Shown: piece by piece, positions 1 through 64,000 of the stretch
How the letters are laid out: each line of letters opens with the position of its first letter
Position numbering within the stretch: the first letter of the stretch is position 1
Assembly (NCBI RefSeq): GCF_963664135.1
Contig: NZ_OY760905.1
Location: 2,382,736 to 2,446,735, forward strand
Direction of reading: 5' to 3'
DNA: 64,000 nt
Origin: an uncultured Acetobacterium sp.
GTDB taxonomy: Bacteria; Bacillota; Clostridia; Eubacteriales; Eubacteriaceae
The notes under the pieces: model-generated
Seen by the model: the letters and a program-made list of their open reading frames with translations, nothing else
What the model was told of the DNA's origin: nothing
The model's database searches: none
Made by a program: the position numbers and the translations under genes

Positions 1-1
1 A

Positions 2-505
2 ATGGATGCCACCCAATTAACGACAGCTAAAGACGCCATGACAGCTAATATTCAAATGATGAAGTTGGCTTTACCCAGTGCTTTTTTACTGTTACCGATG
101 ATGTTTGGCATGGTCAATGTCCTGATTTCAGATTTTATTTTAAAACGAATTGGGTATGAGGTAAAAAGCTTTAAACCCTTAGGACAATGGGAAATGCCAG
201 CGTCCTTAAAGTATTTTTTAATGATTCTTTTATTCGGCGATTTTATTGTCAGCATCTTTCAAGTGACCGCTATCCCACAAATTTACATCATAACCGTCAT
301 GAATTTTGTCAATATCATTTTCTATATTATGGGACTTTCGCTGATTTTTAACTATATGGAATACAAGGAAGTTAAAAATAAAGGCTTAAAGGTGTTAGTT
401 GTTTTTCTGAGTTTGATCATCATTTCAATCATAACTCTTGTCGGTGTAGCTGATACGTACATCGGAATTCGTCGAATTTTTCGAAGGGAGTCCCAGATAA
501 AATGA
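2..505 (+). CDS. DUF2232 (YybS-like) membrane protein, 5' part outside window
   Basis: This is the C-terminal 167 residues of a hydrophobic protein with several membrane segments (around residues 22-42, 70-90, 95-115 and 130-150). The reading frame is open to the window edge, so the ATG at position 2 is probably internal. Position directly before gdpP, with an ATGA overlap between its stop and the gdpP start, matches the yybS-yybT-rplI-dnaB order known from Bacillus, where YybS is a DUF2232 protein of unknown function. The family name rests mainly on this neighbourhood and on hydrophobicity. It is translationally coupled to gdpP. Confidence 0.65.
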   Translation: MDATQLTTAKDAMTANIQMMKLALPSAFLLLPMMFGMVNVLISDFILKRIGYEVKSFKPLGQWEMPASLKYFLMILLFGDFIVSIFQVTAIPQIYIITVMNFVNIIFYIMGLSLIFNYMEYKEVKNKGLKVLVVFLSLIIISIITLVGVADTYIGIRRIFRRESQIK

Positions 506-2475
506 AAGAATCCAAGAAAGAAATTGTTCGGATCGCCATCGCAGCCCAGCTGGTGGTATCTGTGGTTCTGGGCTTTTATAATATCTTCCTGGGGATTGCC
601 GGAGTTTTGGTCTTTATCATACTGGTTGTTTTTTATACCAAAAATACCACCATCGATGAGATCAAAATCGATAAAGCCATCGATGAAATATACAGCGATC
701 TGGATAAGATTAATCAGGAGCGGATGTATGAAATGCCCATTGCCATGGCCATTGTTGACAATGAAGGGATTATTTACTGGTATAATCAGGCCTTTGGAAA
801 AGCGTTTAAAAAAGACAAAGAAGGTTTGTTTAAGAAGAATATCACTGAAGAACTGGACTTTAACCTGAACGAGGCCGTTAAGGCTGATGAATTTACCTTT
901 CATCATGAGGAACAGGACTATGGCGTGGTCACCAATGCCTTTTCTGACAGCGTCCACAGTTTTGAACTCCTGCATTTCTTTGATATTACCGAACAAAGCA
1001 AGCAACGACAGCTCTACCGCAAAAACTCGCCGCTGTTTTGTTACATTGTTATTGACAACTATGACGATATCATCGAACAGATTCCCAGTCACAAACGCTC
1101 AGCTATTTTGGGTAAGGTGGACCTTAAACTTAATGAATGGGCTAAACAGATTGGCAGTGTTATTATCGAGTACGAAAGTGATCGTTACTTAATGATTTTT
1201 GAGCGGGGAAAAATCTGTGCCTTGCAAAAAGAAAACTTCAAAATTCTGGATGAAGTCCGGGAAATTGAAAATGACGAAAAGGTTCCCATCACGCTGAGTA
1301 TCGGGATTGGGATCTCAGAGAGTATTTTGGGGATTATTGAATCCCAGGAATTATCCCATTCCGCCCTGGACATTGCGCTGGCTCGGGGAGGGGACCAGGC
1401 AGTGGTGCGTCAGGATGAAAAAATGTCATTCTACGGCGGTAAAACTGAAGCCACTGAAAAAAGAACCAAGGTCAAGGCGCGGGTTAAAGCCTATGGTCTG
1501 AAAGAACTGATTAAAGAGTCCGATCACGTCCTGCTGATGGGACATCAAAACCCGGATATGGATTGTCTGGGCTCAGCCGTGGGTTTATTGGGAGCGATAA
1601 AATCACTGGGTAAAGAGGGGAAAATAGTCATTCGCGAGATCAACTATTCGATTAAATCGCTGTTTGAATATCTACTGGAGAATGAAGCCTATCAGGATGC
1701 CTTTATTACGCCTAAAGAAGCTGAAAATTATGCGACTAAAAATACCCTGCTGATTATTCTGGATACCCAAACCGTTAATTATCTGGAAATGCCAGACCTG
1801 GTCGATCAAATCCCCAAAATTGTGGTCATTGATCATCATCGACGTTCCGGTAAGGCCATTAAGGATACCCTGTTAACCTATACGGAAGCTTATGCCTCGT
1901 CCACCTGTGAACTGGTAACCGAGCTGCTGCAGTATTTTGATGAGAAAAATCAGCTCAATGTTATCGAGGCCAATGCCCTAATGGCGGGGATGTGCATGGA
2001 TACCAAGATGTTTACCCTTAAAACCGGAGTGCGAACCTTTGAAGCGGCCTCCTATTTAAGACGAAAAGGTGCCGATACACTGATCAGTAAAATTTTGCTG
2101 CAGGATGATCTAAACACCTATACGGCCAAATCCGATGCAGTGAAGAATGCCAAAATTTATTATGACAACATTGCCATTTCAACTTTTGAGAATAATACTG
2201 ATTATGGTAAGGTGATTGCGGCCCAGGCGGCCGATGAACTCCTGAATATTAAAGGCATTGTGGCGTCATTTATCATTCTGAAAAATGACGAGGGGCTGGC
2301 GATTAGTGCCCGCTCCATGGGTGAAGTCAATGTTCAAGTGATCTTGGAAAAATTAGGCGGAGGTGGTCATTTGGCCATTGCTGGAGCTCAATTCCCGGGC
2401 GAAAAAAATCTCGAAACCGGGAAAGAATTATTACTCACCGCCATCAATAAATATAAAAAGGAGAATGAGTCATGA
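502..2475 (+). CDS. gdpP: Cyclic-di-AMP phosphodiesterase, DHH family
   Basis: Membrane phosphodiesterase that hydrolyses c-di-AMP to pApA, tuning potassium, osmotic and wall homeostasis. The 657 residues show two N-terminal membrane helices (about 10-47), a PAS-like segment (about 65-160), a degenerate GGDEF domain (about 170-310) and a DHH-DHHA1 catalytic half (about 335-655). Visible catalytic motifs are GHQNPDMD near residue 347, DHHRR at 444 and GGGGHLAIAG at 619. Length and domain order are those of Bacillus YybT/GdpP. It overlaps the upstream gene by ATGA and the rplI start by four bases, so the three genes are probably one transcript. Confidence 0.95.
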   Translation: MKESKKEIVRIAIAAQLVVSVVLGFYNIFLGIAGVLVFIILVVFYTKNTTIDEIKIDKAIDEIYSDLDKINQERMYEMPIAMAIVDNEGIIYWYNQAFGKAFKKDKEGLFKKNITEELDFNLNEAVKADEFTFHHEEQDYGVVTNAFSDSVHSFELLHFFDITEQSKQRQLYRKNSPLFCYIVIDNYDDIIEQIPSHKRSAILGKVDLKLNEWAKQIGSVIIEYESDRYLMIFERGKICALQKENFKILDEVREIENDEKVPITLSIGIGISESILGIIESQELSHSALDIALARGGDQAVVRQDEKMSFYGGKTEATEKRTKVKARVKAYGLKELIKESDHVLLMGHQNPDMDCLGSAVGLLGAIKSLGKEGKIVIREINYSIKSLFEYLLENEAYQDAFITPKEAENYATKNTLLIILDTQTVNYLEMPDLVDQIPKIVVIDHHRRSGKAIKDTLLTYTEAYASSTCELVTELLQYFDEKNQLNVIEANALMAGMCMDTKMFTLKTGVRTFEAASYLRRKGADTLISKILLQDDLNTYTAKSDAVKNAKIYYDNIAISTFENNTDYGKVIAAQAADELLNIKGIVASFIILKNDEGLAISARSMGEVNVQVILEKLGGGGHLAIAGAQFPGEKNLETGKELLLTAINKYKKENES

Positions 2476-2921
2476 AAGTAGTTTTATTAGAGAATGTAAA
2501 AAGTGTTGGAAATAAAGGTGAAATTGTCGAAGTGAAGGACGGTTATGGCCGTAACTTCTTGATCAAAACCGGTAAGGGCGTCATTGGCAATAAAGAAAAC
2601 ATTGCTATGGCCGAACAAACCAAGGCTGACGAAGCCAAGAAAACCGAAGCAGAACGACAGGCAGCGGTGGAACTGGCAAAAACAATCGATGAAACCGAAA
2701 TTATCATTACCGAACGTGCCGGAGAAGATGGCAAGCTGTTCGGTTCGGTTACCAGTAAAGATATTACCGAAGCATTGGAAAAACAAAAAGGCATCAAAGT
2801 TGATAAACGCAAGGTTGAACTGGAAATGCCAATTCGCAATATCGGTCGCGCTGAAGTTAAAATCAAAACCTATCAGGGCGTGATCGGGAAGCTGACCGTT
2901 ATCATCAAAGGCGAAGCTTAG
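2472..2921 (+). CDS. rplI: 50S ribosomal protein bL9
   Basis: Ribosomal large-subunit protein of 149 residues, the usual bL9 length. The N-terminal domain contains the typical MKVVLLENVKSVGNKGEIVEVKDGYGRNFL pattern (split here as MKVVLLENVK, then GxxGxxVxVKxGYxRNFL), followed by a long charged connecting helix (about 42-75) and the C-terminal RNA-binding domain. The ATG overlaps the gdpP stop (ATGA), and the stop codon itself overlaps the Shine-Dalgarno sequence of dnaB. Confidence 0.97.
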   Translation: MKVVLLENVKSVGNKGEIVEVKDGYGRNFLIKTGKGVIGNKENIAMAEQTKADEAKKTEAERQAAVELAKTIDETEIIITERAGEDGKLFGSVTSKDITEALEKQKGIKVDKRKVELEMPIRNIGRAEVKIKTYQGVIGKLTVIIKGEA

Positions 2922-2932
2922 GAGCATCAGCG

Positions 2933-4291
2933 GTGATGAATCCCAAAGTTCCCCCACATAATATTGAAGCGGAGCAATCTGTTTTAGGCGCGATCCTGAT
3001 GGATGAGTCAAACATTGCCCGGGCGGAAGAACTGTTATCACCCAATGATTTTTATCGGGGGGCTCATAAAGAAATTTATGAAGCGATGTTGGATCTTCAT
3101 AATGAAAGAAAACCCATCGATACTGTAACGCTGATCAACGCCCTGAGAAATCGGGGCGTACTGGAAAAAATTGGGGGTATTGGCTATCTCAGTGAACTGA
3201 TTGAAATGGTGCCAATCAACCGGAATTATCTGGAATACTGTCAAATTGTTCATGAGAAGGCGGTTATCCGCAATCTTATCCATACCGCCACCCAAATTCT
3301 GGAAGACAGCTATGGCCAGTATGATAACATTGGTGATGTGATTGATCGGGCGGAACAGGAAATTTTCAAGGTGTCTCAGGGACGCCGCACCGGAGATTTT
3401 CAAAGTATTCAGGAAACTCTGGCGACCACGCTGGCCCAAATTGAAGCCATTGAAAGCAAAAAAGGCAAGCTAACAGGGATCGAAACCGGTTTTACTGAGC
3501 TGAACCATATCACCTCGGGTTTACAGCCCTCAGACCTGATTATCGTGGCGGCCCGACCATCCATGGGTAAAACCGCCTTTGCTTTAAATATCGCCCAAAA
3601 TGCGGCGATTAAGGACAATCGTTCGGTGGCCATCTTTAGTCTGGAAATGTCCAAGGAACAGCTGGTTCAGCGTATGCTCTGCGCCGCCTCGCTGGTGGAC
3701 AGCAACAACGTCCGAACCGGTAACCTCAGCAAAGAAGACTGGGAGCGGATGGTGGTAGGTTACAACACCCTTTACGGCGCCAGTATTTTTATTGATGACA
3801 CACCGGGGATTACCGTGTCGGAAGTGCGCTCTAAATGTCGGCGGTTAAAAACTGAAAAGTCGCTGGATCTGATTGTCATTGACTATTTGCAGCTGATGAG
3901 TGGCGGTAATCGCAGTGAAAACCGGCAGAATGAAATTTCGGAAATGTCCCGGGGGTTAAAAGCCCTGGCCAGAGAAATGGAAGCGCCAGTGATTGCTTTA
4001 TCGCAGCTCAGCCGTGCCCCGGATGCCCGAACCGATCATCATCCGGTGATGTCGGATCTGCGTGAATCGGGTTCCATCGAGCAGGATGCCGATGTCATTA
4101 TGCTGTTGTACCGGGAATTTTACTATGATAAAAATCCTGAATTAAAAAATCTCTCAGAGGTAATCATTGCCAAGCAACGTAACGGTCCAACCGGAACAGT
4201 GCGATTGGCATGGATTCCCGAATATACAAAATTCAACGATCTGGCGGTGGGGTATAATGAAGATGACTACGGCCCGGATGCGTTTGCATAA
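2933..4291 (+). CDS. dnaB: Replicative DNA helicase DnaB
   Basis: Hexameric replicative helicase, 452 residues. The N-terminal DnaB domain starts with PPHNIEAEQSVLGAILMD; the RecA-like domain has Walker A ARPSMGKTA (G212-K213-T214), Walker B LIVIDYLQLM and the C-terminal motif SDLRESGSIEQDADVI. The start is either GTG 2933 or ATG 2936; the AGGAG at 2920-2924 is eight bases from GTG, the better spacing. It follows rplI by 11 bases in the conserved gdpP-rplI-dnaB cluster. Confidence 0.96.
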   Translation: MMNPKVPPHNIEAEQSVLGAILMDESNIARAEELLSPNDFYRGAHKEIYEAMLDLHNERKPIDTVTLINALRNRGVLEKIGGIGYLSELIEMVPINRNYLEYCQIVHEKAVIRNLIHTATQILEDSYGQYDNIGDVIDRAEQEIFKVSQGRRTGDFQSIQETLATTLAQIEAIESKKGKLTGIETGFTELNHITSGLQPSDLIIVAARPSMGKTAFALNIAQNAAIKDNRSVAIFSLEMSKEQLVQRMLCAASLVDSNNVRTGNLSKEDWERMVVGYNTLYGASIFIDDTPGITVSEVRSKCRRLKTEKSLDLIVIDYLQLMSGGNRSENRQNEISEMSRGLKALAREMEAPVIALSQLSRAPDARTDHHPVMSDLRESGSIEQDADVIMLLYREFYYDKNPELKNLSEVIIAKQRNGPTGTVRLAWIPEYTKFNDLAVGYNEDDYGPDAFA

Positions 4292-4305
4292 AAAGGAAGA
4301 ACGAA

Positions 4306-5694
4306 ATGAAATATGATGTCATTATCATAGGTGCCGGACCCGGCGGTATTTTTGCCGCCATGGAATTGGCAAAAAAGAATAGCGAGTTAAAGATCTTAAT
4401 GCTGGAAAAAGGGAACTCCATTGAAAAACGGATCTGTCCCAAACGAACCACCAATAAATGTGTCGGCTGCAAGCCCTGCAATATCACCACCGGCTTTGCC
4501 GGGGCCGGGGCCTATTCAGATGGCAAGCTGTCCCTCTCACCCGATGTCGGCGGCGAATTGCCCGAATACATCGGCTATAAAACCACGGTTGATTTGATCA
4601 AATATGTGGATGATCTCTATATTGAATTTGGCGCCGACAAACGGGTTCATGGACTGGATAATCCGGAAAAAATCCGGGATATCCGCACCAAAGCGATTCA
4701 AAGCAATTTAAAACTGATTGAATGTCCGGTGCGTCATATGGGCACTGAAGTGGGCTACACCATTTATCAGCGGATTCAGAACTATTTAATCAATGATTTA
4801 GGCATTGAGATTAAATTCCGCACCCCGGTGCAAAGCCTGGTAGTGGAAGACAATACCGTGGTCGGCGTCCGGACAAAAGACGAAATCTTACGAGCCGACA
4901 AGGTGCTGGTGGCAGTTGGTCGAGATGGCTCGGAGTGGTTTACCAGCATGTGCGAAGAGTACAATGTTGAAACCAAGGTTGGCAAAATCGATATCGGCAT
5001 CCGGCTGGAAACCCGTAACGAGGTGATGCAGGAAATCAACGATGCCCTTTATGAGGGGAAACTGGTTTATTACACCCCAACCTTTGATGACAGCGTCCGA
5101 ACCTTCTGTTCCAACCCCGGTGGCGTTGTTTCCACCGAATATTACGATAATCAACTGGCGGTAGTTAATGGCCACAGTTATAAATCCGATGCCTTAAAAA
5201 CCAATAATACCAATTTTGCCTTACTGGTTTCCAAAAGTTTTACCGAACCCTTCCGGGAAGCGGTGGCGTATGGCAAGCACATCGCCAGTTTAGGAAACAT
5301 GCTGACTGGCAATAAGATCATGGTTCAGCGGTACGGCGATTTTTTAAGAGGCCGACGTACTACCGAAGAACGACTTAACCGCAATAATATCCGACCAACG
5401 CTAATCGATGCCGTCCCCGGCGATCTCTGTTTAGTGCTACCCTACCGGATTATGAAAGATATCGATGAAATGATTCAGGCCTTAGATCATATCTCACCGG
5501 GTCTGGCCAGTGACGAAACCCTGCTTTATGGGGTCGAGGTCAAGTTTTATTCCAACAAGGTAACGGTCGATAAAAACTTCCAGTCCAGCATTGAAAATCT
5601 TTATGTGCTGGGTGACGGCGCCGGGGTAACTAGGGGACTGATGCAAGCTTCTGCCAACGGCGTGTTTGTAGCCAGAAACCTGTACAACGATTAG
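4306..5694 (+). CDS. NAD(P)/FAD-dependent oxidoreductase (COG2509-type)
   Basis: A 462-residue flavoprotein of the 'uncharacterised FAD-dependent dehydrogenase' family. The N-terminal Rossmann motif GAGPGG lies at residues 9-14 followed by the acidic end of strand two (LMLEKG). A cysteine cluster CPKR...CVGCKPC near residues 44-60 is typical of the family and could hold a redox or metal centre. The C-terminal FAD-binding segment is VLGDGAGVTRGLMQASANG. No substrate is known for this family. SD AAGGAAG precedes the ATG. The next gene, rsmI, starts directly after its stop codon, so they are likely co-translated. Confidence 0.85.
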   Translation: MKYDVIIIGAGPGGIFAAMELAKKNSELKILMLEKGNSIEKRICPKRTTNKCVGCKPCNITTGFAGAGAYSDGKLSLSPDVGGELPEYIGYKTTVDLIKYVDDLYIEFGADKRVHGLDNPEKIRDIRTKAIQSNLKLIECPVRHMGTEVGYTIYQRIQNYLINDLGIEIKFRTPVQSLVVEDNTVVGVRTKDEILRADKVLVAVGRDGSEWFTSMCEEYNVETKVGKIDIGIRLETRNEVMQEINDALYEGKLVYYTPTFDDSVRTFCSNPGGVVSTEYYDNQLAVVNGHSYKSDALKTNNTNFALLVSKSFTEPFREAVAYGKHIASLGNMLTGNKIMVQRYGDFLRGRRTTEERLNRNNIRPTLIDAVPGDLCLVLPYRIMKDIDEMIQALDHISPGLASDETLLYGVEVKFYSNKVTVDKNFQSSIENLYVLGDGAGVTRGLMQASANGVFVARNLYND

Positions 5695-6537
5695 ATGTCC
5701 GGAAAACTATATATCGTCGGCACCCCCATCGGCAATCTGGATGATATGAGCATCCGGGGATTAAGGGTTTTGCAGGCGGTCGATCTGATCGCTGCGGAGG
5801 ACACCCGCCATTCCATTAAGCTGCTCAACCATTTTGAGATTTCCAAAAAGATGGTCGCCTATCATCAGCATAATGAACAGCAGTCCAGCGAGGGCCTGAT
5901 TGAACTGCTGAAGCAGGGCCAGAATATCGCCCTGATCTCCGATGCCGGGATGCCGCTGATCTCCGATCCGGGATCAGTGCTGGTTAAAAATTGCGTGGCC
6001 AATGACATTAGCCTGGAAGTGGTGCCTGGCCCCAATGCCGGGCTTTGTGGTCTGGTGTTATCGGGACTGGATACCCGCTCGTTTTTGTTTCTGGGCTTCT
6101 TAGGTAAAGAAAACAAAGCGATTAAAGAAGGACTGAAACGGATTGAAGCGTCGGAGTTCACCATTGTCCTCTACGAATCACCCCACCGCTTACCAAAAAC
6201 GCTGGAAATTCTTGATCAGCACGGCTTGGGTCATCGGCAGATGAGCATTTCTAGAGAAATAACCAAGCGCTACGAAGAAACCCGTTATGGCACCATCGGC
6301 GAACATCTTCACTATTATCAGGAGCATAACCCCCGGGGTGAATATGTGCTTTGTATTGAAGGTCGAACCCCGGATGAAGGTAACACTGCCGCCGGTCTGG
6401 AGCTGGAAACCCTCAGTCTGGAAGAACATCTGGCTCATTATCTGAATACCGGACTGCCGGAAAAAGAGGCCATGAAGGCCGTTGCCAAAGACCGGAACAT
6501 TTCCCGCCGGGACGTCTATAACACAGTAAAACGATAA
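5695..6537 (+). CDS. rsmI: 16S rRNA (cytidine(1402)-2'-O)-methyltransferase
   Basis: Tetrapyrrole-methylase-fold enzyme that 2'-O-methylates C1402 in the decoding centre of 16S rRNA. At 280 residues it has the usual length. Motifs seen: YIVGTPIGNLDD at the N-terminus, AAEDTRHS, SDAGMPLISDPG and VVPGPNA, and the C-terminal HTH-like tail PEKEAMKAVAKDRNISRRDVY. The ATG follows the TAG of the preceding flavoprotein gene with no gap, suggesting translational coupling. Confidence 0.95.
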   Translation: MSGKLYIVGTPIGNLDDMSIRGLRVLQAVDLIAAEDTRHSIKLLNHFEISKKMVAYHQHNEQQSSEGLIELLKQGQNIALISDAGMPLISDPGSVLVKNCVANDISLEVVPGPNAGLCGLVLSGLDTRSFLFLGFLGKENKAIKEGLKRIEASEFTIVLYESPHRLPKTLEILDQHGLGHRQMSISREITKRYEETRYGTIGEHLHYYQEHNPRGEYVLCIEGRTPDEGNTAAGLELETLSLEEHLAHYLNTGLPEKEAMKAVAKDRNISRRDVYNTVKR

Positions 6538-6542
6538 ATCCC

Positions 6543-6570
6543 TTGAAATTATCTGGAATTAAAGTATAAT
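6543..6570 (+). promoter_or_regulatory. Sigma-A type promoter of the metG T-box leader
   Basis: TTGAAA at 6543-6548 and TATAAT at 6565-6570 are separated by 16 bases and sit just upstream of the T-box RNA. They lie five bases after the rsmI stop codon, so metG has its own transcript. Confidence 0.8.
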
Positions 6571-6589
6571 AGGGATAGTTAAAAAATTT

Positions 6590-6855
6590 AGATAAAAATA
6601 TATGACAAATGACGATGAAGAGAAGAGTAAATGGGAAAGCTGTGAAGAGAGAGCCGGGTAAGGTGAAAGCCGGTGACAGAAAAAGCATTGAAGATGGCCT
6701 TGGAGTCTGTTCGGGTGAAGATTTTAGCCCGACCGCTTGATAGCGATAAAACTGAAAGTTTATAAAACTTATGAAGGCATTATTTGTGAGAATGATGCGA
6801 ACTAAGGTGGTAACGCGAAACCTTCGCCCTTAACGGGACGGAGGTTTTTTTTGCG
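6590..6855 (+). promoter_or_regulatory. T-box riboswitch, probably tRNA-Met responsive
   Basis: A leader with T-box features in the right order. AGTA at 6626-6629 matches the 5' side of the specifier loop, GGTGAAAGCC at 6662-6671 the distal stem I region, and GAAG followed by ATG at 6694-6696 is a candidate Met specifier. The T-box sequence AAGGTGGTAACGCG is at 6804-6817 (TGGT would pair with the tRNA NCCA end). It is followed by a terminator hairpin (6821-6829 with 6835-6844) and a run of T at 6845-6852. The specifier is assigned from loop position plus the downstream gene, so it is tentative. Uncharged tRNA should stabilise the antiterminator and allow metG expression. Confidence 0.88.
6821..6852 (+). 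terminator. T-box attenuator terminator
   Basis: CCTTCGCCC pairs with GGGACGGAGG (one bulge, one G-T pair) and is followed by eight T residues. Its 5' arm overlaps the region that must pair with the T-box sequence in the antiterminator, the normal mutually exclusive arrangement. Confidence 0.85.
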
Positions 6856-6970
6856 GATCAACTGCATGTATTAAAGAATGTCCAATAAAAACAATGTTTT
6901 AAAAAAGAAGATACAAAGAAAGATTGTTAATTGCGTAGATGTCAGTTTATATAAAGAATTTTGTAACGTG

Positions 6971-7001
6971 TAGGCGAACTGGCGATAGCCTGTACGCCCT
7001 A
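6971..7001 (+). other. Hairpin in the metG 5' leader
   Basis: Between the T-box terminator and metG lie about 235 untranslated bases. In them TAGGCG (6971) can pair with CGCCCTA (to 7001) with one bulge, and the inner GGC-GATA-GCC forms a tetraloop stem. No known riboswitch class was recognised; it may simply be RNA structure in the leader. Confidence 0.35.
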
Positions 7002-7088
7002 GTGTAAAAATTGTTTGAAATTATAAACAGACATTGAAGCGCGTGGTACTTGATTATTGGTCTCAATACTATATTTAAAGGAGAAATT

Positions 7089-9044
7089 ATGTCAGAAAAA
7101 ACGTTTTATATCACCACCCCCATTTACTATCCCAGCGGGAACCTGCATATTGGCCATACCTACACCACGGTAGCCGCCGATACAATTACCCGGTTTAAAA
7201 AACTGAAGGGCTATGATACCTATTTTTTAACCGGAACTGATGAACATGGCCAGAAGATTGAAAAAATAGCCGCTGAAGCTGGCGTCGCACCCCAGGATTA
7301 TGTCGATGGGATTGTTACCGGGATTAAAAACCTCTGGGATACCATGAACATCAACTATGATCAGTTTATCAGAACCACCGATCCTGAGCATGAAAAAACC
7401 ATCCAGCGGATTTTTAAAAAGCTCTACGATCAGGGTGACATTTACAAATCCAACTATGAGGGTTGGTATTGTACCCCTTGTGAATCTTTCTGGACCGAAA
7501 GTCAATTAGTCGATGGGAATTGCCCGGATTGTGGACGACCTGTGGAAAAAGCCTCGGAAGAGGCCTACTTCTTTAAAATGTCAAAATATGCCGATGATCT
7601 GCTCAAACACATCGAAGCCAACCCTGATTTTATTCAGCCCGAGTCCCGCAAAAATGAAATGATCAACAATTTCATCAAACCCGGACTCCAGGATTTATGT
7701 GTCTCCCGAACCTCCTTTACCTGGGGCGTACCAGTGGACTTTGACCCCGGACATGTGGTTTACGTGTGGATTGACGCCCTGCCTAACTACATTTCAGCCC
7801 TGGGTTATCTCAATGACAAGCCGGATCTGATGGACCGCTACTGGCCGGCCGATGTCCATCTGGTCGGAAAAGATATTATCCGTTTCCATACCATTTACTG
7901 GCCGATTATCCTGATGGCGTTAGAATTACCGCTGCCCAAACAGGTTTACGGCCACGGCTGGATCCTGCTAAAAGGCGGAAAAATGTCCAAATCTGTGGGT
8001 AACGTTGTGGATCCTGTGGTATTAGTGGATAAATACGGCGTCGATGCCCTGCGTTATCATGTGCTGCGGGAGATGAGCTATGGTTCCGATGGGGTGTATA
8101 ACGAAGACCTGCTGGTCAGCCACATCAATTCAGACCTGGCCAATGACCTGGGCAACCTGCTCAGCCGGACCCTGGCGATGACCGAAAAATATTTCGGCGG
8201 AATTATTCCCAAAGAACGGGAAAAAGAAGCAATCGACAACGAGATTATCGAACTGGCTGAAAAAACGCCCGGGATTGTCAGCGACTATATGGACAAGCTG
8301 GACTTCAGCCGGGCTTTGGAGGAAATCTGGAAGTTGGTTTCCCGCTCCAATAAATACATCGACGAAACTCAACCCTGGGTACTGGGAAAAACCCCGGAAA
8401 AACAGGCCCGACTGGCCCAGGTAATGTATAACCTGACCGAATGTCTGCGGATTGTCACCGTGCTGATTTCAGCCGCGATGCCAGAAACCGCCCGAAAAAT
8501 CGGCGAACAATTAAAATGTCCCGAAAACTGTTTAACCTGGGACAGCATCCAGCAGTTTGGCGGCTATCCCGAAGGACTCCAGATTGAACGCTGTGACGCC
8601 CTCTTCCCGCGAATTGAGCTGGAGAAAAAGGAAGAAAAACCGGTTAAAGAAGCGAAACCTAAAACTGAAAAAAATATAAAAGAAAATAAACCAGATAGTG
8701 AAAGTCAGGAAGAACTGCCGGAAGGATTGATCACCATTGATGACTTTGCCAAGGTGCAGCTGCGGGTGGCCGAAGTCGTTGCCTGTGAACCCCATCCTGA
8801 TGCGGATCGTCTGCTGGTATTACAACTGATGGTTGGTCAGGAAAAACGACAAGTGGTCTCGGGTATTGCCAAATATTATGCCCCGGAAGACCTGGTCGGC
8901 AAAACCGTAATTCTCGTCGCCAACCTGAAACCAGTTAACCTCCGGGGCCTGGAATCCAACGGGATGATTCTGGCCGCCACCAAAGGCAAAAAATTATCCC
9001 TGGTTACCGTCGACGGCATCCCCTCCGGCGGCAAGGTTTCTTAA
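7089..9044 (+). CDS. metG: Methionyl-tRNA synthetase
   Basis: Class I synthetase of 651 residues. HIGH motif HIGH at residues 20-23, zinc knuckle CTPC...CPDC (about 130-150), KMSKS at 298-302, anticodon-binding helical domain to about 520, a charged Lys/Glu-rich linker, then a C-terminal EMAP-II/Arc1p-like tRNA-binding domain (about 547-651). The ATG at 7089 is preferred to an upstream in-frame start at 7050 because AAAGGAG lies just before it and the family starts with the TFYITTPIYYPSG segment. Expression is controlled by the T-box leader. Confidence 0.96.
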   Translation: MSEKTFYITTPIYYPSGNLHIGHTYTTVAADTITRFKKLKGYDTYFLTGTDEHGQKIEKIAAEAGVAPQDYVDGIVTGIKNLWDTMNINYDQFIRTTDPEHEKTIQRIFKKLYDQGDIYKSNYEGWYCTPCESFWTESQLVDGNCPDCGRPVEKASEEAYFFKMSKYADDLLKHIEANPDFIQPESRKNEMINNFIKPGLQDLCVSRTSFTWGVPVDFDPGHVVYVWIDALPNYISALGYLNDKPDLMDRYWPADVHLVGKDIIRFHTIYWPIILMALELPLPKQVYGHGWILLKGGKMSKSVGNVVDPVVLVDKYGVDALRYHVLREMSYGSDGVYNEDLLVSHINSDLANDLGNLLSRTLAMTEKYFGGIIPKEREKEAIDNEIIELAEKTPGIVSDYMDKLDFSRALEEIWKLVSRSNKYIDETQPWVLGKTPEKQARLAQVMYNLTECLRIVTVLISAAMPETARKIGEQLKCPENCLTWDSIQQFGGYPEGLQIERCDALFPRIELEKKEEKPVKEAKPKTEKNIKENKPDSESQEELPEGLITIDDFAKVQLRVAEVVACEPHPDADRLLVLQLMVGQEKRQVVSGIAKYYAPEDLVGKTVILVANLKPVNLRGLESNGMILAATKGKKLSLVTVDGIPSGGKVS

Positions 9045-9072
9045 TTGATCACTAAAAATTAAAGGCAAATAA

Positions 9073-9111
9073 AAAAGTCTAAACGGGGGTGTGCGTCCCG
9101 TTTAGACTTTT
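9073..9111. terminator. Bidirectional terminator between metG and trxA
   Basis: A perfect 15-bp inverted repeat (9073-9087 with 9097-9111; arms AAAAGTCTAAACGGG and its complement) with A/T runs on both sides. It can end both metG (plus strand) and trxA (minus strand), which converge here. Confidence 0.88.
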
Positions 9112-9125
9112 AAAATATGCTGGTA

Positions 9126-9452
9126 TTAAAGGGTTTTCATGGCATCGATATATTCGTCTTTTTCACGAACACCGACAAAGCGGTTCACTGCTTCACCGTT
9201 TTTAAAGAAAACCACGGTGGGAATACTCATGACTCGGAATTGTTGGGCCAGGCTTTGGTTTTCATCCACATTGATTTTACAAACCTTCATATTGTCGCCC
9301 AATTCCTGAGATATTTCGTCTATTGTCGGGGCCAGTGCTTTACAAGGTCCGCACCATTCTGCCCAAAAATCCACCATGACCGCTCCGTTATAGGATAAAA
9401 TCTCGGTTTCAAAATTTTCCATATTGATATTAATAATTTTTTCACTGGACAT
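9126..9452 (-). CDS. trxA: Thioredoxin
   Basis: Small disulfide reductase of 108 residues with the WCGPCK active site, the cis-Pro loop SIPTVVFF and the standard thioredoxin fold. It is transcribed alone on the minus strand, convergent with metG. A GAGGTGA sequence precedes the start. A second thioredoxin gene in this window (15875) is clearly diverged, so the two are paralogues rather than a recent duplication. Confidence 0.95.
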   Translation of the reverse strand: MSSEKIININMENFETEILSYNGAVMVDFWAEWCGPCKALAPTIDEISQELGDNMKVCKINVDENQSLAQQFRVMSIPTVVFFKNGEAVNRFVGVREKDEYIDAMKTL

Positions 9453-9570
9453 GTTCTCTTCACCTCATAAATATATTTGCTCAAACATTATATAATAATT
9501 TCCGACAAGATTAAAGGATAAAAGTTAAATTTCTGATATTAAAGCGGAGCCGTTGTGTTAAAATATAGGC

Positions 9571-11718
9571 ATGAAAAAGATGGATTTAAAAAAGAGTATC
9601 ATAAAAAAAGAATTGAATAAACTAAACAAAAAAAGCCAGCATCGCTTTCATATGCCCGGACATAAGGGCCGGGGTGAAGCCTTTGCTTTATATGACTATG
9701 ACATCACCGAAATACCCGGGGCCGATAATCTCCACGATGCCCAGGGCGTTATTGCTCAAGCGCAGCAAAAACTGGCCGCAATCTATCATAGCGACGAAGC
9801 CGCCATTCTGGTTAATGGTACCACCACCGGGATTCATAGTGCCATCTTAGGAACCAGCGTCCCGGGAAAAAAACTGCTGGTGCCGATTAATTGTCATCGG
9901 GCGGTTTTTGGCGCCTTGGCTTTAGGCCGCATTGAAGGGGTTTTTATCGCGCCGGAAATGCAGCCAGAAATGGGCTTTGCCACAGCTGTCAGCGTTGGCA
10001 GTGTCCACAAGGCGCTTACCGAACACCCGGACATCAATGGAATGATCCTGACCAACCCCAGCTATTATGGCACCACCAGCGATGTCAAGAAAATTGCTGA
10101 AACCCTTCATGCCCAGGGGAAATTTTTAATTGTCGATGAGGCTCATGGGGCCCATCTTAAATTTAATGATAACTTACCAATGGATGCCCTGTCAGCCGGT
10201 GCTGATGTGGTGATTCAAAGCACCCACAAAATACTGGGGTCGCTTACCCAAAGCTCGCTGATTCATTTTCAGGGCGAGCGGGTCGACCGCCAGAAGATCC
10301 GATCCTTTCTGGCACTGCTGCAAAGCTCATCCCCCAGCTATCCGCTGATGATCTCGGTGGAAGAAGCCGTCGACGCGGCCTTCGAAAAAGGTGAAGCAAT
10401 CTTTGAAACCATCGTCGAAGCCCATAAAGATTACTATCAGAATCAGCATAAAAACGCCCCCATCGTCCTTTATGAAGAGGACGGGACGGATTGTGATTAT
10501 GACCGCAGCAAGTGGTTGTTTCAGACCCGGGGAATAACCGGGGCAGAAGTGGAAACCCTGTTGTTAAGCCAATATGGCATCCAATGCGAAATGTCCGGTG
10601 ACAACCACGTGCTGGCGATGACCGGCATGGGTACCACCCGGGAAGATTTAGTAAGCTTAACCCAAGCTATCTGTGATATAAATAAAAAGGTGAAAATCAA
10701 TCAATCCCAAAAAATAGCCGTACCGACCCACACCCATCGGTGGAAAACCATGAACTTGGCCGCTGCGGTTAAAACTGAAATGCCACTCTGGGAAGCGCTG
10801 CACTCGGCTGTGAAAGAGAAAAAGAGCCTGAATCAGAGCGTCGGAGCAATCGTCGGCGATTTTATTATCCCCTATCCTCCGGGAATTCCGGTCTTGCTGC
10901 CCGGCAGTCGCATGACTCCGGAAATGGCAGGCTATTTAAATCATCTGCTGGATTACGATGTGGCGGTGGTGGGGATTGATGAAAAAAGAGAACTCACGTT
11001 AATAAAAAAGGAGCCATTCAACATGGATAAAAAACATAACGGTCAGTTGATCGTCATTGAGGGCGTGGATGGCAGCGGAAAACAAACCCAAACCCAATTA
11101 CTTTACGACCGATTATTAAAACAGGGTGAAAAAGTGATGAAAATTTCTTATCCCCGATATGACAAAAAATCCTCAGCCATGGTAAAATTATATCTGGAAG
11201 GGGCATTTGGAAAAGACCCCGGCACCATCAGCCCGTATATTGCCTCCACCTTTTATGCCGCCGATCGTTATGCCTCCTATAAGGAAGATTACGAGGACTT
11301 TCTTAATCAGGGTGGTCTGGTCTTGGTGGATCGTTATACCACCTCTAATATGGTGCATCAGGCCGGAAAAATAAAGGATTCCGAGGAACGGAAACGTTTT
11401 CTTGACTGGTTGTGGGATTTTGAATTCAATCTTTATGGATTGCCGATTCCCGATCAGGTATTTTTCCTTAACATTCCGCCAGCGATCAACCAGCAGTTGA
11501 TTAAAAACCGGCATAATAAAATAACCGGCAAACAAGAAAAAGATATCCATGAAAATAGTCCAGAACATCTCCTGGATTCCTACCATAGTGCGCTGGCACT
11601 GGTTGAGGAATATGGCTGGACTGAAATAAATTGCGTCCAAGATAATCGGCTAAGAAGCATCGAAAGCATCCATGAGCAAATCTGGGAATGCATAAAGGAG
11701 AGTAAAGTAAATGATTGA
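9571..11718 (+). CDS. Orn/Lys/Arg decarboxylase - thymidylate kinase fusion
   Basis: One uninterrupted frame of 715 residues carries two enzymes. Residues 1-484 are a PLP-dependent Orn/Lys/Arg decarboxylase of the SpeA/YaaO type: FHMPGHKGRG near the start, DEAHGAHLKF, and the PLP lysine in STHKILGS (K220). Residues 485-715 are thymidylate kinase-like, with P-loop EGVDGSGKQTQ (G498-K504), VDRYTTSN and a lid segment. In Bacillus these are adjacent separate genes (yaaO, tmk). Here the decarboxylase stop is missing, while AAGGAG (11008-11013) and ATG 11023 remain inside the frame, so tmk could also be translated alone. No clear SD precedes ATG 9571. The 3' end overlaps the next gene by eight bases. 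Confidence 0.9.
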   Translation: MKKMDLKKSIIKKELNKLNKKSQHRFHMPGHKGRGEAFALYDYDITEIPGADNLHDAQGVIAQAQQKLAAIYHSDEAAILVNGTTTGIHSAILGTSVPGKKLLVPINCHRAVFGALALGRIEGVFIAPEMQPEMGFATAVSVGSVHKALTEHPDINGMILTNPSYYGTTSDVKKIAETLHAQGKFLIVDEAHGAHLKFNDNLPMDALSAGADVVIQSTHKILGSLTQSSLIHFQGERVDRQKIRSFLALLQSSSPSYPLMISVEEAVDAAFEKGEAIFETIVEAHKDYYQNQHKNAPIVLYEEDGTDCDYDRSKWLFQTRGITGAEVETLLLSQYGIQCEMSGDNHVLAMTGMGTTREDLVSLTQAICDINKKVKINQSQKIAVPTHTHRWKTMNLAAAVKTEMPLWEALHSAVKEKKSLNQSVGAIVGDFIIPYPPGIPVLLPGSRMTPEMAGYLNHLLDYDVAVVGIDEKRELTLIKKEPFNMDKKHNGQLIVIEGVDGSGKQTQTQLLYDRLLKQGEKVMKISYPRYDKKSSAMVKLYLEGAFGKDPGTISPYIASTFYAADRYASYKEDYEDFLNQGGLVLVDRYTTSNMVHQAGKIKDSEERKRFLDWLWDFEFNLYGLPIPDQVFFLNIPPAINQQLIKNRHNKITGKQEKDIHENSPEHLLDSYHSALALVEEYGWTEINCVQDNRLRSIESIHEQIWECIKESKVND

Positions 11719-12019
11719 AGATCAATATACCTATTTAACTATGGCCGACACGGATATGGAGTTTATCCTGCTTAAAAATTATCTCAGTGCCAATGGCATT
11801 CCCGTAATCACCCGGGAAAAAGGCTTTGGCGGCCCGATTCGTAGCATCTTTATGGGTAATTTTATGCCTGCCCACATCGAAGTTTACGTTAGAGAGAGCG
11901 ATTATGATGATGCCGTAAGGCTATTGGATTATGAGGAATTCAGTGCCGAACTGGATGAAGAACTGGAAATGGCCATGGGCGACGATGACGATGAGGAAAA
12001 TAAATCAAAGCCGAATTAA
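11711..12019 (+). CDS. DUF2007 domain protein
   Basis: A 102-residue acidic protein. The pattern YLTMADTDMEFILLKNYL followed by GIPVITRE and HIEVYVRESDYDDAVRLL is that of DUF2007 ('putative signal transducing protein'), a small ferredoxin-like fold of unknown role. The C-terminus is a run of Asp/Glu. It overlaps the fusion gene by eight bases and sits where yaaQ/yaaR lie in Bacillus, between tmk and holB. No enzymatic motif is visible. Confidence 0.8.
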   Translation: MIEDQYTYLTMADTDMEFILLKNYLSANGIPVITREKGFGGPIRSIFMGNFMPAHIEVYVRESDYDDAVRLLDYEEFSAELDEELEMAMGDDDDEENKSKPN

Positions 12020-12051
12020 ATTTTTAATGGGGCCATCTGAGAGGGAAAACG

Positions 12052-13038
12052 ATGTTTGAAAAGATACAGGGTCATCAAACCATTACAAATCATCTGAGCA
12101 AAGAAATAAATACCAACGAGGTAAGCCATGCTTACCTTTTTTCTGGAATGGATGGCATTGGTAAAAAGAAAACCGCCCGGGAATTTGCCAAGGCACTGTT
12201 ATGTCGGGATGAAACCAACAAAGGTTGCGGTCATTGCACGGTCTGTACCCAGATCGAACATGAAAATTACCCGGACGTAAAAATCATCGGGCCAAAACCT
12301 GGGGAGACCAGCATTAAGATCAGTCAGGTTCGGGCGATGATCAGTGAGTTGTCGATCAAACCTTATTCCGGCAACTGGCGGATCAACATTATTGATGGGG
12401 CCGAACGAATGACCCCAGAGGCTCAGAACAGTCTGCTGAAATCATTGGAAGAGCCACTGAGCTATAATATCTTTATTCTCGTCACCAGCCACGACCAAAC
12501 GATTTTACCGACGATCCGATCCCGGTGTCAAAGCTATCACTTCCAACCGCTGAACTTTCCGGATATCGAAAAAATAATTTCTGATCAAGGTGAATTTGAT
12601 CAAAAAGCCATCGCCGAGGCATTGATGGCGTCAGGTGGCTCCCCGGGAATGGCCTTGTATCTCTTAAATAACAGTGAGATCCAAAAAGAGCGAACCCATT
12701 ATCTCCGGGAAGTTTACAGCCTGTTAAAAGGGGATGAAATCAAGGTGTTTACCCTGGCCGAGGCCTTATCCAAAGAAAAGCTGATCAGCCAGGAGATGCT
12801 GGAGTTTTTTATTCACTGGTTCTATGAGGTGGATCTGTTGTTGGCAGGACACCCCTTACCCAATGGCGGTCAGCCAAACCCGGCTCATCAAGCCTATCAT
12901 CGATTGCTGGGAAACGAAAAAAATCAAGCCATTCTTAAAACTTTATTTGAAATGATGGCGACAATACAATATAATGTTAATTTAAGATTACAATGGGAAA
13001 AGTGTTTCATTAAGATAATGAAAATTCAGAAAGGATAA
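12052..13038 (+). CDS. holB: DNA polymerase III delta' subunit
   Basis: Clamp-loader subunit of 328 residues. HAYLFSGMDGIGKKKTA (residues 26-42) is the modified P-loop, CxxCxxC (about 62-70, CGHCTVC) binds zinc, and SLLKSLEEP precedes the sensor region LVTSHDQTILPTIRSRCQ. The C-terminal third is the variable oligomerisation domain. The gene order tmk-DUF2007-holB-ricT matches other Firmicutes and supports the call. Confidence 0.93.
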   Translation: MFEKIQGHQTITNHLSKEINTNEVSHAYLFSGMDGIGKKKTAREFAKALLCRDETNKGCGHCTVCTQIEHENYPDVKIIGPKPGETSIKISQVRAMISELSIKPYSGNWRINIIDGAERMTPEAQNSLLKSLEEPLSYNIFILVTSHDQTILPTIRSRCQSYHFQPLNFPDIEKIISDQGEFDQKAIAEALMASGGSPGMALYLLNNSEIQKERTHYLREVYSLLKGDEIKVFTLAEALSKEKLISQEMLEFFIHWFYEVDLLLAGHPLPNGGQPNPAHQAYHRLLGNEKNQAILKTLFEMMATIQYNVNLRLQWEKCFIKIMKIQKG

Positions 13039-13043
13039 ATCCA

Positions 13044-13883
13044 ATGGGAAAATCAGTCGTCGGTGTACGATTTAAAAAAGTGGGTAAAATATATTATTTT
13101 GATCCCTTAGATATTGAGTTTGACCAGTTTGATCCGGTTATAGTGGAAACCGTCAGAGGCATTGAGTATGGTGAAATTGCCTTAACCTCCAGAGTTGTGG
13201 ATGAAGAAGAGATGGTGGCGCCGGTAAAACCGGTTATCCGTAAGGCTACCGAAAATGACACCCTGGAATATAATAAGCTCAAGCAAAATGAGAAAGATGC
13301 CAAAGAGATTTTTACCACCAAGGCAAAAAAACACAAGCTGGAGATGAAGCTGATCGATGTGGAGTACACTTTCGACCAGAAAAAGGCCATCTTTTATTTT
13401 ACCGCCGAAGGCAGAGTGGATTTCAGAGAATTGGTCAAAGATCTGGCATCGATCTTTAAGGTGCGAATTGAGCTCAGACAAATCGGCGTTCGGGATGAAG
13501 CAAAAATATTCAAAGGGCTGGGCGTCTGTGGGCGAACAACCTGTTGTGCCCAATGGCTGGGAGATTTTACCCCGGTATCGATAAAAATGGCCAAAGAACA
13601 GAATCTTTCCTTAAATTCGACAAAGATATCTGGGATCTGTGGTCGATTGCTATGTTGTCTGACCTATGAACAAGAGTTTTACGAAGAAGTTTCAAAAAAA
13701 TTGCCGAAGGTGGGACAAAGAGTCATTACCGCCGACGGTGAAGGTGAAGTATTCAAGTTAAGCATTCTGGAAGAAACCGTTTTCGTTAAAATCCAAGTGA
13801 ATAAAGACGAAACCGAGGTGAAAAAATATCTTCTGGAAGAAATTGAAGTAAAAAAATACGAAAAAGTCAAAAAAGACAAATAA
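13044..13883 (+). CDS. ricT: PSP1 domain protein RicT (YaaT)
   Basis: A 279-residue PSP1-domain protein five bases after holB. In Bacillus, RicT forms the RicAFT complex with RicA and RicF, binds Fe-S clusters and promotes RNase Y-dependent mRNA maturation, sporulation and competence. Visible here are the conserved cysteine motif GVCGRTTCCAQW (about residues 155-166), ISGICGRLLCC (about 196-206) and a basic C-terminus. The partners ricA and ricF are not in this window. Confidence 0.92.
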   Translation: MGKSVVGVRFKKVGKIYYFDPLDIEFDQFDPVIVETVRGIEYGEIALTSRVVDEEEMVAPVKPVIRKATENDTLEYNKLKQNEKDAKEIFTTKAKKHKLEMKLIDVEYTFDQKKAIFYFTAEGRVDFRELVKDLASIFKVRIELRQIGVRDEAKIFKGLGVCGRTTCCAQWLGDFTPVSIKMAKEQNLSLNSTKISGICGRLLCCLTYEQEFYEEVSKKLPKVGQRVITADGEGEVFKLSILEETVFVKIQVNKDETEVKKYLLEEIEVKKYEKVKKDK

Positions 13884-13888
13884 TCATC

Positions 13889-13916
13889 TTGATTTCATAA
13901 CAAAAAAGGATATAAT
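13889..13916 (+). promoter_or_regulatory. Promoter of the ferredoxin gene
   Basis: TTGATT at 13889-13894 and TATAAT at 13911-13916 are spaced by 16 bases and lie 35 bases before the ferredoxin ATG. A strong promoter and a strong AGGAGG ribosome site agree with an abundant electron carrier. Confidence 0.75.
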
Positions 13917-13951
13917 AAATATGTTGTTAATGCTAAAAGGAGGGTTTTTAA

Positions 13952-14119
<168 letters not shown>

Positions 14120-14134
14120 TTAGAAGTATTGAGA

Positions 14135-14169
14135 AAAGGCACTTTTCAGAAAATCTGGGAGGTGCCTTT
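14135..14169 (+). terminator. Probable terminator after ferredoxin
   Basis: AAAGGCAC (14135-14142) pairs with GTGCCTTT (14162-14169). The T run after the stem is short, so termination may be partial. Confidence 0.5.
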
Positions 14170-14307
14170 AACATGTCTCAAGCTAAATAGGTCATTTAAG
14201 TAAACTCATTTATTATTTTGGAAATTTTATGTTAAAAGATGATTCTCATGGGTAAATAAGTACTCAAGAAAGAATTTGATATCAATTGATGTCTACAGGA
14301 GGAAAAA

Positions 14308-14469
14308 ATGCAAAAATACGTATGTGATATTTGTGGCTATGTTTATGATCCGGAACTGGGTGATCCAGATAGCGGCGTTGCTCCGGGCACTGCCTTTGAA
14401 GATATTCCCGAAGACTGGGTTTGTCCATTATGTGGAGTCGGAAAAGAAGATTTTTCACCAGAAGAATAA
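14308..14469 (+). CDS. Rubredoxin
   Basis: A 53-residue iron protein with the two rubredoxin knuckles, [11 protein letters not shown] near the N-terminus and [11 protein letters not shown] near the C-terminus, giving the Fe(Cys)4 site, plus conserved aromatic residues (Y4, Y11, Y13, W37). Rubredoxins shuttle electrons to oxygen- and peroxide-detoxifying enzymes in anaerobes. ACAGGAGG precedes ATG 14308 by five bases. It ends at a strong terminator, so it is transcribed separately from the next gene. Confidence 0.95.
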
Positions 14470-14482
14470 GAAATGACACTCG

Positions 14483-14508
14483 AAAAAGAGCTAAAGCTCT
14501 TTTTTTTA
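14483..14508 (+). terminator. Terminator after rubredoxin
   Basis: AAAAAGAGC pairs with GCTCTTTTT across a TAAA loop and runs into a T tract; a compact rho-independent terminator. Confidence 0.88.
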
Positions 14509-14558
14509 TGAGATCAATGAGTTATAATAAAAAAACAGTACAAAAACATGGAGGAAAT

Positions 14559-15050
14559 ATGGCAGTTAAAGCACGGGAAACACTTGAAAGTAAACAAATC
14601 AGTATCACGACCCTGATCATCCTGATGATCGTGATTGTTGGGTATACAATTCTGTACAATCAGTTTGCTAGCCGGTTGGACGATTATCAGTTAAAAACGA
14701 TTTTTGGCGTTTTTAGTTTGGTGGTTATGATGGGCGGATTTATTCTTTCCCTGCGATTTATCACAACCGCTTATGAAATGATCCTGACTCACGAAGGATT
14801 GACGATTAATCGAAAAATTTTTTTCTGGAACAAAACGGTATTGGAAATAAATATTAATGACATCAAAAAAGTCCTGCCGGCGGAAGAAGCAAAAAAAATC
14901 GAAGGGCAAATGCGCAACTTTACGCTGACAAATATGGATGGTAAACGAAAATATGTCATTCAATACGAAGCACAGGGAAAAATTTGTTGTGCGAAGATCC
15001 AATGTACAGGGAAATTCTATGATTCTTTAAAAAAACAGGTCAAAATATAA
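14559..15050 (+). CDS. Small membrane protein of unknown function
   Basis: A 163-residue protein with two membrane helices (about 17-37 and 48-68) followed by a cytoplasmic domain of about 90 residues with alternating hydrophobic strands. It resembles a bacterial PH-like/YcxB-type membrane protein in layout, but no family was firmly recognised. GGAGG at 14550-14554 supports ATG 14559; an open frame upstream of this runs across the rubredoxin terminator and is not likely to be used. A TATAAT at 14523-14528 could be its promoter -10. Confidence 0.7.
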   Translation: MAVKARETLESKQISITTLIILMIVIVGYTILYNQFASRLDDYQLKTIFGVFSLVVMMGGFILSLRFITTAYEMILTHEGLTINRKIFFWNKTVLEININDIKKVLPAEEAKKIEGQMRNFTLTNMDGKRKYVIQYEAQGKICCAKIQCTGKFYDSLKKQVKI

Positions 15051-15124
15051 TAGCTTTAAGGATAACTTAAGGAATTTAGAGTATTATTTGGTTATAACAA
15101 GTTACCCTCTTTCAAAGTTTTTAG

Positions 15125-15167
15125 AAAAAACCGAACGCTTTTCACACGGCTTCGGTTTTTTTCTTTT
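15125..15167 (+). terminator. Terminator
   Basis: An 11-bp stem (15125-15135 with 15151-15161, core ACCGAA/TTCGGT) followed by a T-rich tract. It ends the membrane protein gene. Confidence 0.85.
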
Positions 15168-15207
15168 TTGAAAATAAATTTATGAATGACACCCATAAGA
15201 TTAGGTA

Positions 15208-15237
15208 TTGTTAATATGATCATAAATCGGGTATAAT
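15208..15237 (+). promoter_or_regulatory. Probable promoter of the flavoprotein-thioredoxin pair
   Basis: TTGTTA (15208-15213) and TATAAT (15232-15237) with an 18-base spacer, 50 bases before the flavoprotein ATG. Confidence 0.55.
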
Positions 15238-15286
15238 ACTCCTAAATAAATACAAAACCATCAGGAAAGGAAGGAAAGGAAAGCCA

Positions 15287-15856
15287 ATGGAAATTGTAGC
15301 AATTATGGGAAGTCATCGGAATGGTCATCATACACAGAAGGCCTTAGATTACTTTTTGAACAAAGTTGAAATAGAACATGAACTATTTGTTTATAATGTC
15401 AATAAAATAGACGTTAAGGCATGCATTGCCTGTGATTATTGTATCCCGCATCAGGGGGAATGTGTCATTGAAGATGATATGACAGAAATTTATAAAAAAA
15501 TGGAGTCCTGTGATTTATTGATTGTGGCCAGTCCCGTTTATTTTAGTGCGTTTCCATCAAAGATAAAGGCACTGATTGACCGGACCCAAATGATTTATAA
15601 TCTTAAAGATAAATCAGTGATCAAAAAGAAAAAAATTCTGATTATCGGTGTTGGTGGGGCGCCACACTATCCCCGTCAGTTCCAGGCGATGGATAACACG
15701 CTGGAATGGTACCAAAAAACCCTTAGCTGTGATGAAGTCGGTTTTGTACAGTTCTCTCATACCGATGAATTGCCGGCGCTTGAAAATAAAAAGTGTTTGG
15801 AAGAATTGGCAGAAATTGCCGAAAAAATAAATACACTGAGTGCGAAAGTCAATTAG
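15287..15856 (+). CDS. NADPH-dependent FMN reductase / iron-sulfur flavoprotein-like
   Basis: A 189-residue flavodoxin-fold protein. The N-terminal MGSHRNGHHTQKAL segment forms the FMN phosphate loop, and CIACDYCIPHQGECVIEDDM (about residues 45-64) has the cysteine pattern of the Fe-S flavoprotein subfamily. SPVYFSAFPSKIKALIDR is the conserved flavin-proximal segment. These enzymes reduce flavins, oxygen or disulfide partners in anaerobes. Purine-rich AGGAAAGGAAAGG precedes the ATG. A thioredoxin gene follows 18 bases later, suggesting that the two form one redox unit. Confidence 0.85.
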   Translation: MEIVAIMGSHRNGHHTQKALDYFLNKVEIEHELFVYNVNKIDVKACIACDYCIPHQGECVIEDDMTEIYKKMESCDLLIVASPVYFSAFPSKIKALIDRTQMIYNLKDKSVIKKKKILIIGVGGAPHYPRQFQAMDNTLEWYQKTLSCDEVGFVQFSHTDELPALENKKCLEELAEIAEKINTLSAKVN

Positions 15857-15874
15857 TAAGAAGGAGATAAAAAG

Positions 15875-16195
15875 ATGGCAAAGATTATTGAACAGACAGA
15901 ATTTAAAACCCTGGTTTCAGAAGGCAAAGGCGTTGTGTTGGTAGATTTTTTTGCGACATGGTGCGGACCTTGTAAGGCACTGGCACCTATTTTGGAAGAA
16001 GTAGCAGATGAGCTAAAGGACAAGGCCGTCATTTATAAGGTTGATATCGATCAAAGTCAGACCCTTGCTCAGGAATACCGGGTAATGAGTGTCCCAACCA
16101 TGAAGATTTTCAAAAATGGTGAAGTGGTTGAGACCATTGTCGGACTTCAGTCAAAAGGCGTTTTATTGGATAAATTGAGCTATTATGCCGGTTAA
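15875..16195 (+). CDS. Thioredoxin (second copy)
   Basis: A 106-residue thioredoxin with WCGPCK active site and SVPTMKIF cis-Pro loop. It sits 18 bases behind the Fe-S flavoprotein gene with its own AAGGAGA site and ends at a terminator. The context (flavoprotein plus thioredoxin) suggests a dedicated electron-transfer pair, such as a flavin-dependent thioredoxin reduction or peroxide defence module, but no direct evidence shows the partner. Confidence 0.93.
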   Translation: MAKIIEQTEFKTLVSEGKGVVLVDFFATWCGPCKALAPILEEVADELKDKAVIYKVDIDQSQTLAQEYRVMSVPTMKIFKNGEVVETIVGLQSKGVLLDKLSYYAG

Positions 16196-16210
16196 TTAAC
16201 GTGATATGAA

Positions 16211-16246
16211 AAAAGATTCCTGATTTTAATAGGGAATCTTTTTTTT
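16211..16246 (+). terminator. Terminator after second thioredoxin
   Basis: AAAAGATTCC (16211-16220) pairs with GGAATCTTTT (16233-16242) and is followed by further T residues. Confidence 0.88.
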
Positions 16247-16402
16247 ATTTAGCGGTCAAACCTTAAAAAAAATAAGGAGACCGTTTTCATTTTAAGACAA
16301 ATAGCTCTGTTTGTCTAAATTCCCGACAACTTCGAATAATCGTATAATTACAACCCTATTTATGAGTGCTATACTCCTTAAAGCAAGCGAAAGGAGCAAA
16401 AA

Positions 16403-18511
16403 ATGAATAAGAAAATAGTTAACAAAGCAAACTCAGTACGAATTATCGTCATTATTGGAGTCATTATTATTCCCCTTATGTATAGTTTTTTCTATCTCAG
16501 TGCCTTCTGGGATCCTTACTCAAAATTGGACAACCTACCGGTCGCCCTCGTCAATAACGACACGGGAGCCACCATCAATAATCAGCAGCGAAATCTGGGG
16601 GACGAATTCCTGGATGAACTGATCAAGGATGGAACCTTTAAGTATGTAATAACCGATGAGGCCACCGGCAAAGCCGGGACCGAAACGGATGATTACTATG
16701 CCATGATTGTTGTTCCAAAGAATTTTTCCAACGATATTGCATCAGCCGCGACCGTTAACAAACAGACTGCCAGCATTATCTTTTCTCCCAATGAAAAAAG
16801 AAATTATCTGGCCAGTCAGATTTTAGGAAAAGCTGAGATGAAAATGGAAACCAGCTTACGGGAAAGTATTTCCGGCGAGATCGTCAATAATCTGACCGAT
16901 CAGGTCGCCAAGGTTCCCGGTCAGTTGGGAACCCTAAATGATGGTTTAACCCAGCTTTCCAGTGGCTCATCCCAATTGCTGACCGGTTCTCAGACTTTAG
17001 CTAACGGAACCTATTCGCTGGAAAGTGGTTCCCGGGAATTAGCTTCTGGATCTGCGACCCTGGCAGACGGAACGCAGGCACTGGCCGCTGGCAGCCAGAC
17101 TTTGGCTGACGGAACCCAGACCCTGGCCGCCGGAACCTCAGAATTTGCCTCAAAATTCTCGGATTTTAATGATGGCATCAGTACCTTAAAAAGCGGTTCA
17201 GCCCAGGTAAGTGATGGCGCCAATACCCTGGCCGCCGGAACCGATCAGTTAAATCAGGGGATTCAGGCCTATACCGCTGGGGTTGATACACTGATTGGCA
17301 ACGTCAACCAGACCTCAGCCTTTATTTCAGCCTTTGTGGGAGCCCATCCGGAATTGATGGCCGATCCCCAATTTGCGGCCTTCATTTCAAATATGGCATC
17401 CAGTGATAATGCCGAGAGTATTGCCCAACTGGAAGCAGCAGGCAGTCAACTCAGTGCAGCATCGGATTCAATCGCCGCTGGCACCCAGGCCTTAGCCGCC
17501 GGCACCAGCAATCTGGATAGTGGGGTAGCCACCGTTAGTGCCGCCGCCGGACAATTAAACAATGCCGCTGACAGTATTTCATCGGGAGCCTCAGCCGTGT
17601 CCAGCGGCGCCTCATCACTGACAAATGGAGCGACAGCCGTATCAAACGGCGCCACCACCCTGACCAATGGAGTCTATACGCTGGCCGACGGCGCTACTAC
17701 CCTGGCTAATGGTGCCACCACCCTGGTCGACGGCCAGAAGCAGCTTAATAGCGGCATTACCACCGCTCAAAATGGCGTCACCACTGCAGTTAATGATGCT
17801 AATGCCGATACCGCAAAATTAAACGGCTTGGGCACCTATGTCAGCGAGCCGGTAACCGTGGACGATGAGGTGATCGACCCGATTGCCAACTACGGAACCT
17901 ACTTTTCACCCTACTTTATGTCTCTGTCCCTGTGGGTAGGTGCCCTGATTATCTTCTTCGGGATCTATTTTGATGCCGATCAGAAATTCAAAATCTTATC
18001 CCGGGAAAGCAATCACAAAATGGCCAGAAGCTTCATTTATCTGGGCTTAGGACTGGCTCAGGCGATCCTGCTGGGTGTTATTATTAAATATGCGTTAGGT
18101 TTAGAAATTGCCCATACCGGACTTTACTTCGTTTCGGTTTGTCTGGTATCGATGACCTTCCTGGCGATTGTCCAATTCTGTATTATTCACATGGGCGATG
18201 CCGGAAAATTTGTGGCACTAACGTTGCTGATTCTGCAGCTGACGTCCTGCGGCGGAACCTTCCCAATCGAAACGGTGCCGAAGTTCTTCCAGGTGCTTTA
18301 CCCCTTTATGCCGATGACCTATTCGGTGGTCGTATTTAAGGACACCATTACCGGTGCGATCTCCGGCGATTTCTGGCATAGCTTCCTGATTCTAGTCATT
18401 TATCTGGTCGTTTTCTTTGCCGCCACCATTTTCCTGACAACATTCAAGAAAAGAAAGGCCGAAAAAGAAGACGTAACCGTCAAAGCAGAACTGAACTCCG
18501 ACCAGATCTAG
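16403..18511 (+). CDS. YhgE/Pip family membrane protein (ABC-2 permease-like)
   Basis: A 702-residue protein with one N-terminal membrane helix (about 12-32), the family signature NLPVALVNNDTG, a large extracellular middle and about five C-terminal helices (about 505-690). The middle is dominated by heptad-like repeats LxxGxxxLxxGxxxLAxG (about 180-470), typical of phage-infection-protein/YhgE proteins and related type VII secretion-associated EsaA/YueB proteins. A GAAAGGAG site precedes the ATG. The following TetR gene is a likely local regulator. Export of lipids or small molecules is suspected for the family but not proven; phage receptor function is known for some members. Confidence 0.88.
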   Translation: MNKKIVNKANSVRIIVIIGVIIIPLMYSFFYLSAFWDPYSKLDNLPVALVNNDTGATINNQQRNLGDEFLDELIKDGTFKYVITDEATGKAGTETDDYYAMIVVPKNFSNDIASAATVNKQTASIIFSPNEKRNYLASQILGKAEMKMETSLRESISGEIVNNLTDQVAKVPGQLGTLNDGLTQLSSGSSQLLTGSQTLANGTYSLESGSRELASGSATLADGTQALAAGSQTLADGTQTLAAGTSEFASKFSDFNDGISTLKSGSAQVSDGANTLAAGTDQLNQGIQAYTAGVDTLIGNVNQTSAFISAFVGAHPELMADPQFAAFISNMASSDNAESIAQLEAAGSQLSAASDSIAAGTQALAAGTSNLDSGVATVSAAAGQLNNAADSISSGASAVSSGASSLTNGATAVSNGATTLTNGVYTLADGATTLANGATTLVDGQKQLNSGITTAQNGVTTAVNDANADTAKLNGLGTYVSEPVTVDDEVIDPIANYGTYFSPYFMSLSLWVGALIIFFGIYFDADQKFKILSRESNHKMARSFIYLGLGLAQAILLGVIIKYALGLEIAHTGLYFVSVCLVSMTFLAIVQFCIIHMGDAGKFVALTLLILQLTSCGGTFPIETVPKFFQVLYPFMPMTYSVVVFKDTITGAISGDFWHSFLILVIYLVVFFAATIFLTTFKKRKAEKEDVTVKAELNSDQI

Positions 18512-18540
18512 CCTAAATCATTCAATCGTTTAAGTAACCG

Positions 18541-18572
18541 GAACCTTGCAGTAATCTGCAGGGTTCTTTTTT
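18541..18572 (+). terminator. Terminator after the YhgE/Pip gene
   Basis: GAACCTTGCAG pairs with CTGCAGGGTTC (one G-T pair), then TTTTTT. Confidence 0.85.
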
Positions 18573-18588
18573 ATTGGCGGGGATAGCT

Positions 18589-18616
18589 TTGACATCAGGG
18601 GCTGAAATGATATAAT
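18589..18616 (+). promoter_or_regulatory. Consensus promoter of the TetR gene
   Basis: Perfect TTGACA (18589-18594) and TATAAT (18611-18616) with a 16-base spacer, 31 bases upstream of the start codon. Confidence 0.82.
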
Positions 18617-18647
18617 TATCTTCAAAAACGTCACAAGGAGTACCTGC

Positions 18648-19247
18648 ATGTCAGATGTGTCAATTACCAAAAAAGCAATCGCCAAAGGCTTTAAACATAT
18701 TTTAGAAAATAAAAACTTTGAAAAAATTACTATTGCCGAAATTACCGCAGAGTGCGGTCTGAATCGTCAAACCTTTTATTACCATTTTCAGGATAAATAT
18801 GATCTTATCAACTGGATCGTTTATCAGGAGGCCATCTTAGTCATCAGAAAAGATCTCACCATTGAAAACTGGGATACCAAGGTGCTGGAACTCTTAACGA
18901 CCATGAAAAAAGATGAACATTTTTATCAAACCACCTTAAAAGATATTGACGGCACCGAATTTCAGAATTATTTATTTACGGTAACCAAAGAAATCTTTCA
19001 GGAGATGATCGAACACCTGGCCAGTGATCGCAAAATGAACCAGGAAGTAGTTCGTGTTATGACTCAGCAGAAGAAAATCTTTACCGCTGAATTTTTATCC
19101 CACGGGGTGGTCGGGATGATTATCTCCTGGGCGCAAAATGGAATGACACAATCCCCAGAAGAAATCACCGTCAGCATCAAAGATATTATCAACGGCGCCC
19201 GGATGTTTGCCGTTTCCCGCTATTTTCAGGAACTGACCAAAGCATAA
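18648..19247 (+). CDS. TetR/AcrR family regulator
   Basis: A 199-residue repressor-type protein. The N-terminal HTH spans about residues 8-58 with ITIAEITAECGLNRQTFYYHF, the standard TetR recognition helix; the C-terminal part is all-helical, like the TetR_C domain of DhaS/YxaF-type regulators. It is transcribed from its own consensus promoter immediately downstream of the YhgE/Pip gene, the usual position for the regulator of such membrane proteins. Ligand unknown. Confidence 0.88.
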   Translation: MSDVSITKKAIAKGFKHILENKNFEKITIAEITAECGLNRQTFYYHFQDKYDLINWIVYQEAILVIRKDLTIENWDTKVLELLTTMKKDEHFYQTTLKDIDGTEFQNYLFTVTKEIFQEMIEHLASDRKMNQEVVRVMTQQKKIFTAEFLSHGVVGMIISWAQNGMTQSPEEITVSIKDIINGARMFAVSRYFQELTKA

Positions 19248-19309
19248 TTGTGAATACCGGCTGGATAAACAGCTTCAAATAATTAACAAGAAAATTTAAG
19301 GAGTCCAAA

Positions 19310-20668
19310 TTGAAAAAGAATGAAGTGATTGAATTAACGATAGAGGGATTTAATTTCCCCGGCAAATCCTGGGGAATGCATGGCGAAAAAAAAGTCGTCA
19401 TGAAAAACGGCCTGCCCGGTCAAAAGGTATCGGTCAACATAGCCAAGAAACGTAAGAAATTTGAAGGCCGGATCCTCGAAGTACTGGAAAAAGCTCCCAA
19501 TGAAATTGAAGCCGCCTGCGATGTGTTTGCCAAATGCGGGGGCTGTACCTATCAGAACCTGCTCTATGAAGAACAGCTCAAGCTTAAAGAAAGCTATGTC
19601 TTAAACCTGCTGGAGCAGGCCGGGATAGCGGGCTATGCCTATGAGGGGATTGTCCCCAGTCCGGAAGTTTTTGGTTACCGGAACAAGATGGAGTATTCCT
19701 TCGGCGATAACGAAAAAGATGGGCCCCTGATGCTGGGGCTTCACGAACAGGGCAGCTTCTATAATATCGTCAAAACCGATGGCTGTAAGATTACTGACGA
19801 CGATTTTAATGCGATTCAAACGGCGGTGCTGGGATATTTTGCCCAAACCGGGGATACCTATTTTCATAAACGCAGCCACGAAGGTTTTTTACGACATCTG
19901 GTAGTGCGCAAGGGCAAACACACCGGCGATTTACTGATTAATCTGGCGACGACCACCCAGGGAAATCTGGATGAAGCGGCCTTTGTCAAATGCCTGTTGG
20001 ATCTATCGCTTATCGGCCAGATCCGGGGAATTCTCCATACCCAAAATGATGGCATCGCCGATGTGGTCAAAGCCGAAACTGCGAAAATTCTACACGGCGA
20101 AGATAAAATTGAAGACAAGATTTTGGGACTGACCTTTGAAATCACCAGCTTTTCCTTTTTCCAGACCAATACCTTAGGAGCAGAAAAACTCTACGCCGTC
20201 GTCCGGGATTTTGTCGGTCAGGATCAGAATGAGGTCATTTATGATTTATACTGCGGCACCGGCACCATTGCCCAAGTGCTGGCGCCGGTTTCTAAAAAGG
20301 TGGTCGGCATTGAACTGGTTGCCGAAGCCGTTGAAGCTGCCAAAGCCAATGCCACCAAGAACGGCCTGGATAACTGTCAGTTTATCGCCGGTGACGTGAT
20401 GGTAGAGGTGGCCAATCTGCACGATCAAGCCGATGTAATTATTTTAGACCCACCCCGGGATGGTATCCACCCCAAGGCGATCTTTAAAATTTTGGATTTT
20501 AAACCCAAGGTGTTTGTGTATGTGTCCTGTAAGGCGACATCGCTGGCTCGAGATCTGCCGTTTTTTGTGGCGGCGGGGTATGAGGTGAAGAAGGTGAAGT
20601 GTGTGGATATGTTTCCGCATACTGGGCATGTCGAGACCGTTGTGTTGATATGTCGCAAAGATACCTAG
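19310..20668 (+). CDS. rlmD: 23S rRNA (uracil(1939)-C(5))-methyltransferase RlmD-like
   Basis: A RumA-family enzyme of 452 residues. An N-terminal TRAM-like domain is followed by the Fe-S cysteines (CDVFAKCGGC), the SAM motif DLYCGTGTIAQ, the DPPRDG motif and the catalytic cysteine in VSCKATS (C407). Start is TTG 19310, with TAAGGAG six bases upstream; no ATG fits. The last 120 bases are rich in GTG/TGT codons, unlike the body of the gene, and the accessory island begins directly behind. The 3' end of rumA-type genes is a known integration target of Firmicute mobile elements, so the tail may have been supplied by the island. Confidence 0.92.
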   Translation: MKKNEVIELTIEGFNFPGKSWGMHGEKKVVMKNGLPGQKVSVNIAKKRKKFEGRILEVLEKAPNEIEAACDVFAKCGGCTYQNLLYEEQLKLKESYVLNLLEQAGIAGYAYEGIVPSPEVFGYRNKMEYSFGDNEKDGPLMLGLHEQGSFYNIVKTDGCKITDDDFNAIQTAVLGYFAQTGDTYFHKRSHEGFLRHLVVRKGKHTGDLLINLATTTQGNLDEAAFVKCLLDLSLIGQIRGILHTQNDGIADVVKAETAKILHGEDKIEDKILGLTFEITSFSFFQTNTLGAEKLYAVVRDFVGQDQNEVIYDLYCGTGTIAQVLAPVSKKVVGIELVAEAVEAAKANATKNGLDNCQFIAGDVMVEVANLHDQADVIILDPPRDGIHPKAIFKILDFKPKVFVYVSCKATSLARDLPFFVAAGYEVKKVKCVDMFPHTGHVETVVLICRKDT

Positions 20669-20685
20669 AAATCCTTGATTTTACG

Positions 20686-20743
20686 CACTTTTTCAAGCAT
20701 ATGGTGTTCACTCCAAATGGGGGAAATGTGCTTGAAAAGAGTG
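20686..20743. repeat. Inverted repeat at the island left edge
   Basis: CACTTTTTCAAGCA (20686-20699) and TGCTTGAAAAGAGTG (20729-20743) are complementary with one extra base. They lie 17 bases after the rlmD stop and may be part of an integration site or a terminator stem. Confidence 0.5.
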
Positions 20744-20826
20744 TTCAAAATGAAATCCATGTAAGTGTGGGAATAGAACTCGTCGTGGTAGACATGTCCT
20801 CAAATGGCGTGATTACTGGATAAATT

Positions 20827-20864
20827 GCACTATTGGCTGTAGAAAGTCTGATAGTGCTTTTTTT
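20827..20864 (+). terminator. Terminator at the island left edge
   Basis: GCACTAT (20827-20833) pairs with ATAGTGC (20851-20857) and is followed by seven T residues. Confidence 0.75.
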
Positions 20865-20878
20865 ATGCTCAAAATCGT

Positions 20879-21058
20879 CAGTATAGAAGGAAATTATATA
20901 TAAATTTTGAGAGCCACCCAGTTACTATTATTTAAAATTAGTTCCTAGATTGATACCCAACGGTCATTGTACAAGCGGTATCATCACGACCTAGACAAGT
21001 CGCTAAAAGGTCTTATTTTTATGCCCGTTTTTAGGCAGAAGAAAGGAAACAGTCAATT
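20879..21058 (+). promoter_or_regulatory. Leader/attenuator-like segment, copy 1
   Basis: Shares with 31303-31460 the order CAGTATAG, an AT palindrome (here with one T missing, 20891-20908), GACCTnnAnAAGTC, a TATTTTTATnCCC block and a purine-rich ribosome site. In this copy GACCT and AGGTC can form a hairpin before TTATTTTT, suggesting an attenuator upstream of the next gene. Such leaders are common before genes of integrative elements in Clostridia; that link is an inference. Confidence 0.5.
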
Positions 21059-21097
21059 AAAGCAGTGCAAATTGAACTAAGAAAGGAACGAGAAAAA

Positions 21098-21406
21098 ATG
21101 AGTACAGAAATCAAAACACTAGACGGTTGGTGTGAATTTGCAGACCGCACCGGAAAAGAAAGCATTTATGATTATTTGAATTTGGGGGATATTGTGTCAG
21201 AGGATATCGTGGATAATTTTAGGGATATGTTACCACCAAGAGCCATGTCACATGGATATCTTCAATTAGGCGAAGCATACGACCATGTTTATGACATTGA
21301 CAAAAGATTAAGAGCCATTTATATGACCTTTGCTAAATGTGACGGTCAGTGGCGGTATTATGGTAATTGCTTTGATTGGGAAACTGTTGATAAGAGTTGG
21401 AGATAG
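21098..21406 (+). CDS. Hypothetical protein of the island
   Basis: A 102-residue acidic soluble protein beginning MSTEIKTLDGWCEFADRTGK. It contains many aromatic and acidic residues (SHGYLQLGEAYDHVYD), no membrane helix and no catalytic motif that I recognise. ATG 21098 is preferred to an upstream in-frame start because GAAAGGAACGAG lies just before it. Position behind the leader segment suggests it is the first cargo or accessory gene of the mobile element. Function unknown. Confidence 0.6.
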   Translation: MSTEIKTLDGWCEFADRTGKESIYDYLNLGDIVSEDIVDNFRDMLPPRAMSHGYLQLGEAYDHVYDIDKRLRAIYMTFAKCDGQWRYYGNCFDWETVDKSWR

Positions 21407-21455
21407 CCGAAAGGCTTTATTTTTTTTGCCCAAAATCAAGAAAGGTTGTGTTGTT

Positions 21456-21671
21456 ATGTGTAAATTTCGGAGAAAACCAGTCGGACAATACTGTTCCTGC
21501 TGCCGAGAATGTTCGCTATACTTAAACACTTGCATTCCCATTGCCATAGGTGGTAATATGACAGAAGAATGAAATTTTGATTTTTGCTGTTATTGCCCTG
21601 ATTATTCAGAATGTATGGATATATGGGGGAAGGTTGTTCTTGATTGTAAAGTTGATGAATTATGCTTGTAA
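21456..21671 (+). pseudogene. Cysteine-rich small protein interrupted by in-frame TGA
   Basis: From ATG 21456 the frame encodes 38 residues with CSCCRECSLYLNTC, then TGA at 21570-21572. The same frame continues for 32 codons with a second cysteine cluster, FDFCCYCPDYSEC, before TAA at 21669. Both halves have matching composition, so the original gene was probably 71 codons long. Either the TGA is a nonsense mutation (for example from TGG), or it is read through or decoded. I see no hairpin immediately after it that would clearly mark a SECIS, so decay is more likely. Confidence 0.5.
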
Positions 21672-21731
21672 AGATTTAATTCGCTCAGTCAATATTGCCG
21701 TTCACTTAGCCTGTTGAATCAGGTGTTAATA

Positions 21732-21857
21732 ATGTGCCTTAATAACCATCGTTTTCCCGACAATGAAGAGCTTGGAGAAATAAAGCTAGGAAATCAAGGG
21801 TTTGGAGTATACGAGTACAGTATTTACGCTAATCTTACGCCAAATGATGTATGTTAA
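21732..21857 (+). pseudogene. Small ORF remnant
   Basis: A 41-codon frame (MCLNNHRFPDNEELGEIKLG at the start) ends at TAA 21855. The same frame stays open after the stop and runs into the next gene at 21933, giving WCRVQFVRIDDEKFHYNEMN. This suggests a gene that was cut or mutated in the middle. No good ribosome site is seen. Function unknown. Confidence 0.3.
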
Positions 21858-21932
21858 TGGTGTAGGGTACAATTTGTACGCATAGATGATGAAAAATTTC
21901 ATTATAATGAAATGAATTTATGGAGAAGAAGT

Positions 21933-22403
21933 ATGACAACTGTGGAAATATATTTTTTTTACAAAGATAAGAAAAACATTTCGTGTCCACTAACTGAAGC
22001 ATTAATCAAGGAAGGATACCAGCAAGAAAGAGGTGGATATATAGATTTTGCTCATGAAAAGGGCGTGGAGGTAGATTATACTAAGGCAAAGCCGTCTCAG
22101 TGGTGGCACCTGATAGAGTCGTATTGTAATAGAACTGCATCTAATATCGAATTTAGTAAAACGATAAAATGCGGTGAACTATATTTTTGGATGGCTGAGG
22201 TATCAGGATGCTTTAGTGAAGAAGAGTTAATGCAGTTAAAGGATAAAGCATTAGAAAGTGCAATAAAATTTAATCGAAGAAATAAGAAATTGCCACCCAT
22301 GAAGACTGCATCAAGTAACTTATTGATGAGAGATGTTTGCTTTGACAGACTCAAAAGATGTATAGAGAACAATTATCGAGAAGCAAAAAAAGATAGAGAA
22401 TGA
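21933..22403 (+). CDS. Hypothetical protein, 156 aa
   Basis: A soluble, charged protein with a Lys/Arg-rich C-terminus (residues 110-156) and an aromatic-rich middle (SQWWHLIES, ELYFWMAEVSGCF). ATG 21933 has GGAG seven bases upstream and is preferred to the in-frame ATG at 21912. No known domain was recognised. It ends 33 bases before the start of the Ntn-hydrolase-like gene on the same strand, so the two may be functionally coupled, for example as adaptor or inhibitor; that is speculation. Confidence 0.55.
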   Translation: MTTVEIYFFYKDKKNISCPLTEALIKEGYQQERGGYIDFAHEKGVEVDYTKAKPSQWWHLIESYCNRTASNIEFSKTIKCGELYFWMAEVSGCFSEEELMQLKDKALESAIKFNRRNKKLPPMKTASSNLLMRDVCFDRLKRCIENNYREAKKDRE

Positions 22404-22436
22404 TTCCTTAAAACTTGCAAAGGAGGTATGAAAATA

Positions 22437-23270
22437 ATGACAATGCTAGCATCGTGGATTTGTCATGATACACATGGACCAACATCCGCATATATTGTCG
22501 CAGATAGTAGATTTAGTACTTCAAGTTCTGTGAATTTCGATTTTGGAAAAAAGGTATTTGCTTCTAAAAGTTTCCCAGAATTGTTTGGTTATGCAGGTGA
22601 TGTATTGTTTCCATCGGTTGTTCTCTCACAAATTGTAGAAATGATAGATAGTGGTATACTATTAAATGAAAAAATGAGATGTGAAGAAAAAAACAGTATC
22701 ATTTTTGAAAGGATTTGTAATTCGCTTTTAAAATATCAGGATATTCTTGGTAATGGCGTGGTTCAGATAATGCATATAACGAGAGATACATGTTTTGAAA
22801 AGTATCCTATGTTTTATGAATATATATTAACTTGGACAAAATCTTCTGCATTTTCTTGGGAAAATGTTAAACTTCCAGCAGAATCGGGGGTCTTAGGGGT
22901 CTTAGAGGTCTTGGGTTCTGGGCGTAGGGAATTTCATGAAAATTATAATAGATATCAGGGTGGAATAAACAAATCAACTAGTAGAAATGTTTTTCATTGC
23001 TTTATGGATACGCTTGAAAATATCAAGGATCCTTTTTGTGGGGGAGCACCTCAATTAGTTGGTTTGTATAGAAAACCATTTACAGGAGGCATGAGCTATG
23101 GTATTTTGTACAAAGGCAAGAGATATTTTCTTGGAATGGAGATTCCTAAAGGTTCTTCATTTGATAAAGTTGAATGGCGTAATGAGTTGTTTGAAATATG
23201 CGATGGTGATACAAGAAAAATTGCAGATGGAGCAATGAAACAAGCAGACTGTTTACGTCATATTTACTAA
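22437..23270 (+). CDS. Proteasome-like Ntn-hydrolase candidate
   Basis: A 277-residue protein whose N-terminus follows the proteasome beta-subunit plan. With start at ATG 22437, Met removal would expose Thr (TMLASW...). AYIVADSRFS corresponds to the AxDSR strand, FGKKVF places a lysine about 33 residues from the Thr, and LFGYAGDV resembles the GxxGD loop. The AAAGGAGG at about 22419-22426 touches ATG 22428 but is ten bases from ATG 22437, so ribosome spacing independently selects the start that puts Thr second. The C-terminal half has no recognised domain. If active it would be a threonine-nucleophile hydrolase; substrate unknown. Confidence 0.6.
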   Translation: MTMLASWICHDTHGPTSAYIVADSRFSTSSSVNFDFGKKVFASKSFPELFGYAGDVLFPSVVLSQIVEMIDSGILLNEKMRCEEKNSIIFERICNSLLKYQDILGNGVVQIMHITRDTCFEKYPMFYEYILTWTKSSAFSWENVKLPAESGVLGVLEVLGSGRREFHENYNRYQGGINKSTSRNVFHCFMDTLENIKDPFCGGAPQLVGLYRKPFTGGMSYGILYKGKRYFLGMEIPKGSSFDKVEWRNELFEICDGDTRKIADGAMKQADCLRHIY

Positions 23271-23278
23271 TGGCAACT

Positions 23279-23352
23279 CCCTAGACTCCGGTTCTGTCGG
23301 AGTGCGAGGTGCTGTCGTTAGGCTGGAGATTGCTCCAGCTTAGCTACTAGGG
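23279..23352 (+). ncRNA. Compact multi-stem RNA candidate
   Basis: Outer arms CCCTAG (23279-23284) and CTAGGG (23347-23352) enclose CTCCG/CGGAG (23286-23290 with 23298-23302) and GGCTGGAG/CTCCAGCT (23321-23328 with 23333-23340, ATTG loop). This forms a three-way-junction-like fold of 74 bases, eight bases after the stop of the Ntn-like gene. GC content is far above the surrounding AT-rich island. No T run follows, so it is not a plain terminator. RNA function is inferred from structure only. Confidence 0.45.
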
Positions 23353-23563
23353 TTATATAGATTATTTCCTTTATATACTAAAAAGAAATGGACAGGCTGT
23401 GGCAAAGATAATTATGCTATAGCTTTTTTATTTTAAAAAGACAATGAATAATATGTTTTAGAAATGGAATACCCAAAACTTAAGGATTGATATCGATTTA
23501 TAAATCCCTATAAATCAAGGGTTTGGTGGGTGTCATAACTTAGGTTTATAAATATAGTAACTG
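23353..23563. other. Intergenic stretch without a gene
   Basis: AT-rich sequence with no supported ORF. It contains a direct echo of CTATAAATC and ATAAATCCC around 23500-23520, a weak GCTATAGC-T run near 23425, and ends at a strong terminator. Confidence 0.4.
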
Positions 23564-23591
23564 GAAGGTAGAAATACCTTCTTTTTTTTTT
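23564..23591 (+). terminator. Strong terminator before the recombinase
   Basis: GAAGGTA pairs with TACCTTC over a GAAA tetraloop and is followed by ten T residues. Confidence 0.92.
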
Positions 23592-23614
23592 GCGAATTTT
23601 TAAGGAGGTGGTGC

Positions 23615-23712
23615 CAAAAAGCATACACATATAATGGGACGTTCCATAAGTGAATGTCTATAGTTTATGGGACTGGATAACAGTCCTTTTTAGTGGTTTC
23701 AAAAAGTATACA
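23615..23712. promoter_or_regulatory. Repeat-rich region upstream of the serine recombinase
   Basis: Direct repeats CAAAAAGCATACA (23615-23627) and CAAAAAGTATACA (23700-23712) flank an inverted repeat GTTCCATAAG / TTTATGGGAC (23641-23650 with 23664-23673). Closely spaced repeats in front of a resolvase gene are typical of res sites and operators. No binding data exist; the assignment is positional. Confidence 0.45.
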
Positions 23713-23744
23713 TTTTGGTACAGAATATGAAAGGAGAGTTTTTT

Positions 23745-24371
23745 ATGAAACGATATGGATATCACAGAACATCTACAAAGGAACAGCATCTGGACAGAGG
23801 TATTAAAGAAATTGAGAATTACTGCAATAGTAACAATCTGGAATTAGAAAAGATTTATACTGACCAACAGACTGGAAAAAACTTTAATCGACCGAGGTAC
23901 CAAGTCTTAAAGGAAGATGTGTTGAGGAGCGGTGATGAATTGATTATTTCAGAAGTTGACCGGTTAGGAAGGAATAAACAGGATACCTTAAAAGAATTGC
24001 AGCATTATAGAGATAATGGAATCCGTGTGAAGATTCTGGAACTGCCAACAACGTTGATAGATGTATCAAAGATGGATAATTCAATCGCTCAGATGATAAT
24101 GGAAACCATTAATAATATGATGATTGAATTATATGCAGCAATGGCGCAGGCAGAAGTTGAAAAGAAAGAAAAACGTCAAAAGGAGAGTATTCAGGCAAAG
24201 AAGGACAGAGGAGATTGGGATAATTATGGAAGACCGGCTGTTATGTCGTTAGATGCATTTTCTCGAGAGTATAGGAAGGTAACAGATGGTGAGCTAAGAC
24301 CATTTCAACTGATGAAAGAATTAGGCATACATAAATCGACATATTATAGATATGTTAGTAAAATTAAATAA
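23745..24371 (+). CDS. Serine recombinase (resolvase/invertase family)
   Basis: A 208-residue small serine recombinase. The catalytic domain begins YGYHRTSTKEQ (nucleophile S10), followed by DQQTGKNFNRPRY and ISEVDRLGRNKQDTL with the conserved Arg residues, then helix E and a C-terminal HTH ending QLMKELGIHKSTYYRYV. The length fits a resolvase/invertase rather than a large integrase. ATG 23745 with AAAGGAGAG seven bases upstream is preferred over the in-frame TTG at 23715. It may resolve or invert DNA of the island; no integrase or conjugation genes are seen nearby. Confidence 0.9.
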   Translation: MKRYGYHRTSTKEQHLDRGIKEIENYCNSNNLELEKIYTDQQTGKNFNRPRYQVLKEDVLRSGDELIISEVDRLGRNKQDTLKELQHYRDNGIRVKILELPTTLIDVSKMDNSIAQMIMETINNMMIELYAAMAQAEVEKKEKRQKESIQAKKDRGDWDNYGRPAVMSLDAFSREYRKVTDGELRPFQLMKELGIHKSTYYRYVSKIK

Positions 24372-24680
24372 TTATTGAATAATAGTTAATAACAATTTGA
24401 TTTTTGGTTGATATTGTTCAGATAAAAGAATATAGTAGAATTATTCGGGATACTACTATGTGCACTAGATGAAGGAGTCGGACAGAATGTCACACAGTGA
24501 TTTATATATTGCTGATAATTCTACAGAGAATCAAAACGTTATGATAATAATTTCAAGAATGGGAATTTCAGAAGGATATTTATCTATCCTGCTGAGAAAG
24601 CCTTTGACAGAAGAGATGAGGCAGAAAGTTCACTGGAAGCATTGAAAAGTATTCTTTCTGAATAAGGAGAGGAGAGGAAT
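24372..24680. other. Gap between recombinase and kinase-helicase operon
   Basis: Holds the promoter region of the defence-like operon (AT-rich, TATTGTTCAG...TATAGTAGAATTAT around 24410-24445) and a decayed small ORF (24487-24665, listed separately). The purine-rich AGGAGAGGAGAGG at 24666-24678 is the ribosome site of the kinase-helicase gene. Confidence 0.45.
24487..24665 (+). pseudogene. Frameshifted small ORF
   Basis: ATG 24487 opens 52 codons ending at TGA 24643. Another frame over the same DNA reads NNFKNGNFRRIFIYPAEKAF, then DRRDEAESSLEALKSILSE, ending at TAA 24663, and looks more protein-like, but it has no start codon and begins after a stop near 24515. A lost or gained base near 24515-24540 would join the two. 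Its stop lies just before the kinase-helicase ribosome site, so an intact form would have been the first gene of that operon. Confidence 0.35.
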
Positions 24681-27600
24681 ATGGCAACATATATTGCAGA
24701 TAGATATAGACTTAAGAAAAAAGATATTGGTGGTGGAAATATGGCGTCTATTCATCTGTGTGAAGATACAGATGTTGATGATGACGAAGTGGATAGCTCC
24801 GTCATCATCAAGATGTTTAATAAACTTAATATAGGTGATGAGGATTTACAAAAGCAGGTTTTTAATCGTGAGGTAGAATCATTAGATAAGCTTAATCATA
24901 AAAATGTTGTTAAGATTTTAGACCGTGGCTATGATGAAGGATTTAAGGCTTTCTTTATTGTACTTGAATATGTTCAAGGGAAAACATTCAAGGAAGCATT
25001 TGAAGACATTTGCAGGTATGACTATGCCCAAAAGCTTGAACTTATGGAGCAAGTAGTAGATGGAATTGAATATTTGCACAAGAAAAATATCATCCACCGT
25101 GACTTAAAACCATCTAACATTATGTTTGATAAGGATGGAACGGTGAAAATTATTGATTTCGGAATTAGTAAATTGAAGGATACCTTTTATAGTGATTATA
25201 CTCTAGCTGGATTTGTTACGAAAAACTATAGTTCACCAGAACAAATGGCTAGAAAAACAATAACGAATCAGAGTGATATTTATTCATTGGGACTTATTTT
25301 TTACGAGATATTTATCTGTTCGTGCATAACAACTAGGGAGTCTATGGATGTAGGAAGCCTTCCAGCAGGTATGCAACGAATACTTATAAATATAACGCAG
25401 GAAGAACCTAAGCTAAGGTATGCAACAATTTCTGAACTTAAACGTGACCTTGAAAAAGAGCATAGTATTCTTGTTCAAGAAAAATTTATGAGTCTTGGTT
25501 TTACGAATACAGTAACAAAGCGACTATTAAATGATGGATATATTGAAAAAGAAGAAAATACTTTGGCAATGAATGTACTTGAAGAGGAATACTCGGGTAA
25601 GTGCTATATGTGGCCAGCAAAAAATCGTGAAACAGGTGAATTTGAGGGCTCATTTGAATTATATGGTCGTAGATTTCTTTCTATATTAAAATTTGACCAA
25701 AGAGATTCTTCAAGATTTACCATTATCAGTATGGTGTTTATTCCGGCGGATAGATTAATGATGAGAAAGGAATGTGGATATGAGATTCCTTATGGAATAA
25801 AGGTAAGTGGTGGCTCAGCGAGAATAAAAACAAAATCTGAAATTGATGCTCAAACAGTATGTGAAGAAGTGCTTAATCATGAAGCTGAATTTAATAGTCA
25901 GCGAAGTGATGATATGCACCTAAAAGATATTACAAGAAAATGGAGAGATATTCTTGAACTGGAGAAAAAACGGTTGAGCCAGGAGAAATTCACGCTAAAA
26001 TATAATAACTGTAAAATCAATGAGCAAGATGCTTCTCTGGAAATAGATATTGATACCAATAGAACATATGAATTGAATTACACTTCTGATGATATGCTTC
26101 AAATGACAACCAAAAAGAATATACATCATTATATAGATGTTGGTCGCATGAGAGAATGCTCTGATGGGCATATGGTAATTGATTTGACACCACAGGTTGA
26201 CTATTCAAATATTGCTTCTTCTGGCGAAATATCAATAAGTATGAGAATGGCAGAAATAGCTCTTCAAAGACAAAGTAAGGCATTGAAGAGTGTTCAATAT
26301 AAAGAAAATGTCAATCCAGAGATAAGCGAAATTATTTTTAATCCTGAAAAGGCAAGTTCAAAAAATAATTTGATTTTGACTGAGGAAGATTGTAAATCTA
26401 CAGAAATTGACAGGTCAAAATTGTTAAGTTTGGAAAAAGCATTATCATCAGATAACATGTTTCTGCTGCAGGGACCTCCTGGTACTGGAAAAACAACATT
26501 CATTGCTGAACTTGTATATCAGATATTACATAGTAATGATAAATTCAGAGGGAATCCTGATGCAAAAATTTTGATTGCATCTCAGTCACATGTGGCAGTT
26601 GACCATTCTCTTTCAAAAATTAAAAAGCTTATTCCTGATATTAAAATGATACGAGTTGGTATCATTGATAAAATGGCAGAGGCATCAAGGGATTATACAT
26701 TGGATATTTTCTGCAAGGAATGGACGCAGAAAGTAATTGAAAATTGTAAAATAGCTCTTACAAAGTATAAAGAGGAAATAGGGATTGATGATTCATTGCA
26801 GGAAAAGAATGGAATGATTTCTGAGATTGAAAGTATTACACAAGAAATCTCGAACCTGATGGAAGAATTAAAAGATGTTGAAACTGAACTTGAGAAGGTT
26901 AATGTACTTGATGCAAAATGGAAATTTGTAAATGATAAAATTTCATCTATGAAGAAGAAGGTATCGATTAAAACATCAGGAATCACAGAGGAACATTTAT
27001 CTAGGATAATTGATGAATTTACAGATAGTTTGTCAGGATTAAATGATAAATTGGCATCGATTATAGACGAGTCTATTGAATTATCAGAACAAAAAATAAC
27101 GTTGGAAGAAAGATACGCTGCAATAAATGAAAACATGGGTGTTAAAGGCCGAGAAGTAAATGAATGGAAAGAGCTTTTAGGGGTGACTTCTCAGGAAGAA
27201 TATTTACAAGTAAAAGATGATATTCAGAATTCACTTAAAGAGAATAAGAAGAAATATGCTACATATTCCAAAGTCGAAAGTCTTTGTAAAGAATGGCAGA
27301 AGAGAGTGACACTGGGAGATGGACTTATGCAGGAGAGCTTAGCTGATGCGACTCTTGTAGGTGCTACATGTCTTGGAATTGCAAGCTTGAGTGATGCTAT
27401 AGAGTTTAATTATGATTGGGTTATTGTGGATGAGGCAGGAAAGGCTACACCTCCAGAAATATTAGTCCCAATTTGTTTAGGAAAAAAGGTTGTTCTTGTT
27501 GGTGACCATAAGCAGTTGCCACCAGTAGTTGATGAAGCATTACTTAAATTACAGGATAAGGAACGAATGAGCATTCGTAAGGAAGACTTGGAGCAAAGCT

Positions 27601-28292
27601 TATTTGAATATCTGGAAAATAGATTAAATGGCGATTGCAAGAGCATATTAGATGAACAGTACAGAATGAATCCTGTAATTGGAGATTTAATCAGTGAACT
27701 CTTTTATGATGGACAATTGGTATCTAAAACATCTAGAGAAGAGAAAACAATACCGCTTAAAATGTATGAGGAGAAACCGTTAGTTTGGCTCACTACATCT
27801 GAGAATGCAGATAGAAGAGAAGAACGAATATCGGATTCTTATGGAAATTCATGTGAAGCGAAAATCATTTTTGAACAGTTATTGCTGATAGATGAAGAAT
27901 TGGGTGAGCAAAAATTTAAAAAGGAAACAGCGATTATTGCTGGATACCGTGGACAGAGAGATAAGCTGAATAGACTTTATGAGAGTAATTATAAAGTTAA
28001 ATTCCATAATATGACTGTGGAAATCAACACAGTCGATGCATTCCAAGGAAGAGAAACGGATATCGTCTTTTACAGCGTCGTAAGAAGTAATGAAGAAGGA
28101 AAGCTAGGATTTTTGAAAGATGTTCGAAGATTAAATGTTGCTTTTTCTAGAGCTAAAGAATTATTGGTTGTCGTAGGAGACCATCACTGTGCTCAAAAGC
28201 AGATTGAAGTAGCAGGTCAGGAAAATCCATTCGTAAGAATTATAAGATATTTGCGAAATAATCCAGATGACTGCTTGATGAAGGAGGTATAG
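24681..28292 (+). CDS. Ser/Thr kinase-SF1 helicase fusion (Mokosh MkoA-like)
   Basis: A 1203-residue two-enzyme protein. Residues 8-265 are an apparently complete Hanks-type kinase: glycine loop GGGNMA, VIIK lysine K44, HRDLKPSN (139-146), DFG (159-161) and SPEQM. After a linker (270-560) comes an SF1 UPF1/DNA2-like helicase: Walker A GPPGTGKT (598-605), DEAG Walker B (917-920), GDHKQLPP, EQYRMN (992-997) and a final AFQGRETD...NVAFSRAK block. A coiled-coil insertion lies at about 690-880. Kinase plus COG1112-type helicase followed by a PLD gene is the architecture of type I Mokosh. The next gene starts four bases after its stop and uses an AAGGAGG located inside this gene. Confidence 0.9.
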   Translation: MATYIADRYRLKKKDIGGGNMASIHLCEDTDVDDDEVDSSVIIKMFNKLNIGDEDLQKQVFNREVESLDKLNHKNVVKILDRGYDEGFKAFFIVLEYVQGKTFKEAFEDICRYDYAQKLELMEQVVDGIEYLHKKNIIHRDLKPSNIMFDKDGTVKIIDFGISKLKDTFYSDYTLAGFVTKNYSSPEQMARKTITNQSDIYSLGLIFYEIFICSCITTRESMDVGSLPAGMQRILINITQEEPKLRYATISELKRDLEKEHSILVQEKFMSLGFTNTVTKRLLNDGYIEKEENTLAMNVLEEEYSGKCYMWPAKNRETGEFEGSFELYGRRFLSILKFDQRDSSRFTIISMVFIPADRLMMRKECGYEIPYGIKVSGGSARIKTKSEIDAQTVCEEVLNHEAEFNSQRSDDMHLKDITRKWRDILELEKKRLSQEKFTLKYNNCKINEQDASLEIDIDTNRTYELNYTSDDMLQMTTKKNIHHYIDVGRMRECSDGHMVIDLTPQVDYSNIASSGEISISMRMAEIALQRQSKALKSVQYKENVNPEISEIIFNPEKASSKNNLILTEEDCKSTEIDRSKLLSLEKALSSDNMFLLQGPPGTGKTTFIAELVYQILHSNDKFRGNPDAKILIASQSHVAVDHSLSKIKKLIPDIKMIRVGIIDKMAEASRDYTLDIFCKEWTQKVIENCKIALTKYKEEIGIDDSLQEKNGMISEIESITQEISNLMEELKDVETELEKVNVLDAKWKFVNDKISSMKKKVSIKTSGITEEHLSRIIDEFTDSLSGLNDKLASIIDESIELSEQKITLEERYAAINENMGVKGREVNEWKELLGVTSQEEYLQVKDDIQNSLKENKKKYATYSKVESLCKEWQKRVTLGDGLMQESLADATLVGATCLGIASLSDAIEFNYDWVIVDEAGKATPPEILVPICLGKKVVLVGDHKQLPPVVDEALLKLQDKERMSIRKEDLEQSLFEYLENRLNGDCKSILDEQYRMNPVIGDLISELFYDGQLVSKTSREEKTIPLKMYEEKPLVWLTTSENADRREERISDSYGNSCEAKIIFEQLLLIDEELGEQKFKKETAIIAGYRGQRDKLNRLYESNYKVKFHNMTVEINTVDAFQGRETDIVFYSVVRSNEEGKLGFLKDVRRLNVAFSRAKELLVVVGDHHCAQKQIEVAGQENPFVRIIRYLRNNPDDCLMKEV

Positions 28293-28296
28293 AGAA

Positions 28297-29766
28297 ATGA
28301 CAATAGAAGAACTTGCCAAAATGAAAGCCAACTCAGTACCGAATTCAACTTTAGTGAAATATTATGAAGCTGGAATACCACAATGGCATATGGAAACTGT
28401 ATTAACGATGCTAAAGCCAAAGAAACTGTCTGTATTACAGGAATTTATTTTGAAATTTGTTTCTGCTGGAATAGATGATGTTTCTGATATATGTAGATTT
28501 CTAGGAATAAATGCATCAGCGGTTAATAATGCTGTTGCACTGCTACAAAAGGCAAGCCTCATTTCCGTAGATATTTTTCATTCTAAGTTAAAGCTTACAG
28601 AGAAGGGCGAAGAAGCTCTAAAGGAAGCTGCAACAATTGTTCCAGAAGATATTGAATATCCATTATATGTAGATGGACTTTTGGGAAATATTTATCTCGA
28701 TACTAGAAAATTGTATTCGGCAAAAGAATTGCGAAACTTTGAAATTAAGCCAATTAATTCAACGATTGATACACCAACAATTGATTATTTGGTTTATGAA
28801 GAAGTTAAGAGAGCTGTAAATTTATTCAAAAAAAATCATGCATATGAGCAGGATAGATTAGAAGGAGATTTACAGGAAGCTTCTTGTGTAAATAAAACAT
28901 ATGTCGAATATAAAAAAGTATTTGTTTTAGTTTTTATGAACAAGTTCGATGAGATTGAGTTCCAAGTGTACGATGGGACAACAAGAAACGATGAGTATAG
29001 TATTGAACTTCAAAAACAGTACAATAATAATTCGAAAGTTTTTGATTTCGATAGTAAAGAAGAAACTGGTCAGGAAGATACTAATTCGCTGATTAGTGTA
29101 TTACCTCAGGGAATAATTGAAAGTGCTAAATCATTTTCTTATAAAGATTCAACGTTAGAAAGAGAAATATCAAATTTAACCATTCAGCTTGATGCTATTA
29201 AAGAAAACAATGAGGATGATGAAGCGGAAAAAGAATCAGCAACTGAAAGAATTCGTTTCCTTGAAAAGAAGATAGACGAAATGAAAAATGAGCGTAAGGG
29301 AGCAGATAGGGTGCTGTCCACATATGACCATAGACCTTTGTTGCTTGATACTCTTGAAAACGCTAAGAATTCGGTTGTTATAGTATCACCATGGATAAAA
29401 TCAGGTGGACTTAATAATGAGATTCTTGGACGTATAGAAAAAGCTTTGCAACGTAAAACACAGGTGATTCTAGGATATGGAATTAGCGAAAAAGAGGACA
29501 ATGATAAATGGATATTGAGTCGTTTGGCTGATTTGCAAAAGAAACGGTATGGTCAATACCTTAAACTCGTTAGATTGAGTAATACGCATGAAAAAGTTCT
29601 TATAAAAGATAATGAGTATATGGTTATTACAAGTTTCAACTGGTTATCGTTTAAAGGAGACCCTAATAAAGGTTTTAGACAGGAAACTGGTTATTACACA
29701 GAATCTAAGGAAGCAATGAAACAAATGAAAGAAAATCTTTCAAACAGAATGGGGATTAAGTTGTAA
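28297..29766 (+). CDS. Winged-helix / PLD-family nuclease (Mokosh MkoB-like)
   Basis: A 489-residue protein. Residues about 45-105 form a winged-helix-like segment (FLGINASAVNNAVALLQKASLI...LTEKGEE), 270-335 a coiled coil, and 340-489 a phospholipase D domain with one HKD motif, HEKVLIKD (H431, K433, D438) followed by SFNW. A single HKD implies an active site formed by dimerisation, as in Nuc/Zucchini-type nucleases. It is four bases from the kinase-helicase gene, so both are made from one message. By analogy to Mokosh it would be the effector nuclease acting on RNA or DNA; the substrate is not deducible. Confidence 0.87.
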   Translation: MTIEELAKMKANSVPNSTLVKYYEAGIPQWHMETVLTMLKPKKLSVLQEFILKFVSAGIDDVSDICRFLGINASAVNNAVALLQKASLISVDIFHSKLKLTEKGEEALKEAATIVPEDIEYPLYVDGLLGNIYLDTRKLYSAKELRNFEIKPINSTIDTPTIDYLVYEEVKRAVNLFKKNHAYEQDRLEGDLQEASCVNKTYVEYKKVFVLVFMNKFDEIEFQVYDGTTRNDEYSIELQKQYNNNSKVFDFDSKEETGQEDTNSLISVLPQGIIESAKSFSYKDSTLEREISNLTIQLDAIKENNEDDEAEKESATERIRFLEKKIDEMKNERKGADRVLSTYDHRPLLLDTLENAKNSVVIVSPWIKSGGLNNEILGRIEKALQRKTQVILGYGISEKEDNDKWILSRLADLQKKRYGQYLKLVRLSNTHEKVLIKDNEYMVITSFNWLSFKGDPNKGFRQETGYYTESKEAMKQMKENLSNRMGIKL

Positions 29767-29779
29767 AGAGGGGGATTTG

Positions 29780-31174
29780 ATGGTATATATTCAATTGGAT
29801 GAAGACAAAATTCCTGTCGGTAACTTCTCATTCGTTTATGATATTACAGGAAACGAAGAATTGTTTGAAAAATTTTATGAAGCAGAAAAAAATCTAAAGG
29901 TAGATTATATGGACTTTGCTCATAAGATTAGGATGGCATTTGAAGCGTTTGCACTGTATGAGGAAGCTCAAAAGAGGAAAGAACTAGAAGTTTATTCTGA
30001 TGTTGAATTTTATGAGATTAAAGAGAGTATTATCGCTGAGATTAAGCAGCCAGCATCCGTTTTAAACTACAAGAATATAATAATTGCCCTTTGCGATGGA
30101 AGAGAAATGGGATTTTCTAAAATACTTTTGAAGTATTCATTCATTAGAAATACTTCATATGAAGAAGATGTAAGAAGAAAATTCAAAACTTTTATACGCT
30201 TCCTATATGCATTTGGTAGTGAAAGTTCTCATGAAAATGTATCTACGGATGCTAAATATTTGGCAAATAGGGAAAATTGTTTAAGAGTAGTGGGCTCATT
30301 TCATGACTTCCTGTGTGTCTATTACGGAGTGTCGAAAAAATACGATAGTACAATAGTACCGATTCGGGATTATGTTCCTGTACCAAAACAAGTTGTTGAT
30401 AAAATGGGGTTGGTGTTAGAAGTGGGGAAGTCACTCTATTTGAAAGAATGCAAAGGGAAAATTTCATATTACATTTTTTCAAGTGATATTGATGGAATTA
30501 GTCAGGGGCAAAGAAGAGATATTGATGTAATCAGTAAATTATGGGAAGATAATTTTAATGACCCGTCAAATGTTATAAGGCAAACTGAAAATATAAGTGG
30601 AAGTAATAGAGATTATAGGTTCCAAGTGTATTCGTTGCCTAATAAACCATTAAGATTAACAGACACTTTTCTGAAGTCTATTTCATTAGTTGAAAAAATG
30701 GATATAGTGACTGGGTTATGTAGAGGAGTAGAATCAATACATAATTATGAAACTCCGCTGTATCATAGAAATATTAACCCAGATGTATTTTATATTTTTA
30801 GCATTCGAGGAAAATACAAGCCATTACTGGCTAAGTTTGATTGTACAAAGGATTCAGCTGATTCAGCATTCACGGTTTTCCAAAATATTGAAAAGAAAGT
30901 TTTTAATCAGAATATAAATCATTTTTTTCCGCCAGAAGTTCTTAAAGCGAGCATTGGACAGGGCGTAGACTGGGAAAAAGCAGACATTTATTCACTTGCT
31001 AAGACAATACTATATATTCTTTCAGGAGAGATGATTGATGGAAATGAATGTATAGATACTATGGATAGTCTTGAAGTCGATGATGATTTAAAAATTGTTT
31101 TGATGGAGATGCTGGATGAAGAACCGGGGAACAGACCTGAATTAATTGAATTGTTGAACATCATTAATGCATAG
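29780..31174 (+). CDS. Pseudokinase with N-terminal helical domain
   Basis: A 464-residue third gene of the operon, 13 bases behind the PLD gene (GAGGGGG before ATG 29780; TTG 29777 is also possible). Residues 1-195 are mainly helical, with DFAHKIRMAFEAFALYEE and FGSESSHENVSTDAKYL, reminiscent of HEPN/DUF4145-like domains. Residues 290-460 follow a protein-kinase C-lobe, but the catalytic loop reads YHRNINPDVFYI (HRD Asp replaced by Asn) and the DFG position reads FDC, so it is probably inactive. It keeps WEKADIYSLAKTILYILSG. A sensor, scaffold or regulator of the upstream kinase is likely. Confidence 0.75.
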   Translation: MVYIQLDEDKIPVGNFSFVYDITGNEELFEKFYEAEKNLKVDYMDFAHKIRMAFEAFALYEEAQKRKELEVYSDVEFYEIKESIIAEIKQPASVLNYKNIIIALCDGREMGFSKILLKYSFIRNTSYEEDVRRKFKTFIRFLYAFGSESSHENVSTDAKYLANRENCLRVVGSFHDFLCVYYGVSKKYDSTIVPIRDYVPVPKQVVDKMGLVLEVGKSLYLKECKGKISYYIFSSDIDGISQGQRRDIDVISKLWEDNFNDPSNVIRQTENISGSNRDYRFQVYSLPNKPLRLTDTFLKSISLVEKMDIVTGLCRGVESIHNYETPLYHRNINPDVFYIFSIRGKYKPLLAKFDCTKDSADSAFTVFQNIEKKVFNQNINHFFPPEVLKASIGQGVDWEKADIYSLAKTILYILSGEMIDGNECIDTMDSLEVDDDLKIVLMEMLDEEPGNRPELIELLNIINA

Positions 31175-31227
31175 GTGTAAAATGATGTTTCAATGTCGTA
31201 ATTTCAAATAATGAATAATGTAAATAA

Positions 31228-31268
31228 GAGCCTGAATGGTAGGGAAACCTGTTGTCCGGGCTTTTTAT
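31228..31268 (+). terminator. Probable terminator of the kinase-helicase operon
   Basis: AGCCTG pairs with CGGGCT (one G-T pair) with further internal pairing (AGGGAAACCT), then TTTTTAT. Confidence 0.6.
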
Positions 31269-31302
31269 ATTATTGAAAAAAGTAACATAATGTTACAGTC
31301 GC

Positions 31303-31460
31303 CAGTATAGGCAAAATTTATATATAAATTTTTGGAACGAACCAAGTCAAAATGTTTAAAGTGAAAAAGTAGTTATTACCCCCACCGTCCCTGTATGGAG
31401 GGAAATTGACCTGAATAAGTCATAAAACTGTTCTATTTTTATACCCAAAATAGAAAGGAG
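31303..31460 (+). promoter_or_regulatory. Leader segment, copy 2, with 20-bp palindrome
   Basis: Related to 20879-21058. AAAATTTATATATAAATTTT at 31313-31332 is a perfect 20-bp palindrome; GACCTGAATAAGTC and TTCTATTTTTATACCC follow, then AGAAAGGAG. It now stands in front of a truncated ORF only. Confidence 0.55.
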
Positions 31461-31469
31461 TTGGGATGG

Positions 31470-31532
31470 ATGAAATATGTGCATTTAAAGAAGCAGCAAA
31501 TGACCAATGAATCAAATACTGTTTTTGAATGA
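31470..31532 (+). pseudogene. Truncated ORF cut by the RAYT-1 end
   Basis: ATG 31470 (AGAAAGGAG upstream) opens MKYVHLKKQQMTNESNTVFE and stops at a TGA that is the first triplet of the RAYT-1 terminal repeat (31530). The peptide resembles the start of small TnpV-like proteins of Firmicute transposons, though this is a weak memory-based match. The rest of the gene is not seen beyond the RAYT unit. Confidence 0.45.
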
Positions 31533-31540
31533 CACGGGAA

Positions 31541-31565
31541 TGACACGGGGACGTTTCGTTTGTCA
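31541..31565 (+). repeat. REP-like 25-mer (RAYT-1 left)
   Basis: TGACACGGGGACGTTTCG followed by TTTGTCA. Ends TGACA/TGTCA are inverted, giving a short hairpin. Reference copy in forward orientation. Confidence 0.8.
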
Positions 31566-31618
31566 TCTCTATAAAACCATGGTATACTGCAAAATAACAA
31601 CAGGAGGTGAAATCAGAA

Positions 31619-32374
31619 ATGGCAAGACAGGCACGAGTTAAAAGTACATCAGGAATTTACCATGTAATACTGAAAGGCCTGGATGGACGAAATATTTTTT
31701 TGGATGACTCGGATCGATCAATTTTTATGGAAAAGCTCAATAAAGCCAGGGAAACTGGTGGGTTTCAGTTATATGCCTATTGTCTCATGGATAACCATAT
31801 TCATCTGTTAATCAAAGAAGGCGAAGAATTAGGTACCAGTATCAAACGGATTACAGTAGGTTATGTTCAATTGCACAACAATAAATACGGACGAACCGGT
31901 CATCTTTTTCAGAATCGTTTTAGCAGTGAAGCCGTCGAAGAGGAACAGTATCTAATGGCGGTGGTTCGGTACATTCACCGTAATCCCTTAAACGCCGGAA
32001 TGATTGCTCGATTGGAAGAATATCCATGGAGCAGTTATGAAAAAGTTATCCAAGCCTATCAGGAAAATTCGACTACACTTGATAGTGAGATCCTCAAAGA
32101 TTATTTTCCGACGGCTGCAGATTTTGTTCGTTTTACGGAGGAAGAAAATCAGGATGAATGTCTGGAAATCAATCAAAAAACCAGATGGTGTGATGCACAG
32201 CTTTCAGATATGCTGAAACAGAACAGCGAATATCAGAATCTGGGCGAACTGTCGGTTGAAAAGCGAAATCGGTTGATCAAACAGATTCAGCAGGAAACTG
32301 GCAGCAGTATTCGTCAATTGAGTCGGGTACTGAGACTGGGTAAGATGATGGTGGAACAGGCATTGAAGGGGTGA
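31619..32374 (+). CDS. REP-associated tyrosine transposase (RAYT), copy 1
   Basis: A 251-residue Y1/HUH single-strand transposase related to IS200/IS605 TnpA. The metal-binding HUH motif is H60-I61-H62 in CLMDNHIHLL, and the nucleophile is probably Y82 in GYVQLHNN, before GRTGHLFQNRF. The C-terminal region (about 195-250) contains a helical DNA-binding-like segment. ATG 31619 begins MARQARVKS and is preceded by CAGGAGGTG. It ends four bases before the right REP-like sequence. RAYTs process REP hairpins; the many REP-like copies nearby support an active or recently active enzyme. Confidence 0.92.
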   Translation: MARQARVKSTSGIYHVILKGLDGRNIFLDDSDRSIFMEKLNKARETGGFQLYAYCLMDNHIHLLIKEGEELGTSIKRITVGYVQLHNNKYGRTGHLFQNRFSSEAVEEEQYLMAVVRYIHRNPLNAGMIARLEEYPWSSYEKVIQAYQENSTTLDSEILKDYFPTAADFVRFTEEENQDECLEINQKTRWCDAQLSDMLKQNSEYQNLGELSVEKRNRLIKQIQQETGSSIRQLSRVLRLGKMMVEQALKG

Positions 32375-32377
32375 ACA

Positions 32378-32402
32378 TGACGAAAAAAACGTCCCCGCGT
32401 CA
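32378..32402 (-). repeat. REP-like 25-mer (RAYT-1 right)
   Basis: TGACGAAAAAAACGTCCCC then GCGTCA, the inverted counterpart of 31541-31565. Confidence 0.75.
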
Positions 32403-32437
32403 AAAGTTTATACGAAAAAAGAAGGGGCTGTGCTGTT

Positions 32438-32878
32438 ATGAAGAAATACATTAGCATTATAATTTCAGCTGTACTTATTATCTTAGCTATTTACACTATA
32501 AATTATATTTCAAATCCGGAACGTCAAATAAAAAAATTTGTAAGTGAAAATAGTAAAGAATTGGTGACTATTGCGGAATCACATCTAAATTCTGATACAA
32601 CAATAGAAACATATAAGGGCGTAAAAGTTGAGCCAGTTTTTAGCGGGAAAAATGAAATTGTGCAGTTTTTTTACGATGGGAAAGGAATTGCTCCAGCTTC
32701 TAAATATTATGGTTTTTATTATTCGCCAGATGACGTTCCGGCAGCATATCAAAATACGAATTTCAACCTTGCTTATGTATCGGATAATGAATGGAAATGG
32801 TCAGAGGACGGTACAGATAATGGTGGTCGAACAATAAGAATTATAGAGAACTGGTTTTATTATGAAGCATGGTTTTAG
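32438..32878 (+). CDS. Hypothetical membrane-anchored protein
   Basis: A 146-residue protein with one N-terminal hydrophobic helix (about 5-25, IIISAVLIILAIYTI) and an extracytoplasmic domain rich in aromatic residues (YYGFYYSPDDVP, ENWFYYEAWF). No lipobox or known domain is seen. It lies 36 bases behind RAYT-1 with a weak GAAGGGG site. Similar short secreted proteins of unknown function are common in Clostridia. It reads as an intact gene. Confidence 0.6.
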   Translation: MKKYISIIISAVLIILAIYTINYISNPERQIKKFVSENSKELVTIAESHLNSDTTIETYKGVKVEPVFSGKNEIVQFFYDGKGIAPASKYYGFYYSPDDVPAAYQNTNFNLAYVSDNEWKWSEDGTDNGGRTIRIIENWFYYEAWF

Positions 32879-33287
32879 AATGGCAAAATCTAATTTGGTA
32901 AAACATGCCTATTCGAATGAAGACGTTTCAGGATGTTTTGTGCCTTGAACGAAATTTTTATTTGATTTGAGGAGTGACATATGGAAAATAATATTTCAAA
33001 ACAAGTCTTCGAAATACAATCGGATTTAAGACTTCCTTTTGAGCCATATGACATCGGGACATTTCGTTTGTCATACCTAATCATGATGATTATATATTTA
33101 ACGAATGAGTGCTTGATTAAAATGACATGACTTGCTATGGTATAATTGCTATTTCAAAATTATGAATACATAGTCGCAAAGACGAAGATTGAATATATTC
33201 ACAGATAGTGATTTAATTGCATTTAGGATTGCGACATAATACTTACTTATTAATAGTAAGTTGCTTTACGTAAGGAAGGGTTTAAAG
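32879..33287. other. Intergenic region with REP-like and related repeats
   Basis: Holds a degenerate GACGTTTCAGGATGTTTTG block (32922-32940) whose continuation TGCCTTGAACG recurs at 38835-38845, the REP-like 25-mer at 33049-33073, and a hairpin ACTTACT...AGTAAGT near 33241-33260. No gene supported. Confidence 0.5.
33049..33073 (+). repeat. REP-like 25-mer
   Basis: TGACATCGGGACATTTCG then TTTGTCA; two or three differences from the RAYT-1 left copy. Confidence 0.75.
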
Positions 33288-33842
33288 ATGGTTAAGGATC
33301 ATTTAGGAAAGAGTTATAAGAGTATTAAAGAGATGTGTTCAGCATACAATATCAGTTATGCAGTTTTTCTTGATAGAAGAAGCCTAAGTTGGTCTTTAGA
33401 AGATTGTTTAACAGTTATAGTAGTAGACCATAACGGCAGAGGCTATAAATCAGAAGAAGATATGTGTAACTATTGGGGTGTTAAGTATTATGTGTTTAAA
33501 GATAGACTTTCTGAAAATTGGACATTAGAAGAGGCTTTGGAAGGTAAACAACCGGATAGTATTATGGATCATCAAGACAGAGGTTTTAAAACAAAGTCTG
33601 CAATGTGTTTACATTGGGGTGTTAAGGAGTATGTTTTTAATGATCGGATAAAGGATGGGTGGTCATTAGAAGAAGCCTTAGAAGGTAAAAATCCTAATAC
33701 TGTAGCTGATCATTTGGGTAAGAAGTATGACACCGAGAAAGATATGTGTGCTTATTGGGGAATGAAAAGCTATATCTTTAAAGATCGAATAAAAGATGGT
33801 TGGAGTTTGGAAGAAGCTTTGACGATACCATATAAGTTGTAG
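33288..33842 (+). CDS. Protein of four tandem 44-residue repeats
   Basis: A 184-residue protein made almost only of four repeats with consensus DHxGxxYKSxxxMCxxWG, then VxxYVFxDRIxxGWSLEEAL. The Cys, Trp-Gly, DR and GWSLEEAL positions are conserved in copies 2-4, while copy 1 is more diverged. Each unit looks like a small helix-turn-helix followed by a capping helix, suggesting nucleic-acid binding, but no family name is certain. ATG 33288 has AAGGAAGGG upstream; a TTG at 33261 is less likely. REP-like sequences lie on both sides (33049, 33874). Confidence 0.65.
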   Translation: MVKDHLGKSYKSIKEMCSAYNISYAVFLDRRSLSWSLEDCLTVIVVDHNGRGYKSEEDMCNYWGVKYYVFKDRLSENWTLEEALEGKQPDSIMDHQDRGFKTKSAMCLHWGVKEYVFNDRIKDGWSLEEALEGKNPNTVADHLGKKYDTEKDMCAYWGMKSYIFKDRIKDGWSLEEALTIPYKL

Positions 33843-33873
33843 TAAATAAGAGTTGGATTACAGCTATGATGAA

Positions 33874-33900
33874 TGACACAGAGACGTTTCGGGATCACGT
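33874..33900 (+). repeat. Degenerate REP-like sequence
   Basis: TGACACAGAGACGTTTCG followed by GGATCACGT; keeps the left 18 bases of the REP consensus. Confidence 0.6.
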
Positions 33901-33983
33901 TTTGTGGTATGAGGGATTAAACGAAATAAATGTCAGTGTACCACGACTCTGACAAATATATTATACAAGGAATGGTTAAATAA

Positions 33984-34628
33984 ATGAACAAAATGATTAA
34001 GATTAGGAATGAAGAAGAAACAGATTATGAAAGAGTAGAAGAAATCACCAGGAAATCCTTTTGGAATTTATATATACCAGGGTGTAATGAGCACTATTTA
34101 GTCCATGTCATGCGATCCCACAAAGACTTTCTACCGGAGTTGGATCTGGTGATTGAAGTTGATAATCAGATCATCGGGAATATCATGTATACGAAAACAA
34201 CACTAATTGACGAGACTGGAGAAGAAAAAGACATCCTTACGTTCGGTCCAGTTTGCATTTTGCCGGAATATCAGAGAAAGGGGTATGGAAAGATACTATT
34301 GGAGTATTCCTTTGAACAGGCGGCCGCACTTGGTTATGATGTAATTGTAATTTTTGGAAATCCGAATAATTATGTAAGTCGCGGTTTTAAGAGTTGCAAA
34401 AAGTACAATGTCTGTCTTGAAAATGGTACCTATCCAGCAGCAATGATGGTAAAAGAACTCAAACCAGAGGTCTTGGACGGAAGAAAATGGGTATACCATC
34501 AAAGTCCGGCATTTGAGATCGATGAACAAAAAGCCGAGCGCTTTGACGAGGGTTTGGAAAGCCTGGAGAAAAAATACCAGCCAAGTCAGGAAGAATTTTT
34601 TATTCTCAGCCATTCTATTATAAAGTGA
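33984..34628 (+). CDS. GNAT N-acetyltransferase (YhbS-like), copy 1
   Basis: A 214-residue acetyltransferase. Motif A is ILPEYQRKGYGKILLEYSFEQA (QRKGYGK binds the acetyl-CoA pyrophosphate, about residues 92-100), followed by VIVIFGNPNNYVSRGFKSCKKY, typical of the YhbS group. Substrate unknown. The gene lies between a forward REP-like sequence (33874) and an inverted one (34639). A second copy at 38869-39512, about 90 percent identical by eye, carries a frameshift. Confidence 0.85.
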   Translation: MNKMIKIRNEEETDYERVEEITRKSFWNLYIPGCNEHYLVHVMRSHKDFLPELDLVIEVDNQIIGNIMYTKTTLIDETGEEKDILTFGPVCILPEYQRKGYGKILLEYSFEQAAALGYDVIVIFGNPNNYVSRGFKSCKKYNVCLENGTYPAAMMVKELKPEVLDGRKWVYHQSPAFEIDEQKAERFDEGLESLEKKYQPSQEEFFILSHSIIK

Positions 34629-34638
34629 GTCTATCATA

Positions 34639-34663
34639 TGACAAACGAAACGACCCTGCGTTA
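34639..34663 (-). repeat. REP-like 25-mer
   Basis: TGACAAACGAAACGACCC then TGCGTTA; inverted orientation, ten bases after the GNAT stop. Confidence 0.7.
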
Positions 34664-34688
34664 TTCTCCCCTTGCCGTAACCAAAAGT

Positions 34689-34734
34689 AAAACCATCTAT
34701 TGATAAAAATTTTTTTATCAATAGATGGTTTTTT
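34689..34734. terminator. Strong bidirectional terminator
   Basis: A perfect stem of about 21 bp (AAAACCATCTATTGAT arm) closed by a very small loop and flanked by A and T tracts. Confidence 0.9.
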
Positions 34735-34937
34735 GCCTCAAAAGGGTACATATGCAACGAAGTGCTTGAAAAGGTTATGAGGTCTAAAAATTGTCTCAAT
34801 TGTACAGCTGTGTCCTTGAAATACACCTGTAATTACAACAATATTGAACTAGAATGTACAGGCTTCGCTTCCATTTAGGCATTTCGAATAATAATTGCAA
34901 ATGTCATATGCATTTATTTTAGAAAGGAGGAAACGCT

Positions 34938-35027
34938 GTGTTTGTTAATCTGAGCAGAGCTGTTACGGAAAAGCCTGTGGTCTTCTCGACTATTTTTGCA
35001 TTTATGCTAAGACCTGGAGATGGTTGA
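34938..35027 (+). CDS. Possible 29-residue peptide
   Basis: GTG 34938 is preceded by a consensus AAAGGAGG seven bases upstream and opens a 29-codon frame (MFVNLSRAVTEKPVVF...). It could be a leader peptide or the start of a lost gene; no similarity recognised. Confidence 0.3.
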   Translation: MFVNLSRAVTEKPVVFSTIFAFMLRPGDG

Positions 35028-35187
35028 GCCATTACCTTGAGTATGCGTGAAATAGTTCATGTAAGCTCAGGAATGAGGAGCAATTGATTTTTAGCCTCAA
35101 TTTTGTGTTACCCCGCCCGAATAGGAAAATCGAAGCTTATGCTATACGAATAGCTAGTCTAGTTTTAGAAGAAAGGTGATGAATATT

Positions 35188-35568
35188 ATGGCAAAATATG
35201 TAGACGGATTTGTATTGGTTGTGTCAAATGATAAAACAGAAGAATACAAGAAAATGGCAGAAGAGGGTCGTGATATATGGATGAAGCTTGGTGCATTAGA
35301 ATATTATGAATGCCGTGGAAATGATCTGGTTCCACAAGAAATGGGTGGTGAAAAAGCACGTGACTTTACTGAAATGGCCAGAGCAGAGAGTGGTGAGACC
35401 GTATGGTTTTCTTTTATCGTTTTTAAATCTAAAGAACACCGAGATGAGGTCAATGCGAAGATGATGGAAGAAATGGGCAAACAAATGGAAGGAAAGGAAG
35501 ACATGTCGATGCCTTTTGACATGAAGCGAATGGCGTATGGTGGTTTTCAAGTTGAAGTAGAAGGCTAG
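35188..35568 (+). CDS. DUF1428 family protein (YbaA-like)
   Basis: A 126-residue protein starting MAKYVDGFVLVV, the standard start of DUF1428, an alpha/beta ferredoxin-like dimeric fold. Other conserved parts are WFSFIVFKSKEHRDEVNAKM and FDMKRMAYGGFQVEVEG at the C-terminus. Biochemical role unknown. ATG 35188 is about ten bases behind GAAAGGTGA; the ATG at 35176 overlaps that site and is unlikely. Confidence 0.85.
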   Translation: MAKYVDGFVLVVSNDKTEEYKKMAEEGRDIWMKLGALEYYECRGNDLVPQEMGGEKARDFTEMARAESGETVWFSFIVFKSKEHRDEVNAKMMEEMGKQMEGKEDMSMPFDMKRMAYGGFQVEVEG

Positions 35569-35600
35569 GTGTTCAATTTATCGATTTAATGACATGGGAA

Positions 35601-35625
35601 TGACATGGGGACGTTTCGTTTGTCA
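35601..35625 (+). repeat. REP-like 25-mer (RAYT-2 left)
   Basis: TGACATGGGGACGTTTCG then TTTGTCA; differs from the RAYT-1 left copy by one base. Confidence 0.8.
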
Positions 35626-35677
35626 TATTGACAAAAACATGTTATACTGCAAAAAATAACAGAAGGTGAACGTTGAA

Positions 35678-36433
35678 ATGGCAAGACAGGCACGGTTTAA
35701 AAGCACAACCGGCATTTATCATGTAATACTGAAAGGTCTGGATGGACGAAATATTTTTTTGGATGACTCGGATCGATCAGTTTTTATGGAAAAGCTCAAT
35801 AAAGCCAGAGAAACGGGTGGGTTTCAGTTATATGCCTATTGTCTGATGGATAACCATGTTCATCTGCTGATTAAAGAAGGCGAAGAATTAGGCACCAGCA
35901 TCAAACGGATTACCGTTGGTTATGTTCAATTGCACAACAATAAATACGGAAGAACCGGCCATCTTTTTCAGAATCGTTTTAGCAGTGAAGCAGTCGAAGA
36001 GGAACATTATCTAATGAAGGTAATTCGGTACATTCACCGCAATCCCTTAAAAGCCGGAATGATTGCCCGATTGGAAGAATATCCATGGAGTAGTTATGAT
36101 AAAGTTATCCAGGGCTATCAGGGAAATTCGACTGCACTTGATAGTGAGATCCTCAAAGACTATTTTCCGACGGTGGTAGATTTTGTTCGTTTTTCGGAGG
36201 AAGAAAATCAGGATGAATGCCTGGAAATCAATCAAAAAACTAAATTGAGTGATGCACAGCTTACTGATATACTGAGACAGAACAGCGAATACCGGAATCT
36301 GGGGGAACTGTCTGTTGAAAAACGGAATCAGCTGATCCGACAGATTCAGCAGGAAACGAACAGCAGTATCCGTCAATTGAGTCGGGTATTGGGAATGGGT
36401 AAGATGATAGTGGAACAGGCATTGAAGCGGTGA
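35678..36433 (+). CDS. REP-associated tyrosine transposase (RAYT), copy 2
   Basis: A 251-residue paralogue of the 31619 gene with only scattered substitutions (for example HVH in place of HIH at the HUH motif, still a valid metal site). Y82 and the GRTGHLFQNRF segment are preserved, so the enzyme appears intact. AGAAGGTG precedes the start. High identity of coding and flanking DNA indicates a recent copy event. Confidence 0.92.
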   Translation: MARQARFKSTTGIYHVILKGLDGRNIFLDDSDRSVFMEKLNKARETGGFQLYAYCLMDNHVHLLIKEGEELGTSIKRITVGYVQLHNNKYGRTGHLFQNRFSSEAVEEEHYLMKVIRYIHRNPLKAGMIARLEEYPWSSYDKVIQGYQGNSTALDSEILKDYFPTVVDFVRFSEEENQDECLEINQKTKLSDAQLTDILRQNSEYRNLGELSVEKRNQLIRQIQQETNSSIRQLSRVLGMGKMIVEQALKR

Positions 36434-36436
36434 ATA

Positions 36437-36461
36437 TGACAAACAAAACGTCCCCTTGTCA
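36437..36461 (-). repeat. REP-like 25-mer (RAYT-2 right)
   Basis: TGACAAACAAAACGTCCCC then TTGTCA; inverted relative to the left end. Confidence 0.8.
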
Positions 36462-36463
36462 TT

Positions 36464-36786
36464 AAACAGGAAAACATATGTCCATTGGAGTCTGTGCAGC
36501 ATGTCATCGGGGGAAAATGGAAGATTAGTATTTTATGGGCTTTGAGCATACAGACTCGACGATTCAACGGTTGTTTCCGAGCATCACACAGGCGATGCTC
36601 ACGAAGCAGCTCCGAGAACTGGAAAAGGATGGTTTTATTCACCGGGAAGTTTATCGAGAGGTACCTCCAAAGGTAGAGTACTCACTGACACCTGTCGGTG
36701 AGGATTTCATCCCGATCATTGAACAAATGTACGAATGGGGCGAAAAAAACAGAACTATTATGAACGTGGAAACAAGAACCTCTTAA
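36464..36786 (+). pseudogene. HxlR family regulator, truncated and frameshifted
   Basis: Homology starts at KQENICPLESVQHVIGGKWK, directly after the RAYT-2 right end, so the natural start codon is missing. The frame breaks near 36565-36575, where residues between RRFN and RLFPSIT are also lost; it resumes in another frame with SITQAMLTKQLRELEKDGFI, HREVYREVPPKVEYSLTPVG and a normal C-terminus. HxlR proteins are winged-helix regulators sensing reactive electrophiles through the Cys seen in CPLE. Both lesions make this copy nonfunctional. Confidence 0.8.
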
Positions 36787-36866
36787 TAGAGTAAAGTTAT
36801 TTGATAACCAGTTTCCCCTAAATAAGAGATGCTTGTGATTGAAGAAGTCGAAGCACTGAGCAAGGC

Positions 36867-36890
36867 ATCAAACGAAACGTCCTCTCATCA
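36867..36890 (-). repeat. Degenerate REP-like sequence
   Basis: ATCAAACGAAACGTCCTCTC then ATCA, inverted orientation; lies in a stretch (36787-37021) without a supported gene. Confidence 0.5.
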
Positions 36891-37021
36891 TTCGAATACG
36901 GATATTTTTTCAGGAATAAAACTGCTGGGAGCGATCCCAAGTCGGAATAAATCACCAATCCATTTGGAATCTTTGACATCATCTTGTGCCGCAAGCGATA
37001 GCGGCGGAATGGAGGTTTAAA

Positions 37022-37465
37022 ATGTTAAATAAAGCAATCGAAATTGCTGCAATTGCTCATACTGGGCAAGTTGATAAAGCGGGAGCCCCCTATATATTGC
37101 ATCCACTTCGAGTGATGCTTTCAAGAGATAATGATCTTGAACGAATATGTGCTGTACTGCATGATGTTGTAGAGGATTCGGAGTTTACCTTTGAAGATTT
37201 ACGTAAACAGAGGTTTTCAGAAGAAGTCATTGATGTATTGGATTGCCTGACTAAGCGCGATGGCGAATGCTACGATGCATTTATTGGCAGAGTAATAAAA
37301 AATGAAACTGCATGTCGGGTGAAGCTGGCAGATATATCTGACAATATGGATTTAACACGTATTGAAAAGCCAACAGAGAAAGACCAGGAACGGATTAAAA
37401 AATATGAAAAAGCGGTTGAAATTATTCTAGCAACGTTATCATCAGAAATTGGGCGGAAGCTTTAA
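37022..37465 (+). CDS. HD domain protein (RelA/SpoT hydrolase-like)
   Basis: A 147-residue protein with the HD phosphohydrolase pattern: HTGQVDKAGAPYILHPLRV, AVLHDVVEDS (HD pair) and VKLADISDN (distal Asp). This matches the small stand-alone hydrolase domain of the RelA/SpoT and Mesh1 type, which hydrolyses (p)ppGpp or other nucleotides with Mn2+. No synthetase domain is present. ATG 37022 follows GGAGG by six bases. The substrate is inferred only from the fold. Confidence 0.85.
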   Translation: MLNKAIEIAAIAHTGQVDKAGAPYILHPLRVMLSRDNDLERICAVLHDVVEDSEFTFEDLRKQRFSEEVIDVLDCLTKRDGECYDAFIGRVIKNETACRVKLADISDNMDLTRIEKPTEKDQERIKKYEKAVEIILATLSSEIGRKL

Positions 37466-37615
37466 TAAAGATTTAGCTTCCTAAAGATGATTGCCAAGGA
37501 AAAGGAAGTTCGCGGTACCTTATCATGAGGAGCGATCATTTAGAAAAATCAATGAAATGGGGCAAACCGGTGGAAATGCACTGGAAATCTATTATTAATA
37601 AACCGGGAGAAAACA

Positions 37616-38080
37616 ATGAAACGAGTGGCGATTAGTTTAATATGTATGACATTATTGCTTTTTGGTGCGACTGGATGTAGTCAATTATCTCAGGAAGTCA
37701 AACAAACAGCGGACGATCTCTATGCTGCCAAGGTGGAGTTTGTGGGAGACAATGCCGCCGTTTATGCATTAATCGAAAAGACTGGCTTGGGAAAAATAAA
37801 AGATTATACCATCCAGCTGGAAACCAGCCAGGAACCCTATGGGCTGATCATAAATATCGCTGAAAAGGATGGATCTTTTAATGAAAGTGATTTTGTGCCA
37901 TCGGCGATTCAGTTACTGGGTTTAATCAAGAATTTGGATTATGTCGAAGTTAATAATGGTGATGAGCAGTTTAAAATGTCGACAGAAGAAGCATCGGCGT
38001 TGATCGATGAGAATGTAAAAAACCTTGGTGATTCTAAGGATAAACTAAAATCCATCATCGAAGAGCTTACAAATAAATAA
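37616..38080 (+). CDS. Lipoprotein, DUF4825-like
   Basis: A 154-residue protein with a lipoprotein signal (MKRVAISLICMTLLLFGATGC; lipobox FGATGC, Cys 21). The mature part has FVGDNAAVYALIEKTGLG and a PYGLIINIAEKDG segment resembling DUF4825 domains, of unknown function. It would be anchored to the outer face of the membrane. GGGAGAAAAC lies before the ATG. A hairpin at 38122-38150 may be its terminator. Confidence 0.7.
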   Translation: MKRVAISLICMTLLLFGATGCSQLSQEVKQTADDLYAAKVEFVGDNAAVYALIEKTGLGKIKDYTIQLETSQEPYGLIINIAEKDGSFNESDFVPSAIQLLGLIKNLDYVEVNNGDEQFKMSTEEASALIDENVKNLGDSKDKLKSIIEELTNK

Positions 38081-38121
38081 AGAGCTAAAATTCGATTGGG
38101 CTGAGTACTTTATAAAAATTC

Positions 38122-38150
38122 TAATTTGCGTTGTTTGGTAACGCAAATTA
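38122..38150. terminator. Hairpin after the lipoprotein gene
   Basis: TAATTTGCGTT pairs with AACGCAAATTA (11 bp); the T run is weak on either side. Confidence 0.55.
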
Positions 38151-38212
38151 AAATTTGAAATGGTATGAGCGAATACAATAATGGGTCATTTTAATTGCAG
38201 GAGGTATTGAGA

Positions 38213-38635
38213 ATGGAGAGAATTGCGATCTTATATGCAACCAAAACAAACCACTCAAAAAAGCTTGCGGAAGTAATCGGCTCGGCTTTAAAAGTTAAAG
38301 CCAGAAACATAACGGAGAATCCGTCCTTACAGGATATCGACTTACTTTTCATAGTGGGTGGCATTTATGGCGGAGCCAGTATGCCGGAATTACTGGCATA
38401 TATTAAGGAGATGGAAGTGCCCGAACTCAAACACTCGGTGCTAGTAACCAGCTGCGCCTCAGGTAAGCAACGACAGGACGCAGTGCGTAGAATCCTCGAA
38501 GAAAAGGGGATTAGAGTAATGGACGAGTTTGTTTGTAAGGGCGCCATATTATTTGTAGCTTTAACGCATCCAAACGCTAAGGATTTAAAAGAAGCAACCG
38601 ACTTTGCTCTGGAGATTGTGAGTCCGAAGTCGTAA
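38213..38635 (+). CDS. Flavodoxin family protein
   Basis: A 140-residue flavodoxin-like protein. The N-terminal ILYATKTNHSKKLAEVI is the FMN phosphate-binding loop (TKTNHS), GGIYGGASMPELLAYI forms the first isoalloxazine loop, and VTSCASGKQ the second. It would transfer electrons with FMN. GCAGGAGGT precedes ATG 38213 by eight bases; an in-frame TTG at 38195 is unlikely. It has no evident partner nearby. Confidence 0.82.
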   Translation: MERIAILYATKTNHSKKLAEVIGSALKVKARNITENPSLQDIDLLFIVGGIYGGASMPELLAYIKEMEVPELKHSVLVTSCASGKQRQDAVRRILEEKGIRVMDEFVCKGAILFVALTHPNAKDLKEATDFALEIVSPKS

Positions 38636-38697
38636 TTCAATCTGAACTCGAGAAACCCCAATTTTTAAATGAACCTAGTAATTATGGAGGTATTGCC

Positions 38698-38778
38698 ATG
38701 GTTGATAATAAAACTATTCATTTCATACCACCATTGCTTCAAATGCGTGAAAGCGGGTCGGTATTTATTGTCGTGTGA
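38698..38778 (+). pseudogene. Possible truncated ORF, 26 residues
   Basis: ATG 38698 has TATGGAGG upstream and opens MVDNKTIHFIPPLLQMRESG before stopping at TGA. The good ribosome site and early stop suggest the start of a lost gene, cut before the REP-like sequence at 38812. No similarity recognised. Confidence 0.3.
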
Positions 38779-38811
38779 GTATAAACAGTGTTGATCGGCT
38801 GAAAAATCTTG

Positions 38812-38838
38812 TGACACAGATCCCGGACGTTTTGTGCC
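38812..38838 (+). repeat. REP-like sequence, variant
   Basis: TGACACAGATCCCGGACG then TTTTGTGCC; the following CTTGAGCG is shared with 32943-32950. It lies just before GNAT copy 2, as 33874 does before copy 1. Confidence 0.55.
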
Positions 38839-38868
38839 TTGAGCGAAAAGAAAGGAATGGTTATAGAA

Positions 38869-39512
38869 ATGAACAAATTGATTAAGATCAGGAATGAAGA
38901 AGAAGCAGATTATGAGAGAGTAGAAGAAACACGAGGAAATCTTTTTGGAATTTATATATTCCAGGGTGCAATGAACACTATTTAGTTCATGTTATGCGAT
39001 CTCACGAAGACTTTCTGCCGGAGTTGGATCTGGTGATTGAAGTTGATAATCAGATTATTGGGAATATCATGTATACGAAAGCAAAACTAATTGATGAGTC
39101 TGGGGAAGGAAAAGACATCCTTACGTTCGGGCCAGTTTGCATTTTGCCAGAGTATCAGAGAAAAAGCTACGGAAAGACACTATTAGAGTATTCCTTTGAA
39201 CAGGCTGTCGCACTTGGTTATGATGTGATTGTAATATTTGGGAATCCGAATAATTATGTAAGCCGCGGCTTTAAGAGTTGCAAAAAGCATAATATCTGCC
39301 TTGAAAATGGCACCTATCCATCGGCAATGATGGTAAAAGAACTCAAACCAGATGTTTTAGACGGAAGAAAATGGGTTTACCATCAAAGTCCTGTACTTGA
39401 GATCGATGAACAAGAAGCCGAGCGTTTTGACGAGGGTTTGGAAAGTATGGAGAAAAAATACCAGCCAAGCCAGGAAGAATTTTTTATTCACAGCCATTCT
39501 ACTATACAGTGA
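38869..39512 (+). pseudogene. GNAT N-acetyltransferase, copy 2, frameshifted
   Basis: Homologous over its full length to the 33984 gene but 644 rather than 645 bases. One base is missing near 38927-38935 (GAAATCACC in copy 1, GAAACACG here), which breaks the frame about 20 codons in. From ATG 38994 a 172-residue frame remains, including motif A (QRKSYGK, with Gly to Ser at the second position of the pyrophosphate loop) and the YVSRGFKSCKKH segment. A truncated product is possible but would lack the first beta strand and helix. About 90 percent identical to copy 1. Confidence 0.8.
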
Positions 39513-39562
39513 GTTTGTCATAGGTTCAAAACAGATAAATTAAATTTGTTGGAGGCAAAAGG

Positions 39563-40042
39563 ATGAAAACTTTAAATATACTAATCGAAGAGTATACGAA
39601 CCAGTTGCAGCTTGGTGAAATCCAAATTGCGTACAGAGGGATATTAGAGTTTATGGGTCAATTAAGAGCCGCTTTTATCAAAAAATACCCCCATTACGAT
39701 GTAAGCAACATCTATCAAGGATATCTGGATATGTCCTATTTTTCTTTGAGTACAAAGCCATTAAAAGATAAAGGTTTAAAAATTGCGATCGTGTATTTAC
39801 ACGAAAAAGGGAGCTTTGAAGTATGGCTTTCTGCTCGGAACCGAGATATTGCCAAGACCCATCAAACGATATTTGATAGTCTTTCAGATGAAATAAATGT
39901 ATTTCATGATAGTAATAATCAGGATGCTATCGTAGAATGTGTATTGACACGCATAGCAGATTTTGAAGATCAGGCTCAGTTGATAAACACGATTGATCAA
40001 GGTGTCGAAAAATTTGTTTCCGCGATAATCAAGCACTTGTAA
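39563..40042 (+). CDS. Conserved hypothetical protein (DUF7000-like)
   Basis: A 159-residue protein starting MKTLNILIEEYTNQLQLGEI, with YRGILEFMGQLRAAFIKKYP, GYLDMSYFSLS and KIAIVYLHEKGSFEVWLSARNR. This pattern is found in a widespread family of small Firmicute/Bacteroidetes proteins that I associate with DUF7000; function unknown. GGAGGC precedes the ATG. It reads as a complete gene. Confidence 0.65.
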   Translation: MKTLNILIEEYTNQLQLGEIQIAYRGILEFMGQLRAAFIKKYPHYDVSNIYQGYLDMSYFSLSTKPLKDKGLKIAIVYLHEKGSFEVWLSARNRDIAKTHQTIFDSLSDEINVFHDSNNQDAIVECVLTRIADFEDQAQLINTIDQGVEKFVSAIIKHL

Positions 40043-40087
40043 TAAAAAATCTAGGTTGCCTATGCATGATATAGAAGGGGAATGAAC

Positions 40088-40615
40088 ATGCCGAAAATGA
40101 GAAAGATGCTCAGTGACTGGAAAGCACCTTACATTCAATCGCTGATGATGTTGATTGAAACACAGAGTAAAGAAACCCTTGCAAACTGGGCAATTGCTTA
40201 TTGCGAAGCGGTGATGCAGCCCTTGTGGGAGCGGGACTACCCGGATGATTTGCGACCACAACAGGCTTTAGAGGCAGCCCGAGAATGGCTGGCAGGGACA
40301 ATCAAACTGCCCCAGGCAAAAAAGGAAATCCTTGCCTGCCATGGCGCGGCCCGTGACGCCGAAGGAAATCCGGTGGCTCAAGCGGCGGCGAGGGCGATCG
40401 GTCAATCGGCATCGACCATTCATTCAGCCCAGCATTGTATTGGTTTGGCTTTCTATGGGGCCTTGGCAGTCGCCTATGATCAGTTCGGGACAGCGGCAAG
40501 CTGGGAAGAAATTGAACAATGCGCCGCCGCAGAATGTGGTCGGATCGAAGCCGCTTTGCGTAGCATCGCAGTGGAGAATGAACCGAACCCGGCGAAAATC
40601 AACTGGAACTGTTAA
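40088..40615 (+). CDS. Putative immunity protein (Imm-5-like), orphan
   Basis: A 175-residue helical protein. The sequence ETLANWAIAYCEAVMQPLWE near the N-terminus, then AAREWLAGTIKLPQAK, ARAIGQSASTIHSAQHC and GLAFYGALAVAYDQ, matches the Imm-5-like family found beside polymorphic toxins. No toxin gene is seen within several kilobases, so it is an orphan or acts alone. GAAGGGG lies seven bases before ATG 40088; the ATG at 40082 is too close to it. Confidence 0.72.
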   Translation: MPKMRKMLSDWKAPYIQSLMMLIETQSKETLANWAIAYCEAVMQPLWERDYPDDLRPQQALEAAREWLAGTIKLPQAKKEILACHGAARDAEGNPVAQAAARAIGQSASTIHSAQHCIGLAFYGALAVAYDQFGTAASWEEIEQCAAAECGRIEAALRSIAVENEPNPAKINWNC

Positions 40616-40616
40616 A

Positions 40617-40829
40617 TTGGACAAAAATGGAAAGGGGGAAAAGATACGATTCAAGGAAGAATATCATCGCTACGCGTTAATCACGATTGGTTGCTGGTCG
40701 CTGTCTTATGTTCTGACCGCGGTCGACTTTATTCACGGGGCCATGAATACTGATAATGTGACCTTCAGTCGCGAAACAATCGATCATGATCCCTATAAAT
40801 ACATCTTGTGGAACGTGATTTTCAAATGA
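40617..40829 (+). pseudogene. Possible gene remnant
   Basis: The 40616-40930 gap has one frame that looks protein-like, including EEYHRYALITIGCWSLSYVL and DPYKYILWNVIFK, ending at TGA 40827. It has only a TTG at 40617 and no ribosome site, so it is more likely a remnant than a gene. A REP-like sequence follows at 40867. Confidence 0.3.
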
Positions 40830-40866
40830 ATCGCGATTTAAAAACAAACATGGAAGCGACTTTTGA

Positions 40867-40891
40867 TGACAAACGTGACGTCTCTTTGTCA
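40867..40891 (-). repeat. REP-like 25-mer
   Basis: TGACAAACGTGACGTCTC then TTTGTCA; both TGACA and TGTCA ends intact. Confidence 0.7.
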
Positions 40892-40930
40892 TCAAACTCG
40901 GCTAATTAAAACGAAGGAGAGGAACAACCG

Positions 40931-41344
40931 ATGGACACAGTTGAGCGTTTTGTCAAAGCTCAGGAAGAAAGCTATGTGCAGGCACTCCAGGAAATTAAAA
41001 ATGGTCGCAAGCGCAGCCATTGGATGTGGTATATTTTTCCCCAGCTTAAAGGGCTGGGCAGGAGTGAAACGGCCAGGTATTATGGCATAGAGAATCGGCA
41101 AGAAGCAAAGGCGTACATGGCGCATCCGGTGCTGGGTTCGCGGTTACTGGAGATTTCCGGGGAACTGTTGAAGCTTGAGTTGAGTGATGCCAATGCGGTA
41201 TTTGGCCGACCCGATGATTTGAAGCTGAAATCATCAATGACTTTGTTTTATCTGGTCGATGGTAATCCGACGTTTAAGGCAGTGCTGGATAAATATTTTG
41301 GTGGCGAGATTGATGAAGTTACGGCTGATCAACTAAACACGTGA
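40931..41344 (+). CDS. DUF1810 family protein
   Basis: A 137-residue protein with RFVKAQEESYVQALQEIKNG, SHWMWYIFPQLKGLGRSETA, YYGIENRQEAKAYMAHPVLG and GRPDDLKLKSSMTLF, which is the complete DUF1810 signature. Function unknown; often found as a mobile single gene. AAGGAGAGG precedes the ATG. REP-like elements lie on both sides (40867, 41359). Confidence 0.9.
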   Translation: MDTVERFVKAQEESYVQALQEIKNGRKRSHWMWYIFPQLKGLGRSETARYYGIENRQEAKAYMAHPVLGSRLLEISGELLKLELSDANAVFGRPDDLKLKSSMTLFYLVDGNPTFKAVLDKYFGGEIDEVTADQLNT

Positions 41345-41358
41345 GAAATGAATGCTTA

Positions 41359-41379
41359 TGACGAAAAGTCGCTGTGTCA
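41359..41379 (-). repeat. Short REP-like variant
   Basis: TGACGAAAAGTCGCTGTGTC then A; 21 bases. The same short type recurs at 43828-43848 (AAAAGTCGCCTTGTCA). Confidence 0.5.
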
Positions 41380-41584
41380 CATCGTTAGGGTTTCTTTTTA
41401 CCAGCGTCGATAATTTCGATTTCCAGATAATCAAACCAGATGGATTCAATAAACGGGTCATTATGGAAAGCGGTTTTAGAAATCGGATTAAGGTTTTTAA
41501 GCAATATTATTTATAATATGACGTTATGCTGTCATATTAAAGATGGTACAATTAATTAAAAATGCAGGTAAGGGAGAAATAAAG

Positions 41585-42133
41585 ATGGCCAGACCAACAA
41601 CGAAGCCCAGCTTGATGGCGGACGCAGCTAGTAATTATGAAAAACTGAATCGGCTGATTGATTCAATGACCGAAAAAGAGTTATCGATCGCATTTGATTT
41701 TTCAGATGATGATCGAAAAAAAGAAGCCCATTGGGGAAGAGATCAGAATCTTCGAGACGTTCTGGTACATCTATATGAATGGCATCAACTTGTTTTGAAT
41801 TGGGTGGATTCCAATATGAATGGAGACGATAAACCTTTTTTGCCGGCCCCGTACAACTGGAAAACATATGGAGCGATGAATGTGGCTTTTTTTGACAAGC
41901 ACCAGAACACCTCACTGGATCAATCCAAAGAAATGTTTGAAAAATCACATCAGGATGTTCTAAAGTTAGCGGACACCTTTACAAATGAAGAACTGTTTAC
42001 AAAAGGGACCTATAAATGGGTTGGCGGAAGCACCTTGGGTTCATATTTTGTAAGTGCGACAGCAAGTCATTATGATTGGGCGATGAAAAAAATCAAAGCA
42101 CATATTAAAAATTGTAAGGCTATCAAAAATTAA
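41585..42133 (+). CDS. ClbS/DfsB family four-helix bundle protein
   Basis: A 182-residue DinB-like protein. It starts MARPTTKPSLMADAASNYEK and contains HWGRDQNLRDVLVHLYEWHQ, whose His residues face the bundle core, and ends in VSATASHYDWAMKKIKAH. The family includes ClbS, a self-resistance hydrolase for colibactin, but most members lack a known substrate. ATG 41585 has AAGGGAGAA upstream and is the conserved family start. Confidence 0.88.
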   Translation: MARPTTKPSLMADAASNYEKLNRLIDSMTEKELSIAFDFSDDDRKKEAHWGRDQNLRDVLVHLYEWHQLVLNWVDSNMNGDDKPFLPAPYNWKTYGAMNVAFFDKHQNTSLDQSKEMFEKSHQDVLKLADTFTNEELFTKGTYKWVGGSTLGSYFVSATASHYDWAMKKIKAHIKNCKAIKN

Positions 42134-42210
42134 GCAGAGCGGTTTTGATGGATTGTGCCTATCGATGTGGCTGGACGTCGATCAACCGGTGTCACACCCG
42201 AGGAGAAACG

Positions 42211-42639
42211 ATGATAAGAGAATTTAAAACAGATGACTTAGATGCAATTATGGAAATATGGCTTAGAACCAATGTGGAAGCCCACGATTTTATTGCGGAC
42301 AGCTACTGGCTGAAAAACTATGATTCCGTGAAAAGCATGCTACCTGATGCGGAAATCTTCGTTTATGAAGATAATGGCACAATTCAGGGATTTGTAGGTT
42401 TAATGGAAAATTACATCGCCGGAATTTTTGTCAGCCAGGACTGTCAGTCGCATGGTATCGGAAAAGCCTTGCTTGACCATATTAAGAACCAATATGCCGA
42501 ATTATTCCTACAAGTCTATGAAAAAAATGCACGTGCGGTTCGGTTTTATCAAAGAGAATCATTTGTTGCGTCCAAGGCGCAGGTGGATGAAAACACCCGG
42601 GAAGCAGAACTTATCATGAATTGGAAAACGCAGGCATAG
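42211..42639 (+). CDS. GNAT N-acetyltransferase (YjaB/RimI-like)
   Basis: A 142-residue acetyltransferase. MIREFKTDDLDAIMEIWLRT is the usual start; motif A is GIFVSQDCQSHGIGKALLDH (QSHGIGK loop), followed by the VYEKNARAVRFYQRESF motif B. It is distinct from the YhbS-like pair and probably acetylates a small molecule or protein N-terminus. GAGGAGAAACG precedes ATG 42211. An upstream in-frame ATG at 42145 has no ribosome site. Confidence 0.85.
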   Translation: MIREFKTDDLDAIMEIWLRTNVEAHDFIADSYWLKNYDSVKSMLPDAEIFVYEDNGTIQGFVGLMENYIAGIFVSQDCQSHGIGKALLDHIKNQYAELFLQVYEKNARAVRFYQRESFVASKAQVDENTREAELIMNWKTQA

Positions 42640-43013
42640 TTTTTTACGCCAATAGGCAGGGTACCTTTCCTTTAGGCGAAGAATAAGCAGCGTACGAGCC
42701 ATGAGGAAAAGAAGTAAAAAATCTTCTTGCGCCGTTTGGTTTTAATATATTTTTACAGCGTAATTCAACAAATGCGTTTGCCTATACACAAGTCTGCCAA
42801 AGCATTCAAAGCTGATACCTTGGCCAGACAGAGGGGTTCATTATTGATATTTTTTGATCATTAGCATTTTTTATTTTTTGTGTAGCGATTTTTGCATCAT
42901 AACTATACATGACAAGCAAAACGTCCCTTCATTATGTGCGTCATTGAGAAAACGATTTATGGAAATGAAGAGATCTTTATAATGTGCAAAATTTTGATTT
43001 TAAGGTGGGAAAT
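42640..43013. other. Intergenic region, REP-like element only
   Basis: No supported gene. Contains the inverted REP-like 25-mer at 42910 and T-rich stretches around 42845-42895. Confidence 0.45.
42910..42934 (-). repeat. REP-like 25-mer
   Basis: TGACAAGCAAAACGTCCC then TTCATTA; inverted orientation. Confidence 0.65.
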
Positions 43014-43472
43014 ATGAAAAGATTACAGTTCTCGATCGAAATAAATACATCTAAAGAAAGAATATGGGAAACGCTGTGGGAAGATATAACATTCCGTGAC
43101 TGGGCAAATATTATTGATGAAGGCACTTATATGAAGGGCGTAATGAAAGAAGGAAATGAAATTCAGTTTATCTCATCGGTAAGCGGTTTCGGTGTGACAG
43201 ATCGGATAGAGAAACTTAATCCAAATGAGTTTGTATTATTCAAGCATGGTGCAGATACAAAAGAAAGTGGACAGCAGGAACGCGAAAAAGAATGGACTGG
43301 GGGGACAGAGAGTTATTCCCTAGCCGAAAAAAATGGAGTTACGACATTAATTGTTAAAACCGATGTTCCACAAGAACAAGAAGAAACATTTAATATCAGG
43401 TTTCCCAGAGCTCTGGAGCGTATAAAAACTCTAGCGGAAAAAATGCAATACGAATCTAATGCCGATGATTGA
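43014..43472 (+). CDS. SRPBCC (START-like) domain protein
   Basis: A 152-residue helix-grip protein: KRLQFSIEINTSKERIWETL at the start, WEDITFRDWANIIDEGTYMKG, and a long amphipathic C-terminal helix (FPRALERIKTLAEKM). This is the AHSA1/polyketide cyclase-like fold that binds hydrophobic ligands. Specific role unknown. AAGGTGGG precedes ATG 43014. Confidence 0.82.
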   Translation: MKRLQFSIEINTSKERIWETLWEDITFRDWANIIDEGTYMKGVMKEGNEIQFISSVSGFGVTDRIEKLNPNEFVLFKHGADTKESGQQEREKEWTGGTESYSLAEKNGVTTLIVKTDVPQEQEETFNIRFPRALERIKTLAEKMQYESNADD

Positions 43473-43514
43473 ATTCACTGAAATTTCTGTGATAAAATAA
43501 AAACAACTGGATAG

Positions 43515-43760
43515 AGTTCTTTTGGTTTAGTCGGTTCTGAAGCAAAGATGCCCGGAGGTCTGACCGTTCACTGGCCATCGGGACAATCGTTAAACGAGAA
43601 TAAAACAATCCAGTTGGATAGCCAGAATGGGATTGGTGGTGTCAGCCCCGATATTAGGTTGCCAATGACTTCCCAAAATGCCATTCGCATCGCCAATGGC
43701 GAAGATGTCGAATTGGCAGAAGCGATTAAAGCGCTGAATAACACACTAAACAATCAATAG
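43515..43760 (+). pseudogene. C-terminal fragment of an S41-type peptidase
   Basis: An open frame after TAG 43512 reads SSFGLVGSEAKMPGGLTVHW, then PSGQSLNENKTIQLDSQNGI and DIRLPMTSQNAIRIANGEDV. This matches the end of tail-specific (S41/CtpA-like) peptidases, where a GGLT...P.GQSL strand and a GGVxPDI segment close the catalytic domain. The catalytic Ser-Lys part is absent. It is a leftover of about 82 codons, not an independent gene. Confidence 0.6.
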
Positions 43761-43803
43761 AATCAACGTATGGTCGTATGGAAGCCGCTTTGCGCAGTAT
43801 ATT

Positions 43804-43848
43804 GACGTAACGTTTTGTCAGTCATGTTATGGAAAAGTCGCCTTGTCA
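43804..43848. repeat. Pair of short REP-like halves
   Basis: GACGTAACGTTTTGTCA (43804-43820) and ATGGAAAAGTCGCCTTGTCA (43829-43848) lie side by side; the second matches the short variant at 41359. Confidence 0.45.
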
Positions 43849-43869
43849 TGAGGCGACGCAACCTCCATT

Positions 43870-44316
43870 TCACAGATTTCTTTTCAAATAAATCATATCA
43901 ACTAACTGCTGATCATCTTCATACATAGGATGGTCGTAATTATCGATAAAAAAGTTTTTAACAACGTGTGATTTTACAAATCCACACCTTTCATAGAAAC
44001 GTAGGATCGTCGGGCTATCGCCCGTTCCAACAGATAACTCACTACCAAACTGCTTATAGTAATCAACAATAAATGCAATTAGATTTTGTCCATATCCTTT
44101 GCGTTGATATTTAGGCACGGTAACAATATTCTTAAGTTCAAAAATGCCAGGTTGCTCTTGTGTAATAACGCAAATTGCCCTAATATCATCATCATGCAAG
44201 GCAAACATATCGCCACGGTACAAATATTTTTCGATCATACTGATCTGCTCATCGGCAATAAGTAATAACTCCATATATTTCATTTTATCGCTATCATTAA
44301 TTTTCAAAATCTCCAT
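43870..44316 (-). CDS. GNAT N-acetyltransferase
   Basis: A 148-residue acetyltransferase on the minus strand. Motif A is NIVTVPKYQRKGYGQNLIAF (QRKGYGQ), then GTGDSPTILRFYERCGF, the typical motif B. TAGGAGA precedes the start codon. It is 36 bases downstream of the LuxR-family gene on the same strand, so it could be co-transcribed with it. Substrate unknown. Confidence 0.85.
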   Translation of the reverse strand: MEILKINDSDKMKYMELLLIADEQISMIEKYLYRGDMFALHDDDIRAICVITQEQPGIFELKNIVTVPKYQRKGYGQNLIAFIVDYYKQFGSELSVGTGDSPTILRFYERCGFVKSHVVKNFFIDNYDHPMYEDDQQLVDMIYLKRNL

Positions 44317-44352
44317 TTACTATCTCCTATAAATAATTCAAAGAATAATCGC

Positions 44353-46839
44353 TTAACTTTCAGTCATGCTCAGATAACCGCGGTTCTGTGCCATCTTGAT
44401 GGCCGCCATCTTACTGTTAACACCAAGCTTCTGGTAGATATTTTTAAAATGCGTTTTTACCGTTCCCTCGGCGATGTACAATCGAGCGGCTATTTCTTTT
44501 CGGCTCAGACCTACGGCGGCGAGGGATAGAATATTGATTTCGCGCCGGGAGAGCGTCGCCACAGGATGGGAAAGACCTATTACTGCGCTTTCATATCTGC
44601 GGCACAGCATCAGAATATGATTAAAAAACGCATTACCGGAATTTTCCTGAACAATTATTTTGAGCATCCCCATAATGTGGAGTGTGTTTTCCGCAAAGGG
44701 AAGCACCAGATTGTCGGCCTGTGCTTCGTCGAGCGCAGCCTCAAGAACGGATGCGCCATCTTCCAGTCCGTACAAACGGTAGCGAACTACCGCTTCAAAG
44801 ATCCGGTTGTGGATCAGTCCCAAACGGTTGCTAAAGACGGAGAAATACTCATCAAACTGTTCGATGCGGAGCTCAAGCTCGTCGTATTTTCCCAAAGCAA
44901 GGAGGGTTTTCCCATATACGATATAATTAAAAGCGATGCCCTGATCGTAGAAGTCGGCCGCCTTAATTTCCCCAGTCTGCAGCCATGTGGGAATCTGTTC
45001 CGGCTGGCCGAGGCAGGCGAACACATATCCCTTACACAGATCAATGGTCGTGTTGTAGATGGCGTTGTTCATCTTTTCCACATGATGCTCCAACTCGGTC
45101 AGGAGATGAAGTACCTCGGAAACTTTACCTTCCACCAGGCGCAGGCGAATCAAAGTGAATTTAGCGCAAATGACAATGCCGATCTGAGACATTACTTCTG
45201 CTTTAGCAATCGCTTTGCGGCATTGTGATGCGACATTTTTCAAATCGCCTGTCTCAAGTGCGTATTCTGCTAAAGCAAGGGCGTCGCTTCCCGTCCCGCA
45301 GCCACCCGAAAATTTGGCGTAGCCCACATCCGCTGAAAGCAGATCTGCCAATTTACGAAAGCTGCCCTTGTCCCGGTAATAAAGATACAGATAGTGGGGA
45401 GAGGCAAATGTAAATTCATTTTCTTGTAAGGTAATGTAGGAATTCTGGCCATTTAGTAGATTGACGATTTCTGCATCCGTAGCGCACATGGCAGCGACAT
45501 CATTAAATCGTGTAAACTTCCGGACGATTAAGATTTCCCCGAGAATCCGGTTCCGGTAGGTTTCCTCCAGGCTCTCCATGTTTTTGTAATAGTGCTCCAA
45601 CTCATCAAGTCTTTCGTCCCACCCGAGGATTTCATTTTCCTTTCCCAGCACGATCGAATAGAACATATTCAACAGGTAGGCGAAAGGATAGTGGAACAAC
45701 AACTCGCGCGGCAAACTGTTAAATAGTTCATCCGCGCCTTCAAAATCAAGCCAGTCATTGCGGATATTTTTAGGATTATTCAAATGGGCAAGGATATCCT
45801 CTGACCGTCCGGCCCGGTTCAGATAACTGTAGGCGGCAAGAAGATCCTGCTGGTTCATCAACCAGTCGCCCAGCCGCCCATACAAATTCTGCAGTTCCTC
45901 CTCAGAGAGTTGCCGCTTTATCCGCAAGAAGTTTTGCAGCACCGTATGTATTTTATAGATTCCCGTCTTTTCCTCATAATAGATAAAGGCATTCTCCATG
46001 TCCAGCCGTTTTAAGAGCTGCGGGGCGTCTTCCTGTTGCGTCACAAACGCGGCCTGTTCGGCCGTGAAGTCTTCCATGACTGAAAGCCGCAGCAGAAAAC
46101 CTTGCGTCTTTTCATCATAGCGGGCAAACAGCGCGCGCTCGATCATGTTCTCCAGGGTAGTGCTCATTCCAATGGGGATACCGTTGTCAAGCCCTAAAAG
46201 GATGATATAGGCAAAGGAAATCCATCCGTCAGTGTACTGCCAGATCAGCTGCTGATCCGTATCCGTGATATCTGCTAACATCATCCGGCAATAGTCCTGA
46301 AGCTCGTCTTGGGTAAATTGCAGCAGTTGCTTTGGCAGCAGGCAGCACTGCCCCTTTGAAAGAAGTTCCATGAAGTCGAGATCGGTAGTATCTCTGGTGA
46401 CCAACAAGATCGAAAATCCGTCCAGCTCCTCTTGGGCAAGTCGCAAAAACAGTCGGTTCAGCCGTATATCTCGCGCCAGATGGTAATCATCCAGAACCAT
46501 TAAAAAGGTACCATCGAATTCCACATCATCGAGTGTCTGCAAGACCCTACCCATTTGCGGAGCGTCCGTAGGGAGTCCCAGTGATTTCAGGATGGCTCCT
46601 GCTTGTGCGTCTATTTTTATGATCGCGTTGGTAAAGCTATCCCAAAAGGCCGTCTCCGAATTACTGAAATCAGAAAAGGTAAACCAGAAGGTGTGAATGG
46701 CTTTCTTATCAATAAATCTTTTTACCGCTGTCGTCTTTCCGTATCCCATGGGGGCTTCCAGAATGGTGAGCGGATAGTCATAAACAGCGGACAACACAGT
46801 GTCAATCCGATCCCTGTTTAAAATCTTCTTATTTTTCAA
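44353..46839 (-). CDS. MalT-like LuxR family regulator with STAND ATPase
   Basis: An 828-residue regulator. The N-terminal NTPase has Walker A EAPMGYGKTTAV (G32-K35-T36) and LMVLDDYH as Walker B; the middle (about 330-740) is TPR-like helical repeat; the C-terminus (about 755-820) is a LuxR HTH, LSRREINILSLAAVGLSRKE then IAARLYIAEGTVKTHFKNIY. MalT-type proteins bind an inducer and ATP, oligomerise and activate transcription. The start is TTG 46839 with GGAG eight bases upstream. It is divergent from the DUF2442 and giant surface-protein genes, one of which may be its target. Confidence 0.9.
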   Translation of the reverse strand: MKNKKILNRDRIDTVLSAVYDYPLTILEAPMGYGKTTAVKRFIDKKAIHTFWFTFSDFSNSETAFWDSFTNAIIKIDAQAGAILKSLGLPTDAPQMGRVLQTLDDVEFDGTFLMVLDDYHLARDIRLNRLFLRLAQEELDGFSILLVTRDTTDLDFMELLSKGQCCLLPKQLLQFTQDELQDYCRMMLADITDTDQQLIWQYTDGWISFAYIILLGLDNGIPIGMSTTLENMIERALFARYDEKTQGFLLRLSVMEDFTAEQAAFVTQQEDAPQLLKRLDMENAFIYYEEKTGIYKIHTVLQNFLRIKRQLSEEELQNLYGRLGDWLMNQQDLLAAYSYLNRAGRSEDILAHLNNPKNIRNDWLDFEGADELFNSLPRELLFHYPFAYLLNMFYSIVLGKENEILGWDERLDELEHYYKNMESLEETYRNRILGEILIVRKFTRFNDVAAMCATDAEIVNLLNGQNSYITLQENEFTFASPHYLYLYYRDKGSFRKLADLLSADVGYAKFSGGCGTGSDALALAEYALETGDLKNVASQCRKAIAKAEVMSQIGIVICAKFTLIRLRLVEGKVSEVLHLLTELEHHVEKMNNAIYNTTIDLCKGYVFACLGQPEQIPTWLQTGEIKAADFYDQGIAFNYIVYGKTLLALGKYDELELRIEQFDEYFSVFSNRLGLIHNRIFEAVVRYRLYGLEDGASVLEAALDEAQADNLVLPFAENTLHIMGMLKIIVQENSGNAFFNHILMLCRRYESAVIGLSHPVATLSRREINILSLAAVGLSRKEIAARLYIAEGTVKTHFKNIYQKLGVNSKMAAIKMAQNRGYLSMTES

Positions 46840-47209
46840 TCGCTTATCTCCATTGCCAAATTATTTTATCTCAGATTTGAAGTTCTTCAACCGTTTTTAT
46901 ATTCTTTCAAACATTTTCATATTATAACACACACAATGCGTCAAAAATCAAGTTCCGAGTAGAAATATGTGACCCTAAATATGCCAGGATTAGTTTTATA
47001 AACCATCCTTTTAGCCGGGAAGATATGTTGTGGGTATGTCCGTCCTAGCAAAGGGGCTTGAGCTGACAGAGGTTCAGACCCCTTTTTAAAAAGCACACAA
47101 CTGGCAGGAAAAAATACCCCTTTTGGGAGATGTTTTTATTCTGAAATCCACTTTAAAATATAATATAACACCGTTTTTATTATATTTAGCTAAAGAAAGG
47201 CAGAAAAAA
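46840..47209. other. Divergent intergenic region
   Basis: Promoter region for the LuxR gene (minus) and the DUF2442 gene (plus). AAAGGGG (47050-47056) can pair with CCCCTTT (47080-47086), followed by TTAAAA, forming a terminator-like hairpin although no gene precedes it on the plus strand; a short transcript is possible. No ORF supported. Confidence 0.45.
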
Positions 47210-47458
47210 ATGAAAATAACGAACGTCCATGCGACGGATGATTATAAGCTTTTGATCGACTTTGAAGAAGGCAATCAGGTTAACTTTAATATGCAGCGAA
47301 TGGTTGAAACCATTCCTTTCTTAAGGCTGAGGGATCTGGAAGTATTCAAAGATGTTAAATTTGAGGACAAAGCGGTTTGCTGGGACTCTCCAGATGGAAA
47401 GCCAGAAGTGATGCCGTTACGGATGACCGTAGACAACATTTTATTTGCGTTGCGGTAG
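47210..47458 (+). CDS. DUF2442 domain protein
   Basis: An 82-residue protein: MKITNVHATDDYKLLIDFEE, VNFNMQRMVETIPFLRLRDL and FKDVKFEDKAVCWDSPDG. This is the DUF2442 fold, a small domain often linked to toxin-antitoxin operons and DUF4160 partners. No partner gene is adjacent here. AAAGAAAGG lies just before ATG 47210; the upstream in-frame ATG at 47123 is unlikely. Confidence 0.78.
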   Translation: MKITNVHATDDYKLLIDFEEGNQVNFNMQRMVETIPFLRLRDLEVFKDVKFEDKAVCWDSPDGKPEVMPLRMTVDNILFALR

Positions 47459-47517
47459 AACTTTGTGAAAAAGGAGCTTTATGAAAGGCTCCGATAGATG
47501 AATAGGAGAAAATTCAG

Positions 47518-50500
47518 ATGACGATTATAAAAAAGATCCGGGTAATATTCATTATTGCAGCCATGCTATTGACCCTGATACTAATACTAATACTGCTACC
47601 GATGTCGGTTGCTTTTGCCGATGAAAAAGGGCCAGAAGACGTATACTACAGCCTTAATCCGGGAGGTACCTATTATTTTGACCTGTCGGCGCAGGGTATT
47701 CCGGGGAAGATAAACCCAAATCTGCCAGATACCAGCCTGAAATGGGTGCCGTTTACCTATGCGGGCACGGTGCGTGCCTATTCTCTGGATGGAACCTCCA
47801 ACGGCAATGCAGGAGCTTCTTCTTCTGCCGTCGCGACTCCTCGAACCCTGTTTGTAGCTGATTACAATGTGTCAACATATGCTGCCTGGATAGAGTATGC
47901 CCAGGCAGGTCTCATATTTGGAAAACAATACGACTCTCGTGGTCTTTCCTACGACATTCGCTCCCTCAGTACCGGTAACAGCTACGTTGATGGTCAAGGA
48001 TCACCGGCAACCAATGAGTGGGATCAAATACTGAATAAGAATATAAGCTATATAAAAAATTCAGGAACAGTTTCATGGGGTCAGGATACCTCAACATACA
48101 GAACGGACTATCGTTCTCAGCGGGGGGGAGTCTCGACCCGCTCTTATGATCGCAGCTTTTATAGCGGTAGTGAAGATGAGAACGGCTTTCGCCCCGCTCT
48201 GATGGTAACAAAACGTATTAATGCAGGCACTTACGGCCTTAAAGCCATCACTTACGATATGAATGGCAACGGCACGCTGGGCAGCAAATCCCTTACCTCG
48301 GCCACCGTGATCGTTAACGGCTATGAAGACACGGTGACCCTGCCCGCAATTACCGAAGCCAACGGTTTTAACTATACAGGACCAGGCAAGCCCGGCTGGT
48401 ATTACGAGGGTACATTTTATGAACCGGAAACACAAATCAGCCTTCCTACCGGTGCGGTATTAAGGGTAGGATGCAAAGTCGGCAGCGAGCAATTAAATCT
48501 TCCGATAGGCACGTATTATTTCGATTTGTCGACCCAGAACATTCCCGGTACAAAGAACACCGCCCAGCCCGATTCCAGCCTGAAATGGGTACCCTTCACC
48601 TATGCCGGAACGGTGAATGCCTATTCCCGTACATCGACGGGCGCTAGCACGGATCTAAATGTATCGGTCAATAAGCGCAGCCTGTTTGTGGCCGATTACA
48701 ATGTGACAAAAGTGGTTTCCTGGGACGAACTGAACAACGCCGGTCTCATCTTCGGCAAAGCCTTCAGCAAAGACGGCGCTAATTACCTGCTCCGTTCCCT
48801 GTCTGCGGGAAGCAACATCACGGGAACCGGAGAAAGCCTGCGGGGGCTACCGAGTACCAATGAGTGGGATCAAATCCTAAATAAGGATAGGGGCTATATT
48901 AAGAACACCTCCGAAATGTATTCCTGGGGGCAGGATACAAATCTTAGTAACGGGTGGGAACGTTACCTCCGTGGGTACCAAAGCTCGCCCCGCGGAGTGT
49001 GGACGTACCCTACCTCGGTTAAGATTGATACCTGTGGCTTCCGCCCGGTTCTTGAAATCCAGAATCCTGAAACACTGGGAATAGACGGACTAAAATATAT
49101 CACCTTTAATATGGGTAGCCTGGGCACGATCGGTGACAAAAAAACGCTGACCTCAGCTAAAGTGGTATATCGTGACAGCCTGACCCTACCGGCAATTACC
49201 GAAGCTAACGGGTTTAACTATTCGGGGCCTTCAGGCACAGGCACACTCGGTTGGTACGTCGGAAGCCAGTTTTATAAACCAGGAACAACAACCACCCTCG
49301 CTATGGGTACGGTCTTGACACCGGGATACAGCATTGCTCCGTCCGTCACCGGGCCAACTGCGATGAGCCTGAGTAAGGGATACAGCGCTACCTCTACAGG
49401 TGGGTACACCATAACGGGTACGGATTCAGTAACAGTGAGCAAAACTTTCGGTGATGACAGAATTACTTGGAATAGTAGTACAAAGAAGCTGGACATTGCC
49501 GCCGGGCTTGAGGTGGGCAACTATCCGGTTACGTTGACAGCCAGCAATGGTATTTCGCCAGACACGACGCTGAATTTCACGCTGACGGTGGTATTAACCT
49601 ATAAGTTAGAAGTTACCCCGAACTACAAGTTCTTCAATACGGAGAAAGAAGGTTACGGTGAACTGCCGGCGCAGAACTTCATCATTCGCAATACCGGATC
49701 CGGTACCATTACCGGTCTGAAAGCATCAGTGCCGGAGGGGCGCGGGTATGAAATCAGCGAGTCGCTGACAAGCGATACCATTCCTCCGGGCGGCACAGCC
49801 ACAGTGAAGGCGCGGCCTAAGAGCGGACTTTCGAAAGGGCCTGGCCTCAACATCAAGTACTACGACACCACCCTTAACATCACGGGTGATAACGGGATTT
49901 CTGCATCGGTCAATTTGAGCTTCGGTGTATCTGGTGCCGCCCCGACCATCACCGGCCCAACTGAGATGAGCCTGACGGAGGGATACAGTGCCACCGCTAC
50001 AGGTGGATACACCATAACGGGTACGGCTCCGGTAACAGTGAGCAAAACTTCAGGTGATGCCAAGATCACATGGGATGATACAAACAAGAAGCTGGATATT
50101 GCGGCAGGTCTTACGGCAGGCAGTTATCCGGTTGTTCTGACAGCCCAAAACAGTACGCTGGTGAATACATCTCTGAAATTCACGTTGACGGTGAAACCAA
50201 GCTATACGGCGGAAATTACCCCGAACAGCAACATCTTTAATGCGGTGACAGAAGGATACGTTGAGCAGGAGGCGAAAAACTTCATCATTTTGAGTACCGG
50301 CACAGGTACGATTACCGCTCTTAAAGCCACTTTGATCAATGGAAGCAAGTTTGAGATTAGCGATCCGTTGACCAGCGATACCATTCTTATAGGCGAAACA
50401 GCCGCAGTAAAAGTACGGCCCAAAACGGAACTTTCCGTCGGGGTTCACACAGATACCCTTAAAATCACGGGAGATAACGGACTTATTATAACTGTAGGGC

Positions 50501-53370
50501 TGTCCTTCAGAGTAAATACAGCTCCTATTGCTCCTGTTGCTCCCGTGATCACTGGCCCAACTGAGATGAGCCTGACGGAGGGATACAGTGCCACCGCTAC
50601 CGGTGGGTACACCATAACGGGTACGGCTCCGGTAACCGTGAGCAAAACTTCCGGTGATGACAAGATTCTATGGGATGACACAAACAAGAAGCTTGATATT
50701 GCGGCAGGTCTTACTGCGGGCAGTTATCCGGTTGTTCTGACAGCCCAAAACGGTACTTCACCGAACGCGACACAGAATTTTACGCTGACAGTGAAGCAAG
50801 ACCCGGACATTGCCATTGTGGCTGCGGCAAAGGCAGCTATTGTGGATGGCTCTGTTAATATGGCCTTTGGCGCAAACCAAGCAGATAAAACTGCGGCGGT
50901 TCAGAGCTATGTGAATAATCTGATTGCCGGCGATGCTGAAGGGGTGATGGCAACAGTCACCCATGACAGCGGCGATCAGTACAATGTTGCCCTTTCCAAA
51001 GGCAGTGCAAGCGACAGTAAGAGCATTACCATGATGGTGAACGAAGCGGCAGACCCAGACATTGCCATTGTGATGGCAGCATTTAATGCAGTCGATGGCG
51101 CATCTTATAAAAATATGACTCCGGCGGAGGCGGTCGGTGAAGATGCTGTTGCAAACGCAGTGACAGCCACAGCGGAAACGGCGGTGAATAACAGCATCGT
51201 CACCGTCATCGTCACCAAGGTCTGGCCGGGTTATGTACTGCCGATAACAGGCGACGCGGACAACCCGAACGGCACCAATGGCCGCTATGGCTTTAAAGTC
51301 ACCGTATCCAAGGGTTCGCAGAGCCTATACACCGGCTGGAAATACATCGACATAACCGCGGAGCCTTTCATCGGCATTACCAATGCACAGGCGGTAGCGG
51401 CGGCAAAGGCAGCTATTGTTGACGGCTCCGTCGATGTATCCTTTGGCGCTACCCAAGCCGACAAAACCGCGGCGGTGGAGACTTACGTTAAAGGTATGAT
51501 CGACAAAATCGCCGATGCCGCAGGAGTTACGGCAACAGTCACTCATGACAGCGGCAATCAGTATAACGTCGCCCTTTCCAAAGGCAGTGCAAGCGACAGT
51601 AAGAGTATTTCCATGACGGTGAACGAAGTGGCAGACCCAGACATTGCCACTGTGGCGACGGCATTTAGCGCAGTCGATGGCGCATCTTACAAAAACATGA
51701 CTCCGGCGGAGGCGATCAGTGAAGAGGTTGTTGCAAACGCAGTGAAAACCACAGCGGAAACGGCAGTGAATAATAACAGTGTTACCGTTATTGTTACCAA
51801 GGTTTGGCCGGGTTATGTACTGCCGACAGCAAGCGACGCGGATAATCCGAATGGCACCAATGGCCGCTATGGATTTAAAGTCACTGTATCTAAGGGTTCG
51901 CAGAGCCTATACACCGGCTGGAAATACATCGACATAACCGCGGAGCCTTTCATCGGCATTACCAATGCACAGGCGGTAGCGGCGGCAAAGGCAGCTATTG
52001 TTGACGGCTCCGTCGATGTATCCTTTGGGGCTACCCAAACCGACAAAACCGCGGCGGTGGAGACTTACGTCAAAGGTATGATCGACAAAATCGCCGATGC
52101 CGCAGGAGTTACGGCAACAGTCACTTATGGCAGCGGCAATCATTATAACGTCGCCCTCTCCAAAGGCAGCGCAAGCGACAGTAAGAGTATTACCATCGAA
52201 ATCGACCCGGCACCGCCTACGGGCACAGCTCCGACCATTACCACAAATTCACTGGATAACGGCGTGGTAGGTACAGCTTACAGCAAGTCCCTTACGGCCA
52301 CCGGCGATTCGGCTTTCACTTGGAGTATCGACAGCGGCGATCTGCCCTACGGTCTGACACTCGATGCGAACACTGGCTGCATCAGCGGTACGCCGACAAC
52401 GACTGGTACGTTCAGCTTTACCGTCAAGGCGGTCAACAATGAAGGCGACGATACAAAGGCATTGAGTATCTACATAAGCTCAGCATCAAGCGGTAGTGAC
52501 GGGGGAAACACCGGTGGAGGTTCACCCACACCAGATCCGGAAGCACCCATTACACACATCATCACCACATCGAGCGCCATTAGTTTCGGGAGCTTGACGG
52601 CAGGCTACACCACCCCTCCGATACAGACCATGACGGTGAAAAATACCGGCAATCAAAGCGTGACGCTGACGCAGCCAACTTCTGAGCATTATGCCATTGG
52701 TGCGCTTAGTCATAATATTTTGAACAAAGATGAAACAGTTACCTTTACGATCCAGCCGAAACCGGGACTTGAGGCAGGTAGCTATAACGAAAGCTTCAGC
52801 ATTGCCGGAACAAATGGCGCTTCTGCTACAATATCACTGAGCTTTACAGTTATGGAAGCACCAGTGACGGTGGCCTACCGCGGCCATATTCAGGATATTG
52901 GCGACTACCCGCTTGATGGCAGTTGGGTTAACAGCCCCGAGAAAATTGGGACGGTCGGCCAGAGCAAGCGGATTGAGGGCTTTGAAATCCGTCTTGGGGC
53001 AGCTGCTCCGGCTGAGATGGAACTGCGTTATAACGTCCATGTCGAGAACAAAGGCTGGCTTTATGACGAGAACGATTGTGCTGACTGGCCTAAAGACGGC
53101 GCCTACGCTGGCACCCGCGGGGAAAGCCTGCGGATTGAAGCGGTCAAACTGGTACTGACCGACAAAGATGGCAAGCCGTATCCGGGTTACAGTGTTTACT
53201 ATCGCGGCCATGTCCAGAATATCGGCGACCTGCCCACAAAAAGCGCCAACTGGTGTACTGATGGTGAGAAGCTGGGGACGGTCGGCAGTTCCCTGCGACT
53301 GGAGGCGCTGCTGGTTAAGGTGGTCAAAAATGAGACCGATCTGACGGCGGATCCGGCGCTGCTTGAATAG
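47518..53370 (+). CDS. Giant secreted surface protein with ChW repeats
   Basis: A 1950-residue secreted protein. Signal peptide residues 1-38 (cleavage after SVAFA). Two DUF6273-like modules follow (about 45-265 and 335-530), each with STNEWDQILNK or TNEWDQILNK. Then come cadherin/Ig-like modules (GPTEMSLTEGYSATATGGYT, three copies), ASPM/HYDIN-like strands (about 695-800, 897-1000, 1680-1780), two 194-residue repeats (AAKAAIVDGSVDVSFGATQA), a putative Ig domain (about 1570-1655), a Gly/Ser linker, and C-terminal clostridial hydrophobic W (ChW) repeats (about 1786-1942: YRGHIQDIGD, GWLYDEND, YRGHVQNIGD). No LPXTG or SLH anchor is seen. Probably adhesion or matrix. AGGAGAAAA precedes the ATG. 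Confidence 0.88.
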   Translation: MTIIKKIRVIFIIAAMLLTLILILILLPMSVAFADEKGPEDVYYSLNPGGTYYFDLSAQGIPGKINPNLPDTSLKWVPFTYAGTVRAYSLDGTSNGNAGASSSAVATPRTLFVADYNVSTYAAWIEYAQAGLIFGKQYDSRGLSYDIRSLSTGNSYVDGQGSPATNEWDQILNKNISYIKNSGTVSWGQDTSTYRTDYRSQRGGVSTRSYDRSFYSGSEDENGFRPALMVTKRINAGTYGLKAITYDMNGNGTLGSKSLTSATVIVNGYEDTVTLPAITEANGFNYTGPGKPGWYYEGTFYEPETQISLPTGAVLRVGCKVGSEQLNLPIGTYYFDLSTQNIPGTKNTAQPDSSLKWVPFTYAGTVNAYSRTSTGASTDLNVSVNKRSLFVADYNVTKVVSWDELNNAGLIFGKAFSKDGANYLLRSLSAGSNITGTGESLRGLPSTNEWDQILNKDRGYIKNTSEMYSWGQDTNLSNGWERYLRGYQSSPRGVWTYPTSVKIDTCGFRPVLEIQNPETLGIDGLKYITFNMGSLGTIGDKKTLTSAKVVYRDSLTLPAITEANGFNYSGPSGTGTLGWYVGSQFYKPGTTTTLAMGTVLTPGYSIAPSVTGPTAMSLSKGYSATSTGGYTITGTDSVTVSKTFGDDRITWNSSTKKLDIAAGLEVGNYPVTLTASNGISPDTTLNFTLTVVLTYKLEVTPNYKFFNTEKEGYGELPAQNFIIRNTGSGTITGLKASVPEGRGYEISESLTSDTIPPGGTATVKARPKSGLSKGPGLNIKYYDTTLNITGDNGISASVNLSFGVSGAAPTITGPTEMSLTEGYSATATGGYTITGTAPVTVSKTSGDAKITWDDTNKKLDIAAGLTAGSYPVVLTAQNSTLVNTSLKFTLTVKPSYTAEITPNSNIFNAVTEGYVEQEAKNFIILSTGTGTITALKATLINGSKFEISDPLTSDTILIGETAAVKVRPKTELSVGVHTDTLKITGDNGLIITVGLSFRVNTAPIAPVAPVITGPTEMSLTEGYSATATGGYTITGTAPVTVSKTSGDDKILWDDTNKKLDIAAGLTAGSYPVVLTAQNGTSPNATQNFTLTVKQDPDIAIVAAAKAAIVDGSVNMAFGANQADKTAAVQSYVNNLIAGDAEGVMATVTHDSGDQYNVALSKGSASDSKSITMMVNEAADPDIAIVMAAFNAVDGASYKNMTPAEAVGEDAVANAVTATAETAVNNSIVTVIVTKVWPGYVLPITGDADNPNGTNGRYGFKVTVSKGSQSLYTGWKYIDITAEPFIGITNAQAVAAAKAAIVDGSVDVSFGATQADKTAAVETYVKGMIDKIADAAGVTATVTHDSGNQYNVALSKGSASDSKSISMTVNEVADPDIATVATAFSAVDGASYKNMTPAEAISEEVVANAVKTTAETAVNNNSVTVIVTKVWPGYVLPTASDADNPNGTNGRYGFKVTVSKGSQSLYTGWKYIDITAEPFIGITNAQAVAAAKAAIVDGSVDVSFGATQTDKTAAVETYVKGMIDKIADAAGVTATVTYGSGNHYNVALSKGSASDSKSITIEIDPAPPTGTAPTITTNSLDNGVVGTAYSKSLTATGDSAFTWSIDSGDLPYGLTLDANTGCISGTPTTTGTFSFTVKAVNNEGDDTKALSIYISSASSGSDGGNTGGGSPTPDPEAPITHIITTSSAISFGSLTAGYTTPPIQTMTVKNTGNQSVTLTQPTSEHYAIGALSHNILNKDETVTFTIQPKPGLEAGSYNESFSIAGTNGASATISLSFTVMEAPVTVAYRGHIQDIGDYPLDGSWVNSPEKIGTVGQSKRIEGFEIRLGAAAPAEMELRYNVHVENKGWLYDENDCADWPKDGAYAGTRGESLRIEAVKLVLTDKDGKPYPGYSVYYRGHVQNIGDLPTKSANWCTDGEKLGTVGSSLRLEALLVKVVKNETDLTADPALLE
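51061..52224 (+). repeat. 582-bp tandem DNA repeat inside the surface protein gene
   Basis: Units at about 51061-51642 and 51643-52224 are close to identical over long stretches, for example 51317 onward against 51899 onward. The period is 582 bp or 194 codons. A partial related unit lies before it at about 50815-51060. In-frame period means copy number can change without breaking the gene. Confidence 0.85.
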
Positions 53371-53485
53371 ATTAAAAAAATCAAAGATGATGATACCGTT
53401 TCGAACTTCAAAATAGCAGATACTGATTTGTCAATAGGAATGTTAGGAACAATATGCTACAATAAGATATTGTGGAACAGAAAAT

Positions 53486-53523
53486 GGGTAAAAACCAGGC
53501 TAAATAATGTCCGGTTTTTACCC
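53486..53523. promoter_or_regulatory. Hairpin in the leader of the LytTR regulator
   Basis: GGGTAAAAACC (53486-53496) and GGTTTTTACCC (53513-53523) are perfectly complementary, 50 bases before the regulator start. It lacks a long T run, so it may be an operator, an RNA element, or a weak terminator of the surface protein gene. Confidence 0.5.
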
Positions 53524-53572
53524 TGATTTATTTGCGAAAATGTTGAAAATAGATGTTTGAAGGTGAGTTTTG

Positions 53573-54289
53573 ATGCAAATTGCTATTTGTGATGATGAAA
53601 ATGAAATAAGAAATATGATCGCAAGATATGTGAAAATATTTTCGCCAGATTGTTTCGTTAAGCTATATCGATCAGGGGAAGAATTGTTGGATGATATACA
53701 GGTGTTTGATTTAATTTTTCTTGATATCCACTTGGGTGGTAGGAATGGTATGGATATTGCCAGGCAGCTTAGAAAAAACGGCTCCCAGTCAATTATTATT
53801 TTTGTTACGGCGTTGGAAGAATATATTTTTCAAGCATTTGATGTTGGGGCATTTCATTATCTGGTAAAACCGATTGATAAAGTTAAATTTTTTGAGGTGT
53901 TAAAATGTGCAGTTGCAAAATGGAATGAACAAAGCAAATTAGAACAGTTAATGCCAGAAGAAAAAAGTATCAATATCAAGATCGGAACGACAACAAATAA
54001 GATTTATAGAAAAGAAATTATTTATATCGAATCTGATAATCGGAAGGTGATTTTACATAAAGCCGATAGTACGATAGAATTCTATGCGAAACTTTCTGAT
54101 CTAGAGCAAATTCTGGACGATGATTTCGCACGAACACACCGGTCGTTTTTAGTTAACATGAGATATATCCTAAAGTATAATGCGACATCGGTCACCTTGG
54201 AAAATGGCGAGAATATCATGATGGCAAAACAAAAATACAGAGAATTTGTAAAACAATATTTGAAATATTCGAAAAGGAAGATGCTATAA
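53573..54289 (+). CDS. LytTR family response regulator (AgrA-like)
   Basis: A 238-residue response regulator: receiver domain with acidic pocket CDDENE and phospho-acceptor D51 in FLDIHLG, then a LytTR DNA-binding domain (about 130-236; IIYIESDNRKVILH, RTHRSFLVNM). Members control quorum sensing, bacteriocins or cell-surface genes. GAAGGTGAG precedes ATG 53573; the TTG just upstream is less likely. The sensor kinase starts immediately after its stop. The surface-protein gene upstream is a plausible target by proximity only. Confidence 0.92.
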   Translation: MQIAICDDENEIRNMIARYVKIFSPDCFVKLYRSGEELLDDIQVFDLIFLDIHLGGRNGMDIARQLRKNGSQSIIIFVTALEEYIFQAFDVGAFHYLVKPIDKVKFFEVLKCAVAKWNEQSKLEQLMPEEKSINIKIGTTTNKIYRKEIIYIESDNRKVILHKADSTIEFYAKLSDLEQILDDDFARTHRSFLVNMRYILKYNATSVTLENGENIMMAKQKYREFVKQYLKYSKRKML

Positions 54290-55684
54290 ATGAATGCTGA
54301 AACGATCGAAGGGTATTATCGGATTGTTTCAATCTTATATACAATCGGGATCCAAGCCATGACAGCATTTTTTTTGTATAAGATGACCCAGGCATTTTTA
54401 AAACAGAAAAATTGTAAGCCGTGGATCGTCGGTATCGTGTATTTTGCAAGTGTTGTTCTGATGTATTTTATTCCCTATGAACTTGAAAATACGGCTATAT
54501 ATTTTATTGGAATGATTATTTCATTTGTAGCGATGCTTTGTATATGCAGCGGAAATACGCAGATTAAGTTATTTGTTGCCGTTACTTTTTTTGCGGTACG
54601 TTGGTTGGGATTATCGATGGGAAGCTGTATTTATATTCCTATTTCTGATGCCGCACAGAACATGATTGATATTTCTTCTCCGGAAGTGTGGAAATACAAT
54701 TTCATCCTATATGTAGGTTTAACACTATTCGATTTCGTTGTCAATTGTATTTTTGTCGGCATTCCGGTACTCATTATTATTAAAACATTTGTTTACAAAA
54801 AGGTGAGATATAGCTTTAAGGAAACCATCTTTTTATTAGTGCCGGCAATATCAGGACTGCTTAGTTATGTCATTATGCGGAGTTATAATAAGGTCTATGA
54901 AAATATGTTGGGAATAGATCTTTATAGCGCAGCTCCTTATTTTTATCTTTTTAGGTTCTTAAGTGACTTTATTTCGATCATGACGATCGTTGTCGTGATC
55001 GTTCTTTTTCAAAATCTTGAGCAAAAAAAGCAAGAAGAGCAAAAGCAGTATTTATTACAGAGTCAGATAAAAGACATTCAATCACATATTAGCGAAATTG
55101 AATCGCTTTACCAGAAAATGCGAGGATTAAAACATGACATCAGAAATCATGTCACAACAGTCAAAAGTCTGATGGAACAGAAAAACTATGACGAAGCGAC
55201 CGAATATTTAAGTTCCATGAATAAGGCCGTGGAAATTTTGGATCATCATTTTAAAACCGGCAATCCGATAACAGATGTCATTATTAATGGAAAATACAAC
55301 GAAGCGGTAAAGAAAAACATTGAATTTCAATCAAAATTTGCGTTTCCGATAGACACCAATATTGATGCCTTTGATTTGAGTATTATCCTGAATAATGCGC
55401 TTGAAAATGCGATAGAAGCAAGTGAAAAAGGTGCGAACGGTTTTGTCTCGATTGAATCGTTCAGAAAGAAAAATACCTATTTACTGATGGTGGAGAATAG
55501 CTATTGTGGTTCAATCGAAATGGATGAAACCAGTGGGCTGCCCCTGACATCAAAAAATGATGCCAATTTCCACGGTATGGGTCTGACAAATTTGCGCGAA
55601 GTGGCAAAAAAATATTATGGCGATATTGAAATAGAACTAACGAAAAACAGCTTTCATTTAACGATTATGATAATGATTGAATAA
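54290..55684 (+). CDS. GHKL-type sensor histidine kinase (AgrC-like)
   Basis: A 464-residue kinase with about six membrane helices (residues 15-235), a coiled-coil linker, a Spo0B-like dimerisation segment with the phospho-acceptor H282 in LKHDIRNH, and a GHKL ATPase with N-box NNALENAIEA (N368) and a FHGMGLTNL G-box. This architecture senses peptides or membrane signals (AgrC, ComD, BlpH). No small peptide precursor gene with AgrB-like processing enzyme is seen nearby. It begins one base after the regulator stop. Confidence 0.92.
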   Translation: MNAETIEGYYRIVSILYTIGIQAMTAFFLYKMTQAFLKQKNCKPWIVGIVYFASVVLMYFIPYELENTAIYFIGMIISFVAMLCICSGNTQIKLFVAVTFFAVRWLGLSMGSCIYIPISDAAQNMIDISSPEVWKYNFILYVGLTLFDFVVNCIFVGIPVLIIIKTFVYKKVRYSFKETIFLLVPAISGLLSYVIMRSYNKVYENMLGIDLYSAAPYFYLFRFLSDFISIMTIVVVIVLFQNLEQKKQEEQKQYLLQSQIKDIQSHISEIESLYQKMRGLKHDIRNHVTTVKSLMEQKNYDEATEYLSSMNKAVEILDHHFKTGNPITDVIINGKYNEAVKKNIEFQSKFAFPIDTNIDAFDLSIILNNALENAIEASEKGANGFVSIESFRKKNTYLLMVENSYCGSIEMDETSGLPLTSKNDANFHGMGLTNLREVAKKYYGDIEIELTKNSFHLTIMIMIE

Positions 55685-55876
55685 AGATTAAATAAAAATA
55701 ATGAGTGTAATAAATTTTCTCAGAATAGCTGAACTTATTGGTAGGTGGGCTATACGAAACGACTTTACTACAAAAATAAGATGATTCACAACGTCCTGCT
55801 AATCTACCCCTCCTTGAAACCGAAAACAGATATAGAAAATCGCTAAGATTATCAAATTATTAAGGAGGCAATAATT

Positions 55877-56683
55877 ATGCAGATAGGAAGTGCGTTAAGT
55901 AGTGGTTCAACTAATTTGTCAGGAAGATCGGCAGGAGTATCAGCGGGAACGGATGCGCAAACAAAAAATATCCAGAAGCAGATTGAAAATGCTCAGAAAC
56001 AATTACAGGGGCTTGCTGAAAATGACCAGTTAAGTCCTGAAGATAAGATGAAAAAGCGTCAGGAAATCAATCAGCAAATTAGTGATTTGAATAAACAATT
56101 AAGACAACATCAGAGTGATCTTAGAAAAGAGAAGCTACAACCAACCGGTTCATCAACGGATGAGATTCAGGGCGGCCAACCAAAAGCGAACAGTACCACC
56201 CAAAACTTCAAGGGAACAGGCCTGTCTCGGGCTGGTATGATGGCTGTGATATCGGGAGATACTGTGCTGAAGCAGGCACAGGTGCAAGAACGTGTTGTGA
56301 CGAACATGAATGGGCGTGTAGGCGTTCTGGAAAGTGAAATAAAGCTGAACAAACTTAGAGGTGCTTCGACAACCTCGCAAGAAGCAGAGCTGGCAGACAC
56401 ACAAGAAAATATTAAAAATGCAACTTCTTCCCAGATAGAAGTACTTGCGGATGCCAATGGTAAAATGTCAGAAGCTGATAAGACAGAAGAGACCGACAAG
56501 GCCGACAAGACAGAAGAAAGTACCGATAAGATGGAAAGTAACAATACCACTGAGACATCGGCAGTTGCTAACAAGGAGAAGGATGAAAATGCCGCGTTAT
56601 CTGCTGGCGCAGGTAGTCATACTATATTTATCGTAGAACGTTCGGATTTTTTAGGCGTTAAGTCGATGGATATCAGGGTTTAA
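55877..56683 (+). CDS. FlxA-like coiled-coil protein
   Basis: A 268-residue polar protein without signal peptide. Residues 30-90 form a coiled coil (TKNIQKQIENAQKQLQGLAE, MKKRQEINQQISDLNKQLRQ) typical of the FlxA-like family; residues 200-245 are a low-complexity Glu/Lys/Thr tract with TDKADKTEES repeats. The function of the family is unknown; some members are under flagellar control. AAGGAGGCAATAATT precedes the ATG. It has a terminator at 56755-56813. Confidence 0.75.
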   Translation: MQIGSALSSGSTNLSGRSAGVSAGTDAQTKNIQKQIENAQKQLQGLAENDQLSPEDKMKKRQEINQQISDLNKQLRQHQSDLRKEKLQPTGSSTDEIQGGQPKANSTTQNFKGTGLSRAGMMAVISGDTVLKQAQVQERVVTNMNGRVGVLESEIKLNKLRGASTTSQEAELADTQENIKNATSSQIEVLADANGKMSEADKTEETDKADKTEESTDKMESNNTTETSAVANKEKDENAALSAGAGSHTIFIVERSDFLGVKSMDIRV

Positions 56684-56754
56684 ATCCATGGCGGGAAAGT
56701 GCTAGGGAACAAAGGTAAGAAAAACAATAAAATAAAACGACAAAAGTTCATAGT

Positions 56755-56813
56755 AAAGGCTATTGATATGCTACTTTAGTGATATTCTATTTTAGCAATA
56801 TTCAATAGCCTTT
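56755..56813 (+). terminator. Terminator-like inverted repeat
   Basis: AAAGGCTATTGA (56755-56766) is perfectly complementary to TCAATAGCCTTT (56802-56813) with an AT-rich loop. Confidence 0.6.
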
Positions 56814-56889
56814 GTTGCGCACAATATTTCCTGTGTTTCCTTATGGTTTATCCCCTGGTTTTTTATACTAGCTTAAACAAAATCTTAAA

Positions 56890-56915
56890 CAAAAGTTACT
56901 TCCAAGTAACTTTTG
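56890..56915. terminator. Terminator of the LanFEG-RK operon (minus)
   Basis: CAAAAGTTACTT and AAGTAACTTTTG form a 12-bp stem with a two-base loop, 23 bases beyond the kinase stop codon on the minus strand; T-rich sequence follows on that strand. Confidence 0.65.
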
Positions 56916-56937
56916 CAAAAATATGACATGTAGCAGC

Positions 56938-58269
56938 TTAGCCAAACTTGATTGTAACCACCCCACCAGAATCGCAGTTTTGCAGTTCAAGTTGTCCTGC
57001 GTGTGTTTTCGCGACGCGTGCGGCAAACCAAAGGCCAAGGCCATTGTGTCCATCGGCACCACGCGCTGCGTCGCCACGCCATAGGCGCTCGGTTGCATGG
57101 TGTAGCGCCGCCTTGCTAAAACCGGAGCCTTCATCACACACAGTGACTTGCCAGCCACCATCTACCATGCGGCCTTCCAAATACACGTTTTTACCCGCTG
57201 GGGTATGCTCGATGGCATTCTGCACCACATTACCGAGGGCCCGAAGTAAATGGTCTTTCTGAATCCGTGCAGTACCTTCCAGACCGTTTTGGGTGTGCAG
57301 GCCAATCCTCTGGGCTTCGGCAATGGCGATGGTGCGCTGACAAAGCTCGTCAAACATGGCGGGCAGGCTGGTGTTTTCAAATGCCTCATCCGCACCGGCG
57401 GAGGTTTCTAACAGACTGGCAACATACTGCTTGGCGCGGTTGTTGCTGGCCACAATTGTTTCCACCATTTTGCGGCTGCTCTCAGACAGTTCTTCATCCA
57501 GGAGAAGTTCGGCGTTGCCGCCCACCAAGGTAAGCGGGGTCTTTAAATCATGCGTGAGGGCGGCTATTTCGGCCTCGCGTTCTAGCTGTGCCGCCCATTG
57601 GGCGGACAGGGAGCGGTGCAAGGCCTCCTTCATATGTTCCATCGCACCGAGCGCCTGGTCAAACTCCCGGATGCCTGCATGGGGAATTGCAAAATCGAGC
57701 TCCTGCGCGCCGACCTTCTCACTCACCTCGCCAAACAACTTCAGCTTGGAGGCGAGACGCCGCCGGAGCCACAGGGTGTTAAACAGCAGACAAAGCACCC
57801 AGGCCCCACCAAGTGTGGCCAGCCACAGGTATTCAAATGGTGGCAACATGTCGCGTAGCATCGGGTTGGAAAACTCTGCCCGGTAATACCAGTGAAAAAT
57901 TGCGGTGCTGCCATCCGTATAGGTGTGTCGCGAAACATGGATGCTGTCGGTGTCCTCTCGTAAAAACCCGGCCAGGTTTTCCAGCTTCTTACCCGCCACA
58001 TTGCCTGCCAACACGTCGCCGTTTTGGCCAAACAAAGCGTACTCGGCCAGAAAATCGTCACCCGGAGAGACAAACGTTTTTGGCTCTCCGGCCAGCAGTT
58101 GCTCGACCTGTTGGTTGGAGACGTAGCCCTGGTAAATAACGCCGGTGTTTTGAAGCCACCCAAAGCAGCAATACCAGACCAGGCAACATAACAACATACA
58201 ACCAAGCATCACGATGGCAAATCGCAAAAGCACAAAGGAAAGGCTTACAGAATGCTGTTTTTTCGCCAT
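56938..58269 (-). CDS. Sensor histidine kinase (VanS/CprK-like)
   Basis: A 443-residue kinase: membrane helices near residues 15-38 and 160-180 enclosing an extracellular sensor loop, a HAMP-like linker, H-box ALTHDLKTPL, N-box VVQNAIEHTP and G-boxes DEGSGFSK and GLGLW. ATG 58269 overlaps the regulator gene by 25 bases, and the GGGGGGTGGGC in the regulator end can serve as ribosome site; a start at 58287 is possible but lies deeper in that gene. GC content is clearly higher than in the transporter genes upstream. Confidence 0.9.
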   Translation of the reverse strand: MAKKQHSVSLSFVLLRFAIVMLGCMLLCCLVWYCCFGWLQNTGVIYQGYVSNQQVEQLLAGEPKTFVSPGDDFLAEYALFGQNGDVLAGNVAGKKLENLAGFLREDTDSIHVSRHTYTDGSTAIFHWYYRAEFSNPMLRDMLPPFEYLWLATLGGAWVLCLLFNTLWLRRRLASKLKLFGEVSEKVGAQELDFAIPHAGIREFDQALGAMEHMKEALHRSLSAQWAAQLEREAEIAALTHDLKTPLTLVGGNAELLLDEELSESSRKMVETIVASNNRAKQYVASLLETSAGADEAFENTSLPAMFDELCQRTIAIAEAQRIGLHTQNGLEGTARIQKDHLLRALGNVVQNAIEHTPAGKNVYLEGRMVDGGWQVTVCDEGSGFSKAALHHATERLWRGDAARGADGHNGLGLWFAARVAKTHAGQLELQNCDSGGVVTIKFG

Positions 58270-58922
58270 TTGTAGCCCACCCCCCAAACGGTTTCGATGG
58301 GGCTGATGGCGTCGGCTTTTAGCTTGGCCCGGATATTTTTGATGTGCTCCGCAACGGCCGACGCATCGCCCTCGGCCTCAAAGCCGAAAACCGCTTCATA
58401 TAATTGTTCTTTGGTAAACACTTGGCCGGCATGCAGGGCCAGATGCTCACAGATCGCGTATTCGCCCCTGGTAAAGGGCAGTGCGTGTTCGCCCGCGATG
58501 GCCACTTTTGCCTGCATATCAAAGCGCACCCCGCCTCGGCTCAGGGTGTGGGTCGGCTGACGCACCTCCCGCCGCAGATGGGCATTTACCCGTGCGCGCA
58601 GTTCCGCAACACTGAAGGGCTTTTTAATGTAATCATCGGCGCCCAGACCAAAGCCCTGGACAAGGGCCGCGTCTTCCGCCTTGGCGGTTAGAAACAGGAT
58701 GGGGCAATCCACCTCGGCTCGGATCCGGCGGCAAAGGGAAAAGCCATCCTCGCCGGGCATCATCACATCGAGCAGCAGCAGATCGTAAAGCTGGCACCGG
58801 GCGGGCTCCACGGTAGCGGCATCCGCTTCGGTGTCTATCTGGTGGCCGTCCTTTTCTAAGGCGGCACGCACCAGGGATAGCATATCAAGGTCATCATCGA
58901 CCACTAACAGTTTCGGCATCAT
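58245..58922 (-). CDS. OmpR/PhoB family response regulator (VanR/CprR-like)
   Basis: A 225-residue regulator: receiver with VVDDD, phospho-acceptor D52 in LLLDVMMPGEDG and the KPF switch (DDYIKKPFS); C-terminal winged helix (VWGVGYKW at the end). It follows the transporter genes by 13 bases on the minus strand. In lantibiotic immunity loci of this type the regulator activates the LanFEG genes when the kinase senses an antimicrobial peptide. The coding region is GC-rich like the kinase. Confidence 0.93.
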   Translation of the reverse strand: MMPKLLVVDDDLDMLSLVRAALEKDGHQIDTEADAATVEPARCQLYDLLLLDVMMPGEDGFSLCRRIRAEVDCPILFLTAKAEDAALVQGFGLGADDYIKKPFSVAELRARVNAHLRREVRQPTHTLSRGGVRFDMQAKVAIAGEHALPFTRGEYAICEHLALHAGQVFTKEQLYEAVFGFEAEGDASAVAEHIKNIRAKLKADAISPIETVWGVGYKWRKNSIL

Positions 58923-58935
58923 CTCACCTCCTATT

Positions 58936-59658
58936 TTACTCTTGAATAACGTTACCTTCCCATCGACTAAACCATCGCAGTGACAAAACCAGAACAGTCG
59001 AAGTAATCATAATCAGCGAAAGAATACCTGGAAAAACAGGTGTACTGGAAAAGTCAAAATAATTTTCCAAAAACCGAACACCCCATTCCCAAGGAATGAT
59101 CGGCCAAATTTTATCACCAATCGCATTTTCAAAGTAACCGGCTAAAATTGTGCCAGATATCCCTAACAAAACAGAAATACTTGAACCAAATCGAAAAGCA
59201 AACGGTATGTGTAATAAATATAAAAATAAGTTGCTAAATAAAAACAGATAAAATAGGGCGAAATATGACCCAAAGTGTGCGGTGCTGATATCCAGAAAAA
59301 AATTGATGCCAACATAGAAACACAGTTCATATAGTATCATATTTATGGCGAAAAGAAATAGTAGAAAGAACACTTTCCCCAGGTATACGCTACTTCGCGA
59401 CGCCACTAAACCCAGCGCATTGGCGTTATTTCGATCTAAATTAATAAAAATTGGCACAACAATACTCACAAAAATCGGATAACATAGTTGTAAGATAACA
59501 AAAAAAAACCGCACATCAGAAATAAGATGATATCCGCCAGAAGCGTAATAAACGAAGAATAATGTTGTAACTACAATCGGCGGTAACAGATGCAATAAAA
59601 CAATTGGCGTTCGTTTGATCTTGGTAAAGTTGGAAAAAAACTCCCTGATAATCGTCAT
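58936..59658 (-). CDS. Lantibiotic-immunity ABC permease (MutG/LanG-like)
   Basis: A 240-residue permease with about six hydrophobic helices, beginning MTIIREFFSNFTKIKRTPIV. Its ATG overlaps the stop of the preceding permease (ATGA), so the frame upstream of 59658 is not used. Size, pairing with a second permease and a BcrA-type ATPase, and the downstream two-component genes match the LanE/LanG immunity exporters that remove antimicrobial peptides from the membrane. Confidence 0.82.
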   Translation of the reverse strand: MTIIREFFSNFTKIKRTPIVLLHLLPPIVVTTLFFVYYASGGYHLISDVRFFFVILQLCYPIFVSIVVPIFINLDRNNANALGLVASRSSVYLGKVFFLLFLFAINMILYELCFYVGINFFLDISTAHFGSYFALFYLFLFSNLFLYLLHIPFAFRFGSSISVLLGISGTILAGYFENAIGDKIWPIIPWEWGVRFLENYFDFSSTPVFPGILSLIMITSTVLVLSLRWFSRWEGNVIQE

Positions 59659-60416
59659 TGGCGATCCACCTGCTTGCTGTACCAGCGTGAAAATAAAACG
59701 GTAAGAACGAACGCAGCTAGCAAGCTTATCAATGCTAGCAACGCACTTTCGCCTAAAGTCAAAATCCATCTTGCACCGGCTTCGACCAACAAGCCGTTTG
59801 GCAAAACGCCAAATAAGGTCACCATAAATCGTGCCGGCCAGCTATATGGGAAGAACCAGAACAAAGGCGTCAAGGAAAAAAACAAACCGCCGAATGCGCT
59901 GGCGAACAAATTTATGATAACCGAACCAACAAATCCGACTTTTTGATCCAAAAACGAACAGAACGGGATCTGCCATAATAACGAGAGCCACAATAAGCCG
60001 TATCCTAAAAGATAATAACCGCTATGACCAATTGCAGCTGAAACACCTGATACGATGCATTCAGAGATAACCGTGATAAATGATAACAGTAATGAGATGA
60101 TCAAAAGATTAAGCGCTATCAATAAGGTGTTAGCAATAAATATCTGCTTCAAGTCGATGGGCAAACTATAAAGCGTTCGGTATTGGTGCTTTTGATCCTT
60201 ATCATTCACTAAATGACATAAAAACACAATGGACAAAGACGCAATCGGCATACACCAATTGCAAACCATGGCGCTTGAAAAACCACCTAACCCAATACCA
60301 ACAAAGATAAATACCATTGATATTAAAACTAAAGTGGCCGGAATAAATATCATCAGTTTTCTAAATAGAGAGCGTTTGAATTTCAAGTTTTCTGCTTTTA
60401 AATAGGCTTCAAACAT
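59655..60416 (-). CDS. Lantibiotic-immunity ABC permease (MutE/LanE-like)
   Basis: A 253-residue permease with six helices, starting MFEAYLKAENLKFKRSLFRK, the usual LanE start with a basic cytosolic segment before helix one. The ATG shares one base with the ATPase stop (TGATG) and the gene overlaps the next permease by four bases, so all three are translationally coupled. Confidence 0.82.
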   Translation of the reverse strand: MFEAYLKAENLKFKRSLFRKLMIFIPATLVLISMVFIFVGIGLGGFSSAMVCNWCMPIASLSIVFLCHLVNDKDQKHQYRTLYSLPIDLKQIFIANTLLIALNLLIISLLLSFITVISECIVSGVSAAIGHSGYYLLGYGLLWLSLLWQIPFCSFLDQKVGFVGSVIINLFASAFGGLFFSLTPLFWFFPYSWPARFMVTLFGVLPNGLLVEAGARWILTLGESALLALISLLAAFVLTVLFSRWYSKQVDRQ

Positions 60417-61120
60417 CAGGATGCACGCTCCTTTTTGATGATATCCATAAACAATTGTTCCAGGTTCTCAGTTGCATCAATTTTATCTTGATACAGGAGC
60501 GATCCATTGGATAGGATTCCGATGTCATCGGCAACTTGTTGTACTTCGCTTAAAATATGACTTGATATGACGACAGAAATCCCTGACTCCGCAAATGTTT
60601 TAAGCATTCTTCTTAATTCTTCAATACCAAAAGGGTCTAACCCGTTTGTCGGTTCATCCAGGACTAATAGTCGGGGGTTGTTCAGCAGCGCCAATGCGAT
60701 ACCCAATCGCTGTTTCATTCCCAAGGAAAAATCGGCGGTCTTTTTATTTTTAGTATCCATTAAGTCCATCTGTCGTAAAACGTCATGACATCTTTTGGTT
60801 GAAATCCCCATTAGTGTTGCTCGCACGTTTAAATTTTCAAATGCCGTTAAATTTTCATACAGTGGCGGGGATTCGATCAACGAACCAATAGTCAATAAAT
60901 CTTTTCGAGTCCAAGGGTGATTGTTGAAAAATATTTCACCTGAAGTCGGTCGGATAATACCGGTAATCATCTTTAATAAGGTTGATTTGCCAGCGCCATT
61001 AGGCCCCAATAAACCATAGACAGAATTTTTTCTCACCGACATTGATAAATCTTTTATTGCATATGCCTTTTTGAATTTTTTAGATACATGATTGGTTTTT
61101 ATGATGTACTCGCACGTCAT
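60416..61120 (-). CDS. Lantibiotic-immunity ABC ATPase (LanF/BcrA-like)
   Basis: A 234-residue ATPase with Walker A LLGPNGAGKST, signature FSLGMKQRLGIA, Walker B LLVLDEPTNGLD and the H-loop SSHIL. ATG 61120 (GGAGG just upstream) gives the typical family start EYIIKTNHVSKKFKK; an alternative ATG at 61165 also has AAGGAGG ten bases ahead and adds 15 residues. First gene of the F-E-G-R-K operon. Lantibiotic biosynthesis genes are absent, so the set likely serves resistance. Confidence 0.88.
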   Translation of the reverse strand: MTCEYIIKTNHVSKKFKKAYAIKDLSMSVRKNSVYGLLGPNGAGKSTLLKMITGIIRPTSGEIFFNNHPWTRKDLLTIGSLIESPPLYENLTAFENLNVRATLMGISTKRCHDVLRQMDLMDTKNKKTADFSLGMKQRLGIALALLNNPRLLVLDEPTNGLDPFGIEELRRMLKTFAESGISVVISSHILSEVQQVADDIGILSNGSLLYQDKIDATENLEQLFMDIIKKERAS

Positions 61121-61187
61121 AACGTCCTCCATTTTACATTCCGGTTTGGATAATGTCCGTTCCATAGGGTGTGTTCCTCCTTGTAGT

Positions 61188-61206
61188 TGTTACTGCCATG
61201 GTAACA
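61188..61206. promoter_or_regulatory. Possible operator of the transporter operon
   Basis: TGTTAC and GTAACA separated by seven bases, just upstream of the AAGGAGG site on the minus strand. Could bind the local response regulator; positional inference only. Confidence 0.35.
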
Positions 61207-61332
61207 GCCATTTTTAAGGATTTTATAAGGACGTAGGTGTTTTTTGAAAATTCAGCCCGGCCAGCAGCTCGGTTAGTGTCACACCAACCGTTGTAGGATA
61301 GAATAGGATGAAAAACAGAGAGAAGATAAATA

Positions 61333-61357
61333 TCGCGAACGAAACGTCCCCAAGTCA
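61333..61357 (-). repeat. Distant REP-like sequence
   Basis: TCGCGAACGAAACGTCCCC then AAGTCA; matches the inverted REP consensus core, 17 kb away from the main cluster. Confidence 0.6.
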
Positions 61358-61509
61358 TATGTTTTTCAATCATAAACCGCCCAACGGGATAATAAAAAGA
61401 TATTGATATAATAATTTTATTACGCTAAAGTAAAGTTTACAAAAGAGGACATCAAAAGCGAGGATTAAATTTATATGCCGTAGTATAATTTGCTCAAGGA
61501 GGTGAAGAA

Positions 61510-62376
61510 ATGGAGTGGCTAAAGAATTTGAGCAATGCCATAGATTACATTGAAAAAAACTTGGCCGGTGAGATTTCCTATGAAGATGCCGCTAAAATTG
61601 CGTGTTGTTCCACCTATTATTTTCAACGGATATTTACTTATGTGGCCGGTATTTCGTTATCTGAATATATCCGACGTCGGAGGATGACGCAGGCAGCATT
61701 TGATCTACAGACGACAGACATGAGAGTTTTGGATGTTGCATTGAAATATGGCTATTCTTCCCCCACATCCTTTAACCGGGCATTTCAGAGTGTACATGGA
61801 ATCTCTCCGATTTCCACAAAAGCACAGGGGAGCGTACTTAATGCGTACCCTCCTATCAAGTTTTTAGTAAAAGTTACAGGAGGTAGTGCTATGCCATATC
61901 GAATTGAAGAAAAAGGAACGATGCGATTGGTGGGTATCCGTATTCCCTTAACGGAGGATATGGAAGAAAATCTAAAACGTGTCCCGCCTTTTTGGAACGG
62001 GGCATTACAAGGCAGCCAGTTCCCTGAAATCTGCAAGCTATCAAACCAATCACCGAATGGTGTGTTTGGAGTTACCGCATACCAAGGATCTGGCGAAATT
62101 TATTATTACATTGCGGCAGCAACCGATAAACCTGTTCCAGCGGAAATGTTCGAGTATGAAATTCCTGCTGCTACATGGGTGATTTTCGAGTGTAACGGGC
62201 GTTTTAAAGAATCTATTCAAAGTATTTTCAGACGCTTCCTCACGGAATGGCTTCCATTCTCGGGATATACTTACGCAGAGTTGCCAGACATAGAAGTCTA
62301 TCCGATTAGCAAAGAAAGACCGCAGGAGGGGCACTCCGAAGTGTGGATTGCGGTAAAAAAAGAAAAGGAGAATTGA
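61510..62376 (+). CDS. AraC family regulator with GyrI-like effector domain
   Basis: A 288-residue regulator. The two HTH motifs of AraC lie at about residues 8-106 ([40 protein letters not shown]). Residues about 127-286 are a GyrI-like/SOUL-type small-molecule domain, as in BmrR-like and Rob-type regulators of multidrug export. AAGGAGGTGAAGAA precedes the ATG. Followed closely by a stand-alone GyrI-like gene and an ABC exporter, which it probably controls. Confidence 0.9.
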
Positions 62377-62380
62377 ATCG

Positions 62381-62836
62381 ATGGAATACCAAATTGAAGT
62401 CAGAGACATTGAACCAATTCGCGTTGCTTTCCTACACTACAAGGGGATTGCAACCGGAGCAAATAAGTTTTTTCCAAATGTCTTCAAATCTATTCAGGGG
62501 AAAACGAATGGTGCACCATTTTTCTGTTATTATGTGATGAACCCGGAGACGAAAATGGGAGAAATGGATTTATGCGTACCGACTGAAAAAATTCCTGTCG
62601 GGAATGGAATAGAAGTAAAGGAAATGCCACATATCAAGGCCATTTGCGCTACACATACCGGTTCTTATGAAACCTTATATCAAGCTTATAGAGCAATCGA
62701 CCAATATGCTGCGGAACATAAATTGCAATTGCAGCCACCGTTTAGGGAGGTCTACATCAAAGGGCCTGGGATGCTTTTGAAAGGGAATCCGGATAAATAT
62801 ATTACAGAAATTTTGTTCTCAATCAAGGAGGAATAA
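62381..62836 (+). CDS. GyrI-like small-molecule binding protein
   Basis: A 151-residue stand-alone effector-binding domain: [40 protein letters not shown] and the Glu/aromatic pocket typical of GyrI-like proteins ([13 protein letters not shown]). Some members hydrolyse cyclopropanoids or bind drugs. It begins four bases after the AraC stop; the AAAAGGAG lies inside that gene, so both are co-translated. Confidence 0.85.
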
Positions 62837-62837
62837 T

Positions 62838-63788
62838 ATGAACGCCATATGTGTTAAAGATTTAGTTAAAAAGTATCGGAATGGGGTGCAGGCATTAGAT
62901 GGTCTTACTTTGACTGTAAATGAGGGAGAAATTTTCTCGCTCTTAGGGCAAAACGGTGCGGGAAAATCAACTCTTATCAATGTGTTGACCACATATCTGC
63001 GCCCGTCATCTGGTAGCGTAATCATGTTTGGAAAAGATGTTTACCGTGAAGCAGCTGCTATTAGAACCAAAATTTCTTGTGTAGCACAGCGGACATCTAT
63101 TGATACACACCTATCTCTCACGGAAAACATGATGTTTCAAAGTAAGCTTTATAAGGTGCCAAAACCTGAAGCACAAAAACGTATAGAAACATTAATTTTC
63201 TGCTTTGGGTTAGAACGATATTTGAAGTACCCTGTTTCGTCCTATTCCGGTGGGGTAAAAAGACGGCTCGATATTGCGCTCAATATGATGTCAAACCCAA
63301 AAGTGCTATTTTTGGACGAGCCGACCGTTGGGATGGACGTTCAATCCCGCATGGCGATGTGGGATATGGTGAAAAAAATCAGAAACGATTTTGGAACCAC
63401 GATTTTCTTGACAACCCACTACTTAGAGGAAGCCGACCAGTTAAGCGATACCATCTGCATTATGAAAAATGGGAAAGAGATACTTCAAGGTACGCCTCAT
63501 GCTCTCCGAGAATACTTGCGACAGGATATGCTGAAAATCAGCTTTGTATCAAAAGAAGAAGCCAAAAGCTGTTTTGAACCGTTAAAAAGCTTTGTTAATC
63601 TGAAAGAATCGGATTTACGCCATGATAGAATTATTGCCAGTTTAAAAAACGGGCGTTACGATTTAAAAAAAGTTAATTGCTGGTTGTTGGAGCATGATAT
63701 TCCTTTTGGGGGCATAGAAATTATGCAGCCTACCTTGGAAGATGTTTTTATCAAGCTAACTGGCGAAGATCGAAAGGCGGTCAATTGA
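62838..63788 (+). CDS. ABC exporter ATPase (DrrA-like)
   Basis: A 316-residue ATPase with Walker A GQNGAGKST (residues 37-45), signature YSGGVKRRLDIA, Walker B VLFLDEPTVGMD and H-loop TTHYLEE; the C-terminal extension (about 225-316) is that of daunorubicin/lantibiotic DrrA-type exporters. AAGGAGGAATAAT at the end of the preceding gene is its ribosome site. The stop overlaps the permease start (TGATG). Confidence 0.92.
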   Translation: MNAICVKDLVKKYRNGVQALDGLTLTVNEGEIFSLLGQNGAGKSTLINVLTTYLRPSSGSVIMFGKDVYREAAAIRTKISCVAQRTSIDTHLSLTENMMFQSKLYKVPKPEAQKRIETLIFCFGLERYLKYPVSSYSGGVKRRLDIALNMMSNPKVLFLDEPTVGMDVQSRMAMWDMVKKIRNDFGTTIFLTTHYLEEADQLSDTICIMKNGKEILQGTPHALREYLRQDMLKISFVSKEEAKSCFEPLKSFVNLKESDLRHDRIIASLKNGRYDLKKVNCWLLEHDIPFGGIEIMQPTLEDVFIKLTGEDRKAVN

Positions 63789-64000
63789 TGGGAGTTTTTA
63801 CTCTACTCCAGCGCAATGTTAAATGGCGCTTCCATAATGCATTCACCATTATAATGACAATTTTACAACCTATTCTTTGGCTGGTTTTATATAGCGCCGT
63901 TGCCGGGCAGTCTATGCAGGGTATTGGAATTAAGAACTATTCTGCCTTTATTCTCCCTGGACTTATTGTACTGGTAAGCTTTGGAGCTTGCAGCAGCAGC
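63788..64000 (+). CDS. ABC-2 type permease, 3' end outside window
   Basis: The first 71 codons of the exporter permease: MGVFTLLQRNVKWRFHNAFT, then a membrane helix (IIMTILQPILWLVLYSAVAG) and YSAFILPGLIVLVSFGACSS, typical of DrrB-type ABC-2 transporters. It is translationally coupled to the ATPase by a TGATG overlap and is cut by the window end. Confidence 0.88.
   Translation, partial: MGVFTLLQRNVKWRFHNAFTIIMTILQPILWLVLYSAVAGQSMQGIGIKNYSAFILPGLIVLVSFGACSSS

Follow-up and report, generated by a model that had tools for sequence, protein, structure and literature searches.

Results

Gene content and genomic setting of the operon

The analyzed window (the whole stretch of 64,000 nucleotides) harbors three consecutive genes on the forward strand within a variable part of the Acetobacterium chromosome. 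The individual features are as follows:

20639..31528, no strand: variable insert flanked by a conserved RNA methyltransferase gene on one side and a RAYT gene on the other, delineated by flank comparison with the genomes G005 (L069) and G001 (L070)
24681..28292, forward strand: mkoA, Ser/Thr kinase and UPF1/SMUBP2-like SF1 helicase (1203 aa; PADLOC, Pfam, motifs, PDB)
28280..28288, forward strand: Shine-Dalgarno-like GAAGGAGGT within the 3'-terminal part of mkoA, 8 bases 5' of the mkoB ATG (sequence reading)
28297..29766, forward strand: mkoB, winged helix, coiled-coil-like linker and carboxy-terminal PLD (489 aa; PADLOC MkoB, PLDc_2)
29767..29774, forward strand: Shine-Dalgarno-like AGAGGGGG in the mkoB/g3 interval (sequence reading)
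29777..31174, forward strand: g3, DUF4145/HEPN-like amino terminus and carboxy-terminal pseudokinase (465 aa; ORF, kinase profiles, recurrence in L033 and L034)

The original prediction had described two open reading frames four bases apart, and the ORF list places both exactly there (24681–28292 and 28297–29766), each with an ATG start on the forward strand. The third gene, g3, follows mkoB in the same direction after a gap of ten bases, with the ATG at 29780 as a possible alternative start. Judged by its gene content, the operon is a type I Mokosh, so the proposed Mokosh relationship held, with an incomplete gene list in which g3 had been overlooked.

The GC content at the locus was 0.334 versus 0.418 for the window, and the upstream genes at 21065–24371 share the insert with the operon. 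In the congener G005 the same site carries other content, including an Avs4-like gene. A 62-base imperfect direct repeat at 20875 and 31299 (71%) brackets most of the insert; we do not regard it as an attachment site, as it is AT-rich and had two copies only in the 15.5 kb scanned. Promoter candidates were not clearly in excess of those in shuffled sequences (56 versus 44.8, sd 7.4). A scan for terminators yielded 5 candidates versus 3.0 in shuffles, with none between g3 and position 32000. Carriage on known phages or plasmids was dropped, as tblastn searches with g3 and mkoB gave no match in 50,697 phage records, g3 had none in 72,556 plasmids, and the mkoB relatives detected on 19 plasmids were all below 60% identity. 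Three scans of viral contigs likewise yielded no relative.

MkoA is a kinase–helicase fusion matching the Mokosh profile nearly end to end

MkoA matched the PADLOC profile PDLC03920 with an E-value of 1e-234, residues 3–1200 covering positions 5–1107 of 1112. Pfam analysis indicated a Pkinase domain (1.3e-41) together with AAA_11 (6.9e-46) and AAA_12 (3.2e-50), corresponding to a kinase at residues ~5–260 and an SF1 helicase at ~570–1173. The predicted fusion of an active Hanks kinase with an SF1 helicase is borne out by its motifs, comprising HRDLKPSN, DFG and a glycine-rich loop on the kinase side and GPPGTGKT and IVDEAG on the helicase side. The best PDB match was NAM7 (UPF1; 1e-41), with SMUBP-2 and DNA2 on the same match list; from the UPF1 similarity we infer that the helicase would act on RNA rather than DNA. 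Among 19 genomes of the genus, a whole-MkoA match was obtained only in its own genome. G002 encodes a distant kinase–helicase (28–35% identity), 16 other genomes match in the kinase domain only, as judged by span, and G015 has no MkoA match at all.

MkoB combines an inherent winged helix with a single-HKD PLD domain

MkoB matched PADLOC PDLC03922 across two stretches (2.4e-79), so both proteins were matched in the PADLOC part of the profile check that had been proposed. The anticipated PLD protein with one HKD was recovered, with PLDc_2 above its cut-off (9.6e-7, 29.1 bits versus 27), a single HxKx4D (residue 431) and a TSFN (residue 445), both motifs being invariant across the five MkoB proteins of alignment A3. 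Pfam names the winged helix weakly (MarR_2, 0.00099; wHTH-PRTase_assc, 0.00013; both below their cut-offs), and among PDB structures the A3 profile matched ZitR, a regulator of the MarR type (0.0055). The linker showed only weak coiled-coil matches below cut-off. The winged-helix domain had been predicted as an extra element of this nuclease; the domain itself stands, its status as an addition does not. Residue 20 of MkoB already corresponds to position 3 of the MkoB profile, and the region is alignable in the five A3 proteins as well as in PLD-less relatives, for which hhalign of A3 against their alignment A4 spanned the winged helix with 93% and 3.1e-7. We therefore rejected the winged helix as a new addition. 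A lack of co-conservation of the helicase and PLD genes, which would have refuted the original prediction, was not observed: the two lie next to each other in the Clostridia genome L034 and in all four plasmid loci opened (L015–L018, four of the 19 plasmid matches).

The third gene encodes a putative HEPN-like domain and a pseudokinase

The g3 protein resembles the kinase part of the PADLOC MkoA profile (1.5e-11), and the g3 family profile matched solved kinases with a best value of 5.6e-12. In the operon its catalytic loop reads HRN and the DFG motif is replaced by KFD. Throughout the family, the HRD catalytic Asp is lost in 11/11 members and the DFG Asp in 10/11, L035 keeping DFR. The carboxy terminus of g3 is thus a pseudokinase by sequence, with a kinase fold and its catalytic residues lost. 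In the kinase tree, all 11 g3 pseudokinases group together and are separated from the 16 active-type kinases (100/100). On the basis of this separate clade we rejected a recent origin of g3 by duplication of the kinase domain of MkoA.

The HEPN-like label of the amino terminus rests on relatives and profiles, since in Pfam the window g3 alone gives nothing significant (SAS-6_N at 0.019 only) and hhalign against the array family A5 aligns only its kinase half (245–464). A DUF4145 (PF13643) match with E up to 1 was present in four of the 11 g3 members (best 1.3e-6), where the homologue from L040 exceeded the cut-off (24.0 versus 23.1) and that from L042 fell under it. Window-type and array-type amino termini aligned in hhalign with 89.9% and 1.7e-6. 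In a reverse check, the three ORFs of ~1100 aa found via the amino terminus of the g3 profile all carried an amino-terminal DUF4145.

The HEPN RNase motif is given as Rx4-6H in the consulted part of PMC3710099, which lists DUF4145 as mostly (80%) retaining it and KEN as a kinase-fused HEPN domain. The complete motif does not occur in the window-type g3 proteins, where Tyr occupies the Arg position in 4/4 and the His is present. Array-type homologues carry an Arg eight residues before the His in six of seven (Lys in L042), slightly too far away for Rx4-6H, and those of L036, L038 and L039 have an additional Arg fitting Rx6H. This Arg/His reading is alignment-dependent, the His being invariant in the g3 alignment A6 and not listed as invariant in A7.

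g3 homologues occur in intact trios and in four-gene arrays

The mkoA–mkoB–g3 trio is intact in L034, with protein identities of 79, 81 and 72%, the same order, gaps of 4 and 9–10 bases and different flanking genes. Intact trios were thus observed in two loci, the window and L034; a third, L033, is cut at a contig edge. No g3 was found in the other MkoB loci examined (L015–L018; L024–L028, three on contigs <8 kb; and L056), so g3 is not a general Mokosh part.

More distant homologues head four-gene arrays in 7/7 loci (L036–L042), where the g3 homologue is directly followed by a kinase gene, then by an SF1 helicase gene and finally by the gene for an MkoB-like winged-helix protein, which lacks an HKD in all seven; some arrays also contain zinc-ribbon-like and membrane genes. 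The one separate array helicase compared matched MkoA with 5.6e-100, and three array winged-helix proteins matched MkoB with 1.6e-7, 5.3e-10 and 5.8e-13. Pairwise distances of the four array proteins were concordant (r 0.87–0.92), with no more than 6 of 5040 permutations reaching such values. A kinase gene with the catalytic Asp was present in the fetched stretch of all ten g3 loci counted (window, L034, L035–L042; without the truncated L033, and with L038 read by eye as NKD), located in the same array in nine and ~7 kb upstream in L035. The g3 homologue of L035 (34% identity) has no helicase in its stretch, in which we also noted FHA-kinase-like and Hsp70-like genes.

In the helicase tree, the window and L034 group with the fused Mokosh proteins and the seven arrays form a separate branch (100/100). 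Both lie beside a cyanobacterial pair with modest support (81/85), its two rows having an odd letter make-up. Long branches were observed for L018, L025, L037 and L035; L018 (kinase loop HND) is included only in the helicase tree, and L024, L026 and L028 are in neither tree. Together with the distant g3 homologues in the seven arrays, this topology links canonical Mokosh through the operon to an apparently unnamed sister family. The array proteins compared with PADLOC-DB 2.0.0 have no system name of their own there.

The g3 alignment A6 counts G403, G111 and G390 once, as L039, L040 and L041, whose contigs have identical lengths to theirs. It omits L021 (G338), where a g3-like protein lies beside a 1566-aa kinase protein in another kind of system, the matches in G032 (3.7e-4) and G061 (3.3e-4), the kinase genes of G638 and G644, and 35 other genomes matching in the kinase half or amino terminus only, as judged by span, of which the three amino-terminal ones were opened. 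The G061 match is probably due to chance, as re-checking revealed neither a g3 nor an MkoA match.

Discussion

A working model and its alternatives

We consider it probable that the operon is a three-gene type I Mokosh variant at a variable chromosomal site, for which an anti-phage function is predicted. The mechanism that we infer comprises a helicase sensor, a kinase/pseudokinase switch and a PLD nuclease. The UPF1-like helicase would engage nucleic acid that is foreign or aberrant, with phage transcripts as the most likely target, and this engagement would switch the MkoA kinase domain. The g3 pseudokinase would dock on this domain as an allosteric regulator or tethered substrate, keeping the complex off until stimulation, and MkoB would dimerize to cut the nucleic acid passed on by the helicase, since with one HKD per chain two chains would form one active site. 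For the HEPN-like domain of the window g3 we expect a role in dimerization or docking, because Tyr replaces the Arg of the RNase motif. In the four-gene arrays, lacking an HKD and keeping the Arg in six of seven, the corresponding domain may be the effector RNase.

Such a division of roles would fit a superfamily of kinase-controlled helicase defense systems pairing an active kinase with a HEPN-like pseudokinase partner, in which the effector was swapped between PLD in the three-gene Mokosh, its HEPN-like domain having decayed, and a HEPN RNase in the PLD-less arrays. We put this forward tentatively, as a possibility short of our expectation; if true, the arrays would represent a new, unnamed anti-phage system bringing an IRE1/RNase L-like effector logic to bacteria. 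That g3 is instead an unrelated passenger downstream of an ordinary two-gene type I Mokosh appears unlikely: the absence of g3 from the other MkoB loci and the helicase-free stretch of L035 agree with it, but the same tightly spaced trio recurs in L034 within other flanks, g3 homologues head the kinase/helicase/winged-helix arrays in 7/7 loci, and a ribosome-binding-like site lies in the ten-base gap before g3.

Rather improbable in our view is g3 as a second effector, a HEPN-like RNase released by the MkoA kinase, comparable to the linkage of kinase fold and HEPN-type KEN nuclease in IRE1 and RNase L. The combination of a HEPN-like domain and a kinase fold in one chain, the Arg kept eight residues before the His in most HKD-less arrays, and the retention of the RNase motif by most DUF4145 domains and the kinase-fused HEPN nature of KEN, as listed in the consulted part of PMC3710099, would suit it. 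However, all four window-type proteins have Tyr at the critical position, and the likeness to KEN is one of architecture rather than of demonstrated sequence similarity. The domain order is also opposite to that of IRE1 and RNase L. Kinases and UPF1-like helicases also act in cellular RNA metabolism, and the UPF1-like helicase of MkoA, together with the L035 relative of g3 near FHA-kinase-like and Hsp70-like genes, could thus be read as pointing to a stress-signaling or RNA quality-control unit that resembles Mokosh. We regard this as very improbable, given the near full-length MkoA and MkoB matches, the strain-specific occurrence of whole MkoA (its own genome only among 19 of the genus) and the variable, low-GC site, which in the congener G005 holds an Avs4-like gene.

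Comparison with known systems

The three-gene Mokosh shares with type I systems the kinase–SF1 helicase fusion, matched nearly end to end, and the adjacent winged-helix PLD protein. It differs by the additional g3 and by an MkoB without ~150 profile positions (387–540) of PDLC03922 inside the PLD part. Type I Mokosh is not known to need any gene besides mkoA and mkoB, and g3 is an addition to the pair, not a missing component. Type II systems have related SF1 helicase and PLD parts (MkoC, 1.9e-30 and 5e-20), which MkoC unites in a single protein, whereas the window encodes them as two ORFs, plus a kinase. Both MkoA and g3 show kinase-fold similarity to the BREX PglW, MADS MAD6 and PD-T4-6 kinases; these matches are limited to the kinase fold, and the partners of those kinases differ from those of the Mokosh operon.

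The order of domains in IRE1 and RNase L is the reverse of that in g3, which in addition has a DUF4145-like instead of a KEN domain and no catalytic Arg in place. What is shared is that a single chain unites a kinase fold with a domain of the HEPN superfamily (to which KEN is assigned in the consulted part of PMC3710099), a likeness that we treat as analogy, not kinship. Mokosh in general has been compared with the piRNA pathway and is said to degrade viral transcripts, as stated in the accessible portion of PMC11291487; the literature excerpts consulted contain no account of the role of its kinase. A conserved pseudokinase partner would provide a direct handle on that role.

The Mokosh gene pair itself is of a known type, and in this operon it carries the previously overlooked g3 in addition. 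The four-gene arrays share with the operon a g3-like HEPN-like and pseudokinase protein, an active-type kinase, an MkoA-like helicase and an MkoB-like winged helix, and differ in having separate kinase and helicase genes, the g3 homologue in first position and a winged-helix protein without HKD. As these sister arrays share all parts but the PLD nuclease, effector and sensor should be separable by comparison, and the arrays suggest an apparently unnamed, testable defense family in Bacillota.

The window operon encodes a type I Mokosh pair followed by a third gene

Both open reading frames of the original prediction, a kinase–helicase and a PLD nuclease, were present and intact in the window, followed by a third gene, g3:

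24681–28292, +, mkoA, Ser/Thr kinase fused to an SF1 helicase
28297–29766, +, mkoB, PLD protein with a winged helix
29777–31174, +, g3, ten bases after mkoB, with its own ribosome-binding-like sequence; possible alternative start, ATG at 29780

The expected profile matches were obtained for both proteins, the first matching PADLOC MkoA (PDLC03920) at 1e-234 over residues 3–1200 and the second PADLOC MkoB (PDLC03922) at 2.4e-79. Pfam detected Pkinase, AAA_11 and AAA_12 in MkoA and PLDc_2 in MkoB, each above its cut-off. The MkoA kinase has intact HRDLKPSN and DFG motifs, its helicase intact GPPGTGKT and IVDEAG motifs, and MkoB a single HxKx4D, then TSFN. By sequence, the closest solved relatives of the MkoA helicase were NAM7/UPF1 (1e-41), with SMUBP-2 lower (1.8e-32). 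Judged by predicted gene content, the window operon is a type I Mokosh system with an overlooked third component, g3.

The winged helix of MkoB had been taken for an extra element of the nuclease, an assumption that did not hold. The PADLOC MkoB match begins at residue 20 of the protein and position 3 of the profile, and the region could be aligned between the window MkoB and four plasmid MkoB proteins (alignment A3). It is also common to PLD-less relatives (hhalign, 93%, 3.1e-7), and the three of these tested matched PADLOC MkoB at 1.6e-7, 5.3e-10 and 5.8e-13. Lying within the MkoB profile and aligned in other MkoB and PLD-less proteins, the winged helix is therefore an ordinary part of MkoB.

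g3 ends in a pseudokinase

On its own, g3 matched the kinase part of PADLOC MkoA (1.5e-11) and that of MAD6 (1.4e-9, under that model's cut-off). The C-terminal half of the 11-member g3 profile matched solved kinases, 599 sequences at E ≤1e-2 with AAK1 the best (5.6e-12); the 60 matches listed of the 599 also include IRE1, PKR and the pseudokinase MLKL. The HRD catalytic Asp is absent in 11/11 family members and the DFG Asp in 10/11, the exception being the homologue at locus L035, which retains DFR; g3 is therefore a pseudokinase. In the kinase tree, where L037 and the L035 kinase form long branches, one branch (100/100) sets the 11 g3 pseudokinases off from the 16 kinases of active type.

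g3 recurs in a second trio and in four-gene arrays

A g3-family search of genome contigs returned nine loci. In the Clostridia isolate L034 (CAJTDE010000040.1) the three genes recur in order at 79, 81 and 72% identity, with different neighbours; at L033 g3 is present at 74%, on a contig starting 170 bases 5' of it. The stretch L035:257-10992 holds a g3 homologue (34% identity) and no helicase; by reading, it also holds an Hsp70-like gene and, about 7 kb upstream of the homologue, a kinase gene with HRD that is FHA-type by appearance.

Seven loci, L036–L041 and, from the phylum search, L042, are arrays of one order: g3 homologue, separate kinase (273–287 aa), SF1 helicase (1031–1139 aa) and winged-helix protein. 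An example is L040:8101-15081, encoding a HEPN-like+pseudokinase protein, a kinase, an SF1 helicase and an MkoB-like winged-helix protein without HKD. The winged-helix proteins lack the HKD in all seven. The array kinases retain the catalytic Asp, in HKD, HRD or (L038) NKD, with DFG replaced by DFD or DFN in some, and zinc-ribbon-like and membrane genes lie 3' in L039, L040 and L041 (BLAST) and in L037 (by eye). Just 5' of the L040 array, a 140-aa protein (L040:7676-8095) resembles the g3 homologue over its HEPN-like N-terminus only (39.7%, 2.3e-24). At L021:2830-9013 (genome G338), without a helicase, a g3-like, pseudokinase-looking protein of 529 aa overlaps a kinase-containing protein of 1566 aa, possibly another use of the same pseudokinase partner.

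One branch of the helicase tree (100/100) divides nine fused kinase–helicases from the seven array helicases. The window and L034 helicases fall among the fused ones, beside a cyanobacterial pair of odd letter make-up (81/85, not strong); L018 and L025 are long branches. Across the seven arrays the four proteins give concordant distances (r 0.87–0.92, equalled or exceeded in 1 to 6 of the 5040 permutations), which is what co-inherited genes would give. From the helicase and kinase trees we infer that the window operon belongs to the fused Mokosh systems proper and has g3 in common with a sister family; g3 may be either ancestral and mostly lost, or recruited.

Distribution of g3 and of Mokosh pairs

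The g3 query matched 2 of 61 relatives (the window's own genome and, weakly, G032) and 6 of 391 genomes of the class: its own, three with arrays (G403, G111, G390), G338 with the other system, and weakly G061 (3.3e-4), for which a re-check gave no support as a g3 relative. With family alignments as queries, A1 matched 4 of the 398 phylum genomes (own, array genome G521 and two kinases) and A6 matched 36 of the 67 order genomes, full-length only in its own. The MkoB model matched 6 of 391 class genomes at 1e-10, as well as 3 of 14 control genomes. g3 was found beside MkoB in none of the stretches fetched from the other five class genomes, three of these contigs being <8 kb; one of the five, G390, has its array on another contig.

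Among 19 genomes of the genus, whole MkoA was matched only by the window's own. A distant Mokosh-like pair lacking g3 occurs in the congener G002 (L056:8955-13600), a kinase–helicase of 1077 aa and an MkoB-like protein (PADLOC MkoB, 2.2e-35) without any HKD; by reading, it lies downstream of a DNA methyltransferase gene. The MkoB-like protein of locus L027 likewise lacks an HKD. A PLD-dead form of MkoB may be recurrent.

Chromosomal setting

The operon (GC 0.334 vs 0.418 for the window) lies within an insert of ~10.9 kb, with a conserved RNA methyltransferase gene on one side and a RAYT gene on the other. The same flanks in G005 enclose other content, including an Avs4-like protein of about 1604 aa after the RNA methyltransferase gene (L069:2812-7626, 4.9e-38). 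In G001, sequence found at window 33277 follows a few bases past the methyltransferase flank, and in the stretches fetched from G011 and G012 the upstream flank alone matches. We read the insertion site as a defence hotspot, one congener having a named defence gene there. Further features of the region are:

20875–20936 and 31299–31360, 62-base imperfect direct repeat (71%), near both insert ends
22428–23270, 280-aa protein, N-terminus resembling a proteasome-type Ntn hydrolase (by eye)
31607–32374 and 35666–36433, two Y1-type transposase genes (Y1_Tnp), about 90% identical DNA

The second repeat copy has the palindromic core TTATATATAAATTTT. Neither Pfam, NCBIfam nor PADLOC matched the 280-aa protein, and the PDB gave nothing meaningful for it. 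The transposase gene at 31607–32374 also matches REP-associated tyrosine transposase at the NCBIfam cut-off, and the genus has further copies of these genes.

The putative HEPN-like N-terminus and proposed role of g3

DUF4145, a HEPN family according to PMC3710099, was matched by 4/11 g3-family members at E ≤1 (best 1.3e-6), above the curated cut-off in the L040 homologue and under it in that of L042; Pfam gave no DUF4145 match in the window g3 itself. In the order search, the N-terminal positions of the g3 profile selected three HsdR-like ORFs of about 1100 aa, and all three bear DUF4145 there (5e-9, 5.9e-12 and 3.1e-8). With hhalign, the window g3 alone aligned to the array family (A5) over the kinase half and not the N-terminus; profile against profile, window-type and array-type N-termini gave 89.9% (1.7e-6). 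The His of a GNxxxH-like motif is kept in 11/11 members in A6, and A7 does not list it as invariant. At the residue eight before it, an alignment-dependent position, six of the seven array-type proteins have R and that of L042 has K; the four window-type proteins have Y.

We propose that the MkoA helicase would act as nucleic-acid sensor, the kinase/pseudokinase pair as switch and MkoB as nuclease. A possible alternative is that g3 is itself an RNase, most of all in the arrays. The R of the array proteins makes such activity possible for them, and the Y makes it doubtful for the window g3. The role that we favour most for g3 is regulation of the MkoA kinase, because a kinase with a catalytic Asp occurs in the same stretch at 10/10 loci with visible neighbours and because the HEPN motif of g3 appears degenerate in the presence of a PLD nuclease.

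Mokosh was reportedly first described by Millman et al. in 2022. The accessible portions of the literature on Mokosh and on HEPN domains and pseudokinases in defence (PMC11291487, PMC12278908, PMC10952713, PMC12839542, PMC3710099) contain neither a third Mokosh gene nor a description of the four-gene arrays, which are apparently unnamed, going by PADLOC-DB 2.0.0 of 2023 and literature searches. By content, we regard the window operon as a variant of type I Mokosh with a putative HEPN-like+pseudokinase third component; its main value is that it connects Mokosh with the kinase/pseudokinase/helicase arrays of a sister family.
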